The notes under the pieces were generated by a model. The model made no database searches. It had not been told where the DNA came from and saw only the letters and a program-made list of their open reading frames with translations. This document shows positions 1 through 64,000 of a DNA stretch of 64,000 bases, one piece after another. Made by a program: the position numbers and the translations under genes. Within the stretch, counting starts at the first letter, position 1; each line of letters starts with the position of its first letter. The DNA comes from an uncultured Bryobacterales bacterium (GTDB lineage Bacteria > Acidobacteriota > Terriglobia > Bryobacterales > UBA6623), in assembly GCA_951813065.1 (NCBI GenBank), contig CATOTH010000001.1, positions 248,001-312,000 of the forward strand, written 5' to 3'.

Positions 1-140
1 CATTCCGTGGCGAGGCCTGAAGCGGAAGAACTGCTCCCGTTGAAGTGCGGACCTCGCCACTGCGGCCAGTTCGCCACCGCGGTCGAAACCAGCGACAGCG
101 CGCCAGCCAAGAGGGCAATTGCAAAGATGCGCGAGTTCAC
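1..140 (-). CDS. PQQ-like beta-propeller protein, N-terminal fragment (cut by left edge)
   Basis: Only the first 46 codons lie in the window. From a GTG at 138-140 the minus strand encodes a signal peptide (about residues 1-23, hydrophobic core IFAIALLAGALSLV, then TAVA) followed by NWPQWRGPHFNGSS. The WPQWRGP signature opens many secreted PQQ-binding-like beta-propeller repeat proteins, and a similar DWPQWRGRDRLG starts the mature part of the propeller protein at 2968-4260. A second in-frame GTG at 147-149 is an alternative start. The gene is divergent from murA with about 175 bp between them. Substrate and role cannot be inferred from this fragment; family members lie in the periplasm or are secreted. 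Confidence 0.7.
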   Translation of the reverse strand, partial: MNSRIFAIALLAGALSLVSTAVANWPQWRGPHFNGSSSSASGLATE

Positions 141-315
141 TGCAGGCACGGTCCAAACCAGGGAGTCGCCCAAGGCAACCGGGATCCACTAAACAAGGCG
201 AAGACCCGGCTCAACCGGTTACGAATCCCGCGACGAGCCCGTGACCGAGCTCATCGCATGCGTCGATCATAATGGTTCTTAGGGTCGCCCTGCACGGTCG
301 AGCCACCGACTTTCC

Positions 316-1578
316 ATGAAAGCGTTGCAAATCGCGGGCGGCCGGCGCCTGTCCGGCGACATTTCCGTCAGCGGCGCGAAGAATGCCGCACTCCCAGCTC
401 TGTCAGCAAGCTTGCTGACAACAGGCCGCGTCGTCCTCCACAGGATCCCGAACGTCGTCGATATTCGCACGATGTCCCGGCTGATCGAGAACATCGGGGC
501 CACAGTCGCAACGGATTCCGGTACCTGCTGCATCGAGGCTGGGAACGATCTCGAGCCGATCGCGCCCTACGAGCTGGTCAAGACGATGAGGGCATCAAGC
601 CTCGTCCTCGGACCTCTGGCAGCCCGTTGCGGTCGGGCCCGCGTCTCCCTTCCCGGCGGATGTGCCATCGGTTCAAGACCGATCGACATGCACCTGGAGG
701 GCCTGCGCTCTCTGGGAGCGACTATCCGGCAGGACCTCGGCTACATCGAGGCGATCGCGCCAAAGGGGGGTCTAACCGGCGGGCGGATCAGCTTCAGGCG
801 CCCCACGGTCACCGGAACCGAGGACATGTTAATGGCCGCGGTTCTGGCCAAAGGGGAGAGCGTGCTTGTGAACGCGGCACGCGAACCGGAAGTCGTTGAT
901 CTCGCAAACCTATTGCGCAAGATGGGGGCCTGTATCGAAGGAGACGGCACATCTACGATCCGGGTCGAAGGGGTCGACAGCCTGGGCGGCGCCGAGCACT
1001 CTATCATCCCGGACCGAATCGAGACCGGAACCTACCTGATCGCCGGAGCGATGCTCGGCGGCGAGTTGCGCATTCGAGATGTGCTTCCGGACCACCTGCG
1101 ACCGGTCATCGCCAAGATGAAGCAGGCAGGTAGCGAAATCGAGATTCGGGACGCGACGACTCTGGTCGTTCGGAACAACAGGCCGTTGGTCAGCGTCGAC
1201 GTTACGACTCGCGAGCATCCGGGCTTCCCGACCGACATGCAAGCCCAGTTCATGGCGCTCATGACTCAAGCGGGAGGGGTTTCCAATATCGTTGAAACCG
1301 TGTTCGAGAACCGTTTCATGCACGCCCCGGAACTGCGGCGCATGGGCGCCAACATCGACATCGACGGTAACCTGGCGGTGGTCAGGGGCAAGACCCAATT
1401 GACCGGAACGGACGTGATGGCCTCGGACTTGCGAGCGAGCGCCTGCCTAGTCTTGGCGGGACTGGCGGCCCAGGGCCGTACCGTTGTCCACCGGATCTAT
1501 CACTTGCAACGCGGCTACGAGAGGCTGACGGAAAAGCTTACCGGGGTGGGCGCGAGCATCAAGATCATCGACGTCTAG
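316..1578 (+). CDS. murA: UDP-N-acetylglucosamine 1-carboxyvinyltransferase
   Basis: MurA transfers enolpyruvate from PEP to UDP-GlcNAc, the first committed step of peptidoglycan synthesis in the cytoplasm. The 420-residue product has the full family length. SGAKNAALP places the substrate-binding Lys22 and Asn23, and LPGGCAIGSRPIDMH carries the catalytic loop cysteine (Cys116), the residue attacked by fosfomycin; Cys rather than Asp predicts sensitivity. FPTDMQAQFMAL and ENRFMHAPEL are conserved family blocks in the C-terminal half. The gene stands alone, divergent from the propeller gene at the left edge. No strong Shine-Dalgarno precedes the ATG, but the start gives a normal MurA N-terminus. 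Confidence 0.97.
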   Translation: MKALQIAGGRRLSGDISVSGAKNAALPALSASLLTTGRVVLHRIPNVVDIRTMSRLIENIGATVATDSGTCCIEAGNDLEPIAPYELVKTMRASSLVLGPLAARCGRARVSLPGGCAIGSRPIDMHLEGLRSLGATIRQDLGYIEAIAPKGGLTGGRISFRRPTVTGTEDMLMAAVLAKGESVLVNAAREPEVVDLANLLRKMGACIEGDGTSTIRVEGVDSLGGAEHSIIPDRIETGTYLIAGAMLGGELRIRDVLPDHLRPVIAKMKQAGSEIEIRDATTLVVRNNRPLVSVDVTTREHPGFPTDMQAQFMALMTQAGGVSNIVETVFENRFMHAPELRRMGANIDIDGNLAVVRGKTQLTGTDVMASDLRASACLVLAGLAAQGRTVVHRIYHLQRGYERLTEKLTGVGASIKIIDV

Positions 1579-1889
1579 CCGGCACTTCCAAGGGCACGAT
1601 TCCCGAGGCTACCGAACTCGGCTGCCGGGTCGCGCCGAAACCAAGTCCAACCGCTGCTCAATCGAGCAAGACGATCCAGAGCGTCTGGCTCGACGGAAGT
1701 GCAGAGCGTGCGGCGGACGGCAGATTTCTTGTCTCGGCGAAAGGATGGGGGATTGAGTTTGACTGTGAGGAGCAATCTCCCGCCGGTTTGATGCCCGGCC
1801 TCAACCGCCCGCGCTGAGAGAACAGGACCTGATCAGCAAGCCCGAGCCGGGCGCGCCCCGGCCGCAATCCCGCCTGATATCATGCAGCC
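1579..1889. other. intergenic, no gene seen
   Basis: This 311-bp gap separates murA from the Uma2 gene. Short open frames exist on the minus strand (1575-1775, 1658-1867), but they have no recognisable motif and no ribosome binding site. A weak inverted repeat, CCGAG/CTCGG with a 9-nt loop, follows the murA stop at about 1600; it lacks a T-run and is not called a terminator. Confidence 0.5.
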
Positions 1890-2708
1890 ATGGCCGCTCC
1901 TGGCACGCTCCTGGATGCCCGCACCGACCCGGCTGCAGGACAACCGGAGGAGTACCCCTACTCCGATGGCAAGGTCCTGATGGAGACTGAGCCGCATGCG
2001 CGGTCTATCGTCGCCATGCGCGACCAGTTGGAAACGCATTTCAAGGACAGCGAAGACGTCTATGTTGCAGGCAGCATGGCGGTGTACTACCGCCGAGGCG
2101 ACCCCACGGCCGTGGTGGTGCCGGACGTGTTCGTGGTGCTGGGCGCTGCGCAGAAGGAAGCACGCAATTCGTATCTGATCTGGGAGGAGGGCGGCGTGGT
2201 ACCGAGCTTCGTGGTGGAGGTGGCGTCGCCGTCCACGAGCCACCGCGACGCGACGAGCAAGCGCGCGACGTACGAGCGGATGGGGGTGGCCGAATACTGG
2301 CGCTTCGACCCGAAGGGCGAGCTGATTGCGGGGCGGCTGGAGGGCTGGCGGCTGGCGGGTGGTCGCTACGAGCGGGTGCGGGCTGTGAGAGCGGCTGGCT
2401 GGCACCGGAGCGAGACGCTGGGGCTAGAGTTGCGGGCGGAGCGGTGGCTGCTGCGCTTCCATGATCCACGGCTGGGGCGAGACATGCTGACGCACACGGA
2501 AACCAGCGAGGCCCTGCAAGCGACCGCGTGCCAGCGCGACGAGGCGGTGCGAACAGCCAAGGCTGAAACGACAGCGCGACTGACGGCCGTGCGGGAGCGC
2601 GACGAAGCGGTGCGGGAGCGCAACGAAGCGGTGCGGGAGCGCAACGAGGCGAATCAACGGATCCGCGAATTGGAAGCGCGACTGCGGGTATCCGACAAGT
2701 CCGCCTAG
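1890..2708 (+). CDS. Uma2 family (DUF820) restriction-endonuclease-fold protein with coiled-coil tail
   Basis: The 272-residue protein matches the Uma2/DUF820 family, a PD-(D/E)XK nuclease fold abundant in cyanobacteria and some Acidobacteriota; the cellular role is not established. The core spans about residues 15-195: YPYSDGKVLME at the front, then VVVPDVFVVLG (acidic PD position), FVVEVASPSTSHRD (the E of the E-x-S motif), and EYWRFDP. From about residue 205 the chain becomes a charged coiled coil that includes heptads of the type AVRERNE encoded by 21-bp tandem repeats. The ATG at 1890 follows an untranslated gap after murA. A second Uma2 protein of similar design is encoded at 14184-15062. 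The fold assignment is firm; the biological function is unknown. Confidence 0.85.
   Translation: MAAPGTLLDARTDPAAGQPEEYPYSDGKVLMETEPHARSIVAMRDQLETHFKDSEDVYVAGSMAVYYRRGDPTAVVVPDVFVVLGAAQKEARNSYLIWEEGGVVPSFVVEVASPSTSHRDATSKRATYERMGVAEYWRFDPKGELIAGRLEGWRLAGGRYERVRAVRAAGWHRSETLGLELRAERWLLRFHDPRLGRDMLTHTETSEALQATACQRDEAVRTAKAETTARLTAVRERDEAVRERNEAVRERNEANQRIRELEARLRVSDKSA
2586..2648 (+). repeat. three 21-bp tandem repeats encoding coiled-coil heptads
   Basis: Three consecutive 21-bp units (2586-2606, 2607-2627, 2628-2648) differ by only a few bases and each encodes a heptad AVRERDE or AVRERNE. The unit length keeps both reading frame and heptad register, so copy-number change would lengthen or shorten the Uma2 coiled coil without breaking the protein. 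Confidence 0.85.
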
Positions 2709-2967
2709 GATTCCAGCGTTCGAAGCGGTCTCCGGCCAACCGGTAAGACAGCACCGCGCAGGGCTTGCTGGTCCAAACTACGGATACCCTTCCGATTCAT
2801 ACGCCGATGGTTTTACGCGGCGCTTTGCAGCAGTGGTTCGGTCTGTAGCGAAGGAGGACGCCACTCACGAGATCGCCTCTCGCTCCGTGCGGACCACAAA
2901 CGAGTGACGCTTGGAACCCCGCTCGCTTCCCCCTGGCGCGCGTGCATGGGTCTGAGGCACAGCCTCG

Positions 2968-4260
2968 CTAGCGTTCGAGGGAAAACCTCACGATTTCTTC
3001 GTCGTTTCGGATAATCATGTGCCGATTCGCATAGGCCGGATGAGTCCAGTGAACGGCGCCGAGAGCACGTCGGCGGCGCAATGGATTGGTCGGTCGCATG
3101 AGGGTTGCACGATCAATCTCCTCGTACCCTTCGGGAGTAAAGCGAGCGATCACGAGTTCGCCGCGGTCGTTGTTGATGAAATAGCGGTTCTCGTGACGAA
3201 CGATCTGGCCGGAAGCCCATCGTTCGTTTTCCGTGGTCAGGTCCAGCGTCTCCCAGACCCGCTCGCCGGTGCGTGCGTCGAGGCAACGGAGCAAGCCATA
3301 GCTTCCGATGCCATAGATGTAGTCCCCATCGACAACCGGCGTGGTGACTAGCGAATGCAGGCCGTCCGTCTCGATTTCGCTATTGCTGGCACCCTTCCAG
3401 ACCAATTCGGCTTCCGGCCGATCCTCGAGCAGTCGATACATTCGTGAACCGTTGTAGAACGCCGAAACCAGCAGCCCGTGCTCACTCAACACCGGGGTGG
3501 CAACAGTCAAGCCCGCTTGGATCTTGAACGGCTGCTCCCAATACACAGCACCCGATTCCGGATCCAGGGAAGCAACGGCAGTCGGATGCCAAATAATTAG
3601 CTGGCGGACGCCGCCGGCCTCGAAAATGACGGGCGGGTCATAGCCCGGTTCGGAGGTGGCGTCGAGTGCGCGCCAGACTTCCTCGCCAGTGAACTTGTCA
3701 AAAGCAACAGCCTTGGCATCGGGCGATCCCCCGACGAGCGCGATCAAGCGGTTGCCGTCAACCAGCGGATGGCCAACGAAGCCCCAAGTGGGTAGTTCCG
3801 CACTGAAATCACTCCTGTAATTGCGATGCCAGACCTCGCTTCCATCCGCGACACGCAAGCAAAACAGGTCTCCCGTGGCCCCGAGGACGTATACGCGGTC
3901 GGCGTCAACCGTTGGGGTGGCTCGCGGGCCGAGGGCATATGCCAGCCCGGCATAGTCAACGTCCCACTCCTTCTCCCAGAGAAGCTCGCCCGTCTCCTCG
4001 TCCAGACAAAGGACTCGCTCGATGCCCTCCCGATTGCGGGTGGAGCGGTAGTCCGTGACGAACACCCTGCCGTCAGCGACCGCGGGACCGGCATAGCCGT
4101 TGGCGATGGGCGTTGACCAAACCCGCTCGGGGCCTCCCGGAGGAAAACGGTCCAAGATGCCAGACTCAGTCCAGACCCCTAGGCGGTCCCGCCCCCGCCA
4201 TTGAGGCCAGTCCTCGGCCGTCAACAGGGAAGCCGATAGCAGCAAGAGAATCAGCAGCAT
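2968..4260 (-). CDS. PQQ-binding-like beta-propeller repeat protein, secreted
   Basis: The 430-residue protein starts with a signal peptide (MLLILLLLSASLLTAE) followed directly by DWPQWRGRDRLG, the family opening. Repeated propeller strands follow, including VFVTDYRSTRN, LLWEKEWDVDY, VYVLGATGDLFCL, VWRALDATS, VYWEQPFKIQ and IYGIGSYGLLRCLDARTG. This is the BamB/quinoprotein-like propeller seen in many Acidobacteriota and Planctomycetota secreted proteins. No haem CxxCH is present, and true PQQ binding is not shown. It lies downstream of and convergent with the Uma2 gene. Likely location is periplasm or cell surface; the substrate is unknown. Confidence 0.85.
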   Translation of the reverse strand: MLLILLLLSASLLTAEDWPQWRGRDRLGVWTESGILDRFPPGGPERVWSTPIANGYAGPAVADGRVFVTDYRSTRNREGIERVLCLDEETGELLWEKEWDVDYAGLAYALGPRATPTVDADRVYVLGATGDLFCLRVADGSEVWHRNYRSDFSAELPTWGFVGHPLVDGNRLIALVGGSPDAKAVAFDKFTGEEVWRALDATSEPGYDPPVIFEAGGVRQLIIWHPTAVASLDPESGAVYWEQPFKIQAGLTVATPVLSEHGLLVSAFYNGSRMYRLLEDRPEAELVWKGASNSEIETDGLHSLVTTPVVDGDYIYGIGSYGLLRCLDARTGERVWETLDLTTENERWASGQIVRHENRYFINNDRGELVIARFTPEGYEEIDRATLMRPTNPLRRRRALGAVHWTHPAYANRHMIIRNDEEIVRFSLER

Positions 4261-4502
4261 GAACCGCCATTGTAGTCGGCTGAGACTTACGGGAGCTGAA
4301 TGACCGGTGTCGATCAGCTGGCCTGCTCCAGCGGGTCGGGGCCAGATCCAATCCGGACCGAACCGAGGCGCCCCTCAGAACACAAGTGACGACAGCGCCA
4401 TGCTTGAGGTGCGATCCCAGTTCATCTGAGCCGTCCGGGAAGTGTAGGAAAATGACAGGTGATGGCCCGCCACGCCAACAGAACAGGCGGCTCTGCGGCA
4501 CG

Positions 4503-5411
4503 GTGAAGCCTCGAAAGCACCGCATTGGCGCTCATACGTCCGCCGCGGGTGGCGTCCATCGAGCGGCGGAAGAGGCCGCCGCAATTGGCTGCAACACCCT
4601 GCAGGTCTTTACGCGCAGCCCTCGGATGTGGCGGGGCAACGCTCCGAGCCAAGAGAGTATCGATCGGCTGCGAGCGTTGCGGCGCGAGCACGATCTCAAC
4701 CCACTCGCGGTCCATGGATGCTACCTGACAAACCTGGCCGCAGTGGATCCGGGGGTGTCGCAGAAATCGAAGCAGTCGTTCCGGTTGGAAATTGAGAACG
4801 CCCGCAACATCGGCGCCGACTACCTCGTGATCCATCCGGGCAGTGCCCGCGGACAATCCACGGAACAGGCGATCGAAGTCTTCGCTGAGGCACTCGCCGA
4901 GGTCCAGCAGGGATTCGACTGGGATTCTCTGCGCCTGCTCCTCGAGAACACCGCGGGAGGCGGAGCAACGCTGGGGCGTAGCTTCGAAGAACTCAACCAC
5001 CTGCGGCAAGCCGTGGAAGCCCGGTGCGACGCTCCGCTTGGATTCTGCATCGACACCGCGCATTGCTTTGCAGCGGGATACGACGTATCCACAGACTCAG
5101 GATTGGGCGATACCGTCCGCAATATGTGCCGGTGGCTCGGAATCGATCACGTGCACGTGATTCACGCCAACGACTCCAAGACAGCCCTGGGGTCCAACAG
5201 CGACCGCCACGAGTCCATCGGCGACGGCCAGATCGGCTCGGACGCCTTTGCCCGCGTCCTTCACCACCCTCAACTGGGAGCCAAGCCGATGATTCTGGAA
5301 ACGCCCTTCATCGACGAAAGCCACGCCGAGAACGTTCGACGGCTCTGGTCGCTTGCAGGCACGCCCGTGCCGTCCTCCGTCCGTGCGCCTGGGAAGGACG
5401 GATCGGACTAG
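4503..5411 (+). CDS. nfo: deoxyribonuclease IV (AP endonuclease IV)
   Basis: Endonuclease IV cleaves DNA 5' to abasic sites in base-excision repair, using a trinuclear zinc centre in a TIM barrel. All zinc ligands appear in order: VHGCYLTNL (His), VIHPGSARG (His), LLLENTAGG (Glu), CIDTAHCF (Asp, His), VIHANDS (His), DRHESIGDG (Asp, His) and ILETPF (Glu). The GTG at 4503 is preferred because it gives VKPRKHRIGAHTSAAGG, the usual N-terminus just ahead of IGAH, and a 302-residue product. Upstream in-frame ATGs at 4452 and 4386 would add 17 or 39 unconserved residues. The stop codon shares a CTAG tetranucleotide with the convergent zinc-peptidase gene. Confidence 0.94.
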   Translation: MKPRKHRIGAHTSAAGGVHRAAEEAAAIGCNTLQVFTRSPRMWRGNAPSQESIDRLRALRREHDLNPLAVHGCYLTNLAAVDPGVSQKSKQSFRLEIENARNIGADYLVIHPGSARGQSTEQAIEVFAEALAEVQQGFDWDSLRLLLENTAGGGATLGRSFEELNHLRQAVEARCDAPLGFCIDTAHCFAAGYDVSTDSGLGDTVRNMCRWLGIDHVHVIHANDSKTALGSNSDRHESIGDGQIGSDAFARVLHHPQLGAKPMILETPFIDESHAENVRRLWSLAGTPVPSSVRAPGKDGSD

Positions 5412-6097
5412 TCGTCGCTGCCACCGAGCAGACCGGCCCGGAACAGGAAATACAGCAGCGTCAGGATGCTGGTAACCGCGGCCGCAACATACGTCCACGC
5501 AGCCGCATTCAGCACCTTGTCCACCCCGATCCGCTCGCTAGGGCCCAGGATCCCGTAGTTCACCACAAGTTCTTTTGCCCTGTTGCTGGCATCGAATTCC
5601 ACAGGCAGGGTGACAAGTTGAAAAACAACGGTGGCCGAAAACAGCAGTATCCCCAGCTGGATCATGCCCATCGATTGCATGAAAAACCCGATCATCATCA
5701 CAATCCAGCCAAAGTTGGAACCAATGCCGGCTACAGGCACGAGTGCGGACCGCAACTGTAGTGGCGCATAGCCCTGGGCGTGCTGAAGCGCGTGCCCAGC
5801 CTCATGACAAGCTACTCCGACAGCGGAGATTGATGCCTCGCCATAGACCTTGGGTGACAGTGCCAGGCTCCTCGTCGCAGGATTGTAGTGGTCCGAGAGG
5901 AAGCCCTGCGCCTGACCGATCTTGACGTCGTACAGGCCGGCCCGGTCCAGCATCGACCTGGCAGCCTGGGCGCCGGTCATCCGCGCCCTGACCTTGCCCC
6001 ATTTGTTGAAGGCTGATTTGGTCTTTGCACTCGCCCAGAGCGAGAGCAGCAGCCCGGGAGCCAGGAATAGAAGATAGATCGGATCGAAGAATAACAT
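5408..6097 (-). CDS. YugP-type zinc metallopeptidase (membrane)
   Basis: The 229-residue protein belongs to the neutral zinc metallopeptidase family typified by Bacillus YugP. It starts with a membrane segment (YLLFLAPGLLLSLWAS), carries the zinc-binding HEAGHALQHA motif (HExxH), and has three more hydrophobic segments (about WIVMMIGFFMQSMGM, LGILLFSATVVFQLVT and WTYVAAAVTSILTLLYFLF). The block LSDHYNPATRSLALSPKVY is typical of the family. Proposed activity is proteolysis at the membrane; physiological substrates are unknown. It is convergent with nfo, the two stop codons sharing CTAG at 5408-5411. Confidence 0.88.
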   Translation of the reverse strand: MLFFDPIYLLFLAPGLLLSLWASAKTKSAFNKWGKVRARMTGAQAARSMLDRAGLYDVKIGQAQGFLSDHYNPATRSLALSPKVYGEASISAVGVACHEAGHALQHAQGYAPLQLRSALVPVAGIGSNFGWIVMMIGFFMQSMGMIQLGILLFSATVVFQLVTLPVEFDASNRAKELVVNYGILGPSERIGVDKVLNAAAWTYVAAAVTSILTLLYFLFRAGLLGGSDD

Positions 6098-6182
6098 TGG
6101 TCTATGCCTGCCCTCCTGCGAGATGGCACCACTTCAACGCCATGCTCAATCTCAGTCTACCCGAAGCGCTGTTGCAGTGCGG

Positions 6183-7022
6183 TCAAGCGAGGCGTCCCAG
6201 ATCAACCGCATCTCTCGCTGAGACGGCTCTCGTCACGAGTTTCCAATACGCTTCCTGGACGGCAGCAACCTTGGCGCCACGGACGCCGCCATATGGTTCG
6301 AACTCGTCCGGGCCCGGGGGCCGGGTGAGACCGGCAGCCAGGATCCAGTCACGGGTCCGGGGTAAATGCACTGCAACGCTGACGGGAGAAAACAACCAAT
6401 CGATAGGGGCACCGGCCTGGTCGAACTTCTCGAGGAACGGCCGGATCTCCCCGTCCTGAAGCGAGCCGAACACTCGAAACCAGACCTGTGGCGCGGCTCC
6501 AGCAACGGCTTGGATCAGGGGGGCAGAGTCGAGAAAGCCTAGGCTGTCCCCGTCCACGGCGAGATCGGCGATCGCGAAATCGAACGCACTTCCAGCCTGG
6601 TCCAGATAGTCGACGGCATCGGCAACATGCAAGCGCAAACGGCCCGCGTTCTCGTAATGGCTCACCAAGGGATGGAACTCACGGGCCATCGCCGTCATGG
6701 CCGGATCTGCCTCCACTGCATCGATCTGCATGCCCGGGAACTGGTGCAGGATCCCGACTGCTCCGCAGCCGCCACCAAGCCCTAACATGAGGCCGCGACC
6801 CGTCCGATGACGCTGGGCGGCCAGAAACCACGCCAGCTGGTATCGCGTCTCGATCACCGGCCCCGGCCCCGCGGGCAATGAAGGATCCACAATCGATGCC
6901 GAAGGATCAAGCAGCGACGCTCCCTGCAGCACGCCCCGGATAGTGAACCGGCGGGCATCGGCGGTATCCACGACGCCGACTGGACCGAACAGCCCGGCTC
7001 GTTCCAGGCGAACAGTGGGCAT
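6183..7022 (-). CDS. spermidine-synthase-like SAM-dependent methyltransferase-fold protein
   Basis: Starting at the ATG at 7020-7022 the product has about 279 residues (MPTVRLERAGLF...). A Rossmann-type glycine motif (MLGLGGGCGAVG) is followed by IDAVEADPAM, the acidic residue that in this fold binds the SAM or decarboxylated-SAM ribose, then RLHVADAVDYL and DFAIADLAVDG, as in spermidine/spermine synthases. The catalytic and polyamine-binding residues of true SpeE are not obvious, so this is a family call only. It begins 4 bp after the lptB stop, so it is very probably cotranscribed with the Lpt genes. A longer in-frame extension to 7172 overlaps lptB and is rejected as the start. Confidence 0.65.
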   Translation of the reverse strand: MPTVRLERAGLFGPVGVVDTADARRFTIRGVLQGASLLDPSASIVDPSLPAGPGPVIETRYQLAWFLAAQRHRTGRGLMLGLGGGCGAVGILHQFPGMQIDAVEADPAMTAMAREFHPLVSHYENAGRLRLHVADAVDYLDQAGSAFDFAIADLAVDGDSLGFLDSAPLIQAVAGAAPQVWFRVFGSLQDGEIRPFLEKFDQAGAPIDWLFSPVSVAVHLPRTRDWILAAGLTRPPGPDEFEPYGGVRGAKVAAVQEAYWKLVTRAVSARDAVDLGRLA

Positions 7023-7026
7023 GGAG

Positions 7027-7773
7027 TCAGATCCTGTCGCGAGCCCGTTCGGGTAGCTCGAAGTGCTCGCCCAGGTAGACCCGTCGCACTTCCGGATCGG
7101 ACTCCAGCTCGCGGGGTTTCCCGGAGCGGAAGATGAAACCGTCGTTGATGATGAATGCGCGATCGGTGACACTCAGCGTTTCGCGCACATTGTGGTCGGT
7201 GATCACAATCCCGATTCCATCGCCGCTGAGCTGGGCAAGTATCCCTTGCAGTTCGATGACTTGCTTTGGATCGATACCTGAGAACGGCTCATCCAGGAGC
7301 AGGAAGCTGGGCGACAGCACTAAGGACCGCGCGATCTCCACGCGCCTTCTCTCGCCGCCGGAGAGCTGGTAAGCCCGGCTGTGCCGTACTCTGTCCAGAC
7401 CGAAGCGAGCGATCAAGTCGTCAAGACGCTCCCGCCGCTCGGCTTGCATGACCGGAAGCGTCTGAAGAATGGCGAGGATATTGTCTTCCACCGTCAGCTT
7501 GCGAAAGACGGAAGGCTCTTGCGGGAGGTAGCTGATGCCCATGCGGGCGCGCTGGTACATCGGCTTGTCAGTGATGTCAACGTCATCCACAAACACCTTT
7601 CCGGAGTCCGGCGTAACCAAGCCGACAATCATGTTGAAGGATGTGGTCTTTCCGGCGCCGTTGGGTCCCAACAGGCCGATCACCTCACCCCGCCGGAGAG
7701 CGAGTGTGAAGTCGTCAACCACTTTCCGGCCGTTGTAGGACTTGGAGAGTCCGGCTGTACGCAGGGTGTCCAT
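7027..7773 (-). CDS. lptB: LPS export ABC transporter ATPase LptB
   Basis: LptB powers extraction of lipopolysaccharide from the inner membrane together with LptF/G and LptC. The 248-residue protein has Walker [10 protein letters not shown] (residues 36-44), the Q-loop region [13 protein letters not shown], the ABC signature LSGGERRR, Walker [13 protein letters not shown] and the switch ITDHNVRE. The sequence [10 protein letters not shown] near the C-terminus is characteristic of LptB. It lies 33 bp downstream of the LptC/LptA fusion on the same strand, a typical Lpt arrangement. The LptF/G permease genes are not in this window. Confidence 0.96.
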
Positions 7774-7806
7774 CAGGCCGACATCGCCGGAAATTGGCAG
7801 CCGCTC

Positions 7807-10074
7807 CTATCTGGAAGGCGGGTGGTAGGTATAGGCACGCTCGACGCCGCGCCCCAAGACGTGCAGAGTATCACCCAAAGTCCCTAAGGTCAATTCCGCC
7901 CCTCTCGTTTCCGTGCCGTCCCGGCTGACAAGCCGGGCCGGACTACCCTTGAGCACAACTCTCGATTCAGCTGGCCGGAGTTCGGCCCAGTCACTGAATC
8001 CCCTGATCCCGCCGCCGCTTTCCCACTCAGCTATCCGCACCGTTCCGGTTGCCACGGCGCTCCGTGAAACCCCTTCCTCGGTGGGGCCGAGGCTGGTCCT
8101 CAGTTCGTCGGAGAGCAAGCGCATGCCCGCACGCCGAAAATCGATGGAACCGAGAAAGACGGCCTCTCCCGACGCTTCCCCGTATCGCATGCAGTCAGAT
8201 CGAACTGTGACTGTTTCGGTACCGCTGTCAATGTCCGTGCCTCGCTCGGCCCAAGCCGTCAATACTTTTCCGGACGCCCGGAACATCAGCGTCGATTGTT
8301 CAATCGAAATCGTGTCCGCATCGATCCGGTTGTGGCCCTGCCAAATGCGGGCGGCGCCACGGTACTCGACAAACCCGGCGCGCGGATCGGAAATCATCGC
8401 TTCCGCCGCGGCGTACACGGGTTCTTGCGCGCCGAACAGCCCCTCCGGGAGTGCTTCGTCGCCGCCGGCATTCGCTTGAGTGACCGAAACGGACACTCCC
8501 TCTTGCGCCGTAAGGCGGCCGCTAGCGCGATCCAGCGCAATGCTGTTGGCTGCCACAGACGTGCCATCGGCAAATACCCGTGCCTCGCCTTCCAACTCGA
8601 ACGCACCGCCGCTTGGGTCGAACCGCGCCTCAGCCGCGCTGCCATTCCGCGTCCCCTCTTCAAAGCGGAATGCACCTTCTTGGTGGAGCCGGGCAATCGA
8701 GGCGCTCTTGGGATCGAACGACGCCTCCAGGAAGCTGCTCCATGTCCGCAGAACGGCGGCATCCTCGTCCGTGGGCTCTTGCACCATGATCACGTCGCCA
8801 CTCGCGGTCAAGCTGTCAACCTGGTTTCGTTCGCCGTAGCGCACGCGAATCAGGCCCGCACTCAGTTCCCGTCTCGCACCATCTTCGCCCGAGGGCAGTT
8901 GCCTCAATCGGCCCCGCTGCAGCGTCTCAACCTCGTCAATCTCTGTAGATCCGGTACGCATCCTCAGCCGCAGACCATCCGACTCAATGATGTTCCGCAG
9001 GCCCTCCGCAATCGCGTTCATTCTTGCCGCGGCGCTTCCACGCGCCTCGACCAGATGCAACGCGCTCTCCCCGGCTCCGGGCCCAGGCTCGTAGGTGAGT
9101 TCCACGGAGTCTCCGCTCACCTCGACCTCGCTCGAATCTTCGGACGATTCGAATCGAGTCCCTCCAGTGCCTCTAACTCGGAGCAGTTCGCCTCCCGGGC
9201 CCAACTCGAAATCCATTTTCGGAGAATCGAACCGGATCCTTCTCCCATCACCGTCCTCACCACCTGTCGAGGCGGTGCTTTCGATTCGAGTGGCTCGCCC
9301 ACCGGACAGCCAAACAACGGCCGTCTCGCACTCCAGCCACAACGAGCCCTGCTCAACCCTGGCACCCCCTGCCAGGTCGATCCTCGCCCCTTGTTCGGCA
9401 TAGCCAGCGGAGCCTGCGAGAATCTTCGTTGGCACGCCATTCGGACCTGCCCCGAAGCGATCCAACTGGACCTCCGCCAGCATTTGAAGCGTCTGGGAAT
9501 CGGCGTCGTAGACTGCGCCGAGAGAACTTCCTTCGCCCTGATCAAACCTGTAGCTGACGACTCGTTCCGTGCGAGCGCTGCTGGTGGCGGGATCGAAAGT
9601 CACGCCTGAAGTGATCACGACGACTTCCGGATCGTGACCGCCGCTGTCCGGTATGCCCAAGGCAATGACAGTATCCGCCTCGCTGTACAGCGTGCTGTCA
9701 TCGAGCATCCTCATCGCCGCGCTCTCGACGCGGTCGTGCTTGCCGATGTCCTCACGAAAGATCTTTAGCACTACGCCCTGCAGGTCGGTCTGCCGACCGT
9801 CGGAACCGCGAGCAAAGTCGTCCGCGCTGACTTCGATGTGCGTGGAGTCACCGGTCGTCTGCGTCCAGTGCCAACTCCGTGACTGTGCAGCGACCTCTTC
9901 CGGCAGCACGGGAAGGGCCCCCGAGAAGCCTCGAACTTCCGATGCACGCGATCCGCTGAAGTCGCGCAGCACGAGCACGACGACTGCGAGCGCAGCGAGC
10001 AGGAGGAGATACCGCAACGGTTTCCGCAAGCAGTTTGATCGTAACAGCCCCCAGACCGACCCGGCGCCCGCCAA
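7807..10074 (-). CDS. LptC-LptA (OstA-like) fusion, LPS export periplasmic protein
   Basis: This 755-residue protein has an N-terminal membrane anchor (LRYLLLLAALAVVVLVLRDF), a first beta-rich region in which TDLQGVVLKIFRED and ADTVIAL fit LptC, then a long series of OstA/LptA-like beta-jellyroll repeats with motifs such as ARIDLAGGARV, LRVRGTGGTRF, LTASGDVIMVQ, LTAQEGVSVSV and VEYRGAARIW. LptC normally has about 190 residues and LptA about 180, so several jellyroll units appear fused to form part of the periplasmic bridge in one chain. Its position just upstream of lptB supports a role in LPS transport. Domain boundaries are estimated by eye. Confidence 0.78.
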   Translation of the reverse strand: MAGAGSVWGLLRSNCLRKPLRYLLLLAALAVVVLVLRDFSGSRASEVRGFSGALPVLPEEVAAQSRSWHWTQTTGDSTHIEVSADDFARGSDGRQTDLQGVVLKIFREDIGKHDRVESAAMRMLDDSTLYSEADTVIALGIPDSGGHDPEVVVITSGVTFDPATSSARTERVVSYRFDQGEGSSLGAVYDADSQTLQMLAEVQLDRFGAGPNGVPTKILAGSAGYAEQGARIDLAGGARVEQGSLWLECETAVVWLSGGRATRIESTASTGGEDGDGRRIRFDSPKMDFELGPGGELLRVRGTGGTRFESSEDSSEVEVSGDSVELTYEPGPGAGESALHLVEARGSAAARMNAIAEGLRNIIESDGLRLRMRTGSTEIDEVETLQRGRLRQLPSGEDGARRELSAGLIRVRYGERNQVDSLTASGDVIMVQEPTDEDAAVLRTWSSFLEASFDPKSASIARLHQEGAFRFEEGTRNGSAAEARFDPSGGAFELEGEARVFADGTSVAANSIALDRASGRLTAQEGVSVSVTQANAGGDEALPEGLFGAQEPVYAAAEAMISDPRAGFVEYRGAARIWQGHNRIDADTISIEQSTLMFRASGKVLTAWAERGTDIDSGTETVTVRSDCMRYGEASGEAVFLGSIDFRRAGMRLLSDELRTSLGPTEEGVSRSAVATGTVRIAEWESGGGIRGFSDWAELRPAESRVVLKGSPARLVSRDGTETRGAELTLGTLGDTLHVLGRGVERAYTYHPPSR

Positions 10075-10198
10075 TCTCGATTCACGGCGTCCAGACCGGT
10101 AGAGCCTGATGCGTTCTGGCCTCTATGATCCAGCCCCGCGCTTCGATCTGAGAGCACCCTGGCGCCGCCCATGCGCGGGCGGGTCTGGTGTGCCCTGG

Positions 10199-12307
10199 TT
10201 ACGGCAACGCGAACGCCACGTAGGAGCCACCCGAAGGACTCCCGGTCTTGCCGCCACCGGCCGCGATGGCCACGAACTGACGGCCGCCCACCTCGTAGAC
10301 GGCGGGCGTGGCGTTGCCGCCCGCGGGCAAGGTCGCTTCCCAAAGGACCTCTCCGGTGAGCTTGTCGAAGGCCCGGAACTTCCGGTCCGGCGCAGTCGCG
10401 CCGATGAAGAGCAAGCCGCCGGACGTAACCACGGGTCCACCGTAGTTCTCGGTTCCCGTCGGCGGAACGCCCTGCTCGGCAAGCTCCGGATATTCTCCCA
10501 AGGGCACTTTCCAATCAATCTCGCCGGTGTCGAGATTCACCGCGTTGAGCGTGCCCCATGGCGGGGATATCGCGGGGTATCCGTCCGGGTCAAGGAAGCG
10601 ATTGTATCCGTCGTGCGTGAACGGCATATCCGAAGACTGATCCGAGCGGGATGCCACGATCTCGTCGCCAGCCTCCCCTTCCACGACAAACGTCGCAATG
10701 CTGCGGGCAGCAGCTTCGCTGAGGTTCGGGAAAGCAGGCATGCGCCCCACTCCCGCACGTACCACGCTGGCCACCTCGGCAGCCTTCATCGAGAGGTCCG
10801 TCAGGGCGGGAAAGTCGGGCGGAGCTCCACTCAAGTCATCCAGATGACACACGGCGCAATGGCGCTGGTACAGTCGCTTGCCGTTGGCCGCCCCGCGGGT
10901 TCTCGCGCGTTTGGTGAGGCGCAGGATCCACGCCATCTCGTTCACGTTGACGTACAGCAGGCCGGTCTCCGGATCGAAGGCTTGGCCACCCCATTCGGCA
11001 CCCCCGTCGAACCCGGGGAAAATGATCGTTCCCTGCAGGCTCGGGGGCGTGAAGATTCCGTCGCTCCGTACCAAGCGGAAGCGCTTGAGCACCGCCTCCC
11101 TGACTGCCGGCGTACGCGCGGTGAGATCGGCTTCGGTGAGCCCCTGGCGTCCCAGTGCAGGCGGCGAAACGGGCAGGACCTGGCGTCTCGACAGGACTTC
11201 TCCATCGACATCCGAGGTCGCGACCTCGATCTCGTGCAGCGGGAACAGCGATTCGCCTGTCTCGCGATCGAACGCGTAGACATGGCTCGTCTTGGTCGCC
11301 ACCACGACGGCATCGATCAATCGGCCCGCACGCGCAATCGTCGCCAGCACCGGAGCGGTGGGAACGTCCATGTCCCAGACGTCGTGCCGCACAAACTGGT
11401 GATGCCAGACGAGTTCCCCTGTCTCCGCCCGCAGACAAAGCAGCGAGTTCGCGTAGAGGTTGTCTCCCGGACGGTTGCCTCCCCAGAAGTCGAATGCCGC
11501 GGACCCCGTGCCCGCATAGACCAGCCCGCGTTCGGTGTCGAGCGCCATCCCGGCCCACGAATTCGCGCCGCCAAGCTTCTGCCAGCCATCTTCCGGCCAG
11601 GTCTCGTACCCGGGCTCGCCCGGGTGCGGGATCGTGTGGAATCTCCAGCGCAATGCTCCGGTCTTGGCATCGTAGGCCCTGATGTATCCCGGGGCGCTGG
11701 GCAGCGACTCGCTGACGACACTGCCAATCACCAACAAGTTGCCGTAGACGACCCCCGGCGTCCGCAGGCTCACCGAGAGGTTCTGCGCCCTCGGCTGAAG
11801 GTTCTCGCGGAGGTCGATCGCTCCGCCATCACCAAAGCCCTCGACAGGATCACCCGACCGGGCATCCAAGGCATACAGCAAGTGCCCCACCGAGGCGTAG
11901 ATCCGCGAGTCGGTCCCCTCACGCCAGTGCATGAAGCCGCGGTTCACCGTGCGGCCTTCAAACGGAACACCGGCTACCAGGAGGCGGCGCGTCCAAAGTT
12001 CCGCTCCGGTCGCGGCGCTGAGCGCGAAAACGCGTCCATTTGGACTCCATCCGTAGAGCACGCCGTCCACGACTAGCGGGTTGCACTGGATCTGGGACCC
12101 CGGGTAGTCATCCCCGGTGTCGTAGGTCCAGGCGACCTCGAGACCCGCAACGTTTTCGCGGTTGATCTGGCCGAGTCGGGAGTAGCGCAGTTGCTCGGGA
12201 CCGCCACCGTACACTGCCCAGCCGTCGTAGCCATGATCCGGCTGCTGGCGAACATCCCCGCAACCGGCTATGACCAAGCACGCCACGGAAAGGGCTGCAC
12301 ACCGCAT
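10199..12307 (-). CDS. PQQ-dependent dehydrogenase with inserted cytochrome c domain (lipoprotein)
   Basis: The ATG at 12305-12307 starts a 702-residue precursor with a lipoprotein signal (LSVACLVIAGC, lipobox Cys). The mature protein begins with a PQQ-dehydrogenase propeller (WAVYGGGPEQLRYSRLGQI, VAGLEVAWTYDTGDD). A c-type haem motif CAVCH at residues 484-488 lies in a small cytochrome domain (through VGRMPAFPNLSEAAARSIATFV) inserted before the last blades, which contain VNLDTGEIDWKVPLG and GGNATPAVYEVGG. Such quinohaemoproteins oxidise sugars or alcohols in the periplasm and pass electrons to the haem; the substrate is not predictable. An open extension upstream to 12529 lacks conservation and is excluded. 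Confidence 0.88.
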   Translation of the reverse strand: MRCAALSVACLVIAGCGDVRQQPDHGYDGWAVYGGGPEQLRYSRLGQINRENVAGLEVAWTYDTGDDYPGSQIQCNPLVVDGVLYGWSPNGRVFALSAATGAELWTRRLLVAGVPFEGRTVNRGFMHWREGTDSRIYASVGHLLYALDARSGDPVEGFGDGGAIDLRENLQPRAQNLSVSLRTPGVVYGNLLVIGSVVSESLPSAPGYIRAYDAKTGALRWRFHTIPHPGEPGYETWPEDGWQKLGGANSWAGMALDTERGLVYAGTGSAAFDFWGGNRPGDNLYANSLLCLRAETGELVWHHQFVRHDVWDMDVPTAPVLATIARAGRLIDAVVVATKTSHVYAFDRETGESLFPLHEIEVATSDVDGEVLSRRQVLPVSPPALGRQGLTEADLTARTPAVREAVLKRFRLVRSDGIFTPPSLQGTIIFPGFDGGAEWGGQAFDPETGLLYVNVNEMAWILRLTKRARTRGAANGKRLYQRHCAVCHLDDLSGAPPDFPALTDLSMKAAEVASVVRAGVGRMPAFPNLSEAAARSIATFVVEGEAGDEIVASRSDQSSDMPFTHDGYNRFLDPDGYPAISPPWGTLNAVNLDTGEIDWKVPLGEYPELAEQGVPPTGTENYGGPVVTSGGLLFIGATAPDRKFRAFDKLTGEVLWEATLPAGGNATPAVYEVGGRQFVAIAAGGGKTGSPSGGSYVAFALP

Positions 12308-12425
12308 CGGCTGACATCCTATCACCCGCCCATTCGGCTCCATCCATCCATGGCAAGGAACGACAGCGAAAGGACACGGCAAGTGCTCTGCATGCTGGTG
12401 GACCGGAACTTGAAGCGATTCGGCG

Positions 12426-12665
12426 GTGTCCATGGAAGCATCGATCATGATGGTTCGATGGGCGCTTGGCGGATGTCTCGCGGCCGGAATCGTTCTAGTT
12501 GCCTCCGGCAGGGCGGACGAACAGCGCATTGAAACCGGCCGGTCGGCACTGGCTGGGAGGGACTACAGGCTGGCTGTGAGAACAATTGCGACGCTTTCGA
12601 ACGAGGGCTCTAACAAAGCGCAGACGCACCTCGGGACCATTTATGGCAGAGGCAAGGGGGTCTAG
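12426..12665 (+). pseudogene. Sel1-repeat protein, N-terminal fragment of a broken gene
   Basis: The 79-codon frame encodes a signal peptide (VRWALGGCLAAGIVLVASGRADE) and the start of a Sel1-like/TPR repeat (AQTHLGTIYGRGKGV), then stops at a TAG in the middle of the repeat unit. Further Sel1 units of the same style, frameshifted, appear on the same strand at 15745-16184. The ATPase gene ends exactly at this truncation point, its stop sharing CTAG at 12662-12665. I read this as the 5' part of a Sel1 gene interrupted by an insertion of about 3 kb. Its start could also be one of the ATGs at 12447 or 12450. A short functional secreted protein cannot be excluded. Confidence 0.6.
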
Positions 12666-13867
12666 TCGCGCATGTGCCTACGGATGAATTTACCCAAGAG
12701 GGGTACCGAAAAGGAGTACTTCCCATGCCGGTTCTTGTAGACCAAACCTTGGGATGCGAGTGCAACCAGCATCTGATTGACGTGGCTGCCGCCGAACGGC
12801 TTCTCCAAAGACCGGCGCGATTCTTCGACCAATTCTTGGACTGTGAACTCTTCTTCACAGTTCTCAAGGCAAGAAATCACAAACAGCAGTTCTCTTTGTC
12901 GATCGGTTGCGCGTGCCCATCGCCCGGAAAAAAAGTCGGTGTCAAGTTTCTGCTGAATTTCGGCGACAGGAACGGAGGCCCTCGCCCCCTGATCGTACCG
13001 TTGAATGAATGCGTCATAAACCTCTCTGCAGATGAACTGGATGAAGTACGGGTAGCCTCCGGACATCTTGACGATCATTCTCACTGAGCTATCGTCAATT
13101 CGCAGAGGGCACTCTGCATCATCGATGGGTCTACGGACTGCTTCCTCGCTCTCACTCTCAGACAGGCTTTGGAGGAATACAACCCTGAACATCCTTTCGG
13201 AGAATGTCCTTGCCTCGACTAGCTTGGGGAACAGGGTCGGAAGACCGGCCAGGACGAGCATCATAGGAAATCCCTTTCGCTGCAGAGACTGGAATGAATC
13301 AAGTAGCAGCGACAAGGGGTACTGCTCTTTGGCTGATCTGTCTAATAGATTCTGCGCTTCATCGTAGGCGAAGATGATCCCACGTACCTTCGGCATGCTC
13401 GTAATGGCACGCCATCCAATCTCTAGGACACCCTTGATCTTGTCGAGGGACAGGCCGGGAATCTTCTCGTAGGCATCGATCAAGTCTTGGAATCCGAGAG
13501 TGCGCTCGATTTTTTCTCGCTCGCTCACGAATCCCACTCTTTTCACCTCCTCCGTTGTCACAATCACGTTCGAAGTGACCAGAGCAAGGTCTGTGCAGAT
13601 GCGAATTGCCAAGTTGGACTCGCTCAAGCACACGGACTCTGAGAGATCGGCCCCAACCCAAATCCATCCTCGACTCGTTGCCAAGGGCTTGAGTGAGTCG
13701 AGCAAGACCGTCTTGCCCACTCCTCGAAGCCCAGTCAGAACCATGTTCTCCAACACCGTTTCTTGCTTGAGCAGTCGCAGGAATTCTCGGCGCTCGGTTT
13801 GCCTTCCTGCCAGATAAGGCGGCCTGTGACCGGCGCCAGGACGAAATGGGTTGGAGAATCCAGCCAT
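12662..13867 (-). CDS. AAA/ORC-type ATPase (STAND-like), accessory
   Basis: The 401-residue ATPase starts at the ATG at 13865-13867, placed 11 nt after a GGAGG. PPYLAGRQTERREF is the typical entry of ORC1/STAND-like ATPases, Walker A is GLRGVGKT (residues 46-53), and Walker B is GIIFAYDEAQNLLD. SLLLDSFQSLQRKGFPMMLVLAGLPTLFPKL resembles sensor 1, and the last 80 residues look like a winged helix (RWARATDRQRELLF, EEEFTVQELVEES). No nuclease or sensor domain is fused to it. Base composition is visibly less GC-rich than the surrounding genes, and it lies inside a disrupted Sel1 gene, both suggesting horizontal acquisition. Similar ATPases occur in mobile and defence contexts, but function here is unknown. 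Confidence 0.8.
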   Translation of the reverse strand: MAGFSNPFRPGAGHRPPYLAGRQTERREFLRLLKQETVLENMVLTGLRGVGKTVLLDSLKPLATSRGWIWVGADLSESVCLSESNLAIRICTDLALVTSNVIVTTEEVKRVGFVSEREKIERTLGFQDLIDAYEKIPGLSLDKIKGVLEIGWRAITSMPKVRGIIFAYDEAQNLLDRSAKEQYPLSLLLDSFQSLQRKGFPMMLVLAGLPTLFPKLVEARTFSERMFRVVFLQSLSESESEEAVRRPIDDAECPLRIDDSSVRMIVKMSGGYPYFIQFICREVYDAFIQRYDQGARASVPVAEIQQKLDTDFFSGRWARATDRQRELLFVISCLENCEEEFTVQELVEESRRSLEKPFGGSHVNQMLVALASQGLVYKNRHGKYSFSVPLLGKFIRRHMRD

Positions 13868-13900
13868 CTTGAAACTTACCTCCACAAAGTCGTTCGAGTA

Positions 13901-13929
13901 AATTTATTATGACGACTAAATTTAGTCAA
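13901..13929 (-). promoter_or_regulatory. putative promoter with palindromic operator upstream of the ATPase gene
   Basis: On the minus strand TTGACT (13924-13929) and TAAATT (13901-13906) are separated by 17 nt, a good sigma-70 layout. A perfect 14-bp palindrome, GACTAAATTTAGTC (13914-13927), overlaps the -35 and spacer, the usual position of a repressor operator. The predicted transcript would start near 13894 and carry a GGAGG (13879-13883) before the ATG at 13867. This is the most AT-rich patch noticed in the window. The rest of the gap up to the Uma2 stop at 14184 shows no gene. Confidence 0.55.
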
Positions 13930-14183
13930 TTCCATAATCACTTACCTGATTCCCTATCTGCCCCATCCTTAGTGGCGGCCCGAACAAGCGATGGATTCGC
14001 CCGAGCAGCTTGGGGCAAGAGTCGCTGGTCACGAATTGTTGTATGTGGCAGGCATTGTGTGCCCGCGGGCAGGCCTGCGGTGAAGCCCAATCGGCCATCT
14101 CCTGAGGGTGGAACGGCCGTTCGCGGCTTGGGGAAGCTTGGTATTGAACCGGCCTGCCCGCTGAGGACTCTTGGCCCTGGCTG

Positions 14184-15062
14184 CTAAGGCTTGCGTTCCG
14201 ACGAACGGCTTTCAGTAGCGAGTGTCCGGAGTTGCTTCTCCAATGCCCGCGCTCGCTCCTCTGCTGCCCGTCTACGCTCGGCCTCCGCACTCGCGCGTTC
14301 CTCCGCGGATTGTCTGAGTTCCGCCTCGGCACTGGCGCGCTCCGCCTCGGCACTCGCGCGCTCCGCCTCGGCACTGGCGCGCTCTTCCGCTGCCCGCCGC
14401 AGTCGCTCCGATTCTGCCAGATCCCCGTCGAACTCTTCCCCGGTGCGCGGATCCCTGAACACCAGCACTGTCGCCCCGTCCTGCCGTTGGCTGCGCAACT
14501 CCAGCCCCAAGACCCGGCTCCGCAGCCAACCACCCCGTGCCCCGCTCGACACCGGTTGCACCGGGTGATAGCTCTCCCCGTTCGCCTCCCAGCCCTGTAA
14601 GGGTGTCGCCAGCAGCGACCCGGTCGGGTCCAGCCGCCAATATTCGCGTACTCCGATCCGGGCGTACTCCTGCGCCTTGTGCCGGGCATCCTTGTCCGCC
14701 GTTGAGGGCGAGGTCACTTCCAGCACGAAATCCGCACCCTTGCCCTCTTCCCAGACCTTGTACGAGCTGCGGTTCCCGCGCTGCACGCCGAACACCACCT
14801 GCACATCCGGCTGCAGACAGACCTTGTCATTGCCGCGCTCGTAGTACACCAGCAGTTCCATGGCCACGAGCACATTCTCGCGATTGCGGAAGTGCTTCTT
14901 CAAGGCCAGCGTGGCCTGGCTGACAGCATCGCCGTGCCAGACGCTCTGCGCGATCCAGTTCCCTTCGGGGTACTCGACAGCCTCTGGCTCGCGCGCCGCC
15001 GCGGCAGCTGCTGACGGGGTGAGGCTGGGAACTTCCGTTTCTGTGGCGGGAGTGAATGCCAT
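14184..15062 (-). CDS. Uma2 family (DUF820) restriction-endonuclease-fold protein with coiled-coil tail
   Basis: The second Uma2 protein in the window (292 residues) has VCLQPDVQVVFG (acidic PD position), FVLEVTSPSTADKD (E-x-S) and YWRLDPTG, aligned block for block with the gene at 1890-2708. A low-complexity Ala-rich N-terminus precedes EYPEGNWIAQSVWHGDA. The C-terminal third is a long coiled coil built of ERASAEA heptads, partly encoded by 21-bp tandem repeats. It lies between the ATPase and the 3' Sel1 fragment, so it may belong to the same insertion. Uma2 proteins are presumed nucleases; no target is known. Confidence 0.84.
   Translation of the reverse strand: MAFTPATETEVPSLTPSAAAAAAREPEAVEYPEGNWIAQSVWHGDAVSQATLALKKHFRNRENVLVAMELLVYYERGNDKVCLQPDVQVVFGVQRGNRSSYKVWEEGKGADFVLEVTSPSTADKDARHKAQEYARIGVREYWRLDPTGSLLATPLQGWEANGESYHPVQPVSSGARGGWLRSRVLGLELRSQRQDGATVLVFRDPRTGEEFDGDLAESERLRRAAEERASAEAERASAEAERASAEAELRQSAEERASAEAERRRAAEERARALEKQLRTLATESRSSERKP
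14323..14385 (-). repeat. three 21-bp tandem repeats encoding coiled-coil heptads
   Basis: Units 14323-14343, 14344-14364 and 14365-14385 are nearly identical (one or two differences) and encode ERASAEA heptads in the tail of the second Uma2 protein; looser copies flank them. As at 2586-2648 the unit is exactly one heptad, although the DNA sequence is unrelated. Confidence 0.85.
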
Positions 15063-15744
15063 GGCGAACTCGAACGCGCACGAACACGCTTCCCTCGTAG
15101 CATACAGGCTCCGGCGCAGGCAGCCTGGCGGCAGGCTATGCGGCTGGCGCAGCGGGCCCGCTCAGACTGGCCTGCAGTGGCGTAGTCGGCGACCAACCGA
15201 GGCAGGCTGTGGCCTTGCCGGCACGACACTTCGCTCTTGGGCACGGAGGTGGACGGGTGTAGCCATCGCCTGGTTGTGACGATGACGGACGCGTCGATTT
15301 CGCATTCAAGCACGTAGCAGCAACACTTCAGGCGCAACCCCTCGCAGCTCAAGGCCAGCGCAACGCTGTGTGCCGGGAGCCGCCGCCAGGCCGATCCAAC
15401 AGGCAGGCCGATCCGACCCGCAACCTGTCGGCTGGCCTTGGATGCGGATAGTAGGGAATCGGGATCACTTATTAACAGTGTCGAGCGGCGAATGCAACAG
15501 CGGGCTGCCTAAACGACAACAGGAAACCTGCCGCACGAGAGTTGACGGAACTCAGAATCGAACTAGCGCGTGCAGATGATTTGCCTCGTCCTCGAGAGCG
15601 ACAGGGCACTTGGTGTCATGCGACCGAGAATGTAAGGCGCTGCCCCAAGCCGCACCCTGAACTGCCAGCCTCTTGGACCGCTAAAACGCCCTTCGATAGA
15701 GACGCAGAGGCTACGAAAACGGCACCGATGTGCAACTGAAGAAT
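15063..15744. other. 682-bp stretch without a recognisable gene
   Basis: No frame here shows family motifs or a credible ribosome binding site. The stretch lies between the second Uma2 gene and the first homologous codon of the 3' Sel1 fragment, so it probably contains the right-hand edge of the inserted segment and Sel1 sequence decayed beyond recognition. No transposase remnant or clear terminal inverted repeat was found. Confidence 0.5.
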
Positions 15745-16184
15745 CGATGAACGCGCGAGAAAGCATCTGAAAGCCTACAGTTTCGCGTGCGCAACCGGCG
15801 AGGGTGTGGACAAGGACCTCGTCGAGGCCGCCAAGTGGTTCCGCCTTGCCGGTCTCCAGGGACATTCCTCGGGTCCGTCTACCACAGCGGCAGGGGAGTC
15901 GCCAAGGACGGCTTTCAAGCGATTCACTGGTTCCGTTTGGCCGCCTCGCTAGGACTGCCCCCTGCGAATTCAACCTCGCCGTCCTGTATACCCGTGGCGA
16001 GGGTACAGGCAGGATCCTCGAAATCGCCGACATGTGGCTGAAGCTGGCCCTGGACAACGGCTATGGTGATGCTCGAACATTCCACGAACACCTCAAATCG
16101 CGACTGTCAGGGGAAAGCGCTCGAAAGGCCGAGATCCTGGTACGGGAATGGTTCAAGTCAGGCTATCAGCGCTGCCCCGAGTAG
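15745..16184 (+). pseudogene. Sel1-repeat protein, frameshifted C-terminal remnant
   Basis: Three Sel1-like units can be read in successive frames. The first reads ATGEGVDKDLVEAAKWFRLA, the second, after a shift near 15865, GSVYHSGRGVAKDGFQAIHW, and the third, after a shift near 15960, CEFNLAVLYTRGEGTGRILE, running to a stop at 16184 after EWFKSGYQRCPE. Each matches the Sel1 pattern of G-x-G-V-x-x-D-x-x-x-A-x-x-W. An in-frame stop precedes the first unit, and two frameshifts separate the units, so this is not expressed as one protein. Together with the signal-peptide fragment at 12426-12665 it is the wreck of one secreted Sel1-repeat gene. Confidence 0.75.
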
Positions 16185-16378
16185 CTCGCTGGCCCCTCTG
16201 ATGCGGTACAGGTTCGCGAGAGAGCACCCCAACGGGCCAGGTTTCGCGTCTCGGTCACCCCGGCAAGCCGTCGGCTCTTGACGGGGCTCGCAGATCGAGG
16301 CGCGTCTCGGTCGGGACCGGCCCGTGTCGGCCAGGTCTTCCGGCGTCATCCGGACGATACTGTAAAGACAACAGAGCG

Positions 16379-17482
16379 ATGAGAATCAAGCGAATCAGCG
16401 TCTACCAGGTCGACTTGCCCCTCGCGGAGGGACCGTACAACTGGTCGGGTGGCAATACGGTGAGGACCTTCGACAGCACAATCGTCCGTGTCGAGACCGA
16501 TGCGGGTCTGACTGGCTATGGGGAAGTTTGTCCCCTCGGTCCCGCCTACCTGCCGGCTTACGCGGCGGGTGCGCGTGCCGGGATCGCGGAGCTGGGTCCT
16601 GCCTTGCTCGGCCTCGACCCGACCCAGATCGGCATCCTGAACCATGCGATGGACGCGGCCCTCAAGGGCCATCCCTACGTCAAGTCCCCGCTAGACATCG
16701 CCTGCTGGGACATCCTGGGTCAGGTTGCGGGTCTGCCCGTCTGCGAGCTGCTGGGCGGGCGGTACGGCGATGACTTCATCCTGTACCGGGCAATCTCCCA
16801 GGAATCCCCCGAAAAGATGGCCGAACTGGTCGCCACCCACCGTGACGAGGGCTACACCCGTTTCCAACTCAAGGTTGGTGCCGACCCCTCGGACGACATT
16901 GAGCGCATCCGAATCGCCGCGTCCAGGCTAGGTCCCGAAGACCGCCTGATCGCCGATGCCAACACGGGCTGGCTGATGCACGACGCCAAGCGAGTCGTGG
17001 CAGCGGTCAGCGACGTGGATCTATATATCGAGCAGCCCTGCCTGTCCTACGAGGAGTGCCTGTCGGTCCGCGCCAGCACCCCCCACCCGTTCGTGCTCGA
17101 CGAATCGATCGCCAGCGTCCACGACCTGCTCAGGGCCAGTAACGACGACGCAATGGACGTGATCAACTTGAAGATCAGCAAGCTCGGGGGCATCACCAAG
17201 GCTCGGCAAATGCGGGACCTTTGCGTGTCGGTCGGGATCGCCATGACCATCGAGGATACTTGGGGGGGAGACTTCACGACAGCCGCAATCGCTCATCTGG
17301 CGCACAGCACGCCCCCTCGATTCCTGTTCACGTCAACGGACTTCAACAGCTACGTCACGGTCAGCACCGCCACAAACCCGCCACTTCGCAAGCACGGCCG
17401 GCTTTCCGCGCCGGATTCGCCCGGATTGGGGCTTGAGCCCAGTTTCGGCGTGCTCGGCGACCCGGTTCTGGTGATCGAGTAG
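16379..17482 (+). CDS. enolase-superfamily dehydratase/racemase (mandelate racemase/MLE type), possibly cis-3-hydroxyproline dehydratase
   Basis: The 367-residue protein has the capping domain then the TIM barrel of the muconate-lactonizing-enzyme subgroup. Catalytic and metal residues can be read: RFQLKVG (Lys165; the first K of the usual KxK is Gln163), LIADANTGW (Asp193), YIEQPC (Glu218), VLDESI (Asp241) and NLKISKLGG (Lys265), giving one lysine on each face of the active site. A convergent ornithine-cyclodeaminase-type gene ends 2 bp away. That pairing occurs where an enolase-superfamily enzyme dehydrates cis-3-hydroxy-L-proline to pyrroline-2-carboxylate and the partner reduces it to proline. 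The superfamily call is firm; the substrate is inferred. Confidence 0.85.
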
Positions 17483-17484
17483 AC

Positions 17485-18471
17485 CTACCAGTCGATCCGC
17501 TCGCCAAGGCCGAGCCTTGCAGCCTCCCGCAACACCGCCTGTGTCGCAACAACATCCTGAGCGGCGATGCCCACAGACTTGAAGAAGGTCAGCTCCGTGT
17601 CCAAGGCGCGCCCTGACGCCAGCCCCCGAACCAGGCTTCCGAGATCACAGTGAATGTGGTCCTCGCCGAACAGCCCCTCTGCCATCGGCATCAGGACGTC
17701 CCCGGCTTCTTCGAGGGCAGACTCTATGTCGTCCACGACGAGCCGTGCCCGCGCGACAGTCGCGCCCGGGACCTCCCGGTCGCCGGCGTGGAACGAACCG
17801 ATCGCGTTGATGTGGATCCCGGCCGGGACCTCGGCATCCTGGAACACTGGCACGGGTGAGGTGGTCGCCGCGCACGCGATGTCCGCGCCATCCAAGGCCT
17901 CGTGCGCGCTACCCACTGATCGGTACCCACCCAGGATCGGATCGCTGGAGAGTTCGGCTGCCATCGACTGGGCCGAGCGGAGGTTCGGGTTGAAGATCCT
18001 GACGTCCTCGATTGGCCGCACCGCACACATTGCCCTGACCTGGGTGCGAGCGTGGACTCCGCTGCCGAACACCGCGAGAACTCGGCTGTCGCGGCGTGCC
18101 AGCAGATCCGTGGCCAGACCGCAGGCAGCGGCCGTGCGAATGGCCGTTAGCGCCGCACCGTCAAGCAGCGCCAGCGGAACCCCCGTCGACGCATCAATCG
18201 CCAGCAACGTCCCGTGGATTGAGCGGAAACCTTGTGGCTTGTTGTCCGGGAAAACCGACACGACCTTGACTACGGCGACTGCAGGATCGCCGGACTCAAG
18301 CGATGCGGGCATGACCAACGTTGCTCCGCGCTTGCCTCCCGTGTGCAATACCGATCTCGGCGGCGATTGAATCCGGCCCGCGGCGTGAGACGCGAATGCC
18401 GTCCGCATCGCCTCCACTGCCTTGTCCATCGGCAGCGAGCGCAGGATGTCAGCTGGGCCCAAGGTCTTCAC
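17485..18471 (-). CDS. ornithine cyclodeaminase/mu-crystallin family protein, possible pyrroline-2-carboxylate reductase
   Basis: From the GTG at 18469-18471 (GGAG 11 nt upstream) the product has about 328 residues, normal for the family; an open extension to 18564 is unconserved. Features are MDKAVEAMRTAFASHAAGR, GTLLAIDASTGVPLALLDG, the Rossmann dinucleotide motif LAVFGSGVHARTQV, and AIGSFHAGDREVPGA near the substrate site. Members include ornithine cyclodeaminase, alanine dehydrogenase and Delta1-pyrroline-2-carboxylate reductase. The tail-to-tail position beside the enolase-superfamily gene favours the reductase role in 3-hydroxyproline catabolism, but this is inference; the residues that decide between activities were not resolved. 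Confidence 0.82.
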   Translation of the reverse strand: MKTLGPADILRSLPMDKAVEAMRTAFASHAAGRIQSPPRSVLHTGGKRGATLVMPASLESGDPAVAVVKVVSVFPDNKPQGFRSIHGTLLAIDASTGVPLALLDGAALTAIRTAAACGLATDLLARRDSRVLAVFGSGVHARTQVRAMCAVRPIEDVRIFNPNLRSAQSMAAELSSDPILGGYRSVGSAHEALDGADIACAATTSPVPVFQDAEVPAGIHINAIGSFHAGDREVPGATVARARLVVDDIESALEEAGDVLMPMAEGLFGEDHIHCDLGSLVRGLASGRALDTELTFFKSVGIAAQDVVATQAVLREAARLGLGERIDW

Positions 18472-18752
18472 GCCGCTGATGCTCCGGTCCCGCCCTCGGG
18501 ATTCTCGCAATCGCTGGCCGCAAACGGGGACGGTAGGTGACAGTTCCGGTTCATCGGCGCACACGCAACGGTCCCACTCAGCGATGTGGCCATCGGACTG
18601 CTGGCGAGAAAGATACGTTAGCGCACCTGGGTCATCCAGAGAAGCATCGCTGGCAAGTCGACCGCTCTCGGCCAGATCAGGAGAGGGGGTGTCCTTTCGC
18701 CCTCGAATCCTTGGGAGGGCATCTTCCTTCCGCTGCCTTCCGAGGAATCCGG

Positions 18753-18779
18753 TTGCCCGTGGTGGCTCGATGCTATGTT
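18753..18779 (+). promoter_or_regulatory. weak candidate promoter for the IlvD/Edd gene (extended -10)
   Basis: TGCTATGTT at 18771-18779 is an extended -10 motif (TGn plus TATGTT), and TTGCCC at 18753-18758 could be a poor -35 with a short 15-nt spacer. The ATG at 18789 lies only 9 bp after the -10 and has no Shine-Dalgarno, so a leaderless or nearly leaderless message is possible. Confidence 0.3.
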
Positions 18780-18788
18780 TGTTCGTTC

Positions 18789-20498
18789 ATGTGCGACCCG
18801 AAGATCCTCCGCAGCGCCGCTTGGTTCCATGGAGACCAGTACGAGCACCTCGCCCGAAGAGCCTGGCTCCGGTCCGAGGGCTTGGGGGACGCCGCTTTCG
18901 ACGGCAGGCCGGTCATCGGAATCTGCAATTCCTGGTCTGAACTGACAAACTGCAACGCCCACCTGCGCCAGGTCGCAGAGGCAGTCAAGCGCGGCGTCTG
19001 GGCGGCCGGCGGAGTACCGCTCGAGTTCCCCACCATTTCGCTCGGCGAAATGTTCATGAAGCCGACCACGATGCTCTTTCGAAACCTCATGTCGATGGAT
19101 GTCGAGGAGTCAATCACGGCAAATCCGATCGACGGAGTGGTGCTGCTTTGCGGCTGCGACAAGACCACTCCCGCTCAGCTGATGGGGGCCGCGTCTGCCG
19201 ACATCCCGGCGATCATGGTCACGGGCGGTCCGATGTTGTCGGGGCGTTGGCACGGCCAGCCTCTCGGCTCAGGCACAGACGGGCGAAAGCTCTTCGAAGA
19301 CCTCCGGGCGGGCCGGATCGGAGAGGAAGAATGGGCCGAAGTAGAGGGATGCATTTCCCGGAGCGCCGGACATTGCACCGTGATGGGCACAGCATCGACC
19401 ATGGCCTCGATGGCGGAGGCCCTCGGCATGATGCTGTCCGGGGGCGCTGCAATCCCGGCGGTCGATTCGAGACGATACCAGCTCGCCGAATCAAGTGGTA
19501 GGCGGATCGTCGAGATGGTCGAAGAGGATCTGAGACCCTCTCGGATTCTCACGCGGGAAGCCTTCGAGAACGCCGTTCGAGCCGATATGGCCATCGGCGG
19601 GTCGACCAACGCAGTGGTGCACCTGCTAGCAATCGCAGGCCGGGCTGGCATCCCGCTGTCGCTGGATGACTTCGACCGAATCTCAAGGAAGACTCCGCAC
19701 ATTGCCAACGTCAAGCCTTCCGGCCAATACCTCATGGAGGATTTCTACTACGCGGGAGGCCTGCCGTGTGTGATGAAGGAACTCCTCCCACTGCTGCACG
19801 GCGATGCGCTTACTGTCAGTGGAAGGACAGTGGCGGATCACGTGGCGAACATAGCGATCCGGAACCGGGACTTGATCCGATCTCTGGATGCGCCGCTCAA
19901 CGCCGAGGGAGGCACCGCCGTCCTCTATGGCAATCTCGCGCCGAACGGCGCCGTCATCAAGCAGACCGCAGCCTCGCCCCACCTGTTGCGCCATCGCGGC
20001 AGAGCGCTCGTGTTCGAGCGGTACGAGACCCTCCGCGCCCGCGTCGACGACGAAGACCTCGATGTGAACGAGAACACGGTGATGGTTCTCAAGAACGCCG
20101 GTCCGCTCGGTGGGCCCGGCTTCCCTGAATGGGGCCATCTGCCGATCCCCACAAAACTCCTCCGGGCTGGGATCAACGATATCGTTCGCGTTTCCGACGC
20201 TCGCATGAGCGGCACGAGCTTCGGTACTGACGTGCTGCATGTTTCACCCGAATCGGCCGTCGGCGGCCCGCTTGCCGCAGTCCGGACAGGCGACGAGATC
20301 GAATTGGACGTCCCCGCCCGACGGATCGACGTGCGCGTGGAAGACCGGGAGATCCAGCGCAGGCTCGACGAGCTTCCACCGCGGACTCCGCACTACCGGC
20401 GCGGGTACGGCAAGCTCTTCCAAGAGCAAGTCACCCAGGCTCACCTAGGCTGCGATTTCGAGTTCCTGACGTGCGAGGCCGGGGAAAACGGCCACTAG
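18789..20498 (+). CDS. IlvD/Edd family dehydratase, sugar-acid (L-arabinonate-like) type
   Basis: The 569-residue protein is a full-length IlvD/Edd dehydratase. MCDPKILRSAAWFHGDQYEH is the usual start of the pentonate-dehydratase branch. Iron-sulfur cysteines occur in SWSELTNCNAHLR (Cys55), LLCGCDKTTPAQLMG and AGHCTVMGTASTM. RISRKTPHIANVKPSGQYLM, LYGNLAPNGAVIKQ and DARMSGTSFGTDVLHVSPE are conserved C-terminal blocks. The enzyme would dehydrate an aldonic acid (L-arabinonate, D-xylonate or similar) to its 2-keto-3-deoxy form in the cytoplasm; true DHAD activity is less likely. A FAH-family enzyme at 36516-37361 could act later in the same pathway. An upstream open extension to 18537 has no conservation. 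Confidence 0.88.
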   Translation: MCDPKILRSAAWFHGDQYEHLARRAWLRSEGLGDAAFDGRPVIGICNSWSELTNCNAHLRQVAEAVKRGVWAAGGVPLEFPTISLGEMFMKPTTMLFRNLMSMDVEESITANPIDGVVLLCGCDKTTPAQLMGAASADIPAIMVTGGPMLSGRWHGQPLGSGTDGRKLFEDLRAGRIGEEEWAEVEGCISRSAGHCTVMGTASTMASMAEALGMMLSGGAAIPAVDSRRYQLAESSGRRIVEMVEEDLRPSRILTREAFENAVRADMAIGGSTNAVVHLLAIAGRAGIPLSLDDFDRISRKTPHIANVKPSGQYLMEDFYYAGGLPCVMKELLPLLHGDALTVSGRTVADHVANIAIRNRDLIRSLDAPLNAEGGTAVLYGNLAPNGAVIKQTAASPHLLRHRGRALVFERYETLRARVDDEDLDVNENTVMVLKNAGPLGGPGFPEWGHLPIPTKLLRAGINDIVRVSDARMSGTSFGTDVLHVSPESAVGGPLAAVRTGDEIELDVPARRIDVRVEDREIQRRLDELPPRTPHYRRGYGKLFQEQVTQAHLGCDFEFLTCEAGENGH

Positions 20499-22873
20499 TT
20501 GATCCATACCGGGCTGGCCCAGCCCTTGTTGGTATCCAACTGCTCCATCCTCAGGTAGTAGTAGTCGCCCGGCGCGGGCCGCTCGAGATCCTCGTACTCG
20601 AATTCGAAATCCATGGGACCCTCGGCGTTGACCAGCTCGCACACCAGTTCGAACTTGACCTCAACCCCCATTCTCCTGAGATAGCTGTGTTGGCGGGGCG
20701 TCTCGCCCGGGCCGCTCCAGCTGAAATAGCCGTCACGACGCAACTCGTCCAATGGAACCGCCACCTGGATCGATCCGAGATAGGGGTCCTGCAACTGGAA
20801 CTGAAGCGACCCCTCCACCCCTTCCAGGCGCACGAGCATGCCGTCTCGATCATTCGACGTCGTCGCGGCGCGCCAGCGGACCCCGTCGCCATCCTGGCGC
20901 ATCCACTCGAATTCCTGATCGCGATGCAGGATCCGTTGCAGCTTCAACGCACCGGACTGCGGGGTGATGGACCCGTCTGCCAGACCGACGTTGGCACGAC
21001 GCTGATAGATGTTGTCCCCCCAGTACACCCTCGCAAGGGCCCCTCTGTCACGCGCCGGGTGGACTGCGTGAATGACTCTCCCGTTCTTGAGCAGCTCCAG
21101 GCGCGTCAAGGGTTCAGTCCCTGAAACGCGGGCCTTGACCCGGGCCGTTTCGTGCTGCGCCGCGGAGATTTCCCCACCCATGGGCTCGCCGTTCACGCTG
21201 AACTCCATCAAGATCCTCTCGTTGCCGGTGACGCCGAAGGTACGTCGCTCGTACAGGCCGTTCCAGATCGCGTCGCGAGTCTTGCCGTATGCGAACACTC
21301 CGGTCAGCGGATTGGTCATCGTGTAGATCAATCCCGGGTACGAATTCCCGAATCCGACGGTGTGGTTGTCGCTTGACGCCGTGGCCGCAAGCCGCAGGCC
21401 CGCGTCCAGATGTGCTTGCCAAGACTCTTCAAAGACACCGTGAACCGAGGCGATCTCGAAACTTCGCTCGATCCGGGGATCGGTACGGTGGTTCCAGTTG
21501 GGAGGCCCGCCGCCCACATGCGGAATCACCATGGCGGGCGCTTCGGCTCGTTCCAGCAGATCCATCATGCGACCAACGTCCGCGCGGTTCTCGTTAGGAT
21601 CGAGTTGCATTGTCGTCGGGGCTTCGTCGGCGTTGTAGATCACATTGTGGTGGCCCCCGGCGTTCGTCCCGACACTGTACTCGTATCCGAGGATCGTCAC
21701 GAAATCCTTCCAGCCGTTCAGTCGCTTGTTGGCGCGGATTATGTCAGGCCAGTTGTCCCGAGGATCGCTGAACTTGTCGAAGTGGTAGGCGGGCCCGGTG
21801 ACGCCAACCCACATGTGGTGGGGCGTCAATGCCCCGAAGTCCAGCAACCCGTTCCGCCTGGCATGGAGGTAGAGCTCTTCATACGTGCCCCGTCCGTCAT
21901 GCAGGTAAGTGTGCTGATGGAGGTCGCCGTAGTAGACCCGGCGCTTGGGATGCTTCTCCACCCGGATCGGATTGCTCGTCCCTTGCAATCGCCCGTCCCG
22001 GCTGCGCACCGCAAGCCGATGGACGCCTTCCTGGTTCGCCACAACATTCGCCGCGACGTAATGCATTAGCGACGGATCGTACTCGAAACGACTCGCGCTC
22101 AGCCCGGGATCGTCGAAATCGAGATCCAGGCCCTGGTAGTCCCTCGCCAGCGACCCCCATGCATCGCTCGGAACGACCTCGACACTGAATCGCTCGCCCA
22201 CTGCCGCAATTGCCGGCGCGGATACCCGGAGCTTGGAAGCCGGACCTCCCACCACCTTGAGGAACGCATCGCCGCCATAGTCGCGAACCTGCTGATCCTC
22301 GTTGAGAATCACGATTCGAAAGTTGAAAAGGTTCTCTGCATAATGCTGCATGCGAACCCCCCGTGCACCGCCGAAATCGAAGTACACCTTGTCACCGGGC
22401 CGGAGCGATCCGGATTCCAGCACCGCGCCGGCGGTCTTGCGATACGGGAATACACCCGGTGTGTTGCGCTGCACCGAGTTTGTGTACGCTCTGGCCCTTA
22501 GGGTTGCGCCAGGAGCCGTCGTTTCGACCGCGAGGTACGCCGCCTTGTTCGGGTCGTCGACCTGGAAGCCTTCGACATCGCTAGTGAAGTGCTTCCAGAT
22601 GTCGAGGGCCTCGCCCTGCCTGACACCCGCCTCTCCCACCGTGTATTCGACGCGGATCCTGTGCCGCTCGCCAGCTTGGACCACAGGGGTCGACAGCAAC
22701 TTGACACTGCCTTCGAGTGGGAACCCAGGTGGCATGTACGCGCCAGGCCGGTACTCGATCGGCATTGTGGTCGGATCCTGAGCGTCCGGCTCGGCTTCGG
22801 CAAGTCGGCCGAATTGCCCCAATAGAATCAATCCGGCCGCTATCGCCGCCACCGAGAGCAATCGCAGTCTCAT
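20495..22873 (-). CDS. DUF3604 domain protein, secreted
   Basis: From the ATG at 22871-22873 a signal peptide (LRLLSVAAIAAGLILLGQF) precedes a protein of about 792 residues. An N-terminal beta-sandwich region leads to the DUF3604 domain, which opens with VYYGDLHQHTYLHDG, a PHP-like HxH metal motif, then LDFGALTPHHMW, VTILGYEYSVGTNAGGHHNV, MVIPHVGGG and ATASSDNHTVGFG. The C-terminal end LRMEQLDTNKGWASPVWIN matches the end of the paralogue at 42852-45320. The histidine-rich barrel suggests a metal-dependent hydrolase acting outside the cytoplasm; substrate unknown. Its stop shares CTAG with the IlvD/Edd gene. Confidence 0.85.
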   Translation of the reverse strand: MRLRLLSVAAIAAGLILLGQFGRLAEAEPDAQDPTTMPIEYRPGAYMPPGFPLEGSVKLLSTPVVQAGERHRIRVEYTVGEAGVRQGEALDIWKHFTSDVEGFQVDDPNKAAYLAVETTAPGATLRARAYTNSVQRNTPGVFPYRKTAGAVLESGSLRPGDKVYFDFGGARGVRMQHYAENLFNFRIVILNEDQQVRDYGGDAFLKVVGGPASKLRVSAPAIAAVGERFSVEVVPSDAWGSLARDYQGLDLDFDDPGLSASRFEYDPSLMHYVAANVVANQEGVHRLAVRSRDGRLQGTSNPIRVEKHPKRRVYYGDLHQHTYLHDGRGTYEELYLHARRNGLLDFGALTPHHMWVGVTGPAYHFDKFSDPRDNWPDIIRANKRLNGWKDFVTILGYEYSVGTNAGGHHNVIYNADEAPTTMQLDPNENRADVGRMMDLLERAEAPAMVIPHVGGGPPNWNHRTDPRIERSFEIASVHGVFEESWQAHLDAGLRLAATASSDNHTVGFGNSYPGLIYTMTNPLTGVFAYGKTRDAIWNGLYERRTFGVTGNERILMEFSVNGEPMGGEISAAQHETARVKARVSGTEPLTRLELLKNGRVIHAVHPARDRGALARVYWGDNIYQRRANVGLADGSITPQSGALKLQRILHRDQEFEWMRQDGDGVRWRAATTSNDRDGMLVRLEGVEGSLQFQLQDPYLGSIQVAVPLDELRRDGYFSWSGPGETPRQHSYLRRMGVEVKFELVCELVNAEGPMDFEFEYEDLERPAPGDYYYLRMEQLDTNKGWASPVWIN

Positions 22874-22942
22874 ACGGCGCCGATTGTACTGCAAGGGCGG
22901 ACCCCAAACGCGAATCGCCGCCGCTCGGATATGCTTGTGGCG

Positions 22943-24385
22943 ATGAATCGCTGGATCTGCTCACTCTGGATCGCATGCTCCTGGCTCCAGGCGGCAGACG
23001 TCGGGCAACCGCCGCTGCTGTTCCGCGAGGGCTGGACGGCCACGCCTCCGGCAATTCCCCTTTCGCAGCGCGATGTCGCGAATCCCGATCTGAAGGTCGT
23101 GGTCCATGGCCAGGGCCCACCGCTCGTGAAGAAGAGCTTTCATGACGCCCGGGAATGGGATCCACACTATGTTTGGTCAGGGCTCGCCAGCGATCCCTGG
23201 GCCGTCAGCCTGTCGCTGTCCGATGGTGGGCTGATGGACCTTGCCGGCACGGCGACAGTACGCTGGCGCAGCCGTCAGTCGGGATTCCGAGAGTTGCGGG
23301 CTGTCCTGGAATTGGAAGGCGGTCGATGGCTGGTGAGCGAACAGGCCGACCCGGCTTCCGACCAGTGGCGGGTCAGCGAATTCGCTTTCTCCAGCACGAG
23401 GTGGCGCCAACTGGACATTCGCACGGTCAGCGAAGGACCGTGGGAACACACCCCCGACCTGACCCGCGTCCGCTCTGTCGGATTCACTGACCTTGCGCCG
23501 GGGGCCCGGAGCCGCGCGTGTTCGAGGCTCGATTGGATAGAGGTGTACGGCCAGCGGGTGCCTTCCGGGCCGTTGCAGGTATTCGTCCTCTCGGGCCAGT
23601 CCAACATGGTGGGCTGGGGTAATAGCTTGGAACTGCAGAGCGTGGCGCGATTCGGCCACGACAACCGGCTCTGGATGTTCGAGGACGGAGCTTGGCGGCC
23701 ACTGAAGCCGCACAAGAGTCCGTCGAGCGCCCAGCGCACGCGATGGGGCATCAACGAGTTCACGTTCGGCCCGGAAATCGGCTTCGCTCACGCCATCGCC
23801 GCCGCTTGGCCCGGCAAGAGGATCGGAATCGTCAAGCAGGCGGTCGGCGGCACGGGAATCATGGCATGGGCTCCGGAATGGAACGAGGCGGACGCGAGAA
23901 TCACGGGAGACGCCGCCAAGGGCCCGCTATATGAGCAACTGGTCGGCAAGGCTCTGGCCGCCCTGCGCTCGGAGCCGACCGAGCTTCGGGGATTCCTCTG
24001 GCTGCAGGGGGGCAAGGACATGCGGGACATCCGGGCCGCGTCCCGCTACGCGGACAACCTGGCGGAGCTGGCCGGGGCGCTGAGGCGCGACCTCGGCGTG
24101 GCCGACCTTCCCGTCCTGGTCGGCACCTATCGCAGAGACGACATTCCGGACAGCCTCGAGGGAGTGGACCCGGCAGCATTCGAGTTCGAGGAAGGACGGC
24201 CCGGCGCCTGGCAGGTGCTCGTCGCGCAAAGCGAAGCGCCCAAGACTATCCCGAGCTCCGCGAGTGTGGTCTTGCGAGATCTGCCGAGACACCCGGGAAA
24301 CATCCATGCCAACACGGAAGGAATGTTGCTAGCGGGCCGCTCTTACGCCCGGGTCTTTCTGGAGCGTTTCGCCATCTCGGAATAG
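22943..24385 (+). CDS. secreted SGNH/sialate O-acetylesterase-family esterase
   Basis: The 480-residue product (ATG at 22943) has a signal peptide (NRWICSLWIACSWLQAAD), an N-terminal beta-sandwich of about 190 residues (LVSEQADPASDQWRVSEF, RSVGFTDLAPGARSRACSRL), then an SGNH hydrolase domain. FVLSGQSNMVGWG contains the nucleophile Ser of block I (G-Q-S-N), KQAVGGTGIMAW is block II and LWLQGGKDMRDI fits block III. This is the sialate O-acetylesterase/DUF303 family, which removes acetyl groups from carbohydrates. It is divergent from the DUF3604 gene by 69 bp and near a sulfatase, consistent with degradation of decorated glycans. Confidence 0.84.
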   Translation: MNRWICSLWIACSWLQAADVGQPPLLFREGWTATPPAIPLSQRDVANPDLKVVVHGQGPPLVKKSFHDAREWDPHYVWSGLASDPWAVSLSLSDGGLMDLAGTATVRWRSRQSGFRELRAVLELEGGRWLVSEQADPASDQWRVSEFAFSSTRWRQLDIRTVSEGPWEHTPDLTRVRSVGFTDLAPGARSRACSRLDWIEVYGQRVPSGPLQVFVLSGQSNMVGWGNSLELQSVARFGHDNRLWMFEDGAWRPLKPHKSPSSAQRTRWGINEFTFGPEIGFAHAIAAAWPGKRIGIVKQAVGGTGIMAWAPEWNEADARITGDAAKGPLYEQLVGKALAALRSEPTELRGFLWLQGGKDMRDIRAASRYADNLAELAGALRRDLGVADLPVLVGTYRRDDIPDSLEGVDPAAFEFEEGRPGAWQVLVAQSEAPKTIPSSASVVLRDLPRHPGNIHANTEGMLLAGRSYARVFLERFAISE

Positions 24386-24455
24386 GGCAGGATCCGGAGC
24401 GCCCGGTGCCTCTTGTACAATCGTGCCGTCGAAATCGGTTCGAGGCCGATCCCGC

Positions 24456-25640
24456 ATGACGGAACGCGAAGCCCGCTGGCGAGGAAGCGTGAGCCGCCGG
24501 AAGGCGCTGGCCGGACTGGCCGCATTCGTTACAGGAAGCGAGCACCTGCATGGACAGCGGGATCTCTTCCGAGATCACAGCCGCGTGGCGGGCCTCGATG
24601 AGATGAGAGACGTCTTTGATTTCGAGGCCGCCGCCTACGAACGGCTGGACCGGGCGACCTACAACTACACGGCGCGCGGAGGCGGAAGCGAGTTTACTGT
24701 GCGACGCAACCGAGACGCATTCGACTGGGTCGATCTCGTGCCTCGCGCGATCGGCGGGCCTGGGCGGCCCGAAACGAGTTTGGACATACTCGGGACACCG
24801 TTGCAGTTCCCCATCTTGCTCGCCCCTTCCGCGGCCCATGAGGCGCTGCACCCCGACAAGGAAGAGGCAACCTATTCCGGCTGCACAGAGGCTTCTGCGA
24901 CGCCCATGATAGTCAGCCACGTGGCCAGCATGCCATTTGCAGACATCGCGAAGGCCAATGGCGGGCCGCTCTGGTTCCAGCTGTATCCCAGCTCGGAACT
25001 GGAGCAGAATCGGGAGCCGCTGGTATCCGCCCAGAACGCCGGATGCGGGGCAGTCGTCGTCACGATCGACCAGCAGGCGTCTTTCTACGACCGCGAGGTT
25101 CATGACCGCAATCTCTCGCTGCGGCCGCGAAGGCCGGCCCGTTACAGCGGCAGCGCCGGCCGCTACCGGTTTGCTTCGCGGCGGATGTGGTACGAATGGC
25201 GGCTCTTCGAAGGCCTGCGCACGATGGTGAATGTGCCGATGCTTGCCAAGGGCATATTGACTCGGGAGGATGCGTTGCTTGCGATCGAGCATGGTCTGGA
25301 CGGGATCATCGTGTCCAATCACGGCGCGCGCACGCTGGATTACACGCCGTCCAGCCTCGAGGTGCTGCCCGAAATCGTCGAGGCCGTTCAAGGACGGATT
25401 CCGGTACTGGCAGACAGCGGTTTCCGCCGAGGCAGCGATGTTCTCAAGGGCCTGGCCCTCGGAGCTTCCGCCGTTTGCCTGGGCCGCGTACCCCGCTGGG
25501 GGCTAGGATCATTCGGTCCCCCGGGCGTGGCCAGAATCCTTGAGATCGTCCAGGAGGAGCTGGCGGAATCAATGACGCGGTGTGGAACAGCCAGCTTGGC
25601 CGAAGTGGGCCCCTCGATCGTGAGGACCCACTTCCCGTGA
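24456..25640 (+). CDS. Tat-exported FMN-dependent alpha-hydroxyacid oxidase/dehydrogenase
   Basis: The 394-residue protein (ATG at 24456) carries a twin-arginine signal (SVSRRKALAGLAAFVTG) and the FMN alpha-hydroxyacid dehydrogenase TIM barrel. TPLQFPILLAPSAAHEALHP, GPLWFQLYPSSE, VVVTIDQQ, MLAKGILTREDAL (flavin-binding Lys), SNHGARTLDYTPSSLEVLPEI (catalytic His and Arg, in HGAR) and LADSGFRRGSDVLKGLALGA (FMN phosphate site) are all present. Known members oxidise lactate, glycolate or mandelate to the 2-oxo acid. Export would place it in the periplasm, where it must accept folded FMN, in agreement with Tat. Its stop overlaps the start of a second homologue. Confidence 0.88.
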   Translation: MTEREARWRGSVSRRKALAGLAAFVTGSEHLHGQRDLFRDHSRVAGLDEMRDVFDFEAAAYERLDRATYNYTARGGGSEFTVRRNRDAFDWVDLVPRAIGGPGRPETSLDILGTPLQFPILLAPSAAHEALHPDKEEATYSGCTEASATPMIVSHVASMPFADIAKANGGPLWFQLYPSSELEQNREPLVSAQNAGCGAVVVTIDQQASFYDREVHDRNLSLRPRRPARYSGSAGRYRFASRRMWYEWRLFEGLRTMVNVPMLAKGILTREDALLAIEHGLDGIIVSNHGARTLDYTPSSLEVLPEIVEAVQGRIPVLADSGFRRGSDVLKGLALGASAVCLGRVPRWGLGSFGPPGVARILEIVQEELAESMTRCGTASLAEVGPSIVRTHFP

Positions 25641-26722
25641 CCCTACCCGCAATAGATCGCAGGCGGGCGCTGGCCAGCTTCGCCGGGCTCTTGGCCGGGT
25701 CTCCTTGCCTGCTTGCCCAGGCTTCGCCGAAGTTGCGGGGGGAGCCGCCCGGTCGGATCACGCCGCTGGATTCGTTCGCGAACGTCCCTGAATTCGAGCC
25801 AATGGCCCAACGCAAGTTGAGCGCCGAGACATTCGCCCGTGTCGCCGGCGGTGACCGCAGCGCGCTTGAACGCATCACGTTCCGGCCGCGCATGATGGTC
25901 CCGACGTCGGACCTGGATCTCACCCTGGATCTATTCGGCCAGCAGATGCTCGCTCCGATCCTCGTCGGCCCGGCTTCCCGCCAGACAAGATTCCACCCGG
26001 ACGGCGAACGCGCTAACGCCGAAGGGGCGGCCGCCGCAACGACGGTGATCGTGACTGCCGAGCGTAGCGGTGTTTCGCTCGAGGAGTCGGTCGGCGCGGC
26101 ACCGGGGGCTTGGCGCCAACTCTACCCGAACGCCGATCTGAACGCGGTCATCGCACGCGCCCAGGAAGCTGAGTCAGCCGGCTGCCGGGCGATTTGCCTG
26201 ACTCTGGGAGACACAGGCCGCGGACCTGCCCTGAGAACAGGTCGCGAATGGTCGGATGGCGCACCGGTGCGCTACACGTGGGACCAAATCGAACGCTTGC
26301 GGAATGCGGTCGACCTTCCGCTCGTGCTCAAGGGGGTCATGGCCCCGAGCGAGGCGCGAATCGCCGCCGAGCGCGGAATCTCGGGTATCGCGCTTTCCAA
26401 CCACGGGACGTCGCAACCTGCGGGCCTCGCAGAGCCCGTCAGCATGCTGCCGGAGGTATCCGAGGCCGTGGAAGGCCGAATTCCCGTTCTCGTGGACGGC
26501 GGATTCCGCCGAGGCGGCGACGTAATCAAGGCAATCGCCTTGGGAGCCTCGGCAGCGCTCGTTTGCAGACCAGTTCTTTGGGGGCTCTCCGCCTACGGTG
26601 CACCGGGTGTTCGAAAGGTACTGGAAATGCTCCAGTCCGAACTCGCTCGGGACATGGTGCAGGTTGGCGCGGCCAGTCTGGCCGCAATCCGCCGGGACCA
26701 CATTCGGGTTCACAACCGCTGA
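25637..26722 (+). CDS. FMN-dependent alpha-hydroxyacid oxidase homologue with altered active site
   Basis: The start is the GTG at 25637, which overlaps the upstream TGA in a GTGA, giving a 361-residue product; translation is probably coupled. A twin-arginine signal (IDRRRALASFAGLLAG, then CLLAQ) precedes the barrel: FGQQMLAPILVGPASRQTRF, GAWRQLYPNADLN, PLVLKGVMAPSEARIA and LVDGGFRRGGDVIKAIALGA. The signature that normally reads HGGRQ is SNHGTSQPAG, so the substrate-binding Arg is missing, and the strand usually reading TVDTP is TLGDTGRG. FMN-binding parts are retained. It may be a non-catalytic partner or have changed chemistry; decay is unlikely because the frame and fold motifs are intact. 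Confidence 0.85.
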   Translation: MTLPAIDRRRALASFAGLLAGSPCLLAQASPKLRGEPPGRITPLDSFANVPEFEPMAQRKLSAETFARVAGGDRSALERITFRPRMMVPTSDLDLTLDLFGQQMLAPILVGPASRQTRFHPDGERANAEGAAAATTVIVTAERSGVSLEESVGAAPGAWRQLYPNADLNAVIARAQEAESAGCRAICLTLGDTGRGPALRTGREWSDGAPVRYTWDQIERLRNAVDLPLVLKGVMAPSEARIAAERGISGIALSNHGTSQPAGLAEPVSMLPEVSEAVEGRIPVLVDGGFRRGGDVIKAIALGASAALVCRPVLWGLSAYGAPGVRKVLEMLQSELARDMVQVGAASLAAIRRDHIRVHNR

Positions 26723-26737
26723 CGGCATCCAAGCCTG

Positions 26738-28180
26738 TCACTCCGCGTCTGGATTGGGCAGCGGTTCCTGCGCGCCGACCTCCGAACGCCATGCGTCGAG
26801 CTTGGCGAGAAGGTCTTCAGCCTTGTCGGGACGTTCCGAAACCATGTCACGCTCTTCTCCAACATCCTCCGCGAGGTTGTACAGCTCGGTCCGCCCGTCC
26901 TCGTAGAAGTGGACTAGGCGCCAATCACCGTCCCGGATCGCGGAGTAGGGGGTCGCGCCTCCAGCGTGGTAATGCGGATAGTGCCAGTAGATCGCCTCAC
27001 GGCCCAGCTGCGTGTCGGGGTCCCGCAAGATTCCCGCCAAGCTGACACCGTCGACAGAGGCGTTGTGAGCAGCATCGCCCTCGACTCCGGCGATGTCCAG
27101 CACTGTCGGATAGACATCTACAGTGATCACAGGTTCGTCGCTCACGACTCCTGAAGGCGTAACGCCCGGCCAGAAATAGATCGTCGGGGTGCGGACGCCA
27201 CCCTCGTACGCCGAGCCCTTGCCGGCACGGAGCGGCTCGTTCTCGGTCGGATTCCCCATGCGGCCGTCACGGTCCCGCCTGTCCAGCCCGCCATTGTCCC
27301 CGGTGAAGACGATCACGGTCCTTTCGGCGATTCCAAGCTCGTCGAGCTTTGCGCGCAAGCGGCCGACGCTGCGGTCCAGCGCCGTCAGCATCGCCGCATA
27401 GGCGGGATTCCTGTGACGTTTGGCGGGATCTACCCGCGACTCGAAGCGCTGAAGGTCCTCGGGCTTGGCCTGAATCGGCGTGTGGACGGTGTAGTAGGGG
27501 AAATACAGCAAGAACGGCTCGTCGCGGTAGTCGTCCAGAATCGCCAGTGCCTCGTTGGTGAGTCGGTCCGTCAAGTAGTCGCCTTCGGCGCCGCCCGGCG
27601 GTAGTGGATACATCTTTCGATCCGGGCGTTCGTATGGATGGAAGTAACTCCCGGGCGCACCCCATTCGTTCCCGGCAATGTTGCGCTCGAACCCGTGACG
27701 CTCCGGAGCGAAGTCCATCATGACTTCTGGCTCAAGACGCGGCATCAAGTGCCACTTCCCCACGTGCGCCGTGCGGTATCCGGCAGCCCCCAGGGCTTCG
27801 GCCAGCGTGGTGTGATGGTGCTCCAGCTTCATCGTCCAGTTCGGCGGGCGCAATAACGCCTTCGGGCGTTGGTGTCCGGGAATCCAGTCCGTCACGTGCG
27901 TCCGGCCGGGATAGAGCCCTGTCAGCAGGGCCGCGCGGGTCGGCGAGCACACGGTACAGGCTGCGTAGCCATGGGAGAAACGGACTCCGTCCATGGCGAG
28001 CTGATCGATGTTCGGGGTTTCGTAGAAGTCACTGCCGTAGCAACCGAGGTCGGTCCAGCCAAGGTCGTCAACGAAGAGAACCAGGAAATTTGGCGGCCGT
28101 TCGTCCGACTCGGCTCCGAACGGGTTCGCCCCGCACGCCGCCAACGTCACGATGAACGCGATTGCACAACTGACTCGCAT
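26738..28180 (-). CDS. type I sulfatase (arylsulfatase A family), lipoprotein
   Basis: The 480-residue sulfatase has a lipoprotein signal (CAIAFIVTLAAC). The formylglycine motif CSPTR is at residues 78-82 with LLTG following, so Cys78 is the residue to be converted. Metal ligands appear in FLVLFVDDLGW (Asp38, Asp39) and FTGDNGGLD. HVGKWHL and PFLLYFPYYTVHTPIQAK are standard sulfatase blocks. It would hydrolyse sulfate esters, probably on polysaccharides, outside the inner membrane. No formylglycine-generating enzyme gene is in the window. The neighbouring SGNH esterase suggests degradation of sulfated, acetylated glycans. Confidence 0.92.
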   Translation of the reverse strand: MRVSCAIAFIVTLAACGANPFGAESDERPPNFLVLFVDDLGWTDLGCYGSDFYETPNIDQLAMDGVRFSHGYAACTVCSPTRAALLTGLYPGRTHVTDWIPGHQRPKALLRPPNWTMKLEHHHTTLAEALGAAGYRTAHVGKWHLMPRLEPEVMMDFAPERHGFERNIAGNEWGAPGSYFHPYERPDRKMYPLPPGGAEGDYLTDRLTNEALAILDDYRDEPFLLYFPYYTVHTPIQAKPEDLQRFESRVDPAKRHRNPAYAAMLTALDRSVGRLRAKLDELGIAERTVIVFTGDNGGLDRRDRDGRMGNPTENEPLRAGKGSAYEGGVRTPTIYFWPGVTPSGVVSDEPVITVDVYPTVLDIAGVEGDAAHNASVDGVSLAGILRDPDTQLGREAIYWHYPHYHAGGATPYSAIRDGDWRLVHFYEDGRTELYNLAEDVGEERDMVSERPDKAEDLLAKLDAWRSEVGAQEPLPNPDAE

Positions 28181-28498
28181 GGCCCGATTCTACAGGCGCG
28201 GGATGCATCATGCCACTCAAGATTTCGACCTCGATCGCAAGCAGAGACCCCGGTTGACCGACCCCGGGTCGTCGTAGCGGCTCGACGAGTGGGAGAAAGC
28301 ATGGATGTCGTCGGCTTGACCATCAAGCTCAGCACTGGAATCTCCAGAATGCGCGGCCTTCGCGAATCCTCTGGCGTGGTCACGATCCCTACAGCACTTC
28401 GCCGCATCGAAACAACACGTCGGATGAACAATGACCGAAAGACTGCTTTTGCGACAATGAACGTGGCACGGACAGTAACACTGGCCAATGCGCTTGCC
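28181..28498. other. intergenic, divergent promoter region
   Basis: These 318 bp separate the divergent sulfatase and sanA-like genes. Open frames crossing it on either strand are unconserved extensions. A direct repeat GACCCCGG occurs twice, 6 bp apart (about 28246-28267). No clear promoter hexamers were identified. Confidence 0.4.
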
Positions 28499-29206
28499 AT
28501 GCGGACGAGGATGAGTGCCCGCAAGATCTTGATCGTTGGGGTTGCCTCAGCCGCCGTCACGGCATTGGGGCTCGTGATTGCCGTTTGGGCGGTCAGCCGC
28601 CATATCGATTCTGCGGCAGGCTCGCGCGTCTACGCGGATGTTGAGAGCCTACCCCACCGAGACGTCGGACTGGTCCTCGGCACATCACGATGGAGCAGTA
28701 AAGGGGTCGAGAACGAATTCTATACCGCCCGCATGGATGCAGCGGCCGAAGCCTTCCACGGGGGCAAGATCGATCACATCATTGTCAGCGGTTCGAATCC
28801 CAGCCGGTACTACAACGAGCCGGATGCAATGAAGAAGGATCTCATCGCCAGGCTCGTCCCCGAAGACTATATCACCGAGGACACAGCGGGATTGCGGACG
28901 CTTGACTCGATCGTCAGGGCCGACAAGGTGATGGGGCAGAAATCGTTTACGGTCATTTCCCAGCGTTCCCACGCGGCGCGAGCCGTGTACCTGGGAAAGC
29001 AATTCGGCCTGGACGTCATTGCCTACTGCGCGAAAGAACCCACCGGGCGGGTTAGCTACGGCCCGCAACTCAGGGAATACGGCGCTCGTTTCAAGGCGAT
29101 CCTGGACGTCAAGATCCTCGACACCCAGCCCCAAGAACTCGGCGATCCGATCAGGATCGGCGTGCAGTCAAGCCGGGCTGAGGACAAACAACCAAACCTG
29201 GATTGA
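28499..29206 (+). CDS. sanA: SanA/YdcF-like DUF218 envelope protein
   Basis: The product (235 residues from the ATG at 28499, or 231 from 28511) has one N-terminal membrane segment (ILIVGVASAAVTALGLVIAV) and a DUF218 domain matching E. coli SanA closely: HRDVGLVLGTSRW, HIIVSGSNPSRYYNEPDAMK, ITEDTAGLRTLDSIVRADKV, FTVISQRSHAARAVYL and VSYGPQLREYGARFKAILDV. SanA helps maintain the envelope barrier, notably against vancomycin; the biochemical activity is unproven. The gene is preceded by a long open but unconserved extension, so the exact start is uncertain within a few codons. Confidence 0.85.
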   Translation: MRTRMSARKILIVGVASAAVTALGLVIAVWAVSRHIDSAAGSRVYADVESLPHRDVGLVLGTSRWSSKGVENEFYTARMDAAAEAFHGGKIDHIIVSGSNPSRYYNEPDAMKKDLIARLVPEDYITEDTAGLRTLDSIVRADKVMGQKSFTVISQRSHAARAVYLGKQFGLDVIAYCAKEPTGRVSYGPQLREYGARFKAILDVKILDTQPQELGDPIRIGVQSSRAEDKQPNLD

Positions 29207-29316
29207 ACCTGCGCGACCTGTCGAATGCCGGCGGCGGCGGGGACGAGATCAAGCCTGAGCGGTGAGGGGCACGAGCGCGGACCTGTCGGTATTTCGAATT
29301 CAATGACGCCCCGACC

Positions 29317-32139
29317 TTAACGCGTACGAAACTCCTCCAACCAGTTCAGCACGATGCGAATCGCGATTTCACGCTGCTCACCCGCCTGAGAGACCACCAC
29401 GAAACGACCGGGCATTCCGGCATCATATGTCGGAAAACGCCGCATCCGAAGCAAGCTCTCCCGAGAAAACTGCGGCACCGCCTCCCCGGCGCGAAACTCG
29501 TCGCGAGTTTCCACGGCGACACGATAGAGCGTGTCTTCCCGAAGGAAATACAATTCCGTACCGTCGCGGCTCCATCGTGCAAGCCGGCCCCCGTCGGTTG
29601 TGATCTGCCAGCGTTGCTCGCCATCGGGAAACGGTTTGACGTAGACCTCGAAATCACCGGACTCGTTGCTCTCATAAGCGACGAAACGCCCGTTCGGGGA
29701 AAACACCGCGTCATCCACGATGAACGGTGCCGGTGGGAGAAAATCGTGAGCTTCCCACGAATCACCAACTTGCTCGAGGTACCCGATCTGGACGGGAGCG
29801 TTGATGTCACGACCGCGGCCTTTTTCCAGCGGCTGTGCCGACTCGCCCGGAGGAGCTTGCGGAGGGCGTCCTGAGCCTTGCAACAGTCGCCGCTGGAAGA
29901 GGATGTAGCGACCGTCCCGTGACCAGTCCAGCGGGCTGGTAGGGCCTCCGTCGAACGTGAACATCGTCGTACCAGGATTCCCCCCACCCACACTTGCCAG
30001 TTTCAAATCCGGCGAACCGCGCTGCGTGAAGGCGACACGCTGCCCATCCGGTGCCCAGACAGCACCGCTTTCGTCGGTGTCGTCGAATGTCAGGCGACTC
30101 AGGACGGGCCGGCCGGATTCGTGGACCCATAGGTCGAAATTACGTCCTGTGCCCCCCGTCGCGAGCACCCGATCCCCGGTCGGCGACAGTCGCGGACCCA
30201 CAATCCAAGATTGCGGTTTCCCGATCTCCCCGACCAACTCGCCATTGCGGTCGATCCAGACAAGCTGTCTCTCGCCGGCGAAAGGGTTGTCCATATAGAC
30301 CAGGGTTCCGTCGGCGGACAGCGAAGGACCGCTCCCGTCCTGCGCCACGATGAAGGGCTCGCCACGTGTCTCGAGTTGTTCAGGCAAGAACTCAATCGCC
30401 CACAACGCCGCCGTCATGGACTCTGGCTGGAAGAGCAGGTACCCGCTTGGCGCCCAGGTCGGTGAATGCCCCTCCACCAAGCGCACAGGCTCGCCGACCT
30501 CCTCCTCTGTCACCACCCGCGCCATCACTTCAAATCCTTCACGTGTCCGCAGGGAGTAGACAAATACCTGCGTGCCATCAGAAACGGGAATGAAGGAGAA
30601 ATCGCTGCTGTTGCCGCCTCCGAATCGTTGCGTAGTCGCGGTGAAGAGCGGTCTCGGCACACCTCCGAGCGCCGAGACGCGCAGGGGCGGCCCACCCCCC
30701 GACGAGTAGACGATCGATTGCCCGTCGGCAGTCCACGTCCCCTGCGTGAACGCAAAGTCGCCCTCATCAACCAGTGTGGTCACCGCAAGACCCCGCAGGG
30801 CGACCTTGGCGATCGTCCTGCTCGTCGTGAACCCAATGAATGCGCTGTCGGGCGACCAAAATACGTCCCGCGCCCCGGTCGTGCCCTCGATTTGGATTGG
30901 CTCGTGCCGATCCAGTGGCTGCAACCACATGGACCCGTTCGAGCCCGTGGTACTGAAGGCAATGTTACGGCCGTCCGGCGAGATTGCCAAGCCGCCGATA
31001 CTCTGGCCGCTGGGTACTGCGTCGCCCGGCCTCAATGTGAACCTTCTCAGCTGGCCAACCTGTGCATCGTCTCCAGCGGGGAAGAACGAACCGGCGCTGA
31101 ATGCGATGGCAAGACCCGCAAAGATGGCAGCAACCGGAGCTAGTCTCCTGAACCGACGAAGCACGGCAAATCCGGAAGTCAGCGACCCGCTCTGAACACG
31201 GTTCGCCGGAGGCCGAACTTGACTGTCGCTCCCATGCGACGGCGCGGCCTGCCGGCCCTCCGGTGACCCCTCGGCGGAATCGTCAATTCGCTGAATCGAG
31301 GTCCGTCCGGAAGCCGTGCGGCGCTGCAGCATCTCCAAGTCGACCACAAGGTCGCGCGCATCCTGGTAGCGATCGCTGGGATCCTTCGCGAGACACTTCT
31401 CCACAATCCACTCGAGTTCCATTGGCACCCGCGATCGCATGGACGTCAGAGGCATTGGATCCTCGTTCAGGATTCCGTACAGAACCGCTTGGTCGTAATG
31501 CCCCTTGAACGGCAATTCGGCCACGACCGCTTCGTAGATCACCACCCCAAGCGACCACAAATCGCTCGGCGGGCCGACCTCTTCACCAAGCGTCTGCTCT
31601 GGAGACATATAGGCGGTCGTTCCCATGCGGGAGTCCATCTTGGTCAGCTTCGAGGCACCGGTCACCTGGGCCAAGCCGAAATCCATCAGCTTGACCACCG
31701 GACGCCCGTTCCGATCCTCGCTGATCATGATGTTCGAAGACTTGATGTCCCGATGCACGACGCCCGCGGCATGCGCAGCGGCCAGGCCCTCCGCCGCCTG
31801 TTTGCCGATCTCGTAGACAGTCTCGAGCGGAAGGGGGCCGCGCTGGATGCGCTCGTCAAGTGCTTGCCCTTCCAGAAAGGCCATCGCGAGGAATGTCTCC
31901 CCGTCGACTTCGTTGATCTCGTAGACCGTGCAGATGTTGGGATGGTCCAGTGCCGCAGCGGCCTGCGCCTCCCGAAGGAAGCGTTCCGTGTGTTCACCTG
32001 TTCCCGTGATGTCCTTGGACAGGAACTTGAGAGCCACAGTCCGCTTCAGCCGCGTATCCTCGGCCTTGTAGACCACCCCCATTCCGCCTTCGCCGATCAG
32101 CTCGAGGATGCGGTAGTGAGATACGACCCGATCCGTCAT
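29317..32139 (-). CDS. Ser/Thr protein kinase with C-terminal TolB/WD40-type beta-propeller
   Basis: This 940-residue receptor-like kinase has a complete Hanks domain at residues 9-275: glycine loop GEGGMGVVYK, VALK (Lys38), HRDIKSSN (Asp131), DFGLAQ (153-155), then GTTAYMSPEQ. A basic and Ser-rich linker leads to one membrane segment (APVAAIFAGLAIAFSAGSFF, about 335-355) and a periplasmic beta-propeller of about 580 residues, with repeats such as LAISPDGRNIAFSTTG, LSPTGDRVLATGG and FSPNGRFVAYESNESGD. Such kinase-propeller proteins are abundant in Acidobacteriota and are thought to sense extracellular ligands. The catalytic set is intact. Targets cannot be predicted. Confidence 0.93.
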   Translation of the reverse strand: MTDRVVSHYRILELIGEGGMGVVYKAEDTRLKRTVALKFLSKDITGTGEHTERFLREAQAAAALDHPNICTVYEINEVDGETFLAMAFLEGQALDERIQRGPLPLETVYEIGKQAAEGLAAAHAAGVVHRDIKSSNIMISEDRNGRPVVKLMDFGLAQVTGASKLTKMDSRMGTTAYMSPEQTLGEEVGPPSDLWSLGVVIYEAVVAELPFKGHYDQAVLYGILNEDPMPLTSMRSRVPMELEWIVEKCLAKDPSDRYQDARDLVVDLEMLQRRTASGRTSIQRIDDSAEGSPEGRQAAPSHGSDSQVRPPANRVQSGSLTSGFAVLRRFRRLAPVAAIFAGLAIAFSAGSFFPAGDDAQVGQLRRFTLRPGDAVPSGQSIGGLAISPDGRNIAFSTTGSNGSMWLQPLDRHEPIQIEGTTGARDVFWSPDSAFIGFTTSRTIAKVALRGLAVTTLVDEGDFAFTQGTWTADGQSIVYSSGGGPPLRVSALGGVPRPLFTATTQRFGGGNSSDFSFIPVSDGTQVFVYSLRTREGFEVMARVVTEEEVGEPVRLVEGHSPTWAPSGYLLFQPESMTAALWAIEFLPEQLETRGEPFIVAQDGSGPSLSADGTLVYMDNPFAGERQLVWIDRNGELVGEIGKPQSWIVGPRLSPTGDRVLATGGTGRNFDLWVHESGRPVLSRLTFDDTDESGAVWAPDGQRVAFTQRGSPDLKLASVGGGNPGTTMFTFDGGPTSPLDWSRDGRYILFQRRLLQGSGRPPQAPPGESAQPLEKGRGRDINAPVQIGYLEQVGDSWEAHDFLPPAPFIVDDAVFSPNGRFVAYESNESGDFEVYVKPFPDGEQRWQITTDGGRLARWSRDGTELYFLREDTLYRVAVETRDEFRAGEAVPQFSRESLLRMRRFPTYDAGMPGRFVVVSQAGEQREIAIRIVLNWLEEFRTR

Positions 32140-32234
32140 GCAATGAGGGTGCCCAAGTCATTTTGGCGAGTATGGCCGCGACTGAGTTACCTAGACGAGA
32201 AGGCAACTTCGAAACGGCAAGCAATAATGGGGCA

Positions 32235-32663
32235 GTGGCCGAACTCAAGACACGACCGACAGAAGCCAGTGTTGACGGGTTTGTCGACGCAATCCCGAAC
32301 CGAGCCCGCCGTGAAGATTGCCGGGATCTGCTCGGGATGATGCAGGCCGCCGCCAGCGAGGCTCCGCGAATGTGGGGAAGCAGTATCGTGGGATTCGGCA
32401 GATACGACTACCGGTACGCCAGCGGCCGCTCGGGCACCTGGTTCCGTGTAGGGTTCTCGCCGCGCAAGACCGCGATCTCGCTCTATTTGATGCTGGACTT
32501 GGACGCGCAAGAAGACAGACTCGCAGCGCTTGGCAAGCACCAGCGAGGCAAGTCCTGCCTCTATGTGCGCAGGCTTGCCGATATCGACACCGATGTTCTG
32601 AGGGAACTCATCGAAGCGTCCTGCTGCGTGGGCGTAGAGAAGTCTTGCGGCGGACCGCACTAG
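32235..32663 (+). CDS. DUF1801 (YdhG-like) small protein
   Basis: The GTG at 32235 gives AELKTRPTEASVDGFVDAIP immediately, the usual DUF1801 N-terminus, and a 142-residue protein of normal family length; an in-frame ATG at 32163 would add 24 unconserved residues and leave only 23 bp to the divergent kinase gene. Further family blocks are MWGSSIVGFGRYDYRY, FRVGFSPRKTAISLYLM, LGKHQRGKSCLYVRRLADID and VLRELIEAS. The domain is related to phosphorylated-protein and iron-chaperone-like folds; function unknown. Confidence 0.8.
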   Translation: MAELKTRPTEASVDGFVDAIPNRARREDCRDLLGMMQAAASEAPRMWGSSIVGFGRYDYRYASGRSGTWFRVGFSPRKTAISLYLMLDLDAQEDRLAALGKHQRGKSCLYVRRLADIDTDVLRELIEASCCVGVEKSCGGPH

Positions 32664-32950
32664 TGCGCAGGGGTCGTGGCCGTGCCAGGCTGACGTCACC
32701 GCCGACCAAGGTCGCAGTCGCCGCGGGAGACGGGCGATATGGCCTCCCCATGTCCCGTGGGAAGAATCAATAAGGGTACGGCACGGATGCAATTCCAGCG
32801 GCACTGTTCTCACTACTGTCTCGGGGGTGAACGAACGCCAGCCTCCAGTGAGGACAGCGGCAATGCCCGAACGCACTGTACCGAGTCCCCGCGGGTACAC
32901 TGGACGGTTGAGCCGGCGGGGCTTGCCCGGCGGGTCGAGCCCGCGCCTCT

Positions 32951-34747
32951 ATGCGTATCGGAGTTGACAGCGGCGGCACCTTTACCGACTTGATCGCATG
33001 GGACGGGTCACGCCTGCGGAGCCTGAAGGTACGGTCTACTCCCGATGATCCGGCTAGGGCAATCCGGAGTGGCTTGAGTCATTTTGCCGCCAAGGAGGTC
33101 GTTCACGGCTCCACCGTCGCGACCAACGCCCTACTGCAGCGCAACGGCGCTCAAACTGCGTTCGTCACCACTCGCGGCTTCGAGGACCTGCTCGAACTGG
33201 CCCGCCAGAACCGGGCTGACCTCTACGACTGGAGCCCACCCGAGCGAACCGGACTGGTGCAAGCGGACAAGAAGTTCGGTATCTCCGAGCGGATCCTGCA
33301 CGATGGTACGGTCCTGGACCCCCTGTCAGACACCGAAATCACGGCGCTCGTCGAGAGGGTGGGGACAGTCGACTCGGTTGCGGTGTGCCTGCTTCACAGC
33401 TACGCCAACCCAGCCCACGAACAGCGGGTCGGCAGGACCCTCCGTGACGCCGGGTATTCGGTCTCGCTCTCCAGCGAGATCCTGCCCGAATTCCGCGAAT
33501 ACGAGCGCGCAGCTACTACCGTCGTCAACGCCTACGTCTCGCCCTTGATGCGCGGTTACATCCAGTCGCTGAAAACGAGCTTGCCAAGAGCCAATTTGCG
33601 GGTGTTTCAGTCGAATGGGGGGTCGATCTCCGCCGACGAAGCGTCGAACCAAGCGGCTCGAACCGTGCTCTCAGGACCCGCCGGAGGTATCGTCGGTGCC
33701 GCCGAGGTGGCCCGATTGCTGGGAATCGAGAAGTTTATCAGCTTCGACATGGGAGGAACGTCAACCGACGTGGCGCTCTTCGACGGCGAACTACCGTACA
33801 CGACCGAAGGCGAGGCGGGAGGCCTTCCGCTTCGCGTGCCGATGCTCGACATCCAAAGCATCGGTGCAGGAGGCGGCTCGATTGCATACTTCGACACCGG
33901 GGCCGCATTACGAGTGGGCCCGCGATCGGCGGGTGCTGTGCCGGGTCCGATCTGCTACGGCACAGGCTCGGAACTGACGGTGACTGACGCGAACCTGCTC
34001 CTCGGCCGAATCGTTTCAGGGTCGTTCCTGGAGGGCACAATCCAGCTTGACGCCGACCGCACGCACGAATTCGCCTCGCGCATTGCCACACAGGCCGGTG
34101 TGGGTGTCGAAGAATTGGCTCACGCGGTCATCCGTGCCGCCAACGCGAAGATGGAACGCGCCATCCGATCGGTCTCGGTCGAAAGGGGACACAATCCGCG
34201 GGACTACGCCATGATCTGTTTCGGCGGGGCTGGCCCGCTCCACGCCTGCGAACTGGCCGAGAGCCTGGAGATCCCGCGGGTCGTCGTGCCCGCCCACGCT
34301 GGAGTACTGTCAGCGATGGGCATGCTCGTTGCCGATTGCGTGCGTGACTTCTCGCGAAGCGTGCTCAACGAAGATCCCGCGGGCGCCTTCGCCGACCTCG
34401 AAGACAGTGCACGGGAAGATATGCGGCAGCAGGGCTTCGACGACCCCGTGCTGGTTCGCACCCTGGACATGCGGTACGAAGGGCAGTCGTACGAGATTCG
34501 AGTGCCCGCGGACGGAGCGGAAGCCTTCGACGACTATCACGAACAGCGATACGGCTACAGCCACGCAGGCCGCAAGACCCAGGCAGTGACCGCGCGGGTC
34601 CAAGCGATTGGCAAGACCAACGAAAGCGACAGGCCGGACTTGGCCACGGTCTCGGATCAGCCGCGCTTCGCGAGCATCCACGTACCGAACGGTTGGAGCC
34701 GTCGCGAGACCGCTGGATCCAACACGATCCTGGAACGTGTCACGTAG
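32951..34747 (+). CDS. hydantoinase A/oxoprolinase family protein (HyuA-like), short form
   Basis: The product (598 residues) has the N-terminal Hydant_A_N domain (RIGVDSGGTFTDLIAWDG, VVHGSTVATNALLQRNG) and the ASKHA-type Hydantoinase_A domain (VLSGPAGGIVGAAEVARLLG, FDMGGTSTDVALFDG, IGAGGGSIAYFDTG, AVPGPICYG, MICFGGAGPLHA). The extreme C-terminus (VPNGWSRRETAGSNTILER) is present, but the segment normally between the TGK region and this end is about 60-80 residues shorter than in usual HyuA of around 690 residues. Relatives use ATP to open lactam or hydantoin rings or to carboxylate ketones, generally with a HyuB partner; none is next to it. Its end overlaps the convergent HD gene by 8 bp. Confidence 0.85.
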   Translation: MRIGVDSGGTFTDLIAWDGSRLRSLKVRSTPDDPARAIRSGLSHFAAKEVVHGSTVATNALLQRNGAQTAFVTTRGFEDLLELARQNRADLYDWSPPERTGLVQADKKFGISERILHDGTVLDPLSDTEITALVERVGTVDSVAVCLLHSYANPAHEQRVGRTLRDAGYSVSLSSEILPEFREYERAATTVVNAYVSPLMRGYIQSLKTSLPRANLRVFQSNGGSISADEASNQAARTVLSGPAGGIVGAAEVARLLGIEKFISFDMGGTSTDVALFDGELPYTTEGEAGGLPLRVPMLDIQSIGAGGGSIAYFDTGAALRVGPRSAGAVPGPICYGTGSELTVTDANLLLGRIVSGSFLEGTIQLDADRTHEFASRIATQAGVGVEELAHAVIRAANAKMERAIRSVSVERGHNPRDYAMICFGGAGPLHACELAESLEIPRVVVPAHAGVLSAMGMLVADCVRDFSRSVLNEDPAGAFADLEDSAREDMRQQGFDDPVLVRTLDMRYEGQSYEIRVPADGAEAFDDYHEQRYGYSHAGRKTQAVTARVQAIGKTNESDRPDLATVSDQPRFASIHVPNGWSRRETAGSNTILERVT

Positions 34748-35330
34748 CGGGCCGCATTCCTTTTCCTCTCGCTACCAGTTCCAGACCCCGCACGGCGTCT
34801 TCGAGATCCCCCTGAAGAGCGCTACCGCCCGCCAATTCGATTTCATCTGCCATCGAGCGGTAGTACCACAGCGTGCCGTCGCGCTTGCCGCGGAAGCGAT
34901 CCCAGATCGACTCGCCCCCCACGCGGTAGTCCGAGATCAACGACCGCACATTGTGTAGCTTGTCAGCCGACAGGACTAGCCGTGCCGAAGAGGTGGCGCT
35001 GGAGACTGATTGCAGGGAGTTCCGTTTGCGATCGATCCAGGAGCAACCCGGTTCGCGCTGCTCGCTGCATTCCAGAACGATGTCCGCAACGCGGTCGCCG
35101 AACCGCCGCCGGATCTCTTCCGCCGTTCGCGCCCCACCCTGGTCCTCGACAGCGTCGTGAAGCAGCGCCGCAATGCACTCGTCCTCGTCCCCGCCAGCGG
35201 CCATCACCAAGGCAGTCACCGCCAGTAAGTGCGAAAAATACGGACTGCCGTTTGATTTGCGGTGCTGTCCGCGATGCAGAGCGCCAGCGAATGCCACAGC
35301 GGCGGAGAAGCGGTCTGCCATCAAGTCCAC
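34740..35330 (-). CDS. small SpoT/MESH1-like HD-domain hydrolase
   Basis: The 196-residue protein consists of one HD domain similar to the hydrolase half of RelA/SpoT. GSPYFSHLLAVTALVMAAGG and AALLHDAVEDQGG supply the first His and the HD pair, and LSADKLHNVRSLI supplies the last Asp of the H-HD-D set. No synthetase, TGS or ACT domain follows. Family knowledge suggests hydrolysis of (p)ppGpp or a related nucleotide. The long RelA/SpoT at 45411-47627 could provide the opposing activity. The gene is divergent from the dipeptidase gene, with 16 bp between start codons. Confidence 0.82.
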   Translation of the reverse strand: MDLMADRFSAAVAFAGALHRGQHRKSNGSPYFSHLLAVTALVMAAGGDEDECIAALLHDAVEDQGGARTAEEIRRRFGDRVADIVLECSEQREPGCSWIDRKRNSLQSVSSATSSARLVLSADKLHNVRSLISDYRVGGESIWDRFRGKRDGTLWYYRSMADEIELAGGSALQGDLEDAVRGLELVARGKGMRPAT

Positions 35331-35346
35331 AGTCTACAATTCCATT

Positions 35347-36519
35347 ATGAACCTGACACGGCGCCGCTGGGCATCCGGTATCGCGGTCGCGGCGCTCGGA
35401 TGCTCAAAGAGCGAAGCTCCGGAACCTGGACGGGCCGGGGAGCCCGGTCCGCCTCACGTGATCGACTTGCATTGCGACACGCCGATGCTGTTCCGCGATG
35501 GCAGCTTCGACCTGGGAGTACGAAACGATCGTGGCGAGGTCGACATCCCGAGAATGCGTGCCGGGAGCGTTACCGCGGTGTTCTTCTCGGTCTATACCAG
35601 CGCAACTAGAAACACCGAACTGGAGGCCGTGCAAGAGGCGCTGGAGATCATTGATTCCATTCGCCGCACCGTCGAACTACACCCGGACGATTTGGTGTTC
35701 GCGGTGTCTGCGGAAGAAATCCGAGCTGCCCGCGACTCGGGTCGGATCGCGATTCTGCTCGGCATCGAAGGCGGCCACATGATCAATTCCTCCTTGGCGG
35801 TCTTGCGCTCCCTCTACGCCCTCGGAGGGAGGTACCTGACGCTCACTCATTCGAAGGAGACGCCGTGGGCCGGCTCGTCCGGAAGCGACAGCGACACCGG
35901 ACTGACGGACTTCGGCCGAGAGGTTGTCGCGGAGATGAATCGCTTGGGAATGATGGTCGATATCTCTCACGTGTCGGATCGAACATTCTGGGATGTCGTT
36001 GAATCGTCGCAGGCACCGATCATCGCGTCACACTCATCAGCTCGCGCGCTCGCGTCGCACAGGCGGAATATGACCGACGAGATGATTCGTGCGACGGCGG
36101 ACACAGGCGGAGTGGTCCACATCAACTACTACAACACGTTCCTCGACGACAACTACGTGCAGCGAAGCCGTCAGTGGGAGGCCGAAAACCCGGATACGGG
36201 CAAGAGCGGAGGCCGCGACGCGCGGACGAAGGCAAAGCTCGCCGCAATTGGCAGGACGTCGCTTGAAACCCTGCTCGACCATTTCGAGCATGCCGTCCGA
36301 ATTGGCGGCATCGAAGCTGTCGGCATGGGGTCGGACTTCGATGGCGTCGACGGGGAACTCCCTGAAGGCGTCGAAGACATCGCGATGATCCCCAATATCG
36401 CTGCGGGACTGGTGCGCCGCGGGTTCAGTTCGGGAGACGTCGAAAGGATCCTGGGAACCAATTCGCTACGAGTGCTTCAGGATGTGGAGACTGCCGCCGC
36501 GTCGCGAGCGCAAGGCTAG
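35347..36519 (+). CDS. membrane dipeptidase (peptidase M19, renal dipeptidase family)
   Basis: The ATG at 35347 gives a 390-residue precursor with an arginine-rich signal (NLTRRRWASGIAVAALGC) that may be Tat or lipoprotein type. Binuclear zinc ligands are visible: VIDLHCDTPMLF (HxD), LGIEGGHMI (bridging Glu), VDISHVSDRTFWDV (His) and IIASHSSARAL (His), with GMGSDFDGVDG near the end. The enzyme hydrolyses dipeptides, often with a D-residue at the C-terminal side, outside the cytoplasm. A longer open extension to 35173 overlaps the divergent HD gene and is rejected. Its stop shares CTAG with the FAH-family gene. Confidence 0.92.
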   Translation: MNLTRRRWASGIAVAALGCSKSEAPEPGRAGEPGPPHVIDLHCDTPMLFRDGSFDLGVRNDRGEVDIPRMRAGSVTAVFFSVYTSATRNTELEAVQEALEIIDSIRRTVELHPDDLVFAVSAEEIRAARDSGRIAILLGIEGGHMINSSLAVLRSLYALGGRYLTLTHSKETPWAGSSGSDSDTGLTDFGREVVAEMNRLGMMVDISHVSDRTFWDVVESSQAPIIASHSSARALASHRRNMTDEMIRATADTGGVVHINYYNTFLDDNYVQRSRQWEAENPDTGKSGGRDARTKAKLAAIGRTSLETLLDHFEHAVRIGGIEAVGMGSDFDGVDGELPEGVEDIAMIPNIAAGLVRRGFSSGDVERILGTNSLRVLQDVETAAASRAQG

Positions 36520-37361
36520 ACCTGCCGGGCAGGATTCGACAGGGTCCCGATTTCCGGGACGTGGATCGAACATACATCACCGGGACGCAGGGCGGCTTCC
36601 TGCTCCACGATGATGCCGGTGCCAGTCAGGATGACCGTCGGCGTGGGCACGCAGTTGGAAAGCGTCAGGTACTGCACCAGTTCATCAAACGTTCTCCTTA
36701 GCTTGTCCGTCGACACGGTTCCGTGAAACGTCGTTTCCTCGCCGCGACGGATCGTGCAGCTCATCTGCAACTCATAGGGGCTAGGCAGTTCTTCAGGAGT
36801 GACCAGGACGGGGCCCAGAGAGCAACACGCGTCATAGACCTTCGATTGGGGCAGGTACAGCGCGTTCTCGCGCTCGATGTCCCACGCCGAGACGTCGTTG
36901 CCGAGGGTGTAGGCCATGATCCTGCCGCTTGACCCGATCACAACCCCTAACTCCGGCTCGGGAGCGGTGAATGTCGAATCAGCACGGATGCCGATCGCCT
37001 CTTCCGGTCCAACGCAAACGCGAGAGGTCCCCTTGAAGAAAATCTCCGGCCGATTCTCGGACCGATGCACGTAGGAGTACATGCCATCGCGGGTCCCTAG
37101 CTCGCCGTCCCGGAAATCAGCGCTCGGCGCGTAAGTGCAGCCACACGCCCAGACCTCCTCGGGAACCAATGGGATCGAGGGATCGCCGCTGGTGACGGTG
37201 TCCCCTGCTCGCTCCGCTGCAAGATCGGCCAGAGAAACGCCCTCTCGTTCCGCTGCAACCAGCAGCGCAGCAACCGTGGAGCCTGGTATCAATCGGAACC
37301 CTCCGTCTTCTCGGATTGCCGCCGTCAGGGTGCCTTCGTGGAGAATCTGGGCGAGCTTCAT
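36516..37361 (-). CDS. fumarylacetoacetate hydrolase family protein, sugar-acid dehydratase/hydrolase subtype
   Basis: From the ATG at 37359-37361 the product has 281 residues. The FAH fold is shown by EVWACGCTYAPSADFRDGEL, RPEIFFKGTSRVCVGPEEAI, PEPELGVVIGSSGRIMAYTLGNDVS (metal-binding Glu-x-Glu), RENALYLPQSKVYDACCSLGP and LTGTGIIVEQEAALRPGD. This pattern, especially LPQSKVYD and CSLGP, belongs to the branch containing 2-keto-3-deoxy-pentonate dehydratases rather than to true fumarylacetoacetase. It could take the product of the IlvD/Edd dehydratase at 18789-20498, but the two genes are 16 kb apart, so the pathway link is inference. Confidence 0.84.
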   Translation of the reverse strand: MKLAQILHEGTLTAAIREDGGFRLIPGSTVAALLVAAEREGVSLADLAAERAGDTVTSGDPSIPLVPEEVWACGCTYAPSADFRDGELGTRDGMYSYVHRSENRPEIFFKGTSRVCVGPEEAIGIRADSTFTAPEPELGVVIGSSGRIMAYTLGNDVSAWDIERENALYLPQSKVYDACCSLGPVLVTPEELPSPYELQMSCTIRRGEETTFHGTVSTDKLRRTFDELVQYLTLSNCVPTPTVILTGTGIIVEQEAALRPGDVCSIHVPEIGTLSNPARQV

Positions 37362-37487
37362 GGAATTCCTCCTCGGGCCTTTATCGTCCCACAAGGCGCA
37401 GTTTGCCGCCGCGAGCTCAGGAACGGCCAGAGGCTGGGCCGGAATCGGGGTTTCGGGGCGTGGGAACGGCTCTGGCCGAGCCCTGAA

Positions 37488-38813
37488 TCAGGTGTTGCTG
37501 AGCGCGGCTGCTTCGCTATCTTCGATCGAAGCGCCACCGTATAGCAGCGGCGGGGGCACTCTCGCAAACTCCTCGACCGCCTTAAACAGGGGACCGAAAT
37601 CTTCCGAGAGATTGCCGATCAAGCAATCCGTGAGAGCGCCACGCAGGCGAGGGTGCCTCTTCAGCAGATCTCCAAAGCTGAACCCCTCGTCGTAGAAGGC
37701 GTACACCAGCTTGCGCATGGCCTCGAGACCTCGGCAGAAATCAGCCCCGTACGTCTCGAATCGCGCCGCGCTCACGTCGCCCGCGGTGAGGGCTGCATCA
37801 ACTGCGTGAGCAGCCTGCTCTCCGCTTGTCAGCGCGAGCAGCACTCCAGAGGAGAACACGGGATCCAGGAATGTGAACGCGTCTCCAGCCAGGACCAATC
37901 CGTCGCCGGCGCAGTAGCGCGAACGGTACGAATACTCGGCTGTGACGCGTGTCGGCTCGCACGGGCGGCCGGGCTCAAGATGATCGGCAATCCAGCGATT
38001 CGCCTGAATCTCGCGCTTGAGGATCGCATCCAGGTCCTTGCCGTCGCGGTACAGGTAGTCCCGCTCGGCGACGACACCCAGACTGACAGTGTCATTCGCT
38101 AGAGGGATGTACCAGAACCAGCCTTTGTCGGGGAGGTACGCCACCGTCGTGGCACCCTCGTCATAGCCGGAATCTCGTCTAGCGCCTCGATAGTACGTCC
38201 AGATCGCCACCTTGTTCAAATGCGGATCAGGCACGATCCATCCCATCTGCGTGGCCGCGAATCCGTGCCGCCCGCCGCAATCGATGGTGACCGGGGCTCG
38301 GAGCGGGAAGATCTCGCCATCCTGCTCGACCAGCAGGCCATTGCATCGGCCGTCGTCGAGCAGCAGTCGCTTGGCAGTCGCTCCCATCAGGACCCGCGCA
38401 CCCTTTTCGGTCGCGTTCTCAAGCATCATTCGGTCGAACTCGCCACGCTCGACCTGCCAAGTCTGCGCGGCGGGGTGATCGAAGTGCTGGTGAAAATAGA
38501 ACGGCGTCGAAACCCGGCCGTCCATTGAGGCAAACTGCACGCTGAACTTCTTGACGAAGCTGGACTCGCGCATTTTCTCGATCATCCCGATGCGCTCCAG
38601 CGGGAAGTAGCAATACGGCAACAACGACTCGCCTACCTTGTAGCGTGGAAACCGCTCGCGTTCGACAACGAGAACGCTGCGGCCCATTTGCGCCAAAACG
38701 GCTGCCGCTGTCGCGCCGGCGGGACCGCCGCCGAGAACCAGCACATCGCAATCGCACCCGTGGCTACCGTTGCCGACCGTGCTGCCCCGGGTGTTCACAC
38801 CGCTCTCAGGCAT
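37488..38813 (-). CDS. flavin-dependent halogenase-like FAD oxidoreductase
   Basis: The start at 38811-38813 (ATG overlapping the upstream TGA, ATGCCTGA) gives 441 residues. FAD binding is shown by VLVLGGGPAGATAA (GGGPAG at 28-33) and LVLAGDAFTFLDP. Halogenase markers are present: KVGESLLP (60-66), FVKKF with candidate catalytic Lys88/89, WFWYIP at 232-237 fitting WxWxIP, and FLDPVFSSG at 315-323 fitting the FxPxxSxG motif. These occur together in phenol/pyrrole-type flavin halogenases, but some non-halogenating homologues share parts of the set, so a reductase or monooxygenase remains possible. The upstream HemN-like gene is translationally coupled to it, indicating a shared pathway. Confidence 0.7.
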   Translation of the reverse strand: MPESGVNTRGSTVGNGSHGCDCDVLVLGGGPAGATAAAVLAQMGRSVLVVERERFPRYKVGESLLPYCYFPLERIGMIEKMRESSFVKKFSVQFASMDGRVSTPFYFHQHFDHPAAQTWQVERGEFDRMMLENATEKGARVLMGATAKRLLLDDGRCNGLLVEQDGEIFPLRAPVTIDCGGRHGFAATQMGWIVPDPHLNKVAIWTYYRGARRDSGYDEGATTVAYLPDKGWFWYIPLANDTVSLGVVAERDYLYRDGKDLDAILKREIQANRWIADHLEPGRPCEPTRVTAEYSYRSRYCAGDGLVLAGDAFTFLDPVFSSGVLLALTSGEQAAHAVDAALTAGDVSAARFETYGADFCRGLEAMRKLVYAFYDEGFSFGDLLKRHPRLRGALTDCLIGNLSEDFGPLFKAVEEFARVPPPLLYGGASIEDSEAAALSNT

Positions 38814-40143
38814 ATCGGATATTGGTGTGCTCGGGCAGGAAGAAGGCATGCAACAGGCGGTCGACCTGCAGTAGACCCTCCCGGGTCAAGTCGATCCGAT
38901 CGCGATTGAATTTCAGCAAACCGTGGTCTTGGAACAGTCGCAATGCATCGCCCCAGCGTTCCGTGACATCAACGTCGAACCGGTCACGGAAAGGCTGGGT
39001 TTCCAGGCGTCCCAATTTCATCTTCAGCACAAACTGTCGGATCATCGACTCCTCGCGACTGATGGGCAGGGCGCGAGAAACTGCCAGTCCTCCCCTCGCA
39101 ACAGCTGCAATGTATTGCTCGATGTGCGGTTCGTTCTGGTAGTGGATGCCGTCCAGGTAGCCGAAAGACGATACCCCGAGTGCCAGCATGTCGGCGCCGT
39201 CCCAGAGTTGGTCCCGGTAAACGAACCGGATGCGCGAGGAATCCCGCACGGCCGTGTACGCGCTTCCAACGGAGTATCCATTGCCTTCCAGCGCCTCGAA
39301 CGCCTCACGCGTCCAGCGCTGCTTGGTCGGCCAGTCGGCAACGGGTGCGGCCGAGGCACCGCTCTCTCGCATTCCCTTGTAGATCGTCGTGTTGAACGGA
39401 ATCTCCATTTGGTAGACGGTCACAGCATCCGGAGCCAGGCGAACCGTCTCGGCGACTGAGCGGTGCCACTTGCCATCGGTCTCGCCGATCATGCCCGCTA
39501 TCAAGTCCAGATTCACTTGCTCGAATCCGGTTTGCCCCAGCCACTCCCAGACTCGATAGATCTCCTTGGAGCGATGCGCGCGATTGTTCCCTTCCAGAAT
39601 GGCGTCATCGAAGTTTTCCACTCCCAAACTCAGGCGGTTGACGCCGAGATCGCGGATCGCCTCGAGCTTGCTGCGAGTCAGCGTGCCTGGCTCGCACTCG
39701 AACGCTATCTCCACAGGGGCTCCCCATGGAAGGGCGGTACTTAAGCCTTTAAACAATTGAACGAGCTGCGATGACGACAGATACGACGGCGTGCCGCCTC
39801 CGAAATAGACGAACTCGAGCTGACGGTTCCCTAGGAACGGTTGGCGTCCGAGAACCGTAGCCTCGCGCACGACCGCGTCCAGGTAGGCTTCGATCTCATT
39901 GTGGTTCTTGTCGGTGTAGACGCGGAAGTAGCAGAAATCACATCGCTTGCGACAGAACGGCAGGTGAACGTACAGACCCAGTGGAGTCTCCGCGTCGCCG
40001 GGCTTGGCCAAGCGGCTCGTAGCGCTTGACGCACCGTTCCGGTCCCAGACCGAGAACGGAGGGTAGTTCGCGACGAAATAGTTGCCCGCGTGAGTGGCGG
40101 TCCCGTCTGCCAGGACTCCCAGCGATTCCGCTACCTGTTCCAT
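38806..40143 (-). CDS. HemN/HemW-like radical SAM protein
   Basis: The 445-residue protein has LYVHLPFCRKRCDFCYF with the [4Fe-4S] cysteines C64, C68 and C71 (CxxxCxxC), FVYFGGGTPSYLS (SAM-binding GGGTP), EIAFECEPGT, RLSLGVENFDDAIL and a C-terminal HemN-type region. A roughly 55-residue N-terminal extension precedes the barrel. The fourth cysteine found in oxygen-independent coproporphyrinogen oxidase HemN (CxxxCxxCxC) is replaced by Phe73, and the rest is closer to HutW/ChuW-like or natural-product HemN-like enzymes than to haem-pathway HemN. Reading on from it, the halogenase-like gene starts inside its last codons. A role in a tailoring pathway is inferred. Confidence 0.85.
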   Translation of the reverse strand: MEQVAESLGVLADGTATHAGNYFVANYPPFSVWDRNGASSATSRLAKPGDAETPLGLYVHLPFCRKRCDFCYFRVYTDKNHNEIEAYLDAVVREATVLGRQPFLGNRQLEFVYFGGGTPSYLSSSQLVQLFKGLSTALPWGAPVEIAFECEPGTLTRSKLEAIRDLGVNRLSLGVENFDDAILEGNNRAHRSKEIYRVWEWLGQTGFEQVNLDLIAGMIGETDGKWHRSVAETVRLAPDAVTVYQMEIPFNTTIYKGMRESGASAAPVADWPTKQRWTREAFEALEGNGYSVGSAYTAVRDSSRIRFVYRDQLWDGADMLALGVSSFGYLDGIHYQNEPHIEQYIAAVARGGLAVSRALPISREESMIRQFVLKMKLGRLETQPFRDRFDVDVTERWGDALRLFQDHGLLKFNRDRIDLTREGLLQVDRLLHAFFLPEHTNIRYA

Positions 40144-40211
40144 ACACTCGAGGCACCGGGCCGATGCCTCCCTAGTTTTGCACGATCGCCGCCGCCTCGT
40201 GGGAATGGCAG

Positions 40212-41957
40212 CTAGTCCGAGGCGGTGCCGGGACAGCTGCCAGACCCGGCCGAAGGAGCTCTTGCGATGTATTCCCCGACCTGCTCCTCCAACATTTCCA
40301 GCGGCAATGGCCCGTTTTTCAAGACCGCGTCATGAAAATCGCGCACGTCAAAGGCGGCACCATAGGCATCGCATGCAGCGGCCTTGAGTTCAAGAATCTT
40401 TAGCTGCCCGATCTTGTAGGCCAGTGCCTGCCCCGGCCATGCGATGTAGCGGTCGACTTCGCTCTCTTCGCCCAGGTAATCGATGGCCTGCTGCCGAGTC
40501 CAGCCCATCGTGTGCAAGCCCGTATCGACCACCAGCCGGCGCGCCCGGAAACGCTCGCTTTCGAGCGCACCGAATCGGCTCGCCAGATCATCATAGATGC
40601 CAAGCTCGCGGCCAAGAGTCTCCGCATAGAGCGCCCAGCCCTCGACGTACGCGGTCGACTTGTAGATCTTGCGGAATTCCGGAAGGCCATCCAGCTCAAG
40701 CTGCGACGCGATTTGCAAATGGTGCCCGGGATTGGTTTCGTGCAGTACCAAGGCCGGCTTGTCGAACCGCGATTCCCTCTCCGGCCTGTAGGCTTTCAGG
40801 TTGAACCATCCCGGCCTGGTCCCGTCGACAGCCGGCGCGTTGTAGTTGGACGCAGAGGCAGCTTCCCTGTCGGGCGGTATGGCCCGGATTCCGAATGGGT
40901 GCCGCGGGAGGCTTCGAAAGAACCGCGGGAGCTCCGGCGACACTCGCAACGCCAGGTCCCGATGGTAGGACAGCATCGCTTCCTTGCTAGAGAACAGATA
41001 CTCGGGAGCAGTCCGCAGGTGTCGCTCGTAAGCCTCCGCGTTGCCGTCGAATCCAGCCTCCCGGGCAATCGCCTCCATCTCTTTGTCGATGCGGGCGACC
41101 TCCCGCCTGCCAATCGCATGGATCTCGTCGGCCGTAAGGGGCAATGTCGTGTGGTGGGCAACGAAGAACTCATAAATCGAATCACCGGACAGTAGCCCGG
41201 TTACCGCCAAGCTCGACCGCGCGTGCGGAGCGTACTCCTCGGCCAGGAAACGCTCCAGTTCACGCCACGAAGGCTGAAACGCGTCGCGGTAGGCCCGCTC
41301 GGCCTCGGAAAGGATCTCCCGGCGACGAATCTCCGGGACTGTCACGGGGATCTGCCGGAACCGCGCAAGCAACGCCGAGTCATCCGCCTGCGGCTCGGAC
41401 TGGGCCGCGAGTTGCCCGACCACGAGGTCAACGACCAGCCGCGGCTGCACGATGCCTTCGCGAATCGCCTCGCGAAGAACCGCGATGTTCTGTTCCACGT
41501 AGTCAGGCAATGCCCACATCCGGGCCAGCATGTTCCTGAAGTCCGCTTCCGACCTCGCCGGCATTTCACGCAGCGTAAGCATTACGGTCGTGTGCAGTCC
41601 GAAGAGTTGGTTCAGTCGCAGCAGGTACGCTTGATACGGCATTCCCTCCAACTCGTTCTCAAGCTGCCGACGCAGGAGAGTGGCACTGATTTGGTCCTGG
41701 ACGTTGAGGCTGCGCGGATCGAATTCACCCAAGTCCGCTAGGTGTTGCTTCACGCGGTCGGCCCAGTCACGGCGCGCCTCGCTGGACCAGTCCCGCCAGC
41801 GAGTGTCATGGTCCGTCCGGCCCACCGAGGTGGCCCGCTCCGGATTCTCCCGCAGGTAGTCTTCATAGAACTGTCCGAACAACTCGTCGAGGCTCTCGTT
41901 GCGAGGCTGACTCATTGCGGGCAAGCACACGGCAAGCAGGACAACAACCCTGAACAT
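40212..41957 (-). CDS. DUF885 family secreted zinc-peptidase-like protein
   Basis: The ATG at 41955-41957 starts a 581-residue precursor with a signal peptide (FRVVVLLAVCLPAMSQ). The DUF885 fold is shown by LFGQFYEDYLRENPERATSVG at the front, YLREN context, and in the last third VLHETNPGHHLQIASQLE, whose HE-x-x-P-G-H-H resembles the zinc site of M32-like carboxypeptidases. YVEGWALYAETLGRELG and ALAYKIGQLKILELK are further family blocks. Activity is probably peptide hydrolysis outside the cytoplasm, but no substrate is established for this family. It is divergent from the SDR gene with about 100 bp between. Confidence 0.85.
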   Translation of the reverse strand: MFRVVVLLAVCLPAMSQPRNESLDELFGQFYEDYLRENPERATSVGRTDHDTRWRDWSSEARRDWADRVKQHLADLGEFDPRSLNVQDQISATLLRRQLENELEGMPYQAYLLRLNQLFGLHTTVMLTLREMPARSEADFRNMLARMWALPDYVEQNIAVLREAIREGIVQPRLVVDLVVGQLAAQSEPQADDSALLARFRQIPVTVPEIRRREILSEAERAYRDAFQPSWRELERFLAEEYAPHARSSLAVTGLLSGDSIYEFFVAHHTTLPLTADEIHAIGRREVARIDKEMEAIAREAGFDGNAEAYERHLRTAPEYLFSSKEAMLSYHRDLALRVSPELPRFFRSLPRHPFGIRAIPPDREAASASNYNAPAVDGTRPGWFNLKAYRPERESRFDKPALVLHETNPGHHLQIASQLELDGLPEFRKIYKSTAYVEGWALYAETLGRELGIYDDLASRFGALESERFRARRLVVDTGLHTMGWTRQQAIDYLGEESEVDRYIAWPGQALAYKIGQLKILELKAAACDAYGAAFDVRDFHDAVLKNGPLPLEMLEEQVGEYIARAPSAGSGSCPGTASD

Positions 41958-42059
41958 AGGGATTGTTGTAGCACCTTTCAGCATCTGACAGCTCCGATCG
42001 AAGGCCCCGTTGGTTCCGGAGCGCCGCGTCCAGTACACTCATACGTCCGGCAGAATTCA

Positions 42060-42821
42060 ATGGGCAGACTTGCAGGCAAGGTAGCGATCGTTACTGGCGG
42101 CGCCAAGGGACTCGGGGCAGCCTTTTCGATGGCCCTCGGCGCCGAGGGTGCAATCGTCGTCATCGCAGACGTCGCCGATGGCGATTCGCTGGTCGAACGA
42201 ATCCGGGAATCGGGCGCAGACGCGTTCCAGGTTCCTACCGATGTCAGCGAGGAGGCAGCCGTCAAGGCGCTTGTGCGCTCGACCCTGGATCGCTGCGGGA
42301 AGATCGACATCCTCGTGAACAACGCGGCACTCTACTCCGCTCTACCGCTCGTGCCGTTCCAGGACATCGATGTGGACCTCTGGGACCGGGTCATGGCCGT
42401 GAACGTGCGGGGTAGCTTCCTGGCGGCCAAGCATGCCGCTCCGTCCATGATCGAACGCCGCTCCGGGAAGATCATCAATATCTCCTCAGGAACCGCCTAC
42501 AAGGGGCAGCCGACCCAAATGACACACTACATCACCTCAAAGGGCGCGATCGTCGCCCTCACCCGTGCTCTTTCTCGCGAGCTCGGGGAACATGGCATCT
42601 GCGTCAACACCCTCGCACCCGGCCTGATCCTCAGCGACAGCATCCTGCAAAACCCGGAACATCTCGAGATCGCGAGGGCCAAGGTGGTCGCGAGCCGCGC
42701 TCTCAAACGCGACGGTTACCCGTGTGACCTAATCGGGGCCTTGTTGTTCCTGGCTTCTGCAGACAGCGACTTCGTAACCGGCCAGACAATCGCCGTGGAC
42801 GGCGGTTCCATCCACACCTAG
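42060..42821 (+). CDS. short-chain dehydrogenase/reductase (SDR)
   Basis: The 253-residue classical SDR begins MGRLAGKVAIVTGGAKGLG with the TGxxxGxG cofactor motif at residues 12-19. DVSEEAAV, LVNNAALYS (NNAG-like), NISSGTAYKG and HYITSKGA supply the Ser and the Tyr157-x3-Lys161 catalytic pair. LAPGLI and FVTGQTIAVDGG close the fold. It is an NAD(P)-dependent oxidoreductase of unknown alcohol or ketone substrate, cytoplasmic. The ATG at 42060 is chosen because it puts the first beta-strand at residue 7; an upstream open extension overlaps the DUF885 gene on the other strand. Confidence 0.9.
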   Translation: MGRLAGKVAIVTGGAKGLGAAFSMALGAEGAIVVIADVADGDSLVERIRESGADAFQVPTDVSEEAAVKALVRSTLDRCGKIDILVNNAALYSALPLVPFQDIDVDLWDRVMAVNVRGSFLAAKHAAPSMIERRSGKIINISSGTAYKGQPTQMTHYITSKGAIVALTRALSRELGEHGICVNTLAPGLILSDSILQNPEHLEIARAKVVASRALKRDGYPCDLIGALLFLASADSDFVTGQTIAVDGGSIHT

Positions 42822-42851
42822 GCGGCGGTCGGGACGGGTGGTGATTCGAGG

Positions 42852-45320
42852 TCAGTAGTTGACCCAGATCGGGCTGCCCCAAGCCACATTGCCATCGGAC
42901 TGCTCGACCCGGACGTAGTAGTACTGCAAGCCCATTCCAGCGCTCGCTCCCTGGTCCAGGTACTCGAACAATGCCTCCTGGCCCTCCGGTTCGTGCACGT
43001 AGAGTAGACGCTCGCCGCGGAAGACGGTGACACGCGCGAGATCGGTCGTGCCTCGAACCTTCACCGTCATGGGGACCGGGGCAGCCGTATGGAACTCGTC
43101 TCCCATGAAGTTCCCGCCCATCCGCACGTCGAGCAGGATGTTGTCCGTCGCCCCGTACGTGTGACGGCGTCGAATCGCATCCAAGATGCCTTGGCGCGTG
43201 ACGCGATCGGCATAGACCATCGTGTAGGAATAGTGCGTTGATCCGTGATCGGAACTCACCGTAGTACCGAGCCGGTAACCCTTGTTCCAGGCGTTCCTGA
43301 CCATGCCAATCGGCTGGTAACCGCCTGGAGCGTCCTGCGGATCCCCGCTCCTGGCCGATAGCGGGGCTCCCACGTACTCGTAGTTCGTCCGTGCCCCTTG
43401 CATGATCTCAACGACTGGCTCGATCTCGGGATCGTTGTCTCGCCAGTCCGTTCCCATTCTCGTCCCGGAAGTATGCGAAATCGCGATCCCTCCCATCCGG
43501 CGGACGTCCTCATACAGGTGCTTGGTGTCGTCGCGCACCAAATCGCCAGAACCGACGGCCGGCATGTCTCCTATGGGATTCCGCCCCAGGGCGTATCGCG
43601 AGGTTCCACGCATGAAGAACGGCGTGACCTGGCCAGAGCGATCCGCAAAGAAGATGTTCCGGTGCCCGTTTGGCTGGGTCGCGCTACGCTCGTAACCGAA
43701 GATGCTGGTGTAGACGCCCGGCAGATGGTGCATGTCGGTCATCTTCTGCGAGTACCACCACCAATAGTCATACGAGCCACCTTGATGGTCCGTGGACGCC
43801 CCGAAATCCATTGCTGCCGCGTCGATCATGTAGCGATAGAATTCCTGCAGGTTACCGTCGTTACCGCCTCCACCGTCCCAGCTCAGCTCCGTGTGCCGAT
43901 GGAAATCGCCCCTGACGATTTGCACCGTGCGGCCGTGCACCGTCGTGCGGTACCCGCGCATGGCATCCAGGTCAGCGGCCTCGTTCGGGTGCCATTCCTT
44001 GATCTCTACCGCTTCCAACGCTAGCGGTTCCAGGGTGGGTGTGGGCGCGTCGCCAGCAGGCGCCAGCCTGCCGGCCCAGACTTCGCCCCGAATCGGCCGG
44101 TGGGCATACGCGGTCGTGCGGTTGTCGGTTGGCCATGCCAGCCACATGGAGCCGTCCTGCGCAGACGCCGCACTGATCCGAGTGCTCGACCGACCGAAAC
44201 TGTGTGGAACCGGCTCGGCGTCCGTCCACGAATCGCCGCTATAGCGAGTCATCCAGTACTCCCAGTAGCCGCGGGTTCCCGTGCTTTCGCCACGGTGCCG
44301 GATCAAGCGCTTCGCCACCACGTGCAGATTGCCCTTGGCGTCGACGAATACGTGGGGATGGTGGGTCCACTTTGGCGTGCCGGCGCCAGCATCGAATACA
44401 GCCTGAAGCTGTTCAACGGGAGCCTGCAACCGACCCTCTGCGTAAGCTGCGACATTGACTCCGCGATTGGCCCCGATCACGACCCCTGGTTGCCGGGGAC
44501 GGATGTTATAGCCGGTGTCCTTGCCCCAATTCGCGCCGCCAGACTCCCAAGCCACCCAGACCCGGTCCGCACGGTCCACCGCCACCGTGGCCTTCGCTTC
44601 GTACCGGCCTGTCGCCGCTACCGCCAGTTCAGGAACGGTGATCTCACCGTCCCGCACTCCGGTCAGGAAAACATCGTAGTTGCCATTGACGTAGCTGTCG
44701 TAGGCAACCCAGACCGTGCCGCTCGAGTCGATCGCCACTGCAGGCTCCCAGTCATTGGCGGGCCGCCCGGTGATCTGCACGGTGTCTGACCAGCCCGCCG
44801 CTCGCTCGAACGTCTTGAGATAGATATTCGAATGCCGACCGCGGAAGCCCTGCCAAACAAGCGCCAACCCACCCCTGCCGTCCGCCGCCAGCCGCGGATA
44901 GACGTCGGGCAGGACATCGTCGGTCAGGCGGATCATCGGCCCCCAGGCCGATTGTTCCTCGTCGTAGGAACGGGCGAATATGTCCCAGTTTCCGGCGAGC
45001 ATCTGGGACCAAACGACCCACAGTCGCCCGTCGGCGTCGACGCCCGCTTGCGGGAGCCACACATCGCCGCTAGTGTTCGGCACGTACCGCATATTGCCCC
45101 ACTCACCGTTCTTCCAGGGCCGCACCGCGATCTCGTCGCGCCGATCCGAATAGGCCAGCCATACCAGCCACACCGAACCGTCGGGAGCTGCGGCAATCGA
45201 TGGCAGATCGTCCTCACGGACCTCGGTTCCGGCCATCACAATTTCAGAGAGATCCTGCGCCCCCAGTGAACCTGCGATGACCGCGACCCCCAGGAATGTC
45301 GCTAGGAGAGCTTGACGCAT
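42852..45320 (-). CDS. DUF3604 domain protein with N-terminal propeller-like region, secreted
   Basis: The 822-residue protein has a signal peptide (LLATFLGVAVIAGSLGAQ) and a GGAGG close to its start. The N-terminal 400 residues look like a beta-propeller with repeats such as IAAAPDGSVWLVWLAYSD, GVDADGRLWVVWSQ, AIDSSGTVWVAYDSY and AVDRADRVWVAWES. The DUF3604 domain follows with IVRGDFHRHTELSWDGG (HxH motif), FGASTDHQGG, GIAISHTSG and TTVSSDHGSTHYS. It ends VRVEQSDGNVAWGSPIWVNY, like its paralogue at 20495-22873, which has no such propeller. The metal-binding histidines suggest a hydrolase; substrate unknown. It is tail-to-tail with the SDR gene. Confidence 0.86.
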   Translation of the reverse strand: MRQALLATFLGVAVIAGSLGAQDLSEIVMAGTEVREDDLPSIAAAPDGSVWLVWLAYSDRRDEIAVRPWKNGEWGNMRYVPNTSGDVWLPQAGVDADGRLWVVWSQMLAGNWDIFARSYDEEQSAWGPMIRLTDDVLPDVYPRLAADGRGGLALVWQGFRGRHSNIYLKTFERAAGWSDTVQITGRPANDWEPAVAIDSSGTVWVAYDSYVNGNYDVFLTGVRDGEITVPELAVAATGRYEAKATVAVDRADRVWVAWESGGANWGKDTGYNIRPRQPGVVIGANRGVNVAAYAEGRLQAPVEQLQAVFDAGAGTPKWTHHPHVFVDAKGNLHVVAKRLIRHRGESTGTRGYWEYWMTRYSGDSWTDAEPVPHSFGRSSTRISAASAQDGSMWLAWPTDNRTTAYAHRPIRGEVWAGRLAPAGDAPTPTLEPLALEAVEIKEWHPNEAADLDAMRGYRTTVHGRTVQIVRGDFHRHTELSWDGGGGNDGNLQEFYRYMIDAAAMDFGASTDHQGGSYDYWWWYSQKMTDMHHLPGVYTSIFGYERSATQPNGHRNIFFADRSGQVTPFFMRGTSRYALGRNPIGDMPAVGSGDLVRDDTKHLYEDVRRMGGIAISHTSGTRMGTDWRDNDPEIEPVVEIMQGARTNYEYVGAPLSARSGDPQDAPGGYQPIGMVRNAWNKGYRLGTTVSSDHGSTHYSYTMVYADRVTRQGILDAIRRRHTYGATDNILLDVRMGGNFMGDEFHTAAPVPMTVKVRGTTDLARVTVFRGERLLYVHEPEGQEALFEYLDQGASAGMGLQYYYVRVEQSDGNVAWGSPIWVNY

Positions 45321-45410
45321 TTTTCCTCCGCTCGAAGTCCAAGCCAGGATGGCCCGGCCCCGACATCATAGCCCAACCATTCCAGCAAGCAACAGCAAAT
45401 CCTGCCGACC

Positions 45411-47627
45411 TCAGATCCGGCTACCGCGCGTAACCGCCAAGACCCCGTCCGTACCCGAAAGCGCGCCCGCTACTCTCTCCAGCTGGGCCTTGTCCACAAC
45501 CTCGACAACGAAGTCAATCGCCGCCTTGCCACCGTCACTCGCACTCGCCTCGGCTTTGACAATGTTCAGGCCTTCGTTTGACAAGATGCTCGTGAGATCC
45601 TTGAGCAACCCTTGGCGATCCTCCACCTGGGCCGTCAATCGAGCCTGATACTTCGATCCGGCCTTGGGCGCCCAGCGCACATCAATGCGACGCTCGGCCT
45701 CAAACATCAGGTTCTGCACGTTCCGGCACGCCGAAGAATGCACGCCCACTCCCTTGCCGCGCGTGACATATCCGATGATGTCCTCGCCGGGAATCGGGTT
45801 GCAGCAGCGCGCCCGGTAAATCAGGATGTCGTCCATGCCACGGACTTCGAGCGTCCCCTCTCCCTCCCCGAGACGCTTGTCGTCGGCTGGATCCAGAACC
45901 GGCGGCTTGGACCGCAATTGCGCCGGGTCGTCGACTGCCCCAGCAGGGAGCAGCTTGCGCACGACCTGGCGAACCGAGAACCGTCCGTAGCCAAGCCGCG
46001 CATACAGGTCCTCTGGGGTCGAGCAGCCGTACTCGCGGCATACCTCTTCCAGCCGTTTCGCGGGGATCTTCTTCAATGGCACTTTCGCCGCCCGCGCCTC
46101 CTTTTCGAGGAGGCGCCGGCCGATCCCCACCGCCTGCCGACGCCGTTCGGAATTGAGCCACTGCTTGATCTTGTTCCGCGCTCTCGACGTCTTGACGAAT
46201 CCGAGCCAGTCTTGGCTCGGATTGCTTCCAGCCTGCGTGATCACTTCGACGATCTCGCCGTTTTGCAACGCTCGCTTCAGCGGCGCGATCTGCCCGTCGA
46301 CCTTCGCGCCGGTGCAGGTGTGGCCAACCTCGGTGTGGATGGCGTAGGCAAAATCCACTGGAGTGGCATCGCGTGGCAACGAAATCACCTCGCCGCGCGG
46401 CGTGAAGACATAGACCTCCTCGGGATACAGTTCGATCTTGAGAGTCGACAGGAAATCCGTTGAATCGCGCATTTCGCGCTGCCACTCGACGAGCCGCCGC
46501 AGCCAGGCCATCTGGTTTTCGTTGACGTCCGCGCCCTGGCTCCTTGCCTTGTATTTCCAATGCGCGCAGATGCCTTCTTCCGCCATCCGATGCATCTCCT
46601 CGGTGCGGATCTGCACTTCGAAACGCTGCCCCTCGCGGGTCACGACAGACGTGTGCAACGACTGGTACAGGTTGGGCCGCGGCATCGCCACGAAGTCCTT
46701 GATGCGACCCTGCACGGGGTGCCACTGGCCGTGGATGACCCCCATCGCTGCGTAGCAATTCGTCTTGGTGTCAGTGACCACCCTAAGGGCCATCAGGTCG
46801 TAGACCATGTCGAACGTCACGTTTTGCCGCTGCAGCTTCTGGTAGATCGAATACGGGCGCTTGATGCGTCCCTCGATGCGCGAGGGAATGCCTGTTTGCG
46901 ACAGCTTCTCCTGCAGTTCCCGCTGGATCGCCGAGAGGAATTCCTCGCTCGCTTCACGGCGTGACTCGATTTGCTGCGTGATCGTCTCGAAGGCACGCGG
47001 CTCCAGGTACGAGAAAGCCAAGTCCTCGAGTTCGCTACGGACCTTGCCCATACCCAAGCGCAATGCCACCGGGGCAAAGATCTCGCGCGTTTCCAGAGCA
47101 ATGCGCTTCTGCCGGTCCTCGTCGAGTCCATGCAGCGTTCGCATGTTGTGGGTGCGGTCCGCGAGCTTGATCAAGATCACGCGGATGTCCTGCACCATCG
47201 CCAGCAGCATCTTGCGAAACGTTTCCGCCTTCCGTGCTTCCGAAGAGTGGTAGCGCAACCGGCCGATCTTGGTGACGCCGTCGACACAACGGCCAACTGT
47301 GACCCCGAACTCCCTGTTGATCTCCTGAAGAGTGGCCGGGGTGTCTTCAATCGTGTCGTGCAAGAGGGCGCTCGAGAGCGTGACCTCGTCCAGTCCCATG
47401 TCGGCAAGCAGGTGCGCAACCTCCAGCAAGTGGCTCAGATAGGGTTCGCCCGTCTTGCGCTTCTGGGCGCTGTGGCAGTCGGCTGCGAACGCGAAGGCGC
47501 GGCGCATCAGCCGCGGCTCTTCTCCTGGCCGGTTCTTCTGTAGCTTCCGCTCGAGTTCCTCGTACCGCCGTATCAACGATTGTGCGACGCCCGTCGGCGC
47601 GCGCTCCGTGCTGCTCGTGGCGGGCAT
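45411..47627 (-). CDS. relA: bifunctional (p)ppGpp synthetase/hydrolase RelA/SpoT
   Basis: This long Rel enzyme (738 residues) controls the stringent response alarmone. The HD hydrolase domain has SHLLEVAHLLADMG, LLHDTIEDT and KLADRTHNMRTL; the synthetase domain has RIEGRIKRPYSIYQKLQ and VVTDTKTNCYAAMG with FVAMPRPNLYQSLHT; the TGS domain has VYVFTPRGEVISLPRDATPV; the C-terminal ACT domain has DRQGLLKDLTSILSNEGLNI. Both catalytic halves keep their key residues, so it is expected to make and degrade (p)ppGpp. GGGAG stands about 11 nt before the ATG. It ends a long same-strand cluster running from tgt. The name rel would be equally proper. Confidence 0.96.
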   Translation of the reverse strand: MPATSSTERAPTGVAQSLIRRYEELERKLQKNRPGEEPRLMRRAFAFAADCHSAQKRKTGEPYLSHLLEVAHLLADMGLDEVTLSSALLHDTIEDTPATLQEINREFGVTVGRCVDGVTKIGRLRYHSSEARKAETFRKMLLAMVQDIRVILIKLADRTHNMRTLHGLDEDRQKRIALETREIFAPVALRLGMGKVRSELEDLAFSYLEPRAFETITQQIESRREASEEFLSAIQRELQEKLSQTGIPSRIEGRIKRPYSIYQKLQRQNVTFDMVYDLMALRVVTDTKTNCYAAMGVIHGQWHPVQGRIKDFVAMPRPNLYQSLHTSVVTREGQRFEVQIRTEEMHRMAEEGICAHWKYKARSQGADVNENQMAWLRRLVEWQREMRDSTDFLSTLKIELYPEEVYVFTPRGEVISLPRDATPVDFAYAIHTEVGHTCTGAKVDGQIAPLKRALQNGEIVEVITQAGSNPSQDWLGFVKTSRARNKIKQWLNSERRRQAVGIGRRLLEKEARAAKVPLKKIPAKRLEEVCREYGCSTPEDLYARLGYGRFSVRQVVRKLLPAGAVDDPAQLRSKPPVLDPADDKRLGEGEGTLEVRGMDDILIYRARCCNPIPGEDIIGYVTRGKGVGVHSSACRNVQNLMFEAERRIDVRWAPKAGSKYQARLTAQVEDRQGLLKDLTSILSNEGLNIVKAEASASDGGKAAIDFVVEVVDKAQLERVAGALSGTDGVLAVTRGSRI

Positions 47628-47742
47628 GATCGATGGTCACTCCCGAATGACCCCAGGACCCAAGACAAACGGCCCGGAACTTTCGCGCGGAAGCTCCAGG
47701 CCGAATTATATTACGCGCTCCGCGATGCGGGCGCTCTCCAGA

Positions 47743-48615
47743 CTATTCGTCCTGCGTGATCAACTCCGTGGTGCTCTCTTCCGCCCGCCGCTTGCGGGTG
47801 TCGAGGGCCCTCTGGACCCAATCGTCAGCTTGGGTCAAGTACTGGTCGTACTCTTCGTCCGTCTCGGAAAAATCAGCCCTTTCCCGGAACAGCAGGTTCA
47901 CGTAGGCCATGGCGTCGTCATAGTCAGGATCAATCTCGATTGCCTTCTCAAGAGCCTCTAGACCTTCGTCGATCACCGGGACAACTTCCTCGCCAACCTC
48001 CGCCAAGGCCTCGCGCTGGGAGCGATTCAGCCGGCCCTTGGTCCGGATCGGCCCGGGATCCTCCTGCCGCATGCCAAGCTCGGCGCGAAACTCGAGCCGC
48101 GGTTCATAGGACTGGGTCCAGCAAATCACGCCGATCGTGTAGTAGGACTCCTTGGTGTCCGGCTGCACTGCAAGCACCTTGTGGTGCCAGTCCTTCGCCA
48201 AGTCCATCTCCTTCATTTGGAAGTAGAGCGACGCAATGCTTTGCAGGGCGGTCGAGTTCTCCGGATCGTCCTCGAGCACTGCCTTGAAGCCATCTAGCGC
48301 CTTGTTCGCGATATCGATGTTCTCCTGGTACTCCGCTCCCGGAGTGTATTGCATCATCGTCGAGTACGCGAGATAAACACGGGCATCATCGAGGTCCGGA
48401 TCCAGTGTGGACGCTTCTTCGAACCTCTCTGCGGCACGGACGTAATCGCCCGCCGAAAACGCCTGTACGCCGTTGTTTAGCGCCATGCGCGCCCTGAGGG
48501 AGTCGACGTTCTTCACGCCCATCGCATTCAGGGCCAGCTTGCCTCCGATCAGGAGGAGCAGCACCACGCCGAACGAGATGCCAGCAATCAAGTATACTTT
48601 CTTGTTGATTTTCAT
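47743..48615 (-). CDS. membrane-anchored tetratricopeptide repeat protein
   Basis: From the ATG at 48613-48615 the 290-residue protein has one N-terminal membrane segment (VYLIAGISFGVVLLLLIGGKLAL) and TPR helices: NNGVQAFSAGDYVRAAERFEEA, NIDIANKALDGFKAVLEDDP, IASLYFQMKEMDLAKDWHHK and LEALEKAIEIDPDYDDAMAY. The acidic C-terminus (SETDEEYDQYLTQADDW) has no known motif. It follows the second exbD by 73 bp on the same strand, so it may scaffold the TonB/ExbBD machinery. That role is an inference from position. Confidence 0.82.
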   Translation of the reverse strand: MKINKKVYLIAGISFGVVLLLLIGGKLALNAMGVKNVDSLRARMALNNGVQAFSAGDYVRAAERFEEASTLDPDLDDARVYLAYSTMMQYTPGAEYQENIDIANKALDGFKAVLEDDPENSTALQSIASLYFQMKEMDLAKDWHHKVLAVQPDTKESYYTIGVICWTQSYEPRLEFRAELGMRQEDPGPIRTKGRLNRSQREALAEVGEEVVPVIDEGLEALEKAIEIDPDYDDAMAYVNLLFRERADFSETDEEYDQYLTQADDWVQRALDTRKRRAEESTTELITQDE

Positions 48616-48688
48616 CGTTTGCTCCGTTGCCTCGGCTGCAAGCGGCGCGAACGGGCTCGCGCCCGCCTGCCGTCTTGCCGCGTAAAGA

Positions 48689-49111
48689 CTATTCGATCTC
48701 TTCCGTGAGCAACCCGATCTTGTCCACGCCGGCACCCTTGCCGATGTCGATGATCTTCGCTACATCCTGGTAGTCGAGCGCGGGTGCGCCGCGCACGAAC
48801 ATCACTCTCTCCGCTCGCGTCTTGAAGATGTCCCGCAGGGCCTGCTCCAGATCCATGAGGTTTGAGGGATCGCGATTGATCATGATGCTGCGGTCCGCAT
48901 TCACCGACACGACGACGGTTCGAGCGTTCGGCTGCTGTTGCTGCTGTTGGTCCTCGTTCGGCTGGGGAACAAGGGCCTCGAGCCCCTTGGGCGTGATCGG
49001 CGTGATGACCATGAAAATGATCAGCAGCACCAGCAACACGTCGATGAGGGGTGTCATGTTGATGTACGGTACGGTCTTCGAGCCGCCTCCGCTTCCCACT
49101 GCCATGCCCAT
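48689..49111 (-). CDS. exbD: ExbD/TolR family biopolymer transport protein (second copy)
   Basis: The 140-residue protein has a short Gly-rich start, the ExbD transmembrane helix with its essential aspartate (INMTPLIDVLLVLLIIFMVI) and a periplasmic domain ending AKIIDIGKGAGVDKIGLLTE. A GGGAGG lies 9 nt before the ATG. It follows another exbD by 42 bp; such pairs of ExbD proteins after one ExbB are common in Acidobacteriota and Bacteroidota. With ExbB it forms the proton channel that energises TonB. A Gln-rich run (QQQQQQ) sits in the periplasmic linker. Confidence 0.92.
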   Translation of the reverse strand: MGMAVGSGGGSKTVPYINMTPLIDVLLVLLIIFMVITPITPKGLEALVPQPNEDQQQQQQPNARTVVVSVNADRSIMINRDPSNLMDLEQALRDIFKTRAERVMFVRGAPALDYQDVAKIIDIGKGAGVDKIGLLTEEIE

Positions 49112-49153
49112 GTTGAGTTTCCTCCCGTTCGAAAGGCTCCCGATCCCCTCGGA

Positions 49154-49618
<465 letters not shown>

Positions 49619-49733
49619 GCTAGTTTCCTCGCTTTCGAGCGACCGCCGTCGGCTTCCTGTCAGGCTGCCTACGGCTGGCCGCTACACGATACTACAGCTG
49701 GTCCGTCCGTTACGCATCCCGCCTGACGACCTG

Positions 49734-50444
49734 TCAGGCGTTCCGCTTCAGGAAGTAGTCGATCAGCTCGGAGCTGGCATTCTCCATTTCAACGTCAAAG
49801 CCTTCCACCTTGGAGTTGAAGTAATTGAACATCCAGACCGCCGGGAGCGCCACAAAGAGGCCGATTGCCGTTGCTACCAGAGCCTCGGATATGCCGCCAG
49901 CCACTGCGCCCAGACCCGTCGACCGCTCCTGGGAGATTCCCTCGAACGCGTTGATGATGCCAACCACCGTGCCGAACAGGCCGACGAACGGAGCTGTCGA
50001 TCCGATCGTGGCCAAGCCGCTCAGGCCACGGTTGAGCTCGGCATGGGTGATCGCCTGCGCGCGCTCCAGGGCGCGCTTGGAAGCGTCCACGGTCCGGCCG
50101 GGTACGTCGCTGCCCTCACCGTGCGACTTGAACTCGGCCAGGCCTGCTGTAACGACCTTTGCCAAGTGGCTCTTCTTGTACCGGTCTGACAGCTTGATTG
50201 CCTCGTCGAGCTGGCCGCTGCGCAGGGCGCCGGCGATTGCCGGAGCGAAGGCTCGAGACTGTTTCTTGGCTGCGTAGTACGCCAGGCCCCGGTCGATCAT
50301 CACGCCGATGGACCATGCCGACATTAGAAACATGATGATGACGACCGACTTGGCGGCCAAGCCCATCTGGTTCCACATCGACACCATGTCGAATCCGACC
50401 TCCTGCTGCAGCAGAAAGGCCGTGGTTGCGAATTGCGTAAGCAT
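49734..50444 (-). CDS. exbB: ExbB/TolQ/MotA-type proton channel protein
   Basis: The 236-residue protein has the three-helix ExbB layout: KSVVIIMFLMSAWSIGVMID near the N-terminus, then a cytoplasmic loop (AIAGALRSGQLDEAIKLSDR), then LSGLATIGSTAPFVGLFGTVVGI and EALVATAIGLFVALPAVWMF, the most conserved channel region. A strong AGGAGG precedes the ATG by about 11 nt. It is followed by two exbD genes and preceded by tonB, the classical energy-transducing order. The C-terminus (SSELIDYFLKRNA) is typical of ExbB in Acidobacteriota. Confidence 0.94.
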   Translation of the reverse strand: MLTQFATTAFLLQQEVGFDMVSMWNQMGLAAKSVVIIMFLMSAWSIGVMIDRGLAYYAAKKQSRAFAPAIAGALRSGQLDEAIKLSDRYKKSHLAKVVTAGLAEFKSHGEGSDVPGRTVDASKRALERAQAITHAELNRGLSGLATIGSTAPFVGLFGTVVGIINAFEGISQERSTGLGAVAGGISEALVATAIGLFVALPAVWMFNYFNSKVEGFDVEMENASSELIDYFLKRNA

Positions 50445-50573
50445 TTGCTTATGTTCCTCCTAAGATACCAACGAATTGCGTTGACCAACTGTTTTGTTCC
50501 GGGAATGCCGGGCGCCGACGAAGCGGCCACCGAGCGCCCGACTCCCGCGGGGGGAGATTTCTGGACGTGGTTC

Positions 50574-51326
50574 TCATCCGCTGAGGGTGAAGTTCACGTC
50601 GATGTTTGTGAGGACCTCTACAGCCTCGCCATTGAGCAGGGTCGGCTTGTAGCGCCACTGCTTCACAGCCGACAAGGCGGCCGGAACGAGGAGCGGGTGG
50701 CCTGACATGACCTCCAGCTTCTGGATCGTGCCGTCCTTGGAGATGACCGCCGAGAGCTTCACGACGCCCTGAATGCGGGCCTGCCGGGCGAGAGGCGGAT
50801 ATTGGGGCCGCACCTGCCGGGTCAGCCGCGCCTTGGCGACGTTGCCGCCGACACGGATGCGCCTCGGGGGCGCCTTTTTCTTGACCGGCGGGGGCGGAGG
50901 AGGCGGGGGCGCCGCTGTCGGCGCGCTCGAAATAATGCTGCCGAGAACGCCTCCGACAGTCCCACCAACCTGGCCTCCCGGCACGCCTCCGACAACACCG
51001 GCAATGCCGGCACTCGGTGCCGCGGCATCTTCCTCGATGATGGCAACTTTGTCAGGGATCGCGACAGGCTGCGTCAGCGCGCCTGTGTCGAACTCCTTCG
51101 GCACGGGCTTGACCTTCACCACGGCTGCCGGGGGTGGCGGCGGGGGCGGGGGCGGCGGCGGAGCCGTCAGGAAGCTGACAAAGTCAGTCGCCGGCAACTC
51201 GTAGTAGTTGAGGATGGGGATCAGCAGGACGACCCCCACCAAGAGGCATTGCAGCGCCGTTGAAAGCATAACGGCCCACCGCGACGTGCTCTTGACCTGG
51301 TTTTCCATCAAGGCGTTTTCAAACAT
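50574..51326 (-). CDS. tonB: TonB energy transducer
   Basis: TonB (250 residues) couples the ExbB/ExbD motor to outer-membrane receptors. It has one N-terminal membrane segment (AVMLSTALQCLLVGVVLLIPIL), two polyproline runs (11 prolines near residue 57, then 8 near 148) flanking a Gly-rich stretch (GIAGVVGGVPGGQVGG), and a C-terminal TonB domain: RPQYPPLARQARIQGVVKLS, GTIQKLEVMSGHPLL and AVKQWRYKPTLLNGE. AAGGAG stands 10 nt before the ATG; a second ATG 18 bp later is possible. It starts 33 bp after secF, so it may be transcribed with the Sec genes. Confidence 0.95.
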   Translation of the reverse strand: MFENALMENQVKSTSRWAVMLSTALQCLLVGVVLLIPILNYYELPATDFVSFLTAPPPPPPPPPPPAAVVKVKPVPKEFDTGALTQPVAIPDKVAIIEEDAAAPSAGIAGVVGGVPGGQVGGTVGGVLGSIISSAPTAAPPPPPPPPVKKKAPPRRIRVGGNVAKARLTRQVRPQYPPLARQARIQGVVKLSAVISKDGTIQKLEVMSGHPLLVPAALSAVKQWRYKPTLLNGEAVEVLTNIDVNFTLSG

Positions 51327-51359
51327 GGTTGCAAGCTCCTTCCCGGCCTCAAGCCGGAT

Positions 51360-52538
51360 TCAAGCGCGTTTCGCCGCCCTTCCAGCCGAACGCGCGACCA
51401 GACGCTGCCGGCCCCACAAGAGAACGGGACTGGCGACGAAAATCGAGGAGTACGTTCCAACGAGCACTCCGACGAGGAGGGCGAACGAGAAGCCCCGCAG
51501 CACCTCTCCCCCCATGACAAACAAGCATACTACCGCGATCAGAGTCAGCCCCGATGTCAGCACGGTGCGGCTCAGAGTCTGGTTGATGCTCAGGTTGAGT
51601 AGTTCCGTCAAGCTCGACCGCCTCGCAATCCTGCGGTTTTCGCGGACACGATCGAAGATCACGATCGTGTCATTCATCGAATAGCCCACTAGTGTCAACA
51701 ATGCAGCCACCACTGTCAACTCGATTTCCCGACCGAACAACGCGAAAAACCCGATTGTAATAAAAACGTCATGGAAAACCGCGATGACAGCTGCCACGCC
51801 GTAGATCCATTCGAAACGGAACGCAATGTAGACTAGCATACCTGTCAAGGCGAACAGGGTGGCTTTGATCGCCTGCCACTGCAACTCCGATCCGATCTTC
51901 GGACCGACTACGTCGACGCCGCCAATGTGGAAGGCTCCGAGTGCGACTTCTTCGGCCGCGGCCGTCGCAACGCTCTCCGAAATTCCAGGCGCCGTCGCGA
52001 ACTCTGCCACATCTTGCACCAGGCCGGAGCGCGGAGCCTGGTCGCGCCACGCGATGAGGGACTCCGCATCCCGCTGCAGGTCCTGGCTACTGTGGCCGCT
52101 GTCACGCAGCGACTGGTTGTCCATAAGGCGCTGGGCGAGGACTTCGGTGCCAGCGTTGTTGAAGTCCAGCTTGCCAGCCTCGATGGGATAGATCTCGTGG
52201 AGTGTTTCGATGACCTGTGCCTTGCCCGACGTTTCAACGAAGTCCCCGGCCAGGTCCAGGTCAATCTTGAGTTCGTGAACGGAATCGCCTTCATCGAATG
52301 GTTGCAAGGTCGCGACCTTGAGGCCCTTGTCCGTCAGCACCTGGCGGAGGCGATCCACGTCTGGCTCTTCGCTGAACTTGACGTACACCAAGGTGCCTCC
52401 CTTGAAATCGACCCCGAACTTCAACCCGCCCTGCATGACCGCGCTAACCGCGCCGGCAACCAAGAGCGCGGCGGAGAGACAGAGAAAGGCACGCCTACGC
52501 CCCAAGAAGTCGATATTGGTCTTGCCGATGATTCGCAT
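51360..52538 (-). CDS. secF: protein-export membrane protein SecF
   Basis: SecF (392 residues from the ATG at 52536-52538) works with SecD to drive late stages of protein export using the proton gradient. It has INFLGRRR-type start (KTNIDFLGRRRAFLCLSAAL), FGVDFKGGTLVYVKF, a periplasmic region, and the RND-type helices with VVAALLTLVGYSMNDTIVIFDRVREN and INQTLSRTVLTSGLTLIAVV. The periplasmic part (about residues 50-200) is longer than in E. coli SecF of 323 residues. It follows secD by 72 bp and precedes tonB. Confidence 0.95.
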   Translation of the reverse strand: MRIIGKTNIDFLGRRRAFLCLSAALLVAGAVSAVMQGGLKFGVDFKGGTLVYVKFSEEPDVDRLRQVLTDKGLKVATLQPFDEGDSVHELKIDLDLAGDFVETSGKAQVIETLHEIYPIEAGKLDFNNAGTEVLAQRLMDNQSLRDSGHSSQDLQRDAESLIAWRDQAPRSGLVQDVAEFATAPGISESVATAAAEEVALGAFHIGGVDVVGPKIGSELQWQAIKATLFALTGMLVYIAFRFEWIYGVAAVIAVFHDVFITIGFFALFGREIELTVVAALLTLVGYSMNDTIVIFDRVRENRRIARRSSLTELLNLSINQTLSRTVLTSGLTLIAVVCLFVMGGEVLRGFSFALLVGVLVGTYSSIFVASPVLLWGRQRLVARSAGRAAKRA

Positions 52539-52610
52539 GCCGTTTGATCTGCATCGCAATCCGTCCGGTTTTCCTAGACACCGCGAAGCGCTGGAAAGTT
52601 CCGTGTCGCG

Positions 52611-54227
52611 TTAGATGCTCAACTCCTGGACATTCTGCTTGCGCCGCAAGCCGAGGTCGAAAATCAGTCTCGATACAAACACCGAGGTGAAGAGATTGGC
52701 GAGCAGGCCGATCGCCAGGGTCACGGCGAACCCGCGCACCGGGCCCCGGCCGAAGAGAAACAGGAAGGCCGCCGCGATGATCGTCGTGAGATTCGTGTCG
52801 ATGATCGTCAAGAACGCCTTTCCGAAACCCGCGTTGAGGGCCGCCACAACGGGTTTGCCCTGGTCCAGTTCCTCGCGGATGCGCTCGAAGATCAGCACGT
52901 TCGCGTCCACGGCCATGCCAATCGTGAGGATGATACCGGCGATGCCGGGCAGCGTGAGCGTGAACCCGAACACACTCAGTACTGCGAGCAAAATCAGCAA
53001 GTTGAAGAACAGAGCCAGATTGGCGTTGAAGCCCGCGCTGCGATAGTACAGGAACATCACCAGCACAATGATGGCAACGCCCCAGATTGCGCTGTTGACG
53101 CCCTGGTTGATCGATTCGGCCCCAAGGGAGGCGCCAACCGTGCGCTCCTCCAGATACACAACAGAAGCCGGCAGCGAGCCGGCCCGGAGCACCAAGGCCA
53201 GATCGAGTGCCTCCGTCTGCGAATCGATGTTGTTGATAACGCCATCCGTTTCGATGCGGGACTCGATCGAGGCGACGCTTTGGATGCGGCGGTCGAGAAC
53301 GACCGCAAGGCTCTGGTTGATGTTCGCCTGAGTGAAAATCCCGAAGCGCTGACCGGCCTGCCGCGAAAGACTGAAGGCAACCTGCCACGCCACCGGGTTC
53401 TGCTGGTCGCGCCCGGCGGCGGCGGAGCGGAGGTCGCGGCCGGTGACCACCGCATTGCGCTGCAGCAGGTACCATTCGCTACGACCGCGCTCGGCATAAT
53501 GGGCCAGTTCGCTGTTCGCCGGCAAGATACCGTTGTTCTGGGTGCGCGCCGCCTCGGGGCTGTTGTACGGCCCCCCGATGACCAGCTTGATCTCCAGCTG
53601 GGCTGACATCTGCAGAAGGTTCATGACCCGGGCGGGGTCGCTCACACCCGGCAGTTGCACGAGGATCTCGTGCTCGGCCTCGGCGCGCCCATGCTGCTGG
53701 ATCACCGGCTCGGTAAGGCCGAGGCCGTTGATCCGGTTCTCGATCGTGGCCATGGACTGCTGCAGGGTTTCCGCCTTCAACCGGAGCAACTCGGACGGAC
53801 GCACCGTGAGGGCAAACGAGCCCCCTCCGGTCGAATTGGGCAGCCAGCTCGGCGCTTCCTGCTCCAGAATCTCGCGCACGTCGCTGACGCGGGTGGTCGG
53901 CGTGCCCTCGAGCTGGATTTCGATACCGTCGGCTTCCTCGATTGACTGCGGGTCATTGCGCCGCAGCACGCTGTACACAATGTCGGCCTGGGCCAGGCGC
54001 GCCTTAATCCGGTCAATCGTCAGGTCCGCTTCGGACTTCAGCGAATCCTGCACCTGGATCTGCAGGATCAGGTGGGTACCGCCCTTGAGGTCCAGGCCCA
54101 GCGCGATCTTCTCCGAAAGGTTTTGCTTGATTGCTTCCCTCGTCGGGGTCAGGCCGATGACCCACCAGAAACAAAGCGCGAATACCGCCAGAACCAGCAG
54201 GATTCTCAGTGTGAACCGGCCATTCAT
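52611..54227 (-). CDS. secD: protein translocase subunit SecD
   Basis: SecD (538 residues) has an N-terminal membrane helix (ILLVLAVFALCFWWVIGL), LGLDLKGGTHLILQIQ, the P1 head region with LGLTEPVIQQHGRAEAEHEI and LPGVSDPARVMNLL, and a five-helix RND domain: LTLPGIAGIILTIGMAVDANVLIFERIREE and AFLTIIDTNLTTIIAAAFLF. It forms a complex with SecF and YajC at the SecYEG channel. It follows yajC by 24 bp on the same strand. Confidence 0.96.
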   Translation of the reverse strand: MNGRFTLRILLVLAVFALCFWWVIGLTPTREAIKQNLSEKIALGLDLKGGTHLILQIQVQDSLKSEADLTIDRIKARLAQADIVYSVLRRNDPQSIEEADGIEIQLEGTPTTRVSDVREILEQEAPSWLPNSTGGGSFALTVRPSELLRLKAETLQQSMATIENRINGLGLTEPVIQQHGRAEAEHEILVQLPGVSDPARVMNLLQMSAQLEIKLVIGGPYNSPEAARTQNNGILPANSELAHYAERGRSEWYLLQRNAVVTGRDLRSAAAGRDQQNPVAWQVAFSLSRQAGQRFGIFTQANINQSLAVVLDRRIQSVASIESRIETDGVINNIDSQTEALDLALVLRAGSLPASVVYLEERTVGASLGAESINQGVNSAIWGVAIIVLVMFLYYRSAGFNANLALFFNLLILLAVLSVFGFTLTLPGIAGIILTIGMAVDANVLIFERIREELDQGKPVVAALNAGFGKAFLTIIDTNLTTIIAAAFLFLFGRGPVRGFAVTLAIGLLANLFTSVFVSRLIFDLGLRRKQNVQELSI

Positions 54228-54251
54228 ATCGACTGTGGGGAACGCAAGCGG

Positions 54252-54572
54252 TTAGTTGCTGGGCTTCTCCGCCATGCCAACCACTGCGTTTCGGGCGAAC
54301 TCCAGCTTCGTGCCGTCAGGCGGGATCCGCAGGGTGATCTTCGTGTCGGCCAAGCCCACGACCGTGCCGGTGATCCCACCGTTCGTGACGACCTGATCGC
54401 CGGAGGCAAGGTTAGCCAGCATCGCTTCAAGCTTCTTCTGCCGCTTGCGCGCGGGCCAGATCACCAGCAAGAAGAAGATACCGAAAAGCAGGAGTATCGG
54501 CACGAATGCCCCGAAGCCCGACTGCTGCAGCAGTATGGCTGGCGGAGGCATGCACATGGCGGCGTGTTCCAT
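54252..54572 (-). CDS. yajC: preprotein translocase subunit YajC
   Basis: YajC is a small accessory membrane protein of the SecDF complex. One helix (FVPILLLFGIFFLLVIWPAR) is followed by KRQKKLEAMLANLASGDQVVTNGGITGTV, the family signature. The start is uncertain: ATGs at 54572, 54557 and 54551 are all possible, and an open extension to 54647 is unconserved. The first gives 106 residues, near E. coli YajC (110). It lies between tgt and secD, the most common gene order in bacteria. Confidence 0.92.
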   Translation of the reverse strand: MEHAAMCMPPPAILLQQSGFGAFVPILLLFGIFFLLVIWPARKRQKKLEAMLANLASGDQVVTNGGITGTVVGLADTKITLRIPPDGTKLEFARNAVVGMAEKPSN

Positions 54573-54695
54573 GGTGAACAGGTGCACGGCGATTGCGGGG
54601 ATGCGGGTGGAAAGCCGACGCGCCCTTGGCGCTGGGCCAGCTAACACTATAGCGAAGTCTGGTCAGTCCGAATCGCTCCAGCCGGAACAATTCGC

Positions 54696-55817
54696 TTAGC
54701 CGATTTCCGCAGCCACACGCCGCAGGTACTCCGGCAAGCACCCCGAAATAATAGCTTCTCGCATCTGGCGGACCCTGTCAAGATACAGCGTCAGATTGTG
54801 CAGGGTCGCTAGGGTCGAGAACAGCATCTCCTTCGCCAGAAAGAGATGACGGAGATAGGCACGGCTAAAGTTCCGGCAGACGTAGCAATGGCAAGCGGGG
54901 TCCACTGGACCATGGTCGGACGTATGGACTGCATTCTTGATCATGATTTTCCCCGAACCCGTGAACAGGCATCCATTCCGCGCGTTGCGAGACGGCAGGA
55001 CACAATCCATCATGTCGATGCCCAACGCGATATATTCGCCCAGTTCGTGCGGCATCCCGACACCCATCGCGTAACGTGGCTTGTCACGCGGCAGGTGCTC
55101 CTCGCACGCGGCGGTCATCTCGAAGCTGAGAGGGCGCGGCTCACCAACAGAGAGACCTCCGATCGCATAGCCCGGGGCATCAAGCTCGACGAGCCGTCGC
55201 GCGCACTCGCGCCGTAACGAGACGTGCGTGGCCCCTTGCACGATTGGGAAAAGCTGCGCGCGGGAATCTACGCCGGCAATCCTCCAGTGATCAAATGACC
55301 GGCCAGCCCAGCGGATCGTCAGTTCCATCGAATCACGAGCCTGGCGCTCGCTGGCGGGATATGGCGTGCAATCGTCCAGGACCATCATCACGTCGCTGCC
55401 AAGTGCGCGCTGGATATCAACCGCGGATTCGGGACTCAGGAACCGGCTCGACCCGTCGAGATGGGACCGGAATGCCACGCCTTCCTCGGTGATCGTGCGC
55501 AGGCCCGCGAGACTGAAGACTTGGTACCCGCCCGAATCGGTGAGCAGGCTGCGCGGCCAGCCCATGAACCGATGCAGCCCTCCGCCCGCCTCAATGGTGT
55601 CGGCGCCGGGCCGTAGCCAGAGATGGTAGGTGTTGGCAAGCAAGACACGCGCATCAAGTTCATCGGCCAGTTGCCTGGGAGTCAGCGCCTTGACCGTCGC
55701 TTGCGTGCCAACCGGCATGAACACGGGAGTCTCGACCGAGCCGTGCGGGGTTTGGAGCACTCCGGCGCGAGCGCGCGTGTGAGGGCACTCCGCAACGACT
55801 TCGAACTGGGGTGTCAC
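54696..55817 (-). CDS. tgt: tRNA-guanine transglycosylase
   Basis: Tgt (373 residues, full length) exchanges guanine 34 for preQ1 in tRNAs with GUN anticodons, a step of queuosine synthesis. Conserved sites are FMPVGTQATVKAL, LLANTYHLWLRPG, LLTDSGGYQVFSL (catalytic-site Asp), SDVMMVLDDCTPYP, FPIVQGATH, AIGGLSVGEP and RNGCLFTGSGKIMIKN. The zinc site is CHCYVCRNFSRAYLRHL. It begins the tgt-yajC-secD-secF run and has no queA beside it. Confidence 0.96.
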   Translation of the reverse strand: MTPQFEVVAECPHTRARAGVLQTPHGSVETPVFMPVGTQATVKALTPRQLADELDARVLLANTYHLWLRPGADTIEAGGGLHRFMGWPRSLLTDSGGYQVFSLAGLRTITEEGVAFRSHLDGSSRFLSPESAVDIQRALGSDVMMVLDDCTPYPASERQARDSMELTIRWAGRSFDHWRIAGVDSRAQLFPIVQGATHVSLRRECARRLVELDAPGYAIGGLSVGEPRPLSFEMTAACEEHLPRDKPRYAMGVGMPHELGEYIALGIDMMDCVLPSRNARNGCLFTGSGKIMIKNAVHTSDHGPVDPACHCYVCRNFSRAYLRHLFLAKEMLFSTLATLHNLTLYLDRVRQMREAIISGCLPEYLRRVAAEIG

Positions 55818-56077
55818 TGTAGCCGCCGTTCACTAGTGTGGCCCAAGCCGCACCCGCTCCAGCCTCGCGGCAGTCCGGCCTGTCGCATTCGGAGCGAGAG
55901 TAGCAACCGAGTAGCAAGCAGAGTGTGAGGCAGCCAACCTGCGCGGGGGAAGTGCTTGCCGCGCCATGCGAACCATTTGCCCGTGCCCCCGGCGGAGCGT
56001 CCGGGGCCACTGGTCGATCTGGGTGATCAGGCCGGCCTGTGGGCGCGCCACAACGTGTGCCCGGATCTCGGCGTTGC

Positions 56078-56083
56078 TATATT
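56078..56083 (+). promoter_or_regulatory. weak candidate extended -10 for the ferredoxin gene
   Basis: TATATT with a TGC directly before it (extended -10, TGn) would start transcription near 56090. That would exclude the ATG at 56087 and favour the ATG at 56108 as start codon. No convincing -35 was found. Confidence 0.3.
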
Positions 56084-56107
56084 GAAATGTCGAAGCTAGG
56101 CTCCGCC

Positions 56108-56623
56108 ATGCCAGACCAGCCTATTAAGGACCAACCAACAAACCCCAAGCGGCCGGTCGAGGCCAAGGCCGCGGGCCCCGCTGGGGATGTGGCGGCACGT
56201 CGCAAGGCGGCTGCCGAAGAACGCAAGCGCAAGGCCCGGGAAGAGGCCCTGCGAATTGCTGCTCTCACACCCCTGGAAGCACCTCACGCCAAGGGTTGGC
56301 CGTGGTCCGAAGGCGGGATGACAGGGAATCGCAAGAAGAAGCCTGCGCTGCTCGCGATAACCAACGACAATTGCACGGGCTGTGCGGGGTCACCGGTCTG
56401 CATTAACTACTGCCCGGTGGATGAGTGCATGTACTGGGTCGACGACGAGGACCACCCGCCATTTGGACGGATCGAAGTCGATGGCCAGACGTGCATAGGC
56501 TGCAAGCAATGCATCTCCAAAGGGCCAGACGGCACGTTCTTGGACGGGTGCCCGTGGGACGCAATCGACATGGTGCCGGTGGCCGACGTCGAGGGCAAGC
56601 TGAACGTGAAGTACGAGTTCTAG
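56108..56623 (+). CDS. 2x[4Fe-4S] ferredoxin-like protein
   Basis: The 171-residue protein (ATG at 56108; an ATG at 56087 adds 7 residues) has a basic, Ala/Lys-rich N-terminal half (ARRKAAAEERKRKAREEALR) and a C-terminal ferredoxin domain. Cluster one uses C89, C92, C98 and C102 in NCTGCAGSPVCINYCP; cluster two uses C129, C132, C135 and C148 in TCIGCKQC and GCPWDAI. Both sites have insertions relative to the plain CxxCxxCxxxCP pattern. It would carry electrons in the cytoplasm. A rhodanese gene follows within 50 bp on the same strand, hinting at a sulfur-linked role. Confidence 0.83.
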   Translation: MPDQPIKDQPTNPKRPVEAKAAGPAGDVAARRKAAAEERKRKAREEALRIAALTPLEAPHAKGWPWSEGGMTGNRKKKPALLAITNDNCTGCAGSPVCINYCPVDECMYWVDDEDHPPFGRIEVDGQTCIGCKQCISKGPDGTFLDGCPWDAIDMVPVADVEGKLNVKYEF

Positions 56624-56670
56624 CCGCTCCCGCCTGTCGTCGGATAATCGCTCATCATCAGGCAGTCGGC

Positions 56671-57042
56671 ATGCAGCACTCCGAGAAGTTCCTGGCAATT
56701 GTCGAAGACGCCAAGTCGCGGATTCGGGAGACTACAACGGACGAGGTCCGAGCGGATCTCGCATCCGGCGCGGAATTCAGACTGATCGACACGCGCGAGG
56801 AGTCCGAGTGGAACGCGGGGCATGCGGAGGGCGCAATCCACCTGGGCAAGGGCACTATCGAACGTGACATCGAGATGGCCGTCCCTGATGAAGGTTCGAA
56901 GATCGTGCTCTATTGCGGCGGCGGGTACCGGTCGGCTCTTGCCGCCGACGCTTTGCAGAAAATGGGATACCGCAGGGTATATTCGCTCGCAGGGGGCTGG
57001 CGCGCCTGGCGGGCGGCGGGACTGCCGTTGGACCCAAGCTGA
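56671..57042 (+). CDS. single-domain rhodanese-like sulfurtransferase
   Basis: The 123-residue protein from the ATG at 56671 is one rhodanese domain: FRLIDTREESEWNAGHAEGAIHLG at the front and LYCGGGYRSALAADALQKMGY with the active-site Cys82 (CGGGYRS loop), then VYSLAGGWRAW. The six-residue loop fits a sulfurtransferase rather than a phosphatase of the Cdc25 type, whose loop is seven. It has a helical N-terminal extension of about 28 residues. It follows the ferredoxin gene by 47 bp and is likely cotranscribed. Confidence 0.88.
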   Translation: MQHSEKFLAIVEDAKSRIRETTTDEVRADLASGAEFRLIDTREESEWNAGHAEGAIHLGKGTIERDIEMAVPDEGSKIVLYCGGGYRSALAADALQKMGYRRVYSLAGGWRAWRAAGLPLDPS

Positions 57043-57063
57043 GAGGCCGACGGTCTGGAACCG

Positions 57064-57825
57064 CTACTTGGCCGAATCTTGAACGAGCAGATCGACCGAG
57101 GCCGCCGCCGGAGTGCAAACGAGTCGGGTACCGCCAGGTAGGTTGAGCGGCGTTCGGAACCAGTAGTCCGAGGTGCCCGGGGGCCGAGGACCGCTCAGCC
57201 ACAGCAGATGCTCGACACTTCCGTCCGGCAAATGCGCCGTCAATTGAAGCCAGCCGGAACCTGGTCCGTTGCCAGCGCGCGCTCCCACAGCCACCACCGC
57301 GCGGTCGAGCCGGAGGTCTCCCCGAATAGTCCGTCGCCGCGCGGCCGGGCGGGATTCGACGGTACGAGAATTGTGATCGTGAGGCGGTTGCAAGTACTTG
57401 GGATCTCCTTCGGGCGCACCGCCCTCCACCCAACTCGATATCACGGCGATTTCAGGAAGCGACAGGCTCGGATCATCGAGGAAGGCCCCGAAGCCCTTCA
57501 CGGCACCCCAAGGCGGCATGCGTTTGGTGAGAACCTGGTGCTTGATTGCCTTCGCCCAAGGACGCACTTCCGCATAGGTCATGAGTGGCATCGGAGCCTC
57601 TCCACCGGGACGATGGCAACGCGTGCAGCGATTCGAGAAGATCTGCGAGACGTTGCGAGTCCACGTCAGTTCTGTGGTAATCGCCTCGTGGCTCAAAGCC
57701 GGTCCCGGTGCAAAGGCCGCTGCCGACAGGACCGAGGTTGCCACGGTGACCGGTACCCAGTGCCTCTCGAGGCGTGGACGTCGAGCTTGGAACAGCACAG
57801 GGATCGGCAATCCCCAGGGAATCAC
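57064..57825 (-). CDS. secreted cytochrome c-type protein, short paralogue
   Basis: The start is a GTG at 57823-57825 overlapping the upstream TGA (GTGA), so translation is probably coupled to the larger cytochrome gene. The 253-residue product has a hydrophobic signal region (VPVTVATSVLSAAAFAPGPA), then a haem domain: VSQIFSNRCTRCHRPGGEAP (CxxCH), LMTYAEVRPWAKAIK, RMPPWGAV and VISSWVEGGAPEGDP. These match the N-terminal haem domain of the 57822-59117 protein closely. The copper monooxygenase-like domain of that protein is absent; a short beta-rich tail (GSGWLQLTAHLPDGSVEHLL) replaces it. Confidence 0.8.
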   Translation of the reverse strand: MIPWGLPIPVLFQARRPRLERHWVPVTVATSVLSAAAFAPGPALSHEAITTELTWTRNVSQIFSNRCTRCHRPGGEAPMPLMTYAEVRPWAKAIKHQVLTKRMPPWGAVKGFGAFLDDPSLSLPEIAVISSWVEGGAPEGDPKYLQPPHDHNSRTVESRPAARRRTIRGDLRLDRAVVAVGARAGNGPGSGWLQLTAHLPDGSVEHLLWLSGPRPPGTSDYWFRTPLNLPGGTRLVCTPAAASVDLLVQDSAK

Positions 57826-59117
57826 TCAACCCGCGCGGAGTCGCGCTTCGCTTGCGTGAGGTAGGGGCCCAGATCCGCCCCGGCGTCAACCGCGATATCG
57901 AAGAATCCGATCATCATCTCTTCCCAACTCTGATCACCCCAGCGCACCTCGACCGATGGGTCCGGATTGTCAGGATTGTTCGGTGAATTATCGAAATGTG
58001 CCAAGCAATCGATCGCAGTGCCGGCTGGCAGGACCTTGGGGTCCCTAAGGTAGTACACGTACTGCCACTCGAAGTCATATTTCGGAACGCTCAGCAAAAC
58101 CTCGGACCGTCCGTCCGGATACCGCAGATCGTAGCGGAAGTCCTTGCCTCTCAGATGCATGTGAGGTAACACGCTCACCAATTCGACGTCGCGATTGAGC
58201 ACCCATTTCGCTTCGACCGGATGACGGTCAGCGCCTGGCGGAATCACGAATTTCCCATTGGAGGCAGACATTGTCACCACCCGCTTGGCGGGCGGTTTGT
58301 CAAGGAACCGGAATCCGACGCGAGTCTGATCGAAAGCCTCCTCGCCAGATGCCGTATAGTGCATCTGCAAGACAATGTCAGCCCCTACGGGAAGCATCTT
58401 GGCGTAGTTTCCATCGCTCCATTCGAAGGGCTGCATGCCTGGAGCGAAACCGGCCAACAGTTCGCGGTATTCGTTACGCTCCTCCTCGCGGTCTTTCTTC
58501 TTTCTGGCGTCGGGCACGAAAATCTTGCCGGGGACCGCGTCCTCAAGCCAAACCGAATCTTTCGGTCGCATATAGGCGATCACGTGGTGAACGACCTCAC
58601 GGTTGTCCGGCCGGACCTCGGCCGCCGTGACCCACTTGTCTTCTGCCAGGCCCGTCGGAATCACGACGTATTGATAGTCAATCGTGCCCTCTTCCGGAAC
58701 CCGGAACGCTTCGGGCATTTCGAGCACCAGGTCAGGCTTGCCGATGTTCCAGCCGTCGACGAAGGCACGCGGTTCAAGACGCTTGGCCGGATCGCCGCGG
58801 GCAGCCCCCGATTCGACCCAGTCGAGGATCATCTGCTTTTCTGTCGGCGCCAGCACATGGGCGTTCGACCACTCTCCGTACCTCGGGTCGGCGAACCATG
58901 GCGGCATGCGATCCAGAGCCACAGCTTCCTGGATGGCACGCGCCCAAGGACGCACCTCGTCATAACTCAACAGAGACATTGGCGCGGACTCTCCCGGACG
59001 GTGGCACTGCTGGCAGTGCTTCTGCAGGAGAGGCTCCACATCCGCATGAAACGTAGGTTGGGCGCCAGCGAAAAGCGGGAGAGCGGGAACCAGGAAAATC
59101 GAAAGCAAACGGGTCAT
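57822..59117 (-). CDS. secreted cytochrome c fused to copper type II (PHM-like) monooxygenase fold
   Basis: From the ATG at 59115-59117 the product has 431 residues with a signal peptide (TRLLSIFLVPALPLFAGAQ). An N-terminal haem domain follows: HADVEPLLQKHCQQCHRPGE (CQQCH) and RMPPWFADPRYGEW. The rest resembles peptidylglycine monooxygenase-like copper proteins: REVVHHVIAYMRP (His-His), IVLQMHYTASGEE, and ELVSVLPHMHLRGKDFRYDL with HMH, candidates for the two copper sites. It ends near a conserved DNSPNNPDNPDP region and EMMIGFFDIA. Such proteins are common in Acidobacteriota and Planctomycetota, with unknown substrate. Two paralogues are in the window, one coupled downstream and one beyond dnaE. 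Confidence 0.82.
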   Translation of the reverse strand: MTRLLSIFLVPALPLFAGAQPTFHADVEPLLQKHCQQCHRPGESAPMSLLSYDEVRPWARAIQEAVALDRMPPWFADPRYGEWSNAHVLAPTEKQMILDWVESGAARGDPAKRLEPRAFVDGWNIGKPDLVLEMPEAFRVPEEGTIDYQYVVIPTGLAEDKWVTAAEVRPDNREVVHHVIAYMRPKDSVWLEDAVPGKIFVPDARKKKDREEERNEYRELLAGFAPGMQPFEWSDGNYAKMLPVGADIVLQMHYTASGEEAFDQTRVGFRFLDKPPAKRVVTMSASNGKFVIPPGADRHPVEAKWVLNRDVELVSVLPHMHLRGKDFRYDLRYPDGRSEVLLSVPKYDFEWQYVYYLRDPKVLPAGTAIDCLAHFDNSPNNPDNPDPSVEVRWGDQSWEEMMIGFFDIAVDAGADLGPYLTQAKRDSARVE

Positions 59118-59448
59118 CAGCGCCTCTCGACCTAGCCTAACAAAAGGGGCCGGTTCTTGCTTGGTGCCAAGTCCTCCTGTGTCGGCATGGGAACGGTCCT
59201 TCACGACGGCCAATGTGCCATGACGATCAGGCTGCAACGGCTGCCCTCACAGTCAGTAGACAACCGATTGGCATGACTGTCGGTGTCGTCGCTCGGGGTG
59301 CAACGCGTGCCAGACGTACGAGGACCCACCCGCCCTGAACGGCCGGACAGGATTGGCTAAGGGCCTTTTCCTGGTGAGCCCGCCACCAGGCCCCTGGAAC
59401 TGGCGCGCCCGGGATTCCTGTCAGTACGCTCGGGCTCCGCGATCGCAA
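59118..59448. other. intergenic, no gene seen
   Basis: These 331 bp lie between the start of the cytochrome/PHM-like gene and the stop of dnaE on the same strand, so they should hold the promoter of the cytochrome pair. No clear hexamers, terminator hairpin or small gene was recognised. Confidence 0.45.
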
Positions 59449-62400
59449 TCAGCGCTGGATCTCGACGGACCCCTTTCCGCATAGCTTTTCGACGCCCTCC
59501 CGAAACTCACGACCGGCATTGACTCGCGACTCCACGTCATAGATGACCAAGTAGTCACGAGGCCGCTCGAGCCGGAAGCGCACATCCGTTTCGCCAGGAT
59601 GCTTCCGGAACAATTCCAGGAGGCGCCCAGCAACACCGGAGACTTCCTCTTGGCCACCATTCAGGGTCACCGTGATCGAAACATGCTCCACCTTCGGAGG
59701 CCGAGCGTTCTCCAGAGCCGTCACTTGCCCAACCGAGACCTTTCGCCGTGCATCATCCTCCGCCCTGACCGAGCCCCTAATGAACACGGGGCGGTCCGCC
59801 ACCAACTCGCTCTCGACCTGTGGAAACTGATTCGCAAATACCAACAGGTCGACGCTGCCCTGCCTGTCCTCGAGGATCGCGCTGGCCCATGGCCGGCCTT
59901 CGCGGTTCTTGCGAGGCTGGATGCCATGCAAGATGCCGCACAGTGCAACTTCTGAATTGTTCGGCAGATTTGCCAGCGCAGTGCTCTCAACGACTTCCAG
60001 TTCGTCGATCTGCTTCCTAAAAGAATCCAGTGGGTGCCCGGTCACGTAGTACCCGAGAGCCTCTTTTTCGTACAACAGCCGTTCCGGCTCGGTCCACTCC
60101 TCTCGCGCCGGAATCTCGAAGGTGTCCTCGCCGTCCGCGACGCCCCAGCCACCGAAAAGGCCTTCCTGTCCGGTTTCGCGGTCACGCTGCGCCTTTTGGC
60201 CAGCTTCGACAACTCCATCGACGGCCGCCAAGAGCTGCGCCCGATGTCCGCCCAGTCCGTCCATCGCGCCTGCCTTGATCGCGCTCTCCACCATACGCTT
60301 GTTGACCTTGGCCCAATCGACGCGTGAACAGAAATCCATCAGCGAGGCGAAGCCGCCGCCATCCTCCTCACGGACCCTGATGATGGATTCGACCGCGTTC
60401 CTGCCGACCTGCTTGATGGCGCCGAGGCCAAACCGGATCGCGCTCTCACCGGAGGGCGTGAAGTCCCAGTACGAGTCCGCAATCTTGGGTGGCAGGATCT
60501 CGATGCCCATCTCACGGCATTCATTGAGGTACAGGCGCACCTTTTCCGGGTTGCCCAATTCCGCACTCAGCAGCGACGCCATGAATTCGACCGTGAAATG
60601 GGTCTTGAGATACGCCGTCACGTATGCGAGCAGGCCGTACGCTGCTGAATGGGACTTGTTGAAGCCATACCCAGCAAATTGCTCCATGAGGTCGAACAGC
60701 TTGCGGGCGGCCCCTTCCGGATGGCCTCGCTTCTTGGCCCCATCTAGGAACCGAACGCGTTGCTCGGCCATTTCCTCCGGCTTCTTCTTGCCCATCGCGC
60801 GGCGCAAAAGGTCCGCCTCGCCCAGCGAGTAGCCCGCAACGAGATTCGCGATCTGCATGACCTGCTCCTGGTAGACGATGACGCCGTAAGTCTCCTTGAG
60901 AAGCGGCTCGATCGCGGGCAGGATGTAGGTGACACGCTTGCGGCCATGCTTGCGGTCGATGAAGTCAGGGATCATGCCGCCTTGAATCGGTCCGGGCCGG
61001 TAGAGCGCGTTAAGGGCACACAGGTCCTCCAGGCGCTCCGGCTTGTATCGCAGGCAAATATCGCGCATCCCCTTGGACTCAAACTGGAAAATGCCATTGG
61101 TCATCCCGTTGACGAACAACTCAAAGGTCTTGGCGTCGTCGAGCGGTAACGTCTCTTGGCTCAATCTCTGGCCGTGGCGTTTCTCGATCCACTCGAAGGT
61201 CGACTCGATGATTGTCAGAGTCGTCAGCCCAAGAAAATCCATCTTCAGCAGCCCCATGGTGTCGAGGCTTTTCATGTCGTACTGGGTGACGATTTCGTCC
61301 TTGTTCGTCTTGTAGAGCGGAACAAGGTTCTTCAGGGGCTGGGGCGCGATGACGACACCCGCAGCATGTACGGAAGCATTTCGGGCTATTCCCTCCAAGC
61401 GCTTCGCCGTCTCCATCAGGCTCGCGACATCCTTGTCCTCGCGCATCTTTTCCTGTAACTGCGGCTCTTTCTCGATTGCGTCGTCTAGCGTGATCTTCAG
61501 CACATTCGGCACGAGCTTCGTGAGACGGTCTACTTGCCCAAAGCTCATGTCCATCACCCGCCCTACATCCTTGATCGCAGCCTTCGTCGCCATCGTGTTG
61601 AAGGTGATGATCTGCGACACCTGCTCGCGGCCATACTTTTCAGTGACATAGCGGATCACCTCGCCACGCCGATGCATGCAAAAGTCGATGTCGACATCAG
61701 GCATGGACTTGCGCTCGATATTCAGGAATCGCTCGAACAGCAAGCCGTATTGCAAGGGGTCGATGTCGGTGATCGACATTGCGTAGGCAACGAGGGAACC
61801 GGCGGCGGATCCGCGCCCGGGACCCACGGGGATCCTCCGCTCCTTGGCGTAGCGGATGAAGTCCCAGACGATCAAGAAATACCCGGAGTACTGCATTTGC
61901 TGGATGACCTTGATCTCGTGGTCAAGCCGCTCTTCGTACTCGGCAATCGGCATTCTCAATTGGCCGTTCGCATCCAATTCCTGCAACCGCGAACGGCGGA
62001 TCTCGAAGCCTTGGCGCGCAACGTATTCGAAATACGTGTGAATCGTATGGTCTTCAGGGACGGCGAACTGCGGGAACGGGTCGCCAACCGGTTCCAGGCT
62101 CAGGTTGCACATCTCGGAGATCTCCCAGGTGCGATCCAGAGGCGCCGTGTCACCGTCGAACAACGCAGCCATCTGTTCGCGCGTCTTGAGGTAGAACTCC
62201 TGCGTTCCAAATCGCATTCGCTTCGGATCACTGAGCGTTCTCCCGGTTTGCACGCACAGCAGCGCCTCGTGGGCCCCTGCATCTTCCTTGGTCAGGTAGT
62301 GGGCATCGTTGGTCGCAACCAAGGGGATCCCGGTCTCCTGGGCCAGGCGGAACTGGAGCGGAATCAGTTTCTTGTCCAAGTCCAGACCGTGATCTTGGAT

Positions 62401-62919
62401 CTCGAGATAGAAGTTCTCCTTGCCGAAGATATCCAGGTAGTCGTAAGCCAGTCGGCGCCCTTCGTCGTATCCCTTTCTCAGCAGCGCTTCCTGCAGGTCT
62501 CCGCGCAAACAAGCAGAAAGACAGATCAATCCTTCCGAATACCGTTCCAAGTGTGATCGGCTGATCCTCGGCTTGTAATAGAAGCCCTCCAGGTAGGCTG
62601 TGGAGACGAGGTCAATTAGGTTGCGGTAGCCCTTCTCGTTCTTGCAAAGCAGGACAAGGTGGTGGTAGCGGGTGTTCTGGTCGCGCGACCTGTGGTCGCT
62701 GTCAACGACGTAGACTTCACAACCAATGATCGGCTTGACGCCAATCTTCCGGGCGGCTGTGTAAAAGTTCACCGCTCCGAATAGATTCCCGTGGTCGGTG
62801 ATCGCGACCGCGGGCCATTCGTGCCGTTCCGCCATCTGCATGTAGCGGGGAATATGGCAGGCACCGTCAAGCAACGAGTAGTCCGTATGGCAGTGCAGAT
62901 GAACGAACGGCTTGGACAT
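59449..62919 (-). CDS. dnaE: DNA polymerase III subunit alpha
   Basis: DnaE is the replicative polymerase. The ATG at 62917-62919 gives 1156 residues starting MSKPFVHLHCHTDYSLLDGA, the PHP domain signature; an extension to 63090 is unconserved. Later blocks are the palm motifs VGPGRGSAAGSLVAYAM and PDVDIDFCMHRRGEVI (catalytic Asp pair), LLKMDFLGLTTLTII, FQFESKGMRDI, RPGPIQGGMIPDFI, QEQVMQIANLVAGYSLGEAD and FNKSHSAAYGLLAY, then a helix-hairpin-helix region and an OB-fold end. It is a DnaE1-type enzyme. It sits between two cytochrome/PHM paralogues transcribed in the same direction. Confidence 0.97.
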   Translation of the reverse strand: MSKPFVHLHCHTDYSLLDGACHIPRYMQMAERHEWPAVAITDHGNLFGAVNFYTAARKIGVKPIIGCEVYVVDSDHRSRDQNTRYHHLVLLCKNEKGYRNLIDLVSTAYLEGFYYKPRISRSHLERYSEGLICLSACLRGDLQEALLRKGYDEGRRLAYDYLDIFGKENFYLEIQDHGLDLDKKLIPLQFRLAQETGIPLVATNDAHYLTKEDAGAHEALLCVQTGRTLSDPKRMRFGTQEFYLKTREQMAALFDGDTAPLDRTWEISEMCNLSLEPVGDPFPQFAVPEDHTIHTYFEYVARQGFEIRRSRLQELDANGQLRMPIAEYEERLDHEIKVIQQMQYSGYFLIVWDFIRYAKERRIPVGPGRGSAAGSLVAYAMSITDIDPLQYGLLFERFLNIERKSMPDVDIDFCMHRRGEVIRYVTEKYGREQVSQIITFNTMATKAAIKDVGRVMDMSFGQVDRLTKLVPNVLKITLDDAIEKEPQLQEKMREDKDVASLMETAKRLEGIARNASVHAAGVVIAPQPLKNLVPLYKTNKDEIVTQYDMKSLDTMGLLKMDFLGLTTLTIIESTFEWIEKRHGQRLSQETLPLDDAKTFELFVNGMTNGIFQFESKGMRDICLRYKPERLEDLCALNALYRPGPIQGGMIPDFIDRKHGRKRVTYILPAIEPLLKETYGVIVYQEQVMQIANLVAGYSLGEADLLRRAMGKKKPEEMAEQRVRFLDGAKKRGHPEGAARKLFDLMEQFAGYGFNKSHSAAYGLLAYVTAYLKTHFTVEFMASLLSAELGNPEKVRLYLNECREMGIEILPPKIADSYWDFTPSGESAIRFGLGAIKQVGRNAVESIIRVREEDGGGFASLMDFCSRVDWAKVNKRMVESAIKAGAMDGLGGHRAQLLAAVDGVVEAGQKAQRDRETGQEGLFGGWGVADGEDTFEIPAREEWTEPERLLYEKEALGYYVTGHPLDSFRKQIDELEVVESTALANLPNNSEVALCGILHGIQPRKNREGRPWASAILEDRQGSVDLLVFANQFPQVESELVADRPVFIRGSVRAEDDARRKVSVGQVTALENARPPKVEHVSITVTLNGGQEEVSGVAGRLLELFRKHPGETDVRFRLERPRDYLVIYDVESRVNAGREFREGVEKLCGKGSVEIQR

Positions 62920-63261
62920 TAGTGGTCGATTCCCAAGTATAGGGCAGCCCCGGCAGCTATCGGCGGCGGCTTGAAGCGCTCTGCAGAGGGGGACTTTGAT
63001 GGGTCTCGGGGATCGATCGGCACCGTGCTGGGGCGGTCCGTCAGCGGTCGAAGATCGCCGCCAGTCAAGCCCCGTGGCCGGCAGGAGCACAGGGTGGCTC
63101 GCTATCAGCCAGCTACCACCGCACCGAAGATGCCCCCGTGAGCCACGGCGGCCGCCATATGACCCGCAAGCGCCAAGCTGACTGAGTGTTAAACAGCCGT
63201 CTCGCAGCCCGGCTAGCGCCTTGGGCTGCGGTGGTTGGCGGCGGTTCCGAGCATCCGCGCG
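62920..63261. other. intergenic, no gene seen
   Basis: This 342-bp gap lies between the dnaE start and the stop of the partial cytochrome/PHM-like gene, and presumably contains the dnaE promoter. The only structure noticed is the hairpin at 63204-63229. Confidence 0.45.
63204..63229 (-). terminator. possible stem-loop terminator after the right-edge gene
   Basis: GCAGCCC (63204-63210) pairs perfectly with GGGCTGC (63223-63229) around a 12-nt loop, 32 bp after the stop of the partial cytochrome/PHM-like gene. No T-run follows, so it is at best a weak or factor-assisted terminator. Confidence 0.3.
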
Positions 63262-64000
63262 TCAGTCGTCGCTCGCTGCGGGGCCCTTCCGCTGCGACAC
63301 GGCCGGCTCGTCAGCGCCGTTAGGCTCGAACGCGACTTCGAAGAACCCAATCATCATTTCTTCCCAGCTCTGGTCGCCCCAGCGAACCTCGGCAGTTGGG
63401 TCTGGATTGTCGGGATTGTTCGGTGAATTGTCGAAGTGGGCCAAGCATTCAATGGCGGTCCCCGCCGGGAGCAACTTGGGCTGCTTGAAGTAGTAGTAGG
63501 TCTGCCAGTCGAAATCAAACTTCGGCACGCTCAGCAGCACCTCGGAATTGCCGTCCGGATACCTCAGTGCGAAACGAAAATCCCCGCCTCGCAAATGCAT
63601 ATGGGGCATCAGGCTGACAAGCTCCACTTCACGGTCGAGCACCCGTCGGGATCGCACCGGGTGCGAGGGGGCGCCGGGGGGTATGACGAACCGGCCGTTT
63701 GCAGCCATCATGGTCAACACACGCTTCTTCGGCGGTTCTTTCCAGAACGTCAAGCCGACGCGGCTCCGGTCGAGGACCTCCTCGCCGTTCGCGGTGTAGT
63801 GCATCTGCAGCACGATGTCAGCGCCGGCGGGCAATAGCTTGCCGTAGTCCGTGCCGGCCCACGAGGTAGGCCTTCTACCCGGCGCGAAGCCAACCAGTAT
63901 TTCGCGGGATCGGTTCCCCGGCTCCCTGCGGTTCGCATTCCTCGTGCCCTTTGGTACGAAGATCTTGCCAGGCACCGCGCCCTCCAGCCAAGCGGACCCC
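63262..64000 (-). CDS. cytochrome c/PHM-like copper protein, C-terminal part (cut by right edge)
   Basis: The frame continues past 64000; 246 C-terminal codons are visible, beginning GSAWLEGAVPGKIFVPKG, which aligns with SVWLEDAVPGKIFVPDA in the 57822-59117 protein. IVLQMHYTANGEEVLDRSRV, ELVSLMPHMHLRGGDFRFAL (HMH), CLAHFDNSPNNPDNPDP and WGDQSWEEMMIGFFEVAF follow, all matching that protein at similar spacing. The N-terminal haem domain, expected from the paralogue, would lie outside the window. Residues after FEVAFEP diverge. Function as for the paralogue: a secreted redox enzyme of unknown substrate. Confidence 0.85.
   Translation of the reverse strand, partial: GSAWLEGAVPGKIFVPKGTRNANRREPGNRSREILVGFAPGRRPTSWAGTDYGKLLPAGADIVLQMHYTANGEEVLDRSRVGLTFWKEPPKKRVLTMMAANGRFVIPPGAPSHPVRSRRVLDREVELVSLMPHMHLRGGDFRFALRYPDGNSEVLLSVPKFDFDWQTYYYFKQPKLLPAGTAIECLAHFDNSPNNPDNPDPTAEVRWGDQSWEEMMIGFFEVAFEPNGADEPAVSQRKGPAASDD

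What the first reader, a model, noticed from the sequence alone, without database searches (positions are those of the whole stretch)
12426..16184. Sel1-repeat gene split by a roughly 3-kb insert carrying an ATPase and a Uma2 gene
A signal peptide and half a Sel1 unit (12426-12665) end exactly at the stop of the ATPase gene, and three frameshifted Sel1 units reappear on the same strand at 15745-16184. Between them are an ORC/STAND-like ATPase of lower GC and a Uma2 nuclease-fold gene. This looks like a recent accessory island without transposase or obvious terminal repeats, followed by decay of the target gene.
Basis: partly seen in the sequence, partly recalled or inferred. Interest (0 to 1): 0.58.

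Follow-up and report, generated by a model that had tools for sequence, protein, structure and literature searches.

The report
Nuclease gene riding an IS1595 cassette
The 3-kb block between the two halves of a broken gene is two separate insertions, and one of them is a small transposon-like cassette in which a putative selfish DNA-cutting gene (Uma2) sits where the transposase should be, giving one concrete way these over-multiplied genes could move.

Summary
The Uma2 gene lies in a 1,519-bp element (13945-15463) with 24-nt terminal inverted repeats (18/24 identical) and a perfect 8-bp target duplication, ATCACTTA. No mismatched pairing of flanks scored as high (0 of 1,016). The ends resemble those of complete IS1595-family elements in the same genome, which also have 8-bp duplications. 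The right arm keeps a decayed start of an IS1595 transposase gene. So it is a mobile insertion cassette whose transposase was replaced by Uma2. A second complete copy, with its own duplication (TTGCCATA), is in a congener. Only 2 of 127 fully flanked Uma2 places in the genus show the complete structure, so this is one route of spread, not the general one. The cassette landed just upstream of the promoter of an ORC/Cdc6-like AAA+ ATPase, a widely transferred gene with a conserved two-palindrome promoter (50 of 71 loci). The ATPase block had probably interrupted the Sel1 gene earlier; its own ends are unresolved and no intact Sel1 orthologue was found.

The parts
12426..12665 (+). 5' remnant of a Sel1-repeat gene: signal-peptide-like start (by eye) and first repeat, cut at the ATPase stop
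   Evidence: open frame; tblastn to own Sel1 genes E 0.002; composite search
12662..13885 (-). AAA+ ATPase, ORC/Cdc6/SSO1545-like with C-terminal winged helix, 407 aa
   Evidence: AAA_16 E 1.4e-9; phrog_6841 E 5e-62; fold matches 2qen Z 22.8, 2fna Z 21.2
13899..13929 (-). promoter/operator of the ATPase: TAAATTTA at 13899-13906 and 13917-13924, 18 bp apart, over TTGACT-17-TAAATT
   Evidence: such a pair is found in 50 of 71 homologous loci
13937..13944 (.). left copy of the 8-bp target duplication ATCACTTA
13945..15463 (.). Uma2-carrying IS1595-type mobile insertion cassette, 1,519 bp
13945..13968 (+). left terminal inverted repeat
14184..15062 (-). Uma2 (COG4636, PD-(D/E)XK fold) gene, 292 aa, with C-terminal coiled-coil-like repeats (by eye)
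   Evidence: PF05685 E 6.2e-17; D86, E115 and K129 among the invariant columns of a 6-member alignment; PDC-S03 E 4e-13
15073..15112 (.). 40 bp identical (100%) to the stretch upstream of another Uma2 gene (G000:C9) although the copies average 72%
15101..15463 (.). right arm of the cassette, 80% identical to G000:C6:122777-123151
15113..15243 (-). decayed start of an IS1595-type transposase gene (about 40 codons; limits approximate)
   Evidence: hmmsearch E 0.0039, best of 1,945 frames; 44 nt at 79.5% to the IS in L251, E 8e-6
15440..15463 (-). right terminal inverted repeat
15464..15471 (.). right copy of the target duplication ATCACTTA
15472..15703 (.). rest of the earlier, ATPase-bearing insertion; right border unresolved. 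A short repeat GCAGAGGC at 12646-12653 and 15704-15711 is a weak candidate border
   Evidence: about 0.2 such matches expected by chance (own estimate)
15704..16184 (+). decayed 3' part of the Sel1 gene in several frames

Best explanation
A Sel1-repeat gene was first interrupted by a block carrying an ORC/Cdc6-like AAA+ ATPase with its own promoter. Later a 1,519-bp IS1595-derived mobile insertion cassette, in which a Uma2 gene has replaced most of the transposase gene, inserted 15 bp upstream of the ATPase -35 box and duplicated 8 bp. An IS1595-family transposase made elsewhere in the genome would recognise the terminal repeats and move the cassette in trans. Shown by sequence: the repeats, the duplication, similar ends and equal duplication length in complete IS1595 elements of the same genome, the (weak) transposase remnant, and a second complete cassette in a congener. 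Inferred: movement in trans, the order of events, and one original Sel1 gene. The Uma2 protein need not take part in the movement; whether it does is open.
For: Terminal repeats and 8-bp duplication. In 127 fully flanked Uma2 places only the window copy and L150 (G004, duplication TTGCCATA, 1,139 bp) score 29; the next real one scores 25 and 1,016 mismatched pairings reach at most 24. End motif: 4 of 127 places match with 0-2 mismatches, all others with 5 or more; reversed and permuted patterns reach 3-5 at best. Complete IS1595 elements with CCTGATTA... ends and 8-bp duplications: L240 and L251 in this genome, L232 in G003, with 314, 338 and 327-aa frames; 17 and 15-17 of 24 end positions agree between the window's left repeat and L240 and L251. 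Transposase remnant. Edges of repeated DNA fall exactly on 13945 (copies in G000:C9 and G005) and 15463 (copy in G000:C6). The ATPase occurs in other contexts in G001, G005 and G047. The Sel1 pieces are in order on one strand; single ORFs elsewhere align across both (for example G079 3-199 and G006 13-199 of 205).
Against: No relative with the empty site was found for either cassette among the loci held. The two repeat arms agree in only 18 of 24 positions. Only 2 of 127 Uma2 places are complete; two more keep just the left end. The cassette-type Uma2 genes are not a clade of their own: their common ancestor covers 35 of 130 tips. The transposase remnant is weak (E 0.0039), and a first profile built with wrong-strand sequences was discarded. 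No terminal repeats or sure duplication were found for the ATPase block.
Confidence: 0.82

Rival explanations
1. One accessory island carrying ATPase and Uma2 entered the Sel1 gene in a single event.
For: Both genes lie between the Sel1 pieces; in G005 a Uma2 element also lies upstream of the ATPase in the same orientation, 1.2 kb away.
Against: The Uma2 half has its own repeats and target duplication; GC differs between the halves; in G003 the same Uma2 copy as in G005 (98.9% identical over 1,216 bp) occurs without the ATPase part.
Confidence: 0.05
2. The two Sel1 pieces are remnants of two different Sel1 genes and the ATPase lies between genes.
For: No intact orthologue was found; Sel1 genes are multi-copy in this genome; the right border of the ATPase block is not resolved.
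Against: The left piece carries only a start and the right piece only repeats and a tail, same strand, same order; single ORFs in other genomes align across both.
Confidence: 0.15
3. Uma2 spreads by its own nuclease (homing or gene conversion) and the transposon ends are incidental.
For: Most Uma2 places lack such ends (125 of 127 are not complete); Uma2 pairs of 90-97% identity with sharp edges and no recognised terminal repeats; a 40-bp identical tract in otherwise 72% identical copies. Proposed in general form in PMC551604 (passages).
Against: For the window copy and L150 the duplication is exactly at the repeats, as transposition leaves it.
Confidence: 0.1
4. ATPase and Uma2 work as a pair, for example a defence or addiction system.
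For: Adjacent in the window and near each other in G005; Uma2 matches the candidate defence profile PDC-S03.
Against: Separate acquisition here; no Uma2 cluster recognised among the recurrent neighbours of 89 ATPase loci.
Confidence: 0.05

Closest known systems
Mobile insertion cassettes (MIC231 of Bacillus cereus; qnrD mic, PMC3913671, passages read)
   Same: Inverted repeats, passenger gene in place of transposase, target duplication; mobilisation in trans as told there for MIC231
   Different: IS1595-type ends and a Uma2 passenger, with a decayed transposase start still in place
IS1595-family elements, including those with passengers (MTnSag1, tISCpe8; PMC5704250 and PMC8101967, passages read)
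   Same: 8-bp duplications, about 25-bp repeats, passenger genes known
   Different: Those keep a transposase; here it is reduced to a remnant
COG4636/Uma2 proliferating families (PMC551604, abstract and passages read; PMC2701414, passage read)
   Same: Same protein family, multi-copy (0-32 per genome in this genus)
   Different: That study saw no association with mobile elements; here two copies are inside one
SSO1545 / PABY2304 and Cdc6/Orc1 AAA+ ATPases (2fna, 2qen, 2qby)
   Same: AAA+ core and C-terminal winged helix by predicted fold
   Different: Bacterial, 11-16% identical to them, widely transferred, with a conserved palindrome-pair promoter

Membership tests
Mobile insertion cassette (MIC) | bounded by inverted repeats of an IS | tested here: met
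Mobile insertion cassette (MIC) | no functional transposase; passenger gene instead | tested here: met
   only Uma2 is an intact recognised gene inside; transposase start decayed
Mobile insertion cassette (MIC) | target-site duplication | tested here: met
   ATCACTTA 8/8; TTGCCATA 8/8 in L150
Mobile insertion cassette (MIC) | moved in trans by a cognate transposase | not testable with these tools
   complete IS1595 elements are present in the genome
IS1595 family (as an autonomous IS) | complete transposase gene | tested here: not met
   remnant of about 40 codons; so not filed as an IS
IS1595 family (as an autonomous IS) | 8-bp duplication and family-type ends | tested here: met
   8 bp stated for the family in PMC8101967 (passage)
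Uma2 / PF05685 | profile match above curated cut-off | tested here: met
   62.1 bits against 27
Uma2 / PF05685 | conserved acidic pair and lysine of the nuclease site | tested here: met
   D86, E115, K129 invariant in 6 members; their catalytic role is recalled
Uma2 / PF05685 | nuclease activity | not testable with these tools
   none
Sel1-repeat gene, single original gene | an intact orthologue matching both pieces | tested here: inconclusive
   none recognised in the listed matches from 250 genomes
SSO1545 / Cdc6-like AAA+ ATPase | AAA+ core with Walker motifs and C-terminal winged helix | tested here: met
   G52, G57-K58-T59 and D175-E176 invariant in 26 members (motif names recalled); model pLDDT 85, Z 19.5-22.8 to 2qen, 2fna, 2qby

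The most novel reading that the evidence does not exclude
Uma2 nucleases are active partners of IS1595-type ends: the nuclease took the place of the transposase, and cutting by Uma2 helps the cassette spread or persist. Such nuclease-for-transposase swaps, later losing their repeats by decay, would underlie the unexplained multiplication of COG4636 genes.
Probability: 0.1. Interest if true: 0.85.

Novelty: new variant of a known kind. Interest (0 to 1): 0.5.

Why it matters
COG4636/Uma2 genes fill some genomes (over 2% of genes in Gloeobacter violaceus, abstract of PMC551604) and were called selfish in 2005, but that study found them near no mobile element and their insertion 'virtually random' (passages). 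Here is a copy with both transposon ends and a target duplication, and a second independent one, so a vehicle is now concrete: transposition in trans by an IS1595 transposase can be tested directly. My searches for Uma2, DUF820 with transpos-, and COG4636 listed no paper whose title or abstract start reports such a cassette; of the listed papers I read passages of five (PMC551604, PMC2701414, PMC1274311, PMC9403480, PMC8649781), so this is no proof of novelty. Separately, the ATPase's palindrome-pair promoter, kept across phyla, gives a testable DNA target for an uncharacterised AAA+ family.

Tried and rejected
IS1182 as the mobiliser: the first homologue of the right arm (G000:C6, L030) is fused to an IS1182-like transposase fragment. 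But the complete IS1182 copies have other ends (TAGCAGCC...), and IS1182 similarity starts about where the window similarity stops; so a chimera, not the source.

A Sel1-like gene upstream of MLE in relatives: a weak tblastn hit (E 0.03) lay inside a permease-like frame; chance.

Other target-duplication lengths (4-7 and 9 bp) around Uma2: real scores did not stand clear of controls except where they re-found the same two cassettes.

Terminal repeats around the IS1-like transposase plus ATPase in five loci: none convincing.

First ATPase model (3 sequences, pLDDT 68) and its search replaced by the 26-sequence model.

First IS1595 profile contained reverse-strand loci by mistake; rebuilt.

Generality of the cassette outside the genus: viral contigs gave no Uma2 relative and plasmids only 5 distant ones, not pursued. 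ATPase in phage records: 1 unannotated hit. No Rfam match or tRNA in the window.

Dropped rows: 18 of 145 Uma2 places lacked enough flank and were left out of the 127; the 145 come from the 134 loci given to that call, of 183 matches in 11 genomes. In one search, 71 of the 74 genome loci were counted (two truncated, one with short flank). In one search, 82 of the 89 ATPase loci were given. The profile used those of ten IS1595 transposase starts that had no stop in the first 90 codons.
Full report
Setting. The window is G000:C1:248001-312000 of a 5.59-Mb genome in 11 contigs.

The observation. All named features are present. GC is low only over the ATPase (about 0.52), not over Uma2 (0.66-0.69), the first sign that the block is composite.

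The Uma2 element. A repeat search gave a 24-nt inverted pair at 13945-13968 and 15440-15463. Independently, DNA similarity to other copies stops at the same bases: copies in G000:C9 and G005 begin at 13945 and one in G000:C6 ends at 15463. Directly outside lie two copies of ATCACTTA. A scan that asks for an exact 8-bp duplication next to an inverted pair scored the window copy and one other (L150, G004) at 29; the next real place scored 25, and 1,016 mismatched left/right flanks reached at most 24 (first run). L150 is 1,139 bp, holds Uma2 as its only evident gene, and has TTGCCATA on both sides. Two further Uma2 copies (L044, L146) keep only the left end; L041 at a contig edge shares the insertion of L146 (98.9% over 1,216 bp), and L148 has a weaker right end (5 mismatches).

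Which IS. A degenerate element found by its end motif (L109) has an IS1595-type transposase start (NF033547, E 5e-8, below cut-off) and an 8-bp duplication. Searching with it gave complete elements: L240 (identical 24-nt ends, duplication TAACACTA), L251 (ATTCGCTA) and L232 (AACAGGAA), of 1,076-1,085 bp with 314-338-aa frames. Their ends start CCTGATTA, and those of L240 and L251 agree with the window's left repeat in 15-17 of 24 positions, against 8 for two other elements of the same search with different ends, L236 and L243. The cassette's right arm contains, at the place and in the orientation expected, a decayed start of such a transposase: best of 1,945 frames, E 0.0039, plus a 44-nt DNA match to L251, E 8e-6. 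So Uma2 appears to have replaced the transposase from about codon 40 on.

How it probably works. By analogy with MIC231 and the qnrD mic (PMC3913671, passages), an IS1595 transposase supplied in trans would move it. The step is inferred. Uma2 itself keeps its conserved D, E and K, so it may be an active nuclease; whether that helps the cassette is open.

How common. Eleven genomes of the genus hold 183 Uma2 matches, 0 to 32 each. Of 127 fully flanked places 2 are complete cassettes and 4 have at least one good end. Cassette-type genes do not form a clade of their own (35 of 130 tips under their common ancestor). Other recent pairs (90-97% identical, sharp edges) show no such ends. So the cassette explains some copies only, unless ends decay fast.

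The ATPase. It matches AAA_16 and phrog_6841 and, by predicted fold (pLDDT 85), the archaeal ATPases 2qen and 2fna (Z 22.8, 21.2) and Cdc6/Orc1. Relatives of 50-79% identity occur in 74 genome loci spread over many phyla and 15 viral contigs. In G001 (frameshifted), G005 and G047 it stands in other contexts: a widely transferred gene. Upstream, two TAAATTTA palindromes (one mismatch allowed in each) exactly 18 bp apart occur in 50 of 71 loci, against 2 of 3,206 other windows and 2 of 3,550 shuffles. In the window they overlie TTGACT-17-TAAATT, which suggests autorepression by the ATPase's winged helix (inference). The cassette sits 15 bp upstream of that -35 box and leaves it intact.

The Sel1 gene. 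Left piece: start and first repeat; right piece: decayed repeats and tail. Single ORFs elsewhere align across both pieces. No orthologue was recognised among listed matches from 250 genomes of the order, and the neighbourhood is not conserved in the relatives looked at. The left border of the ATPase block is sharp (12658-12666); the right lies between 15472 and about 15715. An 8-bp repeat GCAGAGGC at 12646 and 15704 is a candidate but expected about 0.2 times by chance (own estimate).

Verdict. New variant of a known kind: a mobile insertion cassette with IS1595-type ends and a Uma2 passenger. It matters because the way COG4636 genes multiply was left open in PMC551604 (passages).

Noticed in passing
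window 1938-2435 (+): A second, different Uma2 gene in the window (G000:C1:249938-250435), the best PF05685 match of the genome.
   Followed up: partly
L057, L291, L320, L287, L296, L283: An IS1-like transposase lies divergently upstream of ATPase homologues, across the palindrome promoter region, in five loci of the neighbour survey (L057 is the G047 fetch, with a transposase identical to that of L291); 75-773 bp away. No terminal repeats found.
   Followed up: partly
L337-L345: Viral contigs carry the ATPase with a shared set of neighbours, one of which looks by eye like a terminase.
   Followed up: no
L030 (G000:C6:121277-124651): Cassette right end fused to an IS1182-like transposase fragment at the same CATACAG-CTCC point where two Uma2 copies diverge: a possible recombination point.
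   Followed up: partly
L043/L045, L047/L050, L048/L049, L052/L053: Dispersed Uma2 pairs, 90-97% identical over 0.95-1.2 kb (L049 is cut by a contig end), without recognised ends.
   Followed up: partly
G008 (single-contig genome): No Uma2 match at all, while the ten other genomes of the genus have 7-32.
   Followed up: no
L220, L224, L225: Three identical IS1182-like copies (1,377 bp common) in G000 on three contigs.
   Followed up: no
L041 8880 / L146 1236: G005 and G003 share 1,216 bp at 98.9% up to a sharp break; the ATPase lies only on the G005 side.
   Followed up: no
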